Below, piece by piece: positions 1 to 21,715 of a stretch of 21,715 bases of DNA. The notes under the pieces were generated by a model. That model ran no database searches, was not told where the DNA came from, and saw only the letters and a program-made list of their open reading frames with translations. The stretch spans positions 1 through 21,715 of the IMG/VR virus record IMGVR_UViG_3300010391_000249; one strand, 5' to 3'. The first letter of the stretch is position 1; every line of letters starts with the position of its first letter. The stretch comes from a virus. Made by a program: the position numbers and the translations under genes.

Positions 1-1466
1 ACCAGCTCGGCGCTGTTTCTCGTGTCCTCTTTCTGCTGATCCTGGAGCCGCTTGATCGCCCGCTCGAAGCGGTCGGCGATGCTGTTGCCCTGCTGCTGGG
101 CGATGTTTTGATTCGTGGCGGAGATGGCCGCGGAGGAGCCGGCGGTCAGACCCTCGGGGAGCTTGGCCTGGCCGAGGTTGGCCTTGTCGATGAGCCCCTG
201 GCCGAGCTGCCCGGCGGCGCGGTTGAAAGCGGTGCTATCGAGCCAGCCTTCAGCGAAGGCGAATTGCAGATCGCTGAGTTGGTTCTCGAAGTCCTCGAGC
301 GGCGTCATGGTCGTGCGCAACGTCTGCTGGGCGAATTGGCCCCAGGCGGCCATGCTCTCCGCGACATCATCGATGGCTTTCTTTTTCTGGATCCAGGCGT
401 CTTGTGCCCTTTTGAGCCCTTCGAGTTCCTCTCCGTTGCCGCCTCTTGTGGCCAGGCGGCGGCGGGTGATCTCCTCTGGGCTCCAGCCGTGGTTCAGCGC
501 AGCAGTCTGCAGATTGAGTTCGTCGGTGACCTTCTTCATTTCCTCGCCGAGCGCTTTTTCGTCCTTCCACGCCTTGGAGGTGCGGAAGCCGGCGGTCTCC
601 TCATCAGTTCCACCAGGCTGCGTTGGTTTTACTTTGCTGGCCAAATCGGCTTTCACGGCCTTGACCAGGATCGAATCTTCGCCGCCGAAGACCTCGTGGA
701 GTTTGTGATCGATGACCACGAGCCCCATGACGAACTGTTTCTTCAGGGCATCCCACTTAGCGCCGGCGACCTTCATCGTTTGATCGACAACCGAGACCAC
801 CTTCGCTTCCTGGCTCGTGAGCGTGCCGCCGAATTTGTCCAACTGATTGGCAAGTTCTTCGAGTTCATCGCGACTCAGTTTGAGCATCGGGGCGATGCTC
901 AGGGCGCCCTTGCCGAAGATCTGGGCGGCCAAGGCGGTGCGCTTGTAGGTGTTCTCGACGCGATTCAGCGCTTCGACTGTCTTCGCGAAGGCCTCTTCTT
1001 TGGGCAGCAGGACAAGTTGCGCTGCGTTGAGACCGATCTTGGTGAAGGCGCTCGAGCTTGTGCCTTCCAATTGATTGATGTCATCGCCCAGATCCGTGAC
1101 GGAATCGCCGCTGGCGTCGAGCCCCAGCGCTGCTTTGCCGAGGGTTTTCGTGAAGATGCCGAGCCCACTTTCGAGGGCCTCGACGGACACATCCGTCATC
1201 GTAGCCGCAAAGCGCAAATGACTCAGTGCCTCGGTGGAGATATCCAATCGTTCAGCGGCGTCTCCGAGCGCATCGAGCTTGTTAAACGTCTCCATGGTAG
1301 AGTGAAAGATCTGACGGACGCTCAGGATGGTGGTCGCGAGGCCGAGCAAATGAGCGCCTGCATTAGCCGAGAACTTGCCGAGACTGTTCGAGGCAGCCCC
1401 AAGTCCGGACTGAAAGCCCTGGGCGTCGGCTTTCAGTTTCACGTTCATCGTGCCGATGGTGGACAT
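1..1466 (-). CDS. Tail tape measure protein, N-terminal part (runs off the window)
   Basis: Open minus-strand frame from ATG at 1466 to the left edge, about 488 codons with no stop. The N-terminus (MSTIGTMNVKLKADAQGF) is typical of tape measure proteins, followed by a hydrophobic stretch (HLLGLATTILSV, about residues 39-50) and long helical, charged regions (for example 250-370 and 450-488). Tape measure proteins set tail length and thread the tail tube; the tail assembly chaperones bind them during assembly. It follows the GT stop codon by 17 nt, the classic G-GT-tape measure order. An in-frame TGA lies upstream (about 1490), and an overlapping ATG at 1480 is out of frame, so 1466 is preferred although its Shine-Dalgarno is poor. 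The 3' end is missing, so total length is unknown. The family call rests on position, N-terminal style and helical composition. Confidence 0.88.
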   Translation of the reverse strand, partial: MSTIGTMNVKLKADAQGFQSGLGAASNSLGKFSANAGAHLLGLATTILSVRQIFHSTMETFNKLDALGDAAERLDISTEALSHLRFAATMTDVSVEALESGLGIFTKTLGKAALGLDASGDSVTDLGDDINQLEGTSSSAFTKIGLNAAQLVLLPKEEAFAKTVEALNRVENTYKRTALAAQIFGKGALSIAPMLKLSRDELEELANQLDKFGGTLTSQEAKVVSVVDQTMKVAGAKWDALKKQFVMGLVVIDHKLHEVFGGEDSILVKAVKADLASKVKPTQPGGTDEETAGFRTSKAWKDEKALGEEMKKVTDELNLQTAALNHGWSPEEITRRRLATRGGNGEELEGLKRAQDAWIQKKKAIDDVAESMAAWGQFAQQTLRTTMTPLEDFENQLSDLQFAFAEGWLDSTAFNRAAGQLGQGLIDKANLGQAKLPEGLTAGSSAAISATNQNIAQQQGNSIADRFERAIKRLQDQQKEDTRNSAEL

Positions 1467-1483
1467 GGGCGTGTGCTCATAAA

Positions 1484-2145
1484 TCAGGATTCAACGGTTC
1501 CGCCGAGGGCGACGGTCCAGCTCTTGGCCGCGGCGACCATCTCCTCGCGAGTCTGCGCTCGTTCCGCGCCGCGATCGAGCGGGGCGAAATCGGCCGGGCA
1601 AGCGCGCTTGTGGTTCTGCAGGTGCCACTGCTTGAACGCCCGATAGTCGGCGCGGCCCTCGCCACGCGGCTCGAGCTCCTCCTCGGCCTGCAGCTCGGTG
1701 AAGTCCACCGTCGTCAGTTGCCGCTGCAGCTCGCGGACGGGTCGGGCGTATCGATAGCTGAGTTCGATCCAGAAGCGCCGCTCGGGGCGCTGCTGGAGTT
1801 TTTTACCAGCTCCTCGATGTCCAGCTTGCGCTTCCGGTTGAGCCGGAGTGCAGCCGACCAGATGCGATCGAGTGCGGCGGCGCTCTTGCGGCCGAGATCG
1901 TGGCAGGCCTGCGCGTAGGCCGGTGACTCCACGTTGTACCAGGGCTTTCCATCCGGGTCGCAAAGCACCAGGGCGGCGAGCCTGGCGTGGCTGTTGTCCT
2001 TGTTGGGACTGAGCGAGTCCTCGAACTTGTCCCACTCCCAGCCCATCACGATGCGGATGCAGACGTCGCCGTCCCACTCGGGGACGGGGACGGTCTCGAC
2101 TTTCAGGTCGTTCGTCTTGGCGATCTGGTCCTTGGTCAGCGGCAT
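1484..2145 (-). CDS. Tail assembly chaperone GT fusion made by -1 programmed frameshift
   Basis: Predicted 220-aa product: residues 1-116 from the G frame, then 104 residues in the -1 frame from 1798 down to the stop at 1484-1486. The -1 frame reads KKLQQRPERRFWIELSYRY and continues with charged, protein-like sequence (ARPVRELQRQLTTVDFTEL) to TVES, with no independent start of its own near the junction. I checked phase: G codons GTA(1806-1804), AAA(1803-1801), AAC(1800-1798) give X-XXY-YYZ = A-AAA-AAC, and the next -1 codon CTC begins at 1798. The stop lies 17 nt before the tape measure start. In lambda the T portion of gpGT is thought to bind tail tube subunits while G binds the tape measure. 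Coordinates span both frames; the shift point is 1798. Confidence 0.83.
1714..2145 (-). CDS. Tail assembly chaperone, G-like (unshifted product)
   Basis: 143-aa protein starting at ATG 2145, preceded by GGAGAA about 7 nt upstream. It lies between tail tube and tape measure, the position of lambda gpG and its equivalents in siphoviruses. N-terminal about 110 residues are a compact acidic/aromatic domain (MGWEWDKFEDSLSP around 34-47; YAQACHDLGRK around 77-87). After V114-K115-N116 the zero-frame tail is Ser/Ala-rich low-complexity sequence ending at residue 143, as expected for a frame that is usually abandoned or only fills space. Codons 114-116 contain a slippery heptamer that lets a fraction of ribosomes shift to produce the longer GT form. 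Lambda-type G proteins help the tape measure recruit tail tube subunits and are absent from the finished virion. Function is from synteny plus the frameshift architecture, not residue similarity. Confidence 0.82.
   Translation of the reverse strand: MPLTKDQIAKTNDLKVETVPVPEWDGDVCIRIVMGWEWDKFEDSLSPNKDNSHARLAALVLCDPDGKPWYNVESPAYAQACHDLGRKSAAALDRIWSAALRLNRKRKLDIEELVKNSSSAPSGASGSNSAIDTPDPSASCSGN
1768..1804 (-). promoter_or_regulatory. -1 ribosomal frameshift signal: slippery heptamer plus hairpin
   Basis: On the minus strand, AAAAAAC occupies 1804-1798 in the correct phase for a -1 slip. Directly downstream the RNA can form a hairpin: UCCAG (1797-1793) with CUGGA (1772-1768), a 1x1 mismatch (1792/1773), then AGCGCC (1791-1786) with GGCGCU (1779-1774), loop 1785-1780. 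The inner stem begins 6 nt after the heptamer, which is the usual spacing for a stimulatory structure. Seen directly; the effect on translation is inferred from known lambda-type G/GT systems. Confidence 0.82.
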
Positions 2146-2159
2146 GCGGATTCTCCAAA

Positions 2160-2222
2160 AATCCCCTCACCCCCGGCCTCCCTCCCCTTGCGGGGAGGGA
2201 GAGCAAAGGGGCGGGCAAGGGG
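2160..2222. repeat. Dispersed GC-rich repeat with 10-bp hairpin between tail tube and G genes
   Basis: The gap between the tail tube stop and the G gene is filled by a CTCACCCCC-type element. Its centre is a perfect inverted repeat, CTCCCTCCCC (2178-2187), loop TTGC, GGGGAGGGAG (2192-2201). In my experience this composition is typical of repeats scattered through planctomycete (and some other GC-rich) genomes. A run of five T follows on the minus strand about 15 nt after the stem, so it is not a classical terminator, but it could reduce read-through from tail tube into chaperone genes. Confidence 0.7.
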
Positions 2223-2657
2223 CTAAGCGCCTTGGGTGAACGTCGGCGAGCCGGTGATGTCGATCTCCAGCTCGATCCGGATGGCGTCATCGCTCTTGGC
2301 CGATTTGTCGGTCTCGTGGAGCTTGGTAATGTGGCCCTGGAAGTGCCACAAGCTGCCGGTCGATTCGCCGGTCAGCAAGGGCCAGACAATCCGCCAATAG
2401 TAGGTCGTCCGCCAGAGCGTGGTCCGCAGCGTGTTGAGCTGGGCCTTGGTCGCATAGATCACCACGGGCACTTTGCCGGCGTCACACCAGCCGGGGATCT
2501 TCTCGGCGAAGGTGTTGACGCTCTCGAGGTGAGTCACCATCGAGCTGCCGACGCTCATGTCCACGCCGCCGACGCTCTCGATGGTGGCGATGTCGGTGAA
2601 GGGGGGCGAGCCGTCCAGGTCGTACTGGAACTTGACGCCGAAGGGATGCTGGGCCAT
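2223..2657 (-). CDS. Major tail tube protein
   Basis: 144-aa protein starting MAQHPFGVKFQYDLDGSPP. A longer frame exists upstream, but ATG 2657 is chosen because a perfect AAGGAGGT sits 6 nt before it. The beta-rich pattern (IATIESVGGVDMSVGSS, then EKIPGWCDAGKVPV around residues 52-65, and a terminal IRIELEIDITG strand) matches siphovirus tail tube proteins, whose 'IPGW.D.G' turn is common. Such proteins stack as hexameric rings around the tape measure to make the tail. It sits between the tail terminator and the G/GT chaperones, the canonical place. The strong ribosome-binding site, in contrast to weak ones at several neighbours, fits a protein needed in many copies. It is at the short end of the family. 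Confidence 0.8.
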   Translation of the reverse strand: MAQHPFGVKFQYDLDGSPPFTDIATIESVGGVDMSVGSSMVTHLESVNTFAEKIPGWCDAGKVPVVIYATKAQLNTLRTTLWRTTYYWRIVWPLLTGESTGSLWHFQGHITKLHETDKSAKSDDAIRIELEIDITGSPTFTQGA

Positions 2658-2663
2658 GTGCGG

Positions 2664-2671
2664 ACCTCCTT
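2664..2671 (-). promoter_or_regulatory. Perfect Shine-Dalgarno of the tail tube gene
   Basis: AAGGAGGT on the minus strand, 6 nt before ATG 2657. It decides the start against a 38-codon upstream extension of the same frame whose sequence (Arg/His-rich) looks non-coding. Confidence 0.85.
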
Positions 2672-2698
2672 GTCCGGGACGCTTCTCTCGAAGCGTCG

Positions 2699-2908
2699 TT
2701 AAGCTTGTGGTGTCTTGGCCGCGGCGATGCGGATGCCGACGACGCGCTCGTCGTCGACCAGGTGGATGCAAGTCCCGCAGTGCAGCACGACGACGGCGAA
2801 TTTCTGCGGGCCATCGCTCGTCATCCGCTCACGCTCGACGACCAGAGCGACGGCCTCGGGGTCGATGAGCACGCGATCGTTTCTGCGGCACTGGCGGAAT
2901 TCGAGCAC
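2699..2908 (-). CDS. Small protein between tail terminator and tail tube, function unknown
   Basis: 69 residues from GTG 2908, 7 nt after the stop of the tail terminator; GAGGAG at the end of that gene can serve as ribosome-binding site. The sequence has two strand-like halves, NDRVLIDPEAVALVVE (about 10-25) and FAVVVLHCGTCIHLVDDERVV (about 37-57). This pattern loosely recalls short FlbD-like proteins (an asparagine-position strand followed by a 'V.LxxG' hairpin), but the similarity is weak and I do not assign a role. Its place in the tight tail operon suggests a tail-assembly or virion accessory part. Confidence 0.6.
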   Translation of the reverse strand: MLEFRQCRRNDRVLIDPEAVALVVERERMTSDGPQKFAVVVLHCGTCIHLVDDERVVGIRIAAAKTPQA

Positions 2909-2915
2909 TGGGCGA

Positions 2916-3350
2916 TTACTCCTCGATCCACGCGATCAGATCCAGGCTCACGAACGCCCGGCCGACTTCGTCGCCGTAGGCCGGCATCTCGATCGCATCG
3001 CTGTCGTCGTCGAGGATGCAGGCCTGGCAGACCACGCCGCCGGCGGTGTTCGGGAAACTGATCTTCGCCAGGGCGTCGATCACTTTCTTGGCCAGGTCCT
3101 CGGCGATCTCCTGCGTGCCAGCGTAACAATTCACCTCGTGCCGGCCGGCCTTCAGACCGACCAGGCCGTCATGCGCGAGCAGGTTGTCCGTGTTCAGCCG
3201 GCGGTAAACGATGTAGGCCTGGCCGCCCGCCGAATCGCCTTCCTTCGCACGCTGCTTGCGGACCCGCGTGTTCGGGGCGGCGCCGACCAGAGCGGTGACC
3301 GGGGCGTCGGCCGCGAGCTTCGCATAGATCCACTTGCCGGCGTTGGTCAC
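2916..3350 (-). CDS. Tail terminator / tail completion protein (DUF3168-like)
   Basis: 144 aa from GTG 3350; its GTGA overlaps the stop of the upstream neck gene, indicating translational coupling. The N-terminus (WIYAKLAADAPVTALVG, about residues 7-23) followed by RVRKQRAKEG, then IVYRRLNTDN and LKAGRHEVNCYAGTQEIAEDL, matches the alpha-beta layout of small gpU/DUF3168 tail terminators: a helix, 'Y..' strands, a cleft helix around 80-95, and a C-terminal strand (AFVSLDLIAWIEE). These proteins cap the tail tube and form the interface with the head. Order here (adaptor, gp10-like, terminator, tube) is canonical. Assignment is by pattern and synteny. Confidence 0.77.
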   Translation of the reverse strand: MTNAGKWIYAKLAADAPVTALVGAAPNTRVRKQRAKEGDSAGGQAYIVYRRLNTDNLLAHDGLVGLKAGRHEVNCYAGTQEIAEDLAKKVIDALAKISFPNTAGGVVCQACILDDDSDAIEMPAYGDEVGRAFVSLDLIAWIEE

Positions 3351-3868
3351 AGTCTGCCCTTGGCGCGGAGGCGGTTGACTTCCTTGTCGAACTCGACCGC
3401 CGCCGTCTGGGCGCAGACGACGGCGACCTCGGCCTTGGTCTCGTCCACGGTCTGCTGGCGGATCTGTTTGCCCTTGGTGTGGGCGGTGTCGAGATCCACC
3501 AGGTGGAACGTGTTGGCCGGATCGTAGTTGATCGGCTGGCCCTTGTGCGCGCCCTTGACCCGAGTGCCGACGATCAGCTCGAAGCCGTGCCGCGGGCCGA
3601 TGATCCCCACCACCGCGCCCTTGTAGACCTTCACCTTCGAGCCGATGGACTTCTTCGCCTGCTTGCCCGTGTAATCCCAGGTGCTGGGCAGATCGCCGCG
3701 GCGGCGGGTGGGCATCCGTCGCTTCATGGCCTTGGCGATGATCCGCACGCCCTTGGCGACGCAGGGGCGGAGGATGCGATTCTGGGAACTGTTCCCCAGT
3801 TCGCGCATGCGGGCCTGGATCTCCTTCAACCCCGTGATCTCAGCGGTGACCGCGTGTTGTGCTGCCAT
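3347..3868 (-). CDS. HK97 gp10-like head-tail joining (neck) protein
   Basis: 173 aa from ATG 3868. The N-terminal AEITGLKEIQARMRELG followed by a basic helix (IIAKAMKRRMPTRRRG, about 44-59) and 'TGKQAKKSIGSKVKVYKGAVVGIIGPR' style strands (in pieces, residues 67-93) are characteristic of the HK97 gp10 family, which completes the neck on the head side of the tail. The C-terminal third is helical (TVDETKAEVAVVCAQTAA). It overlaps the next gene by 4 nt. Ribosome-binding site is weak (GAGAA close to ATG). The family is short and variable, so the match is by motif style and position. Confidence 0.8.
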   Translation of the reverse strand: MAAQHAVTAEITGLKEIQARMRELGNSSQNRILRPCVAKGVRIIAKAMKRRMPTRRRGDLPSTWDYTGKQAKKSIGSKVKVYKGAVVGIIGPRHGFELIVGTRVKGAHKGQPINYDPANTFHLVDLDTAHTKGKQIRQQTVDETKAEVAVVCAQTAAVEFDKEVNRLRAKGRL

Positions 3869-3890
3869 TTCATTTCTCGGGTGGCGTCGT

Positions 3891-4094
3891 CTAGCCTGCG
3901 GCCGGCACGAACGCGGACCGCGGCACGTGGAAGAGATCGCCCCGGTTGTAGCCGCAGGCCTTCAGCCGGCTCTTCTCGGTCAGGCGGATGATCGCCAGGC
4001 CGTCGCTGGTGAATTTGTGCAGCTCGAAGCTCAGCCCATGAAGCGGGTGGCCTTCGAGGTCGAGCGTTCCCTGATCGCCTGTTTTGGGCTCCAT
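3891..4094 (-). CDS. Small protein between adaptor and neck genes, function unknown
   Basis: 67 aa (MEPKTGDQGTLDLEGH start). ATG 4094 overlaps the stop of the head-tail adaptor gene by one base (TGATG), and a GAGG-type site lies about 7 nt upstream; a 7-residue longer version is possible but less likely. The sequence has a mixed strand/helix pattern with ELHKFTSDGLAIIRLTE (about 24-40) and a C-terminal GDLFHVPRSAFVPA. I do not recognise a family. Tight coupling argues that it is expressed with the neck proteins. Confidence 0.6.
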   Translation of the reverse strand: MEPKTGDQGTLDLEGHPLHGLSFELHKFTSDGLAIIRLTEKSRLKACGYNRGDLFHVPRSAFVPAAG

Positions 4095-4423
4095 CACAGC
4101 ACCTCTTCCTTGCACTGGCAGACGTGCTCGATCTTGAGCCCGTCCGGGTTCAGCACGCTGAGGATTGCCAGCGTGCGGTTGTCCGAGGTCACGAAACGCT
4201 TCTTGGGCGTGAGCCCCGCCAGATAGCGGAGCTCGACGCCCACGGTCACGCCGGCCTCGACCTTCTGGCCGCGCCAGTTTTCGAGGCCCTCGATGTCACT
4301 GACCTTGCAGCGCCGCGTGGTCTCCGCGGCCCAGCTCTGCACCGGTTCGCCGAGGGCGTTGTTCGTGTCGGTGGCCACCTGGATGGTCACCTTGTGGCGA
4401 AACTTGCCTGCACGTGCCGGCAT
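4094..4423 (-). CDS. Head-tail adaptor / head closure protein (SPP1 gp16-like)
   Basis: 109 aa from ATG 4423. The opening PARAGKFRHKVTIQ and the following PVQSWAAETTRRCKVSDIEG, then GQKVEAGVTVGVELRYL and 'TSDNRTLAILSVLNPDG', are the standard five-strand layout of the phage head-tail joining family (HK97 gp7/SPP1 gp16 type), about the usual 105-115 residues. These small beta-barrels bind the connector ring below the portal and close the filled head. The start overlaps the stop of the repeat protein by one base. Synteny agrees: connector upstream, gp10-like downstream. Confidence 0.83.
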   Translation of the reverse strand: MPARAGKFRHKVTIQVATDTNNALGEPVQSWAAETTRRCKVSDIEGLENWRGQKVEAGVTVGVELRYLAGLTPKKRFVTSDNRTLAILSVLNPDGLKIEHVCQCKEEVL

Positions 4424-5961
4424 CAGCGTCTCCTGGGCAGGGCTCCAGCGCGACGGTGCGGGAGACTGCCGGTCAATCGTCTGCCCAGCGTGCCCACGGT
4501 TCGCGGCCCGCCGAAGATCGTCACGGTCGCCTGGATGCTCACGGCCATGACCGTCACGGTCGCCACGCCGGGCATGGCCGTCAGGCTGGCTCCAATCAGA
4601 CTGGCCGCCACGCTCACAGCCGAGACCGTGATCGTCGCCGTCCCTGGGTTCGCGAGCGCTGCACCCGCCGGCGCGGCGCTCACGTCCACGGCGCTAATCG
4701 TCACGATCGCCACGCCCGGCGTTAGCGAGACCGTCCCCGAACCAGTGCCCGCCGGGGCAATGCCGGTGATCGTGATCGTGGCCACGCCTGGAGTGGCCGT
4801 TGCTGTGCCCGTCCCGCTCGCCGTGCCGTCCACGCCCGAGATCGTGACCGTGGCCACGCCCGGCGTCGCGATCAAGGGGCTCGAGGCGTCCGGGGCAACG
4901 CCCGTGATCGTGACCGTGGCCACGCCGGGTACGGCCGTGGCCGTGGCCGTGCCTGTGCCTGCCGGGTCGACGCCCGAGATCGTGATCGTGGCCACACCGG
5001 GAGTCGCCGTCGCCGTGCCCGTGCCGGTCGCGGCGGGGGCGACGCCCGAGATCGTGACCGTGGCCACGCCTGGCGTCGTCGGCGCCGCGCCCGTGGCCGA
5101 GGCCGCGGGGCTGATCCCGCTGATCGTGACCGTGGCCACGCCGGCCGTGGCGGTCGCTGTGCCCGTTCCTGAGCTGGCCGGGGCCACGCCCGTGACCGTG
5201 ACCGTGGCCGTGCCTGGAGTCGCGGTGCCCGTCCCCGTGCCCGAACCCGTGGGCGCTACGCCTGTGATCGTGACCGTCGCGACGCCCGGGGTGCCGGTCT
5301 GGGCCGATGCTGTCGGCTCCAGGGCGAAGAGCACGGAGCACCAGGCATCGGCGGCGGCCTGCGTATCGGTGAAATTGCCGGATGCGCCGGCCGAGGCCTG
5401 CGTCTTGTAGTGGCAAGCCACCGATTGATCGGGGGTGCCCGCCGTGTCCTGATAACAGCTCTGCGTTCCGCCAGCCGTATCCTCGAAGGCCGCGGTAAAG
5501 CCGCTGGGGAGCGTGCTGCGATTGTTGTCGTCTTCGGACCCGTCGCACGCCACCAGCATGCAATTGTCGACGGTGGTTGTGACACCGAGGATTTCGATAC
5601 TGGCATCGACTCCGGTGCTGACTGTGCCCGTCACGTTGACGGGCGAGCCGCTGGTCTTGCAGCCACGGAATGAAGCAATGCCGCCGATCTGGACGGCGGC
5701 GCCGCTGAGGCCGCTCACGGAGAGATTCGGATTGCTGCCCGCGTAGCGAAAGTAGAAAACGGCGATCCGATCCGTGGCCCCGCCGCCGTTGCCCTGGGCG
5801 ATCTGCGTCCAGTCCGTGATGGTGATCGAATCGCTCTGGTTGGAATCGTGGATGTCGGCGATCCAGATGTCGTCGGTCTGCGGCGAGGCTGGCGCGTTCA
5901 AGGTCATAGCGCCGGCGACGGCGACCGCTTCCGCCCCAGCGTTGACGAAGGTGATCGCCAT
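4423..5961 (-). CDS. Virion protein with N-terminal phage beta-domain and eleven 24-residue Thr/Val/Ala-rich repeats
   Basis: 512 aa. Residues 1-215 (MAITFVNAGAEAVAVAG.., DWTQIAQGNGGGATDRIAVFYFR in pieces, IASFRGCKTSGSPV) resemble the beta-sandwich domain common at the start of phage minor structural or fibre proteins. From residue 224 to about 485 come eleven repeats of the type TPGVATVTISGVAP, starting at 224, 248, 272, 296, 320, 344, 366, 390, 414, 438 and 463, so the period is almost exactly 24 residues. The unit predicts a regular strand-loop array and degenerates toward the C-terminus. The last 28 residues are Arg-rich. Likely a surface fibre, spike or decoration protein. It is oddly placed inside the head-tail connector genes. 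No clear Shine-Dalgarno; stop overlaps the adaptor start. Function inferred. Confidence 0.72.
   Translation of the reverse strand: MAITFVNAGAEAVAVAGAMTLNAPASPQTDDIWIADIHDSNQSDSITITDWTQIAQGNGGGATDRIAVFYFRYAGSNPNLSVSGLSGAAVQIGGIASFRGCKTSGSPVNVTGTVSTGVDASIEILGVTTTVDNCMLVACDGSEDDNNRSTLPSGFTAAFEDTAGGTQSCYQDTAGTPDQSVACHYKTQASAGASGNFTDTQAAADAWCSVLFALEPTASAQTGTPGVATVTITGVAPTGSGTGTGTATPGTATVTVTGVAPASSGTGTATATAGVATVTISGISPAASATGAAPTTPGVATVTISGVAPAATGTGTATATPGVATITISGVDPAGTGTATATAVPGVATVTITGVAPDASSPLIATPGVATVTISGVDGTASGTGTATATPGVATITITGIAPAGTGSGTVSLTPGVAIVTISAVDVSAAPAGAALANPGTATITVSAVSVAASLIGASLTAMPGVATVTVMAVSIQATVTIFGGPRTVGTLGRRLTGSLPHRRAGALPRRR
4510..5292 (-). repeat. Tandem coding repeat, 72-bp period, about eleven copies
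   Basis: DNA encoding the 24-residue repeats of the virion protein. The phrase ATCGTGACCGTGGCCACGCC (plus-strand view) recurs with small changes every 72 bp, with one 66-bp and one 75-bp spacing. Copies at the 5' side of the gene are most alike and the 3'-most ones most diverged. Codon-phase conservation shows that the array expands and contracts as coding sequence and is not an intergenic array or CRISPR. Confidence 0.88.
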
Positions 5962-5997
5962 GATCGCGAACCCGTGATGTCAAAGAGCCGCGCGGGC

Positions 5998-6267
5998 TTA
6001 GCCGCGCACGGAAGCGCCGATCAGGTTGGTGCGTCCGTGCTTGATCCGCAGATACGCGGCCATGCTGACGCCGGCGGCGACTGCCTCGGCCTTGGCCGCG
6101 TCGTATTCCTCCACACTGAAACCATGCTGCGCCGCGTGATCGGCGTGGGCGCGCCAAGCCCGGGCTTTGCCCAGTTCGCGCTTGCGCGCCAGGAGCGTGA
6201 GGCGTTCCCGGTCGAGCATCTCGGCCAGGGCGTTCAATTCTTCCAGAGGCATCGATTCGAGATTCAT
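5998..6267 (-). CDS. Small helical protein, function unknown
   Basis: 89 aa from ATG 6267, two bases after the stop of the upstream gene. Residues 1-45 are a charged heptad-like helix (LEELNALAEMLDRERLTLLARKREL in pieces), followed by HAAQHGFSVEEYDAAKAEAVAAGVSMAAYLR, a helix-turn-helix-like segment. No catalytic motif. The gene lies between two putative virion genes and is co-transcribed with them. It could be a chaperone or assembly factor; no family recognised. Confidence 0.65.
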   Translation of the reverse strand: MNLESMPLEELNALAEMLDRERLTLLARKRELGKARAWRAHADHAAQHGFSVEEYDAAKAEAVAAGVSMAAYLRIKHGRTNLIGASVRG

Positions 6268-6269
6268 GA

Positions 6270-6737
6270 TTACACCGCCCAGCGCAGGTTGCCGTTGGCG
6301 CCGTCATAGTCGACGAGCACGTCAGAGCCGTTGGTCGTCAGCGTGGCGCTGAAGAGCAGGAACACGATCGGGATCGAGGCGGCGTCGTTGGTGATCTCAC
6401 GCACCCAGGCCACGCCCTCGAGCGTGTTGTTCGTGCCGCCGCCGAGCGCCGTCCAGGTGGTGTCGGTGCAGATCGTGACGACGCGGTTGCTGGCGGTCTG
6501 TTCGCTGATCGACAGCGTGGCCGTCTTGCGGCCGGCGCCACCGAAGCCGCCCGTGTAGCCGGTGGCGTTGCATTCGTGCGATTGAAGATCGTTGGCGTCG
6601 CCGTTGTCGATGAAGGCCTGATCCGGATCTTCCGGATAGGTGCTCTGGGCCAGCAGTTGCTTGATCGTGCTGGTGTCGAGGTCGATGGTGCCGTTGATGA
6701 TGTTCTCGACGCCGTTCGAGTACGCTGTAGTGGCCAT
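6270..6737 (-). CDS. Probable minor virion protein (common 'IDLDTxTIK' phage family)
   Basis: 155 aa from ATG 6737, preceded by AAAGGA. The sequence begins YSNGVENIINGTIDLDTSTIK and continues with LLAQSTYPEDPDQAFIDNGD, then GYTGGFGGAGRK and a closing strand VDYDGANGNLRWAV. This is the layout of a widespread uncharacterised phage structural family: a short 'GxIDLDTDTxK' start, a 'D' rich linker, GYTGG, and a terminal 'NGxFxI.W' strand. I recall such proteins near capsid or tail genes in many siphoviruses. Probably a decoration or adsorption component. Function is inferred. Confidence 0.7.
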   Translation of the reverse strand: MATTAYSNGVENIINGTIDLDTSTIKQLLAQSTYPEDPDQAFIDNGDANDLQSHECNATGYTGGFGGAGRKTATLSISEQTASNRVVTICTDTTWTALGGGTNNTLEGVAWVREITNDAASIPIVFLLFSATLTTNGSDVLVDYDGANGNLRWAV

Positions 6738-6749
6738 GGGGGAATCCTT

Positions 6750-7085
6750 TCAACGCGCGAACTCGAACCGCATCTTGAACGCCGCCTGCTGGCGGGTGAA
6801 ATCAAGCTGATCGGCCAGCTTCTCGGCAATCGCCGCCGGCAACGGCACGCGCTTCACGGGTCCGGGCTCCGGCGGGTTGAACCGCAGGGCCACGTAGCCG
6901 TCGAAGCTCTGCACCTGCGCGCCCCAGGGTTGGCCGCGGAAAAGCCGCGGCGGATTCAAGCGGGCGCTCTGGGCTTTCAGCCGTAACTGCACCGCCAACT
7001 CTTCGGCCTGGCCGCAGCTCAGGAGCGAATCACGGCGCTCGACCAGGAGGAGGACCGCGTCGCCGTCGATCGTCACGCCGATCAT
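6750..7085 (-). CDS. Small neck-region protein, function unknown
   Basis: 111 aa. ATG 7085 overlaps the stop of the gp6-like connector gene (ATGA), favouring this start over one nine codons upstream. Sequence opens MIGVTIDGDAVLLLVERRD and has a helix (SCGQAEELAVQLRLKAQ), a 'PWGAQVQSFDGYVALRF' hairpin and a helical basic C-terminus (LADQLDFTRQQAAFKMRFEFAR). No family recognised. Translational coupling to the connector suggests a stoichiometric role in neck or virion assembly. Confidence 0.65.
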   Translation of the reverse strand: MIGVTIDGDAVLLLVERRDSLLSCGQAEELAVQLRLKAQSARLNPPRLFRGQPWGAQVQSFDGYVALRFNPPEPGPVKRVPLPAAIAEKLADQLDFTRQQAAFKMRFEFAR

Positions 7086-7672
7086 GGTTGCTCCGCCATC
7101 ACGCCATCCCACAGACTGTGCATCAGAGATTCATAGGCCCAGGGCACCGAGCTCACGATCGTGCCGATCACGACCTGTTCGCGATTCAGATACCAGTGGC
7201 CCAGCAGCAGCTTGATCGCCAGCTTGGCATGCTCGGGCACGTCCGCCGCCGCGCCGTAGCCGGCCACGAAGGTCAACTCCACGGCGTTCATCGAGTCACG
7301 CGGGCTCGGCCAGCTCATTCCGAAGGCCGGGACCACCCAGCCGGGTTTGGTGGCCGTGTCCACCGCGTAATCGGCCGTCTCCACCGTCTGCAGGATCCCG
7401 TCCGAATCCACATACTTCAGCGAGGCCACCGATTGCAGCGGCGACTTCGGGACGATGATGCCGCCGTCGTTCGCCGGGAAGCCATCGAGCACCAGCTTCC
7501 AGGTCTGCGTGACCAGGGCCCGGCCGGTGTCGTCCTCGAGCTTGAGTCGGGCCGCTTTTGTCAGCGCATCGATGTAGGCGTCGTCATCCGCGATCTCGAC
7601 CCGCAGATGCGTCTTCGCCTCGGCGGTCGTGAACGGCTCGGTCGCCGGCGGTGTCACAAGAACGAGGCCCAT
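7082..7672 (-). CDS. gp6-like head-tail connector (phiE125 gp8-type)
   Basis: 196 aa. The start ATG GGC CTC at 7672 is preferred to GTG 7681 because GAGGGTG lies about 8 nt before it. Classic features: PFTTAEAKTHLRVEIADDDAYIDAL (residues about 13-37; 'EAKxHLRV..DDD' is the signature), LKLEDDTGRALVTQTWKLVLDGFP, KSPLQSVASLKYVDSDG, and a helical C-terminal half with FVAGYGAAADVPEHAKLAIKLLLGHWYLNRE. This is the family that forms the dodecameric ring under the portal in HK97-like phages. Length is normal for the larger phiE125 gp8 branch. It is separated from the capsid genes by four small virion genes. Confidence 0.88.
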   Translation of the reverse strand: MGLVLVTPPATEPFTTAEAKTHLRVEIADDDAYIDALTKAARLKLEDDTGRALVTQTWKLVLDGFPANDGGIIVPKSPLQSVASLKYVDSDGILQTVETADYAVDTATKPGWVVPAFGMSWPSPRDSMNAVELTFVAGYGAAADVPEHAKLAIKLLLGHWYLNREQVVIGTIVSSVPWAYESLMHSLWDGVMAEQP

Positions 7673-7680
7673 TTGAAGCA

Positions 7681-7722
7681 CCCTCGAACCACCGGGGGCT
7701 CACGCCACCCGGCTCGCCCCGA
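7681..7722. repeat. Planctomycete-type 29-nt dispersed repeat, copy 1
   Basis: The 42-nt gap holds CCGGGGGCT(C)ACGCCACCCGG plus CTCGCCCC (7692-7720). It matches 16361-16389 in 28 of 29 positions, and both copies have CCCTC 10-11 nt before. CCGGG/CCCGG can pair. It is an intergenic element of a type I associate with planctomycete genomes. Confidence 0.8.
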
Positions 7723-7968
7723 TCAGGAGCGCGTGACCTTCACATCGAAACGATTGCAGGCGCTCGGCGTGAAGACCTTGTGTTTCTCCGCGAAGCGATC
7801 GAGGATCACGAACGTCTGGCCGTCGCCCAGGTCGAGCTCCTCATCGATGCCGAGTTCGTCCAGCAGGACGGTGAGCAGTTCGTCGGCCTGCATGTAGCCG
7901 GCCCGGCCGGCGTCCTTGGCGGCGAGCATCTTCTTGACCAGGCCGGCGAGACGCTTGGATTTCTTCAC
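7723..7968 (-). CDS. Small protein, function unknown
   Basis: 81 aa from GTG 7968, which has GGAGG 5 nt upstream; the longer frame to 8103 is Pro/Arg-rich junk overlapping the upstream gene. Sequence: basic helix KKSKRLAGLVKKMLAAKD, then MQADELLTVLLDELGIDEELD (an acidic helix), then a strand pair GQTFVILDRFAEKHKVF and CNRFDVKVTRS. No family recognised. It lies in the capsid-accessory cluster and is probably a virion or assembly part. Confidence 0.65.
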   Translation of the reverse strand: MKKSKRLAGLVKKMLAAKDAGRAGYMQADELLTVLLDELGIDEELDLGDGQTFVILDRFAEKHKVFTPSACNRFDVKVTRS

Positions 7969-8011
7969 GGGTCCTCCAGCGGGCGAAAACGATGAGCAAA
8001 GCGCTGGGCGG

Positions 8012-8692
8012 TTAGAACGGCAGTTGCACCTCGTGCCACTCGCAGCCGCAAATGGCCGTGCCGGCGGCGGTGCCGGCGAGGCCGGCCAGACAGAAAGCGG
8101 CACCCGGGGGCACGATGTAGCGGCCGTAGACGTTGACCTCGAGCGACCCGCCGAGGTTGGTGGTCATGGGCGACATGACATTGTTGCCCAGGATGAACCA
8201 GAGATTCGTCAGGGCGAAGGCGGTGTTGGCCAGCGCCAGTTTGGCGTTGCCGTTGTAGGTCTTGAGTTTGCCGGCAAGTTGGTAGCGGAGGATCGCCGCG
8301 TTGTCGGTGGCCACAGCGATGCCGAGATTCGCCGGGGCAAGCTGACCCAGCAGCGAATAGGGCTGAGCGGCCGCCTGGCTGGTGATGTTCGTCATCCAGC
8401 AGCGATCAATGATGTAGCTCTTGCCGTTGGCGGGTTCGCCGTTGTTCAGGACAAGCTCCGCGCGGGTGGTCGGCCAGGCGGCGACGAACGGGAAGGCGCT
8501 GGCGGTCGGGATCTGGGCGCCCCAACTCGCGCCCAGGCGGGTCAGTTCGCTCCGCTCGGGCAACGACTGTGCGAGCAGGATCTCGCCGCGATCGTTGCCG
8601 GCCGGCGGGATCTCGGCCGAATCCGCGTAGCCGGGCACGTTGAGCTTGCGGACCCGCAGGTTCAGCGATGATTGATCGATCAGATTCGGCAT
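8012..8692 (-). CDS. Putative virion protein downstream of the capsid gene
   Basis: 226 aa from ATG 8692 (MPNLIDQSSLNLRVRKLN), with GGAG 8 nt upstream; the N-terminally longer frame is rejected because its first 60 residues are Arg/Pro-rich and overlap the next gene. The predicted fold is mainly beta with runs such as SYIIDRCWMTNITSQAAAQ, AILRYQLAGKLKTYNG and SLEVNVYGRYIVPPGAAFCLAG. Asn/Ala/Thr/Gly-rich composition is typical of secreted-like virion proteins. Position next to other capsid-accessory genes suggests a decoration, spike or head fibre protein. No named family recognised. Confidence 0.7.
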   Translation of the reverse strand: MPNLIDQSSLNLRVRKLNVPGYADSAEIPPAGNDRGEILLAQSLPERSELTRLGASWGAQIPTASAFPFVAAWPTTRAELVLNNGEPANGKSYIIDRCWMTNITSQAAAQPYSLLGQLAPANLGIAVATDNAAILRYQLAGKLKTYNGNAKLALANTAFALTNLWFILGNNVMSPMTTNLGGSLEVNVYGRYIVPPGAAFCLAGLAGTAAGTAICGCEWHEVQLPF

Positions 8693-8729
8693 GGCTTGCA
8701 CTCCAATGACAGTCTGAACGCGGGCTGCG

Positions 8730-9158
8730 TTAGGCTCCCAGGATGTATAGATCGACGGTCGTGGCCGCGGTGCGTCGGAAGAGCAGGGTCGCGCATTCGT
8801 TCTGCGCGATGGTCTGCAGGGCGTTCTTGAGTGTGACGCCGGTGCCGCCGGCGAGGGTGATCGTCTCGGCCGCATCGGCGGTGTTGATCAGTTGGCACTC
8901 CGCGGTCTCGCCGTTGCCCTGGAGTTTGAGTGTGGCGATCAGATTGGCAGCGGTGTCGGTCGTGTCGGTGCGGGCGCTGCCGTTGGGATCGCGTTCGATG
9001 ATGCCACCGGCGAGCTGAGCGGCGCTGTAGGTCTCATTGCCGACCGTGGTCACCACCGCGGGTGTCAGTTCGGGGATGATCCGGCCACCGTTGGCGACAA
9101 CCATCTCATCGCCGCCCTGGCGGCGATAGATCTTGGGCAGATAACTGGGGTCGGGCAT
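8730..9158 (-). CDS. Putative capsid accessory / decoration protein ('QGGDEMVVANGG' type)
   Basis: 142 aa. Starts MPDPSYLPKIYRRQGGDEMVVANGG; the 'Y..QGGDE.VVASGG.I' opening is one I recall from small structural proteins following HK97-type capsid genes. Downstream part is Thr/Ala/Asn-rich with alternating strands (ANLIATLKLQGNGETAECQL, AETITLAGGTGVTLKN, ECATLLFRRTAATTVDLYILG). Head decoration or fibre function is inferred from composition and location. Sits 54 nt after the gene upstream, with a dispersed repeat in the gap. Confidence 0.7.
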   Translation of the reverse strand: MPDPSYLPKIYRRQGGDEMVVANGGRIIPELTPAVVTTVGNETYSAAQLAGGIIERDPNGSARTDTTDTAANLIATLKLQGNGETAECQLINTADAAETITLAGGTGVTLKNALQTIAQNECATLLFRRTAATTVDLYILGA

Positions 9159-9185
9159 GGCCAGGTCCTCGTCGGTTTTTGTGCG

Positions 9186-9212
9186 AACGTCAAGCCGTTA
9201 GCGGCCGTGGGA
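9186..9212. repeat. AAGCCG-NN-AGCGG short repeat, copy at gene 3' end
   Basis: Core AAGCCGTTAGCGG (9192-9204), directly after the stop codon (9213-9215) of the preceding minus-strand gene. Shares flanks with the copy at 9694-9706 (GGCCGCT..CGGCTTGA..CG on the minus strand). Confidence 0.65.
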
Positions 9213-9641
9213 TTACGCCGATTGCGAGCTACGCGGAGTCTTGCGACAGCCGCTCAGAAGCGCAATCGCGCAGATGTCCCAGGCGCCCGTGTTCGCGGCC
9301 GGGGTGATCGTGAGGCGCACGTAGCGCTTCGGGCCGAAGTACCCGATCTTGCGAACCGAGTCATCGGCGGCGAAAGTGAAACCGGCGCCGGCCTCGGTGC
9401 CGAGCAGGAACTCATCCGCGACCGCGGCGTTATCGGTCAAAGAGGCATTGTCGCCGTCCTCGACCAGCACGGTGAACGTGGCGTCGGCGTCGGCGAGCGT
9501 GCCGGTGGCGATCAGAAACTCGCACGCCTCCCGGTTAGCCAGGTCGATGATCTGGCTGACCTTGGCGGTGTTGTCGCCGGCCCCCTCGTCGGGACTGATG
9601 GCCCGGCGGATCTCGACTTCGTTGTGCAGCATGTCTCGCAT
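9213..9641 (-). CDS. Putative virion protein directly after major capsid protein
   Basis: 142 aa from ATG 9641, with GAGGAGA 6 nt upstream; an 18-codon extension is rejected. Opening MRDMLHNEVEIRRAISPDEG, then CEFLIATGTLADADATFTVLVEDGDN and a hallmark VRKIGYFGPKRYVRLTIT (about residues 97-114). The 'IGY.G.KRYVR' strand belongs to a widespread family of uncharacterised phage structural proteins found next to the capsid gene, possibly decoration proteins. Role inferred. Confidence 0.74.
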   Translation of the reverse strand: MRDMLHNEVEIRRAISPDEGAGDNTAKVSQIIDLANREACEFLIATGTLADADATFTVLVEDGDNASLTDNAAVADEFLLGTEAGAGFTFAADDSVRKIGYFGPKRYVRLTITPAANTGAWDICAIALLSGCRKTPRSSQSA

Positions 9642-9687
9642 GGCTTCTCCTCGGATGGGGCACGCGGCCCCGACTGATTGCTTTCGA

Positions 9688-9713
9688 GCGTTCAAGCCGC
9701 AAGCGGCCGGGAA
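9688..9713. repeat. AAGCCG-NN-AGCGG short repeat, copy after the capsid gene
   Basis: Core AAGCCGCAAGCGG (9694-9706), directly after the capsid protein stop codon (9714-9716). CCGC/GCGG is a small dyad. Same element as at 9192, 15849 and 19938. Confidence 0.7.
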
Positions 9714-11018
9714 CTACGCGAGTTTCAGGCGGCTGAAGGCCTCTTCGAGGACCGGCATGCCGTCCGTTTCCTTCATGGCCTTGAGGCCGATCTGGTTCTT
9801 GAGGGTGAAGAGCTCGTTGATGCGCTGGATCTCCAGCTCGAGCGAGTCGACGATCCAGTAACCGGCCTTCCAATTGGCGATGATCGCCACATAAAGGCCG
9901 GTGGTGAAGGTGCTGGGCGCGAACTCGCTCATCACGTAGGGGCGCTCGAGGATCACACTTGGCTGACCGCCTTGCAGGCCGGGTTGCCAGAGATACTGGC
10001 CGTTGCCGTCCTTCAGCTTCCGGCAGCGCTTGACCCATTCGCGCGAGCCGACCCAGGTGGATTGGCCCATGTGCCCGGCCTTGAGGTTGTAGAGGCAGTC
10101 GATAAGGTCATCGGCGGTGAACGCGGTGGCGCTCGAGGCGGTGACATCTCGGCCCGTGCTCACGCCGTCATTCGAGGCGACAAAGGCGCCGAGCGGGCGG
10201 TTGTTGCCGGCCCCGGTCAGGAAGGCCTTTTCCTCCGTGACGCCGAACTTGTAGCCGATGCGGCCGGTGAGGAAGGACTCGGCATCGATCACACCGACGC
10301 GGAGCATTTTCTGGCTGAACTTGACCAACTTGGTGTCGAGGTGGGGCGTGAGCTCGCGCGAGCCGAAGGCGGCGGCGTCGTCCTCGCTGATGTCGGAGGC
10401 CGGGACCTCGGGGGTCCAGTCCGCATCGCCCACGTCGGTGTCGAAGCTCGGGCAGCCGAGGCTGACCGCGTTGGGAATCGGGGGCAGAACGGTGGCCAGC
10501 GTGCGGATGAAGACGCTGTCGTCGAGGAACTTGATCAAGCTCATCGCCATCTGCGTCGAGGCCAGCACGCCGCCCTTCGGGTCGACGGCCGATTGCAGGC
10601 CAAGGGGCTGCTTCTCACCGGTCACGACGTAGTGGAGGAAGTCCTGCCGATACTTGTCGCCGGCCCGCTGGTGCTCGCGGCTGCCGGGTGCGCAGGAGAA
10701 TTCCCGGTTCTTGAGCGGGAAACGGAGCAGCTCGCTGGTGCTGGGCGACTTCGTGCCCGGTTGGCTGGACTGCGTCTGCCGGGGTAGCTCCTCCTGGAAC
10801 TGGCCCTGCAACTTGTCGAGCTTGTCGCGCCGGCGGGACTGGGTTTCGCGGGCGTCGATCTTCGCCGTGAGGGCGTCGATCTCCTGCTCGGTGCGCTCGT
10901 AGGCCTGGTTGTCCTCGGCGGAGAGCTCGCGCTTCTCGGCGTCGGCCTTGTCGAGGATCTGCTTGGCGTCGTGCCAGAGCTTCGCGCGGGCGTCGAGGAG
11001 TTGCTTGAGGGGTTCCAT
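9714..11018 (-). CDS. Major capsid protein, HK97 fold, with N-terminal scaffold domain
   Basis: 434 aa from ATG 11018 (GGGAGATC upstream). Residues 1-80 form a charged coiled coil (KQILDKADAEKRELSAEDNQ, TEQEIDALTAKIDARET), the delta/scaffold domain removed by the prohead protease in HK97-like phages. After a Ser/Pro linker (80-110) the capsid domain begins around 120: DKYRQDFLHYVVTGEKQ, PKGGVLASTQMAMSLIKFL, FDTDVGDADWTPE, LTPHLDTKLVKFSQKMLRV and EKAFLTGAGNNRPLGAF, all typical of the family, with a C-terminal P-domain strand AGYWIVDSLELEIQRINE. It forms the icosahedral shell. Protease and portal lie upstream, as in HK97. Confidence 0.95.
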   Translation of the reverse strand: MEPLKQLLDARAKLWHDAKQILDKADAEKRELSAEDNQAYERTEQEIDALTAKIDARETQSRRRDKLDKLQGQFQEELPRQTQSSQPGTKSPSTSELLRFPLKNREFSCAPGSREHQRAGDKYRQDFLHYVVTGEKQPLGLQSAVDPKGGVLASTQMAMSLIKFLDDSVFIRTLATVLPPIPNAVSLGCPSFDTDVGDADWTPEVPASDISEDDAAAFGSRELTPHLDTKLVKFSQKMLRVGVIDAESFLTGRIGYKFGVTEEKAFLTGAGNNRPLGAFVASNDGVSTGRDVTASSATAFTADDLIDCLYNLKAGHMGQSTWVGSREWVKRCRKLKDGNGQYLWQPGLQGGQPSVILERPYVMSEFAPSTFTTGLYVAIIANWKAGYWIVDSLELEIQRINELFTLKNQIGLKAMKETDGMPVLEEAFSRLKLA

Positions 11019-11217
11019 GCTGATCTCCCGGAGCCGGAGACCAGCCGCAAACGCAAACGCGGGCGCGGGCCACCGGCAAAGGTTCTATCGTTTCCCTTTG
11101 CGAGTAGTCCGCGCCCGCGACGGCGTGCGTGGGTGCTACTGTTCCCCGGCCGTCTGGCTCAAGCAACGGCTTGGAGCCCGGCGATCCGGAGCGTCGATTA
11201 CTACAGGGCGATTGTGG
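11019..11217 (-). promoter_or_regulatory. Spacer before the capsid gene with a perfect inverted repeat
   Basis: About 200 nt without a credible gene between protease stop and capsid start. It contains GCAAAGG (11076-11082) and CCTTTGC (11095-11101) with a 12-nt AT-richer loop. This is the longest gap in the structural operon and could hold an mRNA processing, promoter or leader element for the most abundant protein. I see no convincing -35/-10 pair, and no T-run for a terminator. Confidence 0.4.
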
Positions 11218-12099
11218 CTAGGTTGGCTTCCTCGTGTCGAGGCCAGTTTGTTTCGCCTTGAGGGCCAAGAGCTTGCGGCGAATCTCCAGGGGTCGGAAGG
11301 GTCCCCCGTCACCCCCCTCACCCCCATCCCCTCTCCCCCCTGGGGGCGAGGGGGGAAGTTCGCCGTAGCGGCGGTCGAGGTATCGGCTCAGCCATTGCTG
11401 GCAGCGGGCGCTGACCACCGCGCGCGTCTGGCCGGCGAAGGCGATGTCGAGCAGCTCGGCGCCGCGGCGGACCAGGGCGTCGGGCAGCAGATCGGCATTG
11501 AGCTGCACGGCCAGGACCCCGTCGACCGCATCGCCGGTGTCAACGATGTCCGAAGCCCAGAGCTTCTTCACCCGCCAGAGCGGCGGCAGCTCGTTGCCCT
11601 CGGGATCGGTCTGGGGCGTGCCGTCCGTGTTCAGCCGCCAGGCATCTTCCTTCTGCAGCACGAGCGAGGAGCTGAGTGCGTTGGGATCCGAATCGACGAG
11701 GTCCATCACGTACTGGGCCAGGTTGCCCGCCGGCGAGCTGAAGGCGACCTCCGAGAAATGAAGGTCGGCGCGCACCGCCTCGACGACTCCCTTGGGAGTG
11801 ACGGCCGTGTCCAGTCGGAGATCGCGGGCTCGGCCGAGGAACTTGCCCAGGCCGTCGTCGCTGAGCGTCTCGTGCTGGAAATGACTCTTCAAGCCGTCGC
11901 GGTCGGTGTTGCCGAGCTGGACGATCTGGTCGAGGGCCAGGCGGTCGAACTCGCCGCGGCCCGGAGTCTTGAACGGGCCGGCCTGGGCGACGACGTAGCC
12001 GCGGAGCACGCGGGCCTTGCGGTCGACGCCGATCGGTTTGCCGGAAACGAACGCCCGCAAACGCTCAGGCTGCGCGGGCAGAGGTCGGAGCTTGTGCAT
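11218..12099 (-). CDS. Prohead protease-like protein
   Basis: 293 aa from ATG 12099, with GGAGGA 6 nt upstream, overlapping the portal gene by 35 nt. Residues 22-45 (IGVDRKARVLRGYVVAQAG) and 69-145 carry the protease-like pattern: LKSHFQHETLSDDGLGKFLG with candidate catalytic His73/His76, then RADLHFSEVAFSSPAGNLAQYV, and LSSSLV (Ser143-145), where S78-type prohead proteases have their serine. These enzymes cut the capsid scaffold domain and other prohead proteins. Position between portal and capsid gene is diagnostic. Residues about 248-268 are a Gly/Pro/Asp-rich tract encoded by a dispersed GC-rich repeat, followed by a short helix. Which Ser and His are catalytic is inferred. Confidence 0.75.
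   Translation of the reverse strand: MHKLRPLPAQPERLRAFVSGKPIGVDRKARVLRGYVVAQAGPFKTPGRGEFDRLALDQIVQLGNTDRDGLKSHFQHETLSDDGLGKFLGRARDLRLDTAVTPKGVVEAVRADLHFSEVAFSSPAGNLAQYVMDLVDSDPNALSSSLVLQKEDAWRLNTDGTPQTDPEGNELPPLWRVKKLWASDIVDTGDAVDGVLAVQLNADLLPDALVRRGAELLDIAFAGQTRAVVSARCQQWLSRYLDRRYGELPPSPPGGRGDGGEGGDGGPFRPLEIRRKLLALKAKQTGLDTRKPT
11300..11358. repeat. CTCACCCCC-type dispersed repeat inside the protease gene
   Basis: Plus-strand reading has repeated CACCCCC tracts and CCCCCTGGGGG, similar in build to the 2160-2222 element. Here it is translated as Gly/Asp/Glu/Pro low complexity in the protease C-terminus, in frame and without a stop. It suggests insertion of a host repeat into the gene, tolerated near the end of the protein. 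Confidence 0.65.
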
Positions 12100-13798
12100 C
12101 GCATTCCTCCATCAGTTGGGCGGCCGCCGCGGCGGGCCGGTGTGTTTGCCAAGCGATCATCAGGGTTTCCACTTTGGCCGCGAGGGTTTCGCGTGTTGCC
12201 TCGCCGGCGAGCTCCAGGAGTTGATGGCGGGAATTCTCCGCATGCGCGCTCGCGTAGGCGTACGCGCGCTCACCGGGCGTCTTCTCGTAGGCACGCAACC
12301 CAACCATGGTGGTGCGGATGACCGGCATCAGGGCCTTGGCGAGCGCCTCCTGCGCCGCCGCGCCGTAGGCCAGGTCGAGGAAAGCGAGGAACTTGTTGGG
12401 CTGCTTCGCGGCGCGGCGGGCCTCATTGGCTTCTTTGCGCAGCAGCCGATCGAGGGTGTCGGTGAGCAGCTCGGTGAAGGCCAGCCGCATCTTCTGGGCG
12501 CTCGCCGGCGGTTCAGCGGCAGGCGGATCGTCGGGCGCAGGTTCTTCGTCCGGCAGCGGGAAAGGCGGTTCGTTCGGGTCGTTCGCCGGCTGGGCGGTCG
12601 GCTCGGCCGGCGTCGTGGTCGCGCGCTCGATCGATTGCATGTTGACGGGCACGAAGTGGACATCGCCATCGGGACCGATCGGGTTCTCGTCCTCGGCCTC
12701 CAGGATGCGGTTGATCGTGTAGGCCCCGATGCCGAACATCCGCTGATAAAACTCGCCGCGGGCCTTGGAGTCCCCACGGAGCAGGCCGGCGAAGTTGTGC
12801 TTGCAGAAAAGTGCCGGCGGGTCGAGCAGTTTGCGATCCCATTCCTGCTCGTAGTCCACGGCCGTGGGCTGCATCGAATAGATCACGAAGCGGAGCGACT
12901 CGTGCTCGATGTTCGAGTAGGTCGCGCGCGACAGCTCGGCGAGCAGATGGGGCGGGATCCCCAGGAAGCGGGCCACCTCCTGGATCTGAAACACGCGCAT
13001 CTCCAGGAGCTGACTCTCCTGCGGGTTGGCAGCGCCGGCATCGGGGTTGAACTTGATGCCGCCCCAGAGCACGGCGACGCGATGGGCATTCTGAGGCCCC
13101 TGGTGCCTGCGCTCCCAAGATTCCCGGCTGGCCTCTTTGGATTCCTTGGTCGGCTGCCCCGGGTGTTCGAGCACGCCGCCAACGTGCGCCCCGCTCCCGA
13201 AGAAGCGGGCGGCATACTCCTGGCCGGCCAGGCTCAGGCCCAGCGTCTCGTCGGCGAAGTCAAGAAAGGATTGGCCGGTCACGCCGTCGCTCGACACCAG
13301 CGGGATGTGCAGCATGTCGGCGGGGGCGAGCTTGCGCCGGCCGTCGACGCGGTAGAAGAGGTTGTCGTTGGCGTCGCGCTCGGGGCGGACGCGCCAGTGC
13401 TCCAGCGGCCAGTAGGCGCGAACGTTGCCGCCCTGGTCCCATTGGATCTCCGCGTAAGCGTTGCCGCCCAAGAGCCGGTTCCACTCGAGGGTTTCGCGGG
13501 CGCGCTTGGCAGTCATCTCGGGATTGGGCTCCACGTGCAGGACGCGGAAGGCCGGGTGGGCCGTGGCTGGTTTCTTGGTGCCGCTGGGTTGGCGCTGGTA
13601 GACCTGGAGCGGCAACGAGGCGAGGACCTGGCTCAGCAGGCGCACGGCGCTAAAGACGGCGCTGAGCGAGAGCGCCGAGTCCTCGGTGACTTGCATGCCG
13701 GCCGCGGTGTTCGTGCCGCCGAAGAGCGTGCCCAGTTCGGAGAGCCGCTTGCCGGCCAGGAGATCGGGCTTACCCAGCAGGCGATCGAGGAGTCCCAT
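12065..13798 (-). CDS. Portal protein, HK97 family
   Basis: 577 aa from ATG 13798 (MGLLDRLLGKPDLLAG); the upstream extension is a different frame of the neighbouring membrane gene. Family landmarks: ALSLSAVFSAVRLLSQVLASLPLQVYQR (first helix and strand), NPEMTAKRARETLEWNRLLGGNAYAEI, PADMLHIPLVSSDGVTGQSFL, the long stem helix region around 230-330 (FQIQEVARFLGIPPHLLAELSRATYSNIEHES in pieces), and a helical C-terminal crown. Pro/Glu/Ala-rich linker around 430-480. The dodecameric portal is the DNA entry channel and docks the terminase. The extra C-terminal about 100 residues are Ala-rich helix. Ribosome-binding site weak; the gene overlaps the small upstream gene by 29 nt. Confidence 0.95.
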   Translation of the reverse strand: MGLLDRLLGKPDLLAGKRLSELGTLFGGTNTAAGMQVTEDSALSLSAVFSAVRLLSQVLASLPLQVYQRQPSGTKKPATAHPAFRVLHVEPNPEMTAKRARETLEWNRLLGGNAYAEIQWDQGGNVRAYWPLEHWRVRPERDANDNLFYRVDGRRKLAPADMLHIPLVSSDGVTGQSFLDFADETLGLSLAGQEYAARFFGSGAHVGGVLEHPGQPTKESKEASRESWERRHQGPQNAHRVAVLWGGIKFNPDAGAANPQESQLLEMRVFQIQEVARFLGIPPHLLAELSRATYSNIEHESLRFVIYSMQPTAVDYEQEWDRKLLDPPALFCKHNFAGLLRGDSKARGEFYQRMFGIGAYTINRILEAEDENPIGPDGDVHFVPVNMQSIERATTTPAEPTAQPANDPNEPPFPLPDEEPAPDDPPAAEPPASAQKMRLAFTELLTDTLDRLLRKEANEARRAAKQPNKFLAFLDLAYGAAAQEALAKALMPVIRTTMVGLRAYEKTPGERAYAYASAHAENSRHQLLELAGEATRETLAAKVETLMIAWQTHRPAAAAAQLMEECDAQAPTSARAA

Positions 13799-13928
13799 AG
13801 AAGTGCCCCACAATGGACGTGATGAGGAGCAGGGCGCCGACGACGATGAGCGCCGCCGGTGGATAGACCCACCAGCAGCCGGCACCGATCAGGCCCAGGC
13901 CCAGAAGGAACGCCAAGTCTTTGATCAC
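13770..13928 (-). CDS. Small membrane protein, 52 aa
   Basis: GTG 13928 is preceded by GAGGAGG 6 nt upstream, one of the best ribosome-binding sites in the window. The protein VIKDLAFLLGLGLIGAGCWW.. has two hydrophobic segments (about 5-20 and 24-40) joined by VYPP, so a helical hairpin in the inner membrane is likely. It overlaps the portal start (29 nt) and the preceding small gene (GTGA). Holin-like topology is possible but there is no lysis enzyme nearby; the role is unknown. Confidence 0.62.
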   Translation of the reverse strand: MIKDLAFLLGLGLIGAGCWWVYPPAALIVVGALLLITSIVGHFYGTPRSPAG

Positions 13929-14044
13929 GCTCGCCTCCTCGGTCGATTCTGAGACACGGGCCCCAGCGGCGGGACGCTACGCCGCGGACCGGGGGCGAGG
14001 ATGATGCACGCCAGGAAGAACGCCAGCACGATCAACAGAAGCAT
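13925..14044 (-). CDS. Very small membrane protein, 39 aa
   Basis: ATG 14044 overlaps the large-terminase stop by one base (TGATG). MLLLIVLAFFLACIILAPGP is a single hydrophobic segment followed by a basic tail (SQNRPRRRA), so N-in/N-out single-pass or signal-anchor topology. Its end overlaps the next gene by GTGA. Overlaps on both sides and frame-conserved hydrophobicity support a real gene. Function unknown. Confidence 0.5.
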   Translation of the reverse strand: MLLLIVLAFFLACIILAPGPRRSVPPLGPVSQNRPRRRA

Positions 14045-15909
14045 CACCACACTTCCACCCCCGCGGTTTCGCCCTCGGCGGCTTTGATCGCCAGGCCGAG
14101 GGCCATGATGGTCGCCACGATGCCGTCGATCTTATCGGCGCTAGCGTCCTTGGCCGGCTTTAGGTTGCCGGCGGGATCCATCTTCGTGGCCAGGTTGGCG
14201 GCCATCCAGCGGAGCACCGGATTGCCGCCGTGCGCCAGCGTGCCCTCGATGATCAGCTCCAGGAAACGCTTGGTGGGCGCGGCCATGCTGTAGAAACCCT
14301 GGCCGAACTCCGTCACCGGCAGGCCATCACCCATCAGTTGCGTGCAGAGCTGCGCGCCCTGGAAAAGTCGATCGACCGCCAGGCCCTGAAGGTAAAACGG
14401 GCTGACGATGCCGCGGATGTCGAGCCGCACCGTGTCATAATCGGTCACGTCGCCGGGCGTGGTCTTGATCCAGCCCTGGCGGATCCAGACGTCGTAGGCC
14501 ACGCGATCGCGTTGCACTCGCCGGGCGGCGCCTTCGCTGGGCACCCAGAAATACGGGATGACGATCACGCGCTTGTCGCGTTTGAAGAGCAGAGCCAGCG
14601 CAGTGAGGTCGGACGTCGAGCCGAGATCGAGCCCGCCGAAACAGGGCTGTTCTTTCAGCGCCGCGAGTTGGGCCAGCCGCCAGGCCATCTGATCGTCCCA
14701 GTTCGACTGCGCGCGCGACTGGGCGGCCGCCGCCAGCGGCAGACCGCTCGAGGCGTCCCACTTGTCCATCGCGATGGCGCGGACGTCCTGCTCGGTGCGC
14801 AGGTTCAGGTGCAAGCGCTTGAACGTGTTCTCGTAGGCGGGGATCTCCTGGGCTTTCTTGCACTCGCCGCGGAGGTAGTCGAGCGAGACGCTCACGCCCA
14901 GGTTGGGGTTGGCCTTCCGCCAGGTCGTCTCGGCCGTCCAGTCGTCGGCGGGCAGGGCCTCGAAGATCACCGGCAGGAAGCGGGCGTCGGGGATGATGCC
15001 GTCGCGGACCTTGCCGGCGTAGTCGTACACTTCGTTGCAGATCGATGGCCGCATGAAGTCGGCCGTGGTGATGCAGATCAGCAGCGGCTGCTTGCGGTTC
15101 TGGCTGGCCATCGAGGTGTGCAGCACGTCGTACAGATCCCGATCGGGCTGGACGTGCAGCTCGTCGATGATCGCCAGATGGGTATTGCCGCCGTGCTTGG
15201 TGTTGGCGTCGGCGGAGATGACGCGGAGGAAACTGCCCTGATCCTCGCGCACGATCGAGCGCGATTGCCCGGCCGCGGCGTGGCCGCCGTAGATCCTGCA
15301 GCGATTGACCAGTTCGGGCTCCTGCTGGACCATGCCCTTGGCGTGGCGGAAGACCAGCGCGGCTTGTTCGCGGTCGCCGGCGGCGATGTAGTCCTGCTGG
15401 CCCAGCTCGGCGTCGACGAAGAGGATGAGGACGCCGATCGCCGCGGCCAGCGGCGTCTTGCCGTTTTTCCGCGCGACGTAGAGGAGCATCTCGCGGTAAC
15501 GGCGGACGATCCGCCTCAGCTCGTCGAGCTGCTGCCAGCCGAAGAGCAGGGCGATGATCGCCTGCTCCCAGGGCTCGAGCAGGAACGGCTTGCCGGCCAG
15601 GTCCCCCTCGACGTGGCGGAGACACTCCTGGCAGAAGTCGAGCGCGAACTGGGCGGCGGCGGGATCGAAGCGATAAGCGCCGGCGGCGCGGAAGCAATCG
15701 TAGCCGGGGATGCGCGCGAAGAGCGTACGCCACTTGGCGGGGACCTGGTCGGGCGTGAGCAGCGCAGCCCAGCGGGCAGCGCCGGCGTGGGTTGTATCCG
15801 CCGACGCTGCACGCGCTGGGCGTTTGGGCGTGCGGGAATGCGAGCGCGAAGCCGCAAGCGGAGCTGGGCGCTTACGCCGAGCGGTTGAAGAAGCGAGCTT
15901 TGCCGGCAT
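14044..15909 (-). CDS. terL: Terminase large subunit, HK97-type
   Basis: 621 aa from ATG 15909 (GAGG about 6 nt upstream); a GTG twelve codons earlier is less likely. ATPase: Walker A-like ARKNGKT (about 146-152), Walker B AIIDELH (about 246-252), followed by HTSMASQNRKQPLLICITTAD coupling-type motif. Nuclease: GGLDLGSTSDLTAL with Asp428 and C-terminal acidic SADKIDGIVATIMALG. This packages DNA into the prohead through the portal and cuts concatemers. Residues about 1-60 are a Ser/Arg/Ala-rich extension, part of it encoded by the dispersed CCGCTTGCGGCTTCGCG repeat, unusual for the family. Overlaps the small subunit gene by 38 nt. Confidence 0.95.
   Translation of the reverse strand: MPAKLASSTARRKRPAPLAASRSHSRTPKRPARAASADTTHAGAARWAALLTPDQVPAKWRTLFARIPGYDCFRAAGAYRFDPAAAQFALDFCQECLRHVEGDLAGKPFLLEPWEQAIIALLFGWQQLDELRRIVRRYREMLLYVARKNGKTPLAAAIGVLILFVDAELGQQDYIAAGDREQAALVFRHAKGMVQQEPELVNRCRIYGGHAAAGQSRSIVREDQGSFLRVISADANTKHGGNTHLAIIDELHVQPDRDLYDVLHTSMASQNRKQPLLICITTADFMRPSICNEVYDYAGKVRDGIIPDARFLPVIFEALPADDWTAETTWRKANPNLGVSVSLDYLRGECKKAQEIPAYENTFKRLHLNLRTEQDVRAIAMDKWDASSGLPLAAAAQSRAQSNWDDQMAWRLAQLAALKEQPCFGGLDLGSTSDLTALALLFKRDKRVIVIPYFWVPSEGAARRVQRDRVAYDVWIRQGWIKTTPGDVTDYDTVRLDIRGIVSPFYLQGLAVDRLFQGAQLCTQLMGDGLPVTEFGQGFYSMAAPTKRFLELIIEGTLAHGGNPVLRWMAANLATKMDPAGNLKPAKDASADKIDGIVATIMALGLAIKAAEGETAGVEVW
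15845..15861. repeat. AAGCCG-NN-AGCGG short repeat inside the terminase gene
   Basis: CGCGAAGCCGCAAGCGG, identical over 17 nt to 19934-19950. On the minus strand it encodes part of the low-complexity N-terminus of the large terminase. Same family as 9192 and 9694. Confidence 0.75.
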
Positions 15910-16342
15910 CCTTGCCTCGTTCCGGTTCCTTGGCACTGCTGACACGTGCGCGACTGGCGGGGCTCATGCCGAACTCCGCCAGGAAACGGGCCATCTGATC
16001 CAGCGCCCGATTGGCCACCGCCAAGTAGGGATTCTGATAGAGCCCCTTTTCGCCTTTCAGCACCTCACCCGACTCGGCGAGGATCTTCTCCGCCTTGACC
16101 CAGCGGGCCCAGGTCATGCAGTAGCCGGCCAGGGCGGCGCGATCGACGCGCGTCAAGAGCCCGGCGGCGGCGAGCTGCGGGACGATCCGCTCCCACTCGA
16201 GCTTCGCCTCGGCCGTGAGATGCGGAGGCACTTCGGGCAGCGCTGGCGGCAGCTCGGGCTCGGGCGGACCGGCCTTCTCGCGCCACGCGCCGCGCAGCTT
16301 GAGGATCGGCTTGGGTGTCGGCTTCGGTCCGCGGCGGCCCAA
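15872..16342 (-). CDS. terS: Terminase small subunit, P27 type
   Basis: 156 aa, taken from TTG 16342 so that the protein opens MGRRGPKPTPKPILKLRG, exactly the family's consensus start; a GTG five codons upstream would add residues foreign to the family, and GAGGGGGTG then lies about 4 nt before the TTG. Features: LTAEAKLEWERIVPQLAAAG (around 47-66), RVDRAALAGYCMTWARWV and the signature MSPASRARV near residue 133. P27 small terminases bind the packaging site on phage DNA and hand it to the large subunit. First gene of the structural operon. Confidence 0.9.
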   Translation of the reverse strand: MGRRGPKPTPKPILKLRGAWREKAGPPEPELPPALPEVPPHLTAEAKLEWERIVPQLAAAGLLTRVDRAALAGYCMTWARWVKAEKILAESGEVLKGEKGLYQNPYLAVANRALDQMARFLAEFGMSPASRARVSSAKEPERGKDAGKARFFNRSA

Positions 16343-16345
16343 TCT

Positions 16346-16411
16346 GCACCCCCTCACACTCCGGGGGCTGACGCCACCCGGCTCGCCCCAGTGCGTGGGG
16401 CGAGGGAGAAA
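16346..16411. repeat. Planctomycete-type 29-nt dispersed repeat, copy 2, with hairpin
   Basis: CCGGGGGCT(G)ACGCCACCCGG plus CTCGCCCC at 16361-16389, then CTCGCCCC (16382-16389), 7-nt loop, GGGGCGAG (16397-16404), a perfect 8-bp stem. It lies immediately upstream of the small terminase on the minus strand, and its end supplies that gene's Shine-Dalgarno. Confidence 0.82.
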
Positions 16412-16562
16412 CGCGCGCGAATGACGCCCCGCGTCAGCCCACGCGCAGCTCTCTATTGTGGCCGCAAAGATTTTTCGGGAAAAGCCCAGTGCCTAAGTCC
16501 TTACAGCGATAGGCGATTGCCTGATTCCGCCCCTGTTTTGGCGGAATTCCGGCAGATTACCC
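16412..16562. promoter_or_regulatory. Divergent control region; inverted repeat ATTCCGCC..GGCGGAAT
   Basis: Non-coding, less GC-rich than its neighbours, between the divergent small-terminase and HTH genes. A perfect 8-bp inverted repeat at 16524-16531/16540-16547 with loop CCTGTTTT has no T-tract, so it looks more like an operator than a terminator. AGGC-GATT-GCCT at 16511-16522 is a second small dyad. Being next to the small terminase gene, it could also hold the packaging site. Function inferred only from location. Confidence 0.45.
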
Positions 16563-16590
16563 TTGTGCCGACCGGGGGGCGTGATACGAT
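16563..16590 (+). promoter_or_regulatory. Sigma-70-like promoter, extended -10
   Basis: TTGTGC (16563-16568), 16-nt spacer, TACGAT (16585-16590) preceded by TGA, giving an extended -10 (TGnTACGAT). Transcription would start near 16597 and run into the HTH gene and the accessory operon. The 91-nt leader holds dyads: GTCACC(16614-16619)/GGTGAC(16633-16638), GGGTC(16641-16645)/GACCC(16655-16659), and an alternative TGGGTC(16611-16616)/GACCCA(16655-16660). Confidence 0.5.
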
Positions 16591-16687
16591 CTACTCTGTA
16601 GTCAGTCGCGTGGGTCACCGGCGCATCGCACGGGTGACGAGGGTCAGTCTGGGCGACCCAAAAGCCCGGAGCGAAAGGTCGATCATC

Positions 16688-16918
16688 ATGTCCGCAGTCT
16701 CCACCACCACCAGCGTCTCGATCACCCACAGCTACACGTGCTACGGTCGTCTGCTCACCGAGCACCGCGCCGGCGCATCCTGGACCGCGCTCGCGACCCG
16801 CGCAGGGATCCCCGAGAGCACCCTCCGCAACAGGGTCAAGCAGGCGCACCAGGTCGAGCGCCTGGGCGAGATCAGCGCCCACTCCTATCTGCGCACCCGC
16901 GGTGTCGTGCTGAGCTAG
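16688..16918 (+). CDS. Small HTH-like protein
   Basis: 76 aa from ATG 16688 (GAAAGG about 10 nt upstream). After a Ser/Thr-rich start, residues about 28-50 (GASWTALATRAGIPESTLRNRV) look like a helix-turn-helix of the 'xxLAxxAGIPxSTLRxRV' kind used by resolvase-like and small regulator proteins. The rest, KQAHQVERLGEISAHSYL, is helical. It may regulate the accessory operon or the divergent terminase genes through the inverted repeats next door. First gene of the operon; a hammerhead ribozyme begins at its stop codon. Confidence 0.6.
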   Translation: MSAVSTTTSVSITHSYTCYGRLLTEHRAGASWTALATRAGIPESTLRNRVKQAHQVERLGEISAHSYLRTRGVVLS

Positions 16919-16996
16919 TCACCCGCTGATGAGGCCCCGGGCGCGGGGCCGAAACGGCGCGCGAGCGCCGTCCGGGACGCACACAGCGCACCGCGG
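16897..16996 (+). ncRNA. Type I hammerhead ribozyme
   Basis: Core read on the plus strand: CTGATGA (16926-16932), stem II GGCCCC (16933-16938) with GGGGCC (16945-16950) and a 6-nt loop, GAAA (16951-16954), stem III CGGCGC (16955-16960) with GCGCCG (16965-16970) closed by a GCGA (GNRA) tetraloop, plus A16954-U16971, and the NUH triplet GUC (16970-16972). Predicted cleavage is after C16972. Stem I is CCCG (16922-16925) with CGGG (16973-16976), and can extend past an internal loop by GTGC (16907-16910)/GCAC (16979-16982) and CCGCGGTG (16897-16904)/CACCGCGG (16989-16996). Every conserved core base is present. Stem I is the open helix, hence type I. Self-cleavage would free the downstream mRNA with a 5'-OH leader of 70 nt before ATG 17043. 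Hammerheads are known in bacterial prophage contexts. Confidence 0.9.
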
Positions 16997-17042
16997 CAAG
17001 TCGGCTCGCCGCGCAAGTGGCCGACAGTCGGAGGATCAAGTC

Positions 17043-17678
17043 ATGCTGAGTACCTTTCTCTCGCGGCGGCCGCACAAGCAGGCCGTCGTCGCCCGCGTCA
17101 AGGCCCTGGGCCGGACGCTCGCCAAGGCGCACCGCCGCTACCAGGGCGGGCTGGCCGCGGAGCGGCAATCCCTCGAGTCGCTGCGAGTGGAGACGGCGCG
17201 GCAGATGCGCGCGGAGTTATTCGGCCGCAAGGGCCGCCGCATCGAGCTGGTGCAGTTGCTGGGGCAGCGCCGAGCGGACGGGCAGCCGGTCTGGGCGCTC
17301 GCCGATCCGGACGCCCAGATCGACGCGCTCAACGGCGCCTGGGACTGGCCGGCTGCTGGCCAGCCGGCGGAGGCCATCATCTACGCGTCGCGGTGGGGGC
17401 GAGTGATCCGGATCCAGGCCGGCCAGGGCGGGCCAGGGTTGCCCACGCTAATCCCCTCGGGAGTGCCGGCTCTCCCCAAGCGCGTGCGCAAGCTGCTCAG
17501 GAGCACTCGCCTGCGCCGGTACGCGGCGTGGGTGGGCGTGCTGTATCAGCCCGAGGAGTGGCGGCGGGCGAACCCCGACCCCGCAGTCGTCGTCGAGTGG
17601 CTCGACCGGCCGGGCGAGTATTACGCCCTGGCCGTCTGGGGCGTTGATCGGCCGTGGATCATGGAGTTCGTGGCGTAG
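17043..17678 (+). CDS. Hypothetical protein, first gene after the ribozyme
   Basis: 211 aa from ATG 17043, with GGAGGA 8 nt upstream. Basic N-terminal helix (LSRRPHKQAVVARVKALGRTLAKAHRRYQGG, in pieces) leads into LESLRVETARQMRAELFG, then a segment with QLLGQRRADGQPVWALADPD and WDWPAAGQPAEAIIYASRWGRVIRI, and ends RYAAWVGVLYQPEEWRRANPD and PGEYYALAVWGVDRPWIMEF. Trp/Arg-rich, soluble, no known catalytic motif. The mRNA begins, if the ribozyme cuts, 70 nt before the start; a GTCGGC/GCCGAC stem (17000-17005/17020-17025) lies between. Function unknown. Confidence 0.72.
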   Translation: MLSTFLSRRPHKQAVVARVKALGRTLAKAHRRYQGGLAAERQSLESLRVETARQMRAELFGRKGRRIELVQLLGQRRADGQPVWALADPDAQIDALNGAWDWPAAGQPAEAIIYASRWGRVIRIQAGQGGPGLPTLIPSGVPALPKRVRKLLRSTRLRRYAAWVGVLYQPEEWRRANPDPAVVVEWLDRPGEYYALAVWGVDRPWIMEFVA

Positions 17679-17688
17679 TTGCGGTTTC

Positions 17689-17718
17689 GGGCCGGCGCGC
17701 CGCGTGGCGCGCCGGCCC
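17689..17718. promoter_or_regulatory. Perfect 13-bp GC hairpin between two accessory genes
   Basis: GGGCCGGCGCGCC (17689-17701), loop GCGT, GGCGCGCCGGCCC (17706-17718). Very stable; lacks a T-tract, so a mRNA-end protector, processing or attenuator structure is more likely than a classical terminator. It starts 11 nt after the stop of the 211-aa gene and ends a few nt before the GGAGGG of the zinc-ribbon gene. Confidence 0.75.
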
Positions 17719-17734
17719 TCTCGTGGAGGGCTCC

Positions 17735-17962
17735 ATGAATCTCGACCGCTTCCTCGACCTCGACCAGTGGGACGAGTCGCGCGGTTTCGGTTCGGTCCAC
17801 GGCCCGATCTGTCCCTACTGCGAGCAATCCTTGCCGCGCTCCGCGTGCGGAGCGCACGGGATCGCGGAGTGTACACACTGTCACAGGCGACTCGCCTGGC
17901 AACTGCTCAGCACGCCGCTCGGTCAGGCGTGGCAGACCTGGAGGCGACTGCCGCAACATTAG
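17735..17962 (+). CDS. Small zinc-ribbon protein
   Basis: 75 aa from ATG 17735 (GGAGGG 5 nt upstream); a longer frame beginning within the hairpin is rejected. Cys26 and Cys29 (CPYC) and Cys46 and Cys49 (CTHC) form a CxxC-x16-CxxC zinc knuckle, with His50. An N-terminal acidic helix (LDRFLDLDQWDE) and a helical C-terminus (LAWQLLSTPLGQAWQTW) flank it. Such ribbons bind nucleic acid or proteins. Gene ends 9 nt before the next start. Confidence 0.68.
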   Translation: MNLDRFLDLDQWDESRGFGSVHGPICPYCEQSLPRSACGAHGIAECTHCHRRLAWQLLSTPLGQAWQTWRRLPQH

Positions 17963-17971
17963 GAGACACTG

Positions 17972-18784
17972 ATGGAGACGATTCGTTTGCCGCGCAGCGG
18001 TGATGCGGTGCTGCGGTTTCTCGGCACGCTGCTGGCCGAGACGAAAGGGGAGCAGCACGCCAGCCATGAACAGCTGCGCTGGCACGACCTGGCCGTGTAC
18101 GTGCTGGGCGAGACGGAGGGCGCTAAGTACGCCGTCTCGATCCGGTACGAGACCCGCTGGCAGGGAGAGACGGGGCAGGCGGAGGCCTGGACCTGCAAGG
18201 ATGCGGCCGCGGTGCGCGCGCTGCTCCGCGATCACGACCCGTGCGCCCACGTGGCCGGCTATCCGGTGCACCAGCCCGGGGGCCAGGTGTACCAGGAGCG
18301 GCAGGCCAAGCTGGTGGCCGACATCCGGGCCCGCTATCAGGCTCAGGTGCAGGAGCTGCTCGATCGGGCGGAATTCGATGAGGCCGCTGGCGAGGACACG
18401 AGCGAGCTGTACCGGCGCTGGCAGATCGCCATCTATCGGCAGCTCCTGGCGATCGGGCTGCGCGAGGTCGAGTGGACCGAGGCCGAGGCGTCGCTGATCT
18501 GCGACGCGCTGAACGGCACGTACCTCCTGGACCTGGGCGACGAGCCGCATAGTTGGCGCTGGTGGCCGGCCAACGTCGAGGATGCGATCCGCCTGGACAA
18601 GCTCGACGCGAAATGGGGCGTGGACGCCGCGGCCCTGGTGAGTAAGATCAAGCACCTCTCGGCCACGGGCCTGGCCGCGGTCGCCGATGCGGCCGAGCGG
18701 TTCTGGCGCGAGCACGTCCACGAGGGGACCGGGCCGGCGCTGGTGGCCGTGGGGCTGGTGCGCGAGGCGAAGGAGCCGAAATAA
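17972..18784 (+). CDS. Hypothetical protein, 270 aa
   Basis: Starts METIRLPRSGDAVLRFLG at ATG 17972, AGGAGA about 6 nt upstream. Residues 38-75 have strand-like HDLAVYVLGE and KYAVSIRYETRW; 104-165 are helical and charged (QVYQERQAKLVADIRARYQ, WQIAIYRQLLAIGLREVEW); from 170 SLICDALNGTYLLD, then a Trp-rich patch (HSWRWWPANVEDAI) and helices to the C-terminus (ALVSKIKHLSATGLAAVADAAERFW). This looks like a two-domain soluble protein with no motif I can name. Its TAA overlaps the ATA presumed to start the ASCH gene. Confidence 0.72.
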   Translation: METIRLPRSGDAVLRFLGTLLAETKGEQHASHEQLRWHDLAVYVLGETEGAKYAVSIRYETRWQGETGQAEAWTCKDAAAVRALLRDHDPCAHVAGYPVHQPGGQVYQERQAKLVADIRARYQAQVQELLDRAEFDEAAGEDTSELYRRWQIAIYRQLLAIGLREVEWTEAEASLICDALNGTYLLDLGDEPHSWRWWPANVEDAIRLDKLDAKWGVDAAALVSKIKHLSATGLAAVADAAERFWREHVHEGTGPALVAVGLVREAKEPK

Positions 18785-19221
18785 AAGCCCTCACCGTCTG
18801 TCAGCCCTGGGCCTGGGCGATCATACGCGGGCCGAAGCGGGTGGAGAATCGGAGGTGGAGCACGCGCTACCGCGGGCCGCTGCTCATCCACGCGGGCAAG
18901 TCGCGCGAGTGGCTCGAGGTCGAGGAGGACGATCGGGCCGACTGGCCGAGCCGCTATGGCATCGCCTTCCCGCCGGCGCAGGAGCTGGTCTTCGGGGCGC
19001 TCCTCGGCGTCGTCGAGCTGGTGGGGGTGGGGGAGTTCAACCCGGGGGATGCTGACCCGTTCGCCTCGGGGCCGTACTGCTGGTACCTGCGCAACCCGCG
19101 GGCGTTCGCCGAGCCGGTGCCCTACCGCGGCCGGCAGATGCTCTTCGACGTGCCGGCGGAAGTCTGTCAGGGTGTGGTGGAGTTGCCTCTGTTCGGCGCG
19201 GGGTCATTTCACGCGGCGTAG
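18781..19221 (+). CDS. ASCH-domain protein with apparent ATA start codon
   Basis: 146 aa. The reading frame has no ATG, GTG or TTG near the domain start; the family's expected opening (M)KALTVCQPWAWAIIRGPKRVENR is reached only from ATA 18781, which follows AAGGAG by 5 nt and overlaps the preceding stop (ATAA). Starting at GTG 18841 would delete the first strand and helix. Family marks: QPWAWAI, RGPKRVENRRW, YRGPLLIHAGKS and the late strand GPYCWYLRNPRAF..PVPYRGRQMLF. ASCH is a PUA-like beta-barrel that binds RNA or modified nucleotides, related to EVE/YTH folds. It lies in the accessory operon. Confidence 0.75.
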   Translation: MKALTVCQPWAWAIIRGPKRVENRRWSTRYRGPLLIHAGKSREWLEVEEDDRADWPSRYGIAFPPAQELVFGALLGVVELVGVGEFNPGDADPFASGPYCWYLRNPRAFAEPVPYRGRQMLFDVPAEVCQGVVELPLFGAGSFHAA

Positions 19222-19251
19222 TGGATAGTCAGAGGAGGTGAGGTCTAGGCC

Positions 19252-19455
19252 ATGAGCATCAGCGAATTGATCGGGGAGTTGCAATCCCGCTTGCGCACTC
19301 ACGGCGAGCGGGAAGTGAAGATCACTTGGGAAAGTACCAAGCACGAGATCGACCCCAGCAGGATTTACCTGAGCCAAGACGGGCCGCTGTACATCGACGC
19401 GGATGGCAACTTCTACAAGTCTGATTTCGCAGTCGATCCGCACGAGGGGGATTAG
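19252..19455 (+). CDS. Small protein, 67 aa, function unknown
   Basis: ATG 19252 with a strong AGGAGGTGA about 10 nt upstream. Sequence MSISELIGELQSRLRTHG, then EVKITWESTKHEIDPSRIYLS and GPLYIDADGNFYKSDF: a helix followed by a beta-hairpin series, acidic. No family recognised. Its stop is followed 2 nt later by the ASCH remnant. Confidence 0.65.
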   Translation: MSISELIGELQSRLRTHGEREVKITWESTKHEIDPSRIYLSQDGPLYIDADGNFYKSDFAVDPHEGD

Positions 19456-19457
19456 TC

Positions 19458-19535
19458 CGCGGCCGCCAGATGCTCTTCGAGGTGCCGGCGGAAGCGCTCA
19501 TACTGCCAGATCATTCAGCGCTCTTGATCGGCTGA
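19458..19535 (+). pseudogene. Remnant of a second ASCH gene (C-terminal fragment)
   Basis: From 19458 the DNA repeats the end of the ASCH gene (19126-19162): CGCGGCCG(G/C)CAGATGCTC and TTCGA(C/G)GTGCCGGCGGAAG, 35 of 37 positions. In frame it reads RGRQMLFEVPAEA and LILPDHSALLIG before TGA, so the copy has a different tail. No start is available. Likely residue of a tandem duplication or of an ancestral second ASCH paralogue split from its 5' end. Confidence 0.7.
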
Positions 19536-19563
19536 GGCCCTCCCACAAACTCGAACGTCGCCG

Positions 19564-19881
19564 TCATGCGGCCGGTGGACTGCGGTCGTCTTCAAACCGG
19601 GCCAAGAACTGCTTGCAGTCAGCACGCAGCTCGATCGGCGGCGGGCCGCTGCAGCGCCCACGCATTGAGCGCACGGTGACCATCCAATTGAGGTCCCCTT
19701 CCTGCGGGGTGAAAACCACCTCGTCGATCAGCTCGCCACCGGGCCAGTGTTGGCCGGCGCGCGGGATCAGATGACGGTCATGTAGTTCGTCACACAACCG
19801 GGCAGGGCCCATCGGCATCATGGTGCGCACGGCGAACCGGCGCACGCCTGGCTCGGTTTCATGGAGCTCGTAGCAGTTCAT
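19564..19881 (-). CDS. Small protein, 105 aa, function unknown
   Basis: ATG 19881 with GAGGTGG close upstream. Protein MNCYELHETEPGVRRFAVRTMM, then GPARLCDELHDRHLIPRAG and ELIDEVVFTPQEGDLNWMVTV, a mixed alpha/beta pattern with Cys4, 30, 77 and 89. Convergent with the accessory operon, and 69 nt downstream of the ParB/ABC/GNAT gene. No family recognised; coding status rests on the ribosome-binding site, composition, and the absence of any other frame explaining the segment. Confidence 0.5.
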   Translation of the reverse strand: MNCYELHETEPGVRRFAVRTMMPMGPARLCDELHDRHLIPRAGQHWPGGELIDEVVFTPQEGDLNWMVTVRSMRGRCSGPPPIELRADCKQFLARFEDDRSPPAA

Positions 19882-19933
19882 CCGCCACCTCGCACTTCTG
19901 TTCGATTAACTCAAGACATCTGCACTTCTCAAA

Positions 19934-19950
19934 CGCGAAGCCGCAAGCGG
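19934..19950. repeat. AAGCCG-NN-AGCGG short repeat after the ParB/ABC/GNAT gene
   Basis: CGCGAAGCCGCAAGCGG, directly after the stop (19951-19953). Identical over 17 nt to the copy inside the terminase gene. Confidence 0.75.
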
Positions 19951-21669
19951 TCAGAGTACGCCGAACTGCTTGGCCTCGGCCGGGCGGGGTGGGCCCACGT
20001 ACTGGAAGCCGGCGGTCAGGCGCTGGTAGGTCGAGGTCTTGGCAGCGATCGAGGTGCTGGCGCCTGGTAGCGCGCTGAACGATGGCGCACGCAGCATTTC
20101 CCAGAGGGGCGAGTGCATGCGATGGCGGATCATCGCCGGGTGGCTCGTCGTCGAGCGGTAGTGCTTTTTTGTAGCCACAAACAGACCCGCAACGAACTCG
20201 CTCATGGCGTTGCCGAGGCCGACGCCCTGAAAGTCGGGCAGGCAGACGGTGCGGTGTTCGCGCCACCAGCCGTCATTCCAGTGCGGCTGGTGCAGCACGG
20301 CGGTGAAGGCGGCGGGTCGGCCGTTCACTTCGCCCAGGAAACACTTGGCGGCGCGGTTCAGATCGTGGTCTAGATAGTGATGCGGACTGAAGAGCCGCCA
20401 TGCCGCTGTGTCAACCCGACGAATTGAAAGCTGAATTGGTGGGCGTCGTTGAAGTGACCTCCAGGCAAATTCGCCACTCGCCGCATCGTAGCGCCAGTCG
20501 GGCTGGAGCCAGTCTTCGACGTCGTAATGACAGGTCACCGCCACAAAGCGCCGGTTAGATGCGCGGATGGTCTTGGCCAGGGCGGCCGAGGCGATCTGGG
20601 CCACGGTGCGATCGACGACGCTGGTGAACTCGTCGACGACGGCTAGGTCGGGGGCCTCGGCCAGGGTGCGGGCCAGGTTGACGCGGAACTGCTCGCCGTT
20701 GGAAAGCACGTGGAAGGGCTTGAGCCATGAGGGTGGGCTGGAGAAGCCGATCGCCGAGAGCAGGCCGACGATCTCGTGAATGGACTGGGCGGCGGGGAAG
20801 CCGTCGAGGATGGCCTTGTCCTTGGGCCAGTCCCAGCCGTCGACGAGCTGCTTGCCGAAGAGCTCGCGGGCGATGGTGGTTTTCCCCGAGCCGGACGGGC
20901 CGACGATGAGGCCGAGGTTCCAGGGCTTGTCGAGCTGGAGGTCGACCGTCCAGGAGTGTTCGCGGCGCTTCGCCGGCGGCACATCGAAGAGGCCCTCGAG
21001 CTGGCGGACGCGCGGGGTGCGGGCGATCGCACTGGCGCGGGTGATCTTCCGGGCGGTGGCGGCGAGCGGTTTCTCCTTGGCGGGTCGCTTGATCTTCTCC
21101 GTGGCGGGGAAGCCGGCGATCACGGCGCGGGCGTCGAGGTCGTGGCGGGCGAGCTCCTTCAGGATCGCGACCTGGTCGGCCTCGGTGGCACAGTCCAGGA
21201 CGATGGAGTAGCGGAGGGCGAGGTCCTCGGGGTTGATCTTGGGGCGCTGGGCGGCGCTGGACCCGGCGGGCGGGGTGAGGAGATCGCGGATTGATTTGCT
21301 GCTGGTCTGTACGTCGGCCAGGAGCGTGTCGAGTGCGGCCTTGCTGGTGGTGGCCATGGCGGTGAGCGGGTCGAAGGTGGCGAGGATCTCCTTCTCCTGG
21401 GGCTCGTCCCAGGAGCCGATCAGGACGGGGATCGGCTGATCAGGCGTGGCGTCGGCGAGCCGTTTGCGCATGTGGCCGTCGATCAGCCGCTTACTTTTCT
21501 CGTTGTACAGGACGGCGCCGGCCCAGCCGACCTCGCCGAGCAGATCCTTGAGCGCGGCCTGCTGGGCCTCCGGGTGCTCACGCCAGTTGGCGGGGTTTTC
21601 CGCCAGCTCGGCGGGCAGCCGGTACTCGAGCCGCAGCCGTTTGGGTGCCGCGGGTTTCTTTCGTGTCAT
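19951..21669 (-). CDS. Three-domain fusion: ParB-like, ABC ATPase, GNAT acyltransferase
   Basis: 572 aa from ATG 21669. Residues 14-135 look like a phage ParB/Srx-type domain (YRLPAELAENPANWREH, LIDGHMRKRLADA with the GHxR box at 65-68, PIPVLIG). Residues 225-405 form a compact ABC ATPase: Walker A GPSGSGKT (257-264), signature LSNGEQ (322-327), Walker B LAVVDEF (342-348) with Glu347, and H-loop His381 (TCHYD). Residues 410-560 look like a GNAT domain: FSPHHYL (427-433), GEVNGRPAAFTAVLH and CoA-loop QGVGLG (481-486). ABC plus acetyltransferase fusion recalls the COG2401 type; a fused ParB part is one I do not know. Role is inferred: DNA- or RNA-modifying acyl transfer, perhaps in Mu Mom style. 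Preceded by poly-G Shine-Dalgarno-like tract. Confidence 0.8.
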   Translation of the reverse strand: MTRKKPAAPKRLRLEYRLPAELAENPANWREHPEAQQAALKDLLGEVGWAGAVLYNEKSKRLIDGHMRKRLADATPDQPIPVLIGSWDEPQEKEILATFDPLTAMATTSKAALDTLLADVQTSSKSIRDLLTPPAGSSAAQRPKINPEDLALRYSIVLDCATEADQVAILKELARHDLDARAVIAGFPATEKIKRPAKEKPLAATARKITRASAIARTPRVRQLEGLFDVPPAKRREHSWTVDLQLDKPWNLGLIVGPSGSGKTTIARELFGKQLVDGWDWPKDKAILDGFPAAQSIHEIVGLLSAIGFSSPPSWLKPFHVLSNGEQFRVNLARTLAEAPDLAVVDEFTSVVDRTVAQIASAALAKTIRASNRRFVAVTCHYDVEDWLQPDWRYDAASGEFAWRSLQRRPPIQLSIRRVDTAAWRLFSPHHYLDHDLNRAAKCFLGEVNGRPAAFTAVLHQPHWNDGWWREHRTVCLPDFQGVGLGNAMSEFVAGLFVATKKHYRSTTSHPAMIRHRMHSPLWEMLRAPSFSALPGASTSIAAKTSTYQRLTAGFQYVGPPRPAEAKQFGVL

Positions 21670-21715
21670 CGATACCCCCCCCTACCCCCGAAACTCGTGA
21701 AAAAACACGCCACGG

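Follow-up and report, generated by a model that had tools for sequence, protein, structure and literature searches.

The plus strand of the window, meaning the whole stretch of 21,715 bases (66% GC) that was analysed and that makes up an entire IMG/VR virus record, encodes at positions 16922-16980 what is, by its letters, a hammerhead ribozyme of type I, in which none of the invariant core letters is missing. It is quite probably a functional member of the hammerhead family of phages, which would cut the message between the gene of a 76-aa helix-turn-helix (HTH) protein and a 211-aa gene. The ribozyme adds one more case to the known type I hammerheads of phages, within a GC-rich subfamily not recovered by Rfam. 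Most simply, the transcript would be cut between two cistrons, with no reading frame damaged.

The record may be part of a larger phage genome. Genes for the terminase, portal and capsid are located on the minus strand, and the plus strand carries a set of small accessory genes from 16688 onward. The HTH gene has a third-position GC of 0.91, and its protein shows weak HTH matches (an IclR/AsnC-type HTH below the cut-off; the transcriptional repressor phrog_4583 with E 3.6e-4). The 211-aa protein is without a match in Pfam, PHROG and NCBIfam, and its predicted structure was discarded as too poor for use (mean pLDDT 49.8). Between the HTH stop and the start of the 211-aa gene there are 124 nt, with the ribozyme at the stop end of this spacer. 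Since no promoter or terminator was found near these genes by simple consensus scans, their position on one transcript is deduced from spacing and direction. Reading the ribozyme hairpins as a terminator was rejected, because a T-rich tail is absent.

Other genes of the record were also noted. In the same operon, 17735-17962 (plus strand) encodes a 75-aa protein, likely a zinc ribbon, whose two CxxC pairs are CPYC and CTHC. The minus strand at 19951-21669 encodes a 572-aa protein that begins ParB-like, continues as an ABC-type ATPase and finishes GNAT-like, with a strong match to PHROG 11143, a family of unknown function. A tandem repeat of 72 nt and multiples (4731-5289) encodes TPGVATVTISGVAP-like repeats within a protein predicted on the minus strand (4423-5961).

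The features of the locus are the following:

16688-16918, plus strand: gene of the 76-aa HTH protein, 5' of the ribozyme (open reading frame; stop TAG at 16916-16918)
16922-16925, plus strand: 5' strand of stem I, CCCG, pairing with 16973-16976 (fold and relatives)
16926-16932, plus strand: catalytic core CUGAUGA (sequence, descriptor and covariance model)
16933-16950, plus strand: stem II of 7 bp, GGCCCCG with CGGGGCC, and its loop GGCG at 16940-16943 (fold and subfamily alignment)
16951-16954, plus strand: catalytic core GAAA, the last A pairing with U16971 (sequence, descriptor and covariance model)
16955-16970, plus strand: stem III of 6 bp, CGGCGC with GCGCCG, and its GNRA tetraloop GCGA at 16961-16964 (fold)
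16970-16972, plus strand: cleavage triplet GUC, which includes the UC that follows stem III, with the predicted cut between 16972 and 16973 (sequence and model alignment)
16973-16976, plus strand: 3' strand of the 4-bp stem I, CGGG, followed by a single A (fold and subfamily alignment)
16978-16980, plus strand: CGC in the internal loop of stem I, predicted to form a pseudoknot with GCG of loop II at 16941-16943 (subfamily pairs and triplet covariation)
17043-17678, plus strand: 211-aa gene, 3' of the ribozyme (open reading frame; Shine-Dalgarno-like GGAGGAT at 17030-17036)

The core follows the type I pattern, with CUGANGA at 16926-16932, GAAA at 16951-16954 and UH at 16971-16972. The layout is also that of type I: a loop closes each of stems II and III, and both the 5' and the 3' ends are in stem I. 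The minimum free energy folds of 16893-17003 and of 16920-16980 are the hammerhead three-way junction, and their z-scores are modest (-1.4 and -2.0, respectively) because the region is GC-rich. The core letters, their coordinates, the GNRA loop and the 7 nt from the HTH stop to the core, all described in the earlier note, can be read directly from the sequence, and the cut that it placed after C16972 agrees with both the sequence and the model alignment. Its central proposal, a type I hammerhead whose cleavage would part the HTH and 211-aa messages, gains support from the sequence, the covariance models and the relatives.

The bare core pattern with loose gaps is not rare, found by chance in 17% of shuffles (0.2 expected per window), and therefore it is the stems that matter. 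The full descriptor, which combines the core with three stems, each 3 bp or longer, has one match in the window, and 12 Mb of first-order Markov sequence with equal composition contain none. A second hammerhead was not found in the record, even with relaxed (one-mismatch) cores; a model match of 12-13 bits at 579-616 of the minus strand is noise. With this single copy, the record shows neither the two flanking hammerheads nor the tandem copies of a circular-RNA or retrozyme-type element.

Covariance searches, suggested earlier as a check with the Rfam models, gave two different answers depending on the models. In Rfam release 15 nothing matched the window at gathering score; the best match below it is Hammerhead_3 (20.7 bits, in the wrong register), and RF00163 Hammerhead_1, with its gathering score of 34 bits, gives none even at E 10. 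The same gathering scores matched 0 of 16 stretches with clear phage hammerheads (L038, L060, L130, L134, L153, L150, L136, L139, L144, L015 and L037 are among those missed). For instance, the three perfect hammerheads of L037 score 25-30 bits with RF00163, for which the cut-off is 34. The miss in the window reflects a limit of the Rfam models, whose cut-offs pass over many phage hammerheads and thus lead to an underestimate of their number. Models of phage hammerheads, from which the window was excluded, do recover the ribozyme: R1 (24 hammerheads of constant length) at 25.0 bits with E 1.2e-4, and the wider R2 (113 matches) at 46.1 bits with E 9.1e-11, the next best match in the window having 13 bits. 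These E-values are rough because the calibration was short, and the argument is carried by the bit scores and the gap to 13 bits. In 295 kb of related phages R2 found no match.

A pattern scan of IMG/VR that left both loop II and the 3' flank free returned at least 120 stretches, most of them hammerheads with closed stems. In a second scan of IMG/VR, the GC-rich subfamily was found in 38 stretches from metagenomic phages, with stem I CCCN/NGGG, a stem II of 6-7 bp, loop II GGCG or GGCA and A-Y-GC after stem I; since NGGGANGC on the 3' side was part of the search pattern, the features that count as independent in this subfamily are limited to loop II, the stems and the 5' strand of stem I. The subfamily pattern occurs 0 times in the bacterial and archaeal genomes searched. 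In the alignment of 17 subfamily members (window included) 98.7% of the cells are paired, versus 24-46% when the partners are slid. The respective values for the family alignment A3 (111 distinct phage hammerheads, among the matches listed) are 97.5% and 32-39%, with pair counts that lean towards the model structure to which A3 was fitted. Compensatory changes in the stems are found at the level of both the family and the subfamily.

The genes next to phage hammerheads are mostly unrelated to each other, with 104 clusters of 122 upstream and 136 clusters of 161 downstream (both among the matches listed). Since the identity of the flanking genes varies, the role of the hammerheads appears to be general. 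Seven phage contig stretches (L121, L085, L134, L139, L063, L037 and L086) carry 3-5 type I hammerheads each, strung along successive genes, and thus whole operons appear to be segmented. Among named phage records, none with two hammerhead-bearing stretches was found. Candidate type III hammerheads, near type I ones or alone, are located in five phage contigs (L016, L026, L045, L110 and L115).

Loop II and the internal loop of stem I are supported as forming a predicted pseudoknot of 3 bp in the window, with covariation in the relatives. In detail, the window's triplets GCG and CGC would pair as G16941-C16980, C16942-G16979 and G16943-C16978. Among the matches listed from the first scan, a complementary triplet is present in 24 of the 47 hammerheads with a long loop II (window included), versus 11.1 +/- 2.3 with permuted flanks (maximum 17), and the kinds of triplet differ (GGC:GCC, GGA:UCC, GGU:ACC, GGG:CCC and GCG:CGC). 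Pseudoknots between stems I and II have been reported previously, one of them tested by mutation (Perreault et al. 2011, PMC3088659). The earlier note had pointed to the internal loop of stem I as the usual site of tertiary contact with loop II, in a possible long stem I whose outer part lies in the HTH coding sequence. The contact is supported as this short predicted pseudoknot, but the long helix is not. The outer helix (16897-16910 with about 16985-17000) can be drawn, with z -1.9 in a plain shuffle, but equally good pairing arises in 807 of 2000 dinucleotide-shuffled flanks, and it is not a trait of the family: across 182 phage hammerheads (among the matches listed) no outer helix was found (mean z 0.05).

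About half of the phage type I hammerheads lie just past the stop codon of the upstream gene. The placement was examined in 175 unique hammerheads (among the matches listed) by tracing the longest open frame 90 nt upstream to its stop; the genes are thus open frames, some of the stops at the UGA of the core may be spurious and the contigs share descent. With frames of at least 70 codons, the stop ends 0-11 nt before the core in 53% of 146 (among the matches listed), versus 2.5% of random points by the same measure. In the unbiased scan with the same frame length, the stop is located 4-12 nt before the core in 51 of 107, and in 25 of 107 the UGA of the core itself terminates the frame; with at least 100 codons these are 29/57 and 13/57 (all among the matches listed). 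The commonest single arrangement is a stop that directly abuts stem I (41 of 123, among the matches listed). Family-wide (L010-L129), the UGA within the catalytic core ends the upstream frame in about a quarter of cases, and it may serve as stop codon and core at once. The distance of 7 nt in the window is typical, so the position at the stop codon to which the earlier note drew attention stands, but it is usual for phage type I hammerheads and not peculiar to the HTH gene.

The spacers themselves were also compared. For hammerheads with an in-frame stop near the core as well as a start preceded by a ribosome-binding site, the median distance from stop to start is 82 nt and the cut is located at a median of 35 nt before the start. 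In spacers of at least 110 nt, 27 of 51 hammerheads are within 12 nt of the stop versus 7.3 expected under uniform placement, with no comparable pull to the start codon (15 versus 12.5 expected). The placement at the stop is usual for phage type I hammerheads, and its cause should therefore be sought in the whole family, whether or not that cause is gating by the ribosome; the placement hints at what these hammerheads do. No mention of the tie to the stop codon was found in the openly searchable literature, outside which most subscription papers and preprints fall, and the text of Perreault et al. 2011 (PMC3088659) has 0 occurrences of 'stop codon'.

From the motif, its scores in the models, the covariation of the family and the placement after the stop, all of them observed, we infer cleavage, protection of the ends and separate expression of the two genes. 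The ribozyme would be transcribed within the accessory operon of the plus strand, fold once the 3' strand of stem I is made and then cut after C16972. The HTH message would end with a complete frame, its stop codon, the highly stable hairpins of stems II and III, and UC bearing a 2',3'-cyclic phosphate. A 5'-OH leader of 70 nt would open the 211-aa message, with its own ribosome-binding site 57 nt on. Ends with a 5'-OH, or with a hairpin and a cyclic phosphate, should be poor entry points for the common decay enzymes. The outcome would be two messages of separate fate out of one transcript, with the reading frames unharmed. The nearly complete lack of relation among the flanking genes fits such a general processing device.

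A chance resemblance of GC-rich hairpins to a hammerhead could be suspected from the composition of the region and the modest generic fold z-scores. It is extremely improbable in view of the empty 12 Mb of matched random sequence, the 46 bits scored with a model of hammerheads from other phages, in which the next best match has 13, and the letters of loop II and the internal loop, which are common to an independent subfamily. A decayed or inactive hammerhead, left as a remnant of gene exchange, is quite improbable, although the ribozyme has a single copy in the record and is absent from the relatives. In detail, the closest terminase relatives are without the HTH and 211-aa genes and without the ribozyme. 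The sole relative of the 211-aa gene (L001, 47% identical) has a matching spacer in which the hammerhead core is missing (CUGANGA absent). An orthologous locus with the same gene pair was not found, nor were relatives of the 270-aa gene; the HTH protein match in L003 covers 20 residues only, and the genes of the locus have no relatives in 50,697 phage records or in the genome collection. Against decay, the invariant core, three perfect stems and the contact of loop II with stem I seen in the subfamily are all kept. In that spacer of L001 (4804-4901) there are instead two very strong hairpins (fold z -5.4), with CGAAAC before the second. These hairpins, the lack of an orthologous locus, the Rfam scores below the cut-offs and the single copy weigh against the preferred reading of a functional ribozyme.

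The position at the stop could also result from mere packing, in which short spacers are filled by a hammerhead of about 55 nt and a ribosome-binding site with no tie to translation or to the end of the message. The median spacer of 82 nt is about that size; however, the ribozyme keeps to the stop in the spacers of at least 110 nt, as it does in the 124-nt spacer of the window, and packing is thus considered unlikely. Another cause, suggested for the HTH gene by the earlier note and here extended tentatively to the whole family, is that the terminating ribosome blocks folding until the upstream frame is finished and the ribosome is gone. A ribosome halted at a stop codon occupies about 9-10 nt beyond it. 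Here that footprint would take in the whole 5' strand of stem I together with the first letters of the core, and the ribozyme would be foldable only after the ribosome leaves. Possibly, the cut would then mark translated messages and end the coupling between neighbouring genes. The 7 nt of the window, the family-wide distances, the core-UGA stops, the stops abutting stem I and the pull to the stop in long spacers all point in this direction. However, placement is an association only, cotranscriptional cleavage may precede any ribosome, a part of the core-UGA class may consist of spurious frames (as in the window, where a 63-aa frame also ends at the core), and the UAA or UAG in many internal loops of stem I could be a tertiary-contact motif that doubles as a stop by coincidence. 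It is regarded as rather doubtful that the type I hammerheads of phages, taken as a class, act as stop-codon devices, with the 5' strand or the UGA core held by the terminating ribosome. If true, the end of translation would set the time of cutting, and the cleaved messages would always end in a finished frame.

The preferred reading remains the cut between the HTH and 211-aa genes that leaves every frame intact. The function of bacterial and phage hammerheads has been a standing question since 2010-2011. A tie to the upstream stop and not to the next start, even in long spacers, narrows it to the end of the translated message. The choices that remain are a protected 3' end, the breaking of coupling and timing by the ribosome, which can be tested with simple mutants.

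Among known systems, the GC-rich hammerheads of IMG/VR (for example L038, L060, L076, L134 and L153) are alike in stem I CCCN/NGGG, loop II GGCG/GGCA and A-Y-GC; a stop triplet is usually located just 5' of their stem I and a ribosome-binding site often 3', whereas their flanking genes are unrelated to those of the window. RF00163 Hammerhead_1 has the same type of architecture but expects a stem I of 6 bp and other lengths, versus the 4 bp of the window. The type I hammerheads of bacteria and prophages described by Perreault et al. 2011 (PMC3088659) share the core, the open stem I, the pseudoknot between stems I and II and the changing phage neighbours, and the window differs from them in its GC-rich subfamily, a stem I of only 4 bp, the loop GGCG and the single copy. 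In the same work it was proposed that long phage transcripts are cut into mRNAs of operon or gene length, and the general role suggested here for phage hammerheads agrees with that proposal.
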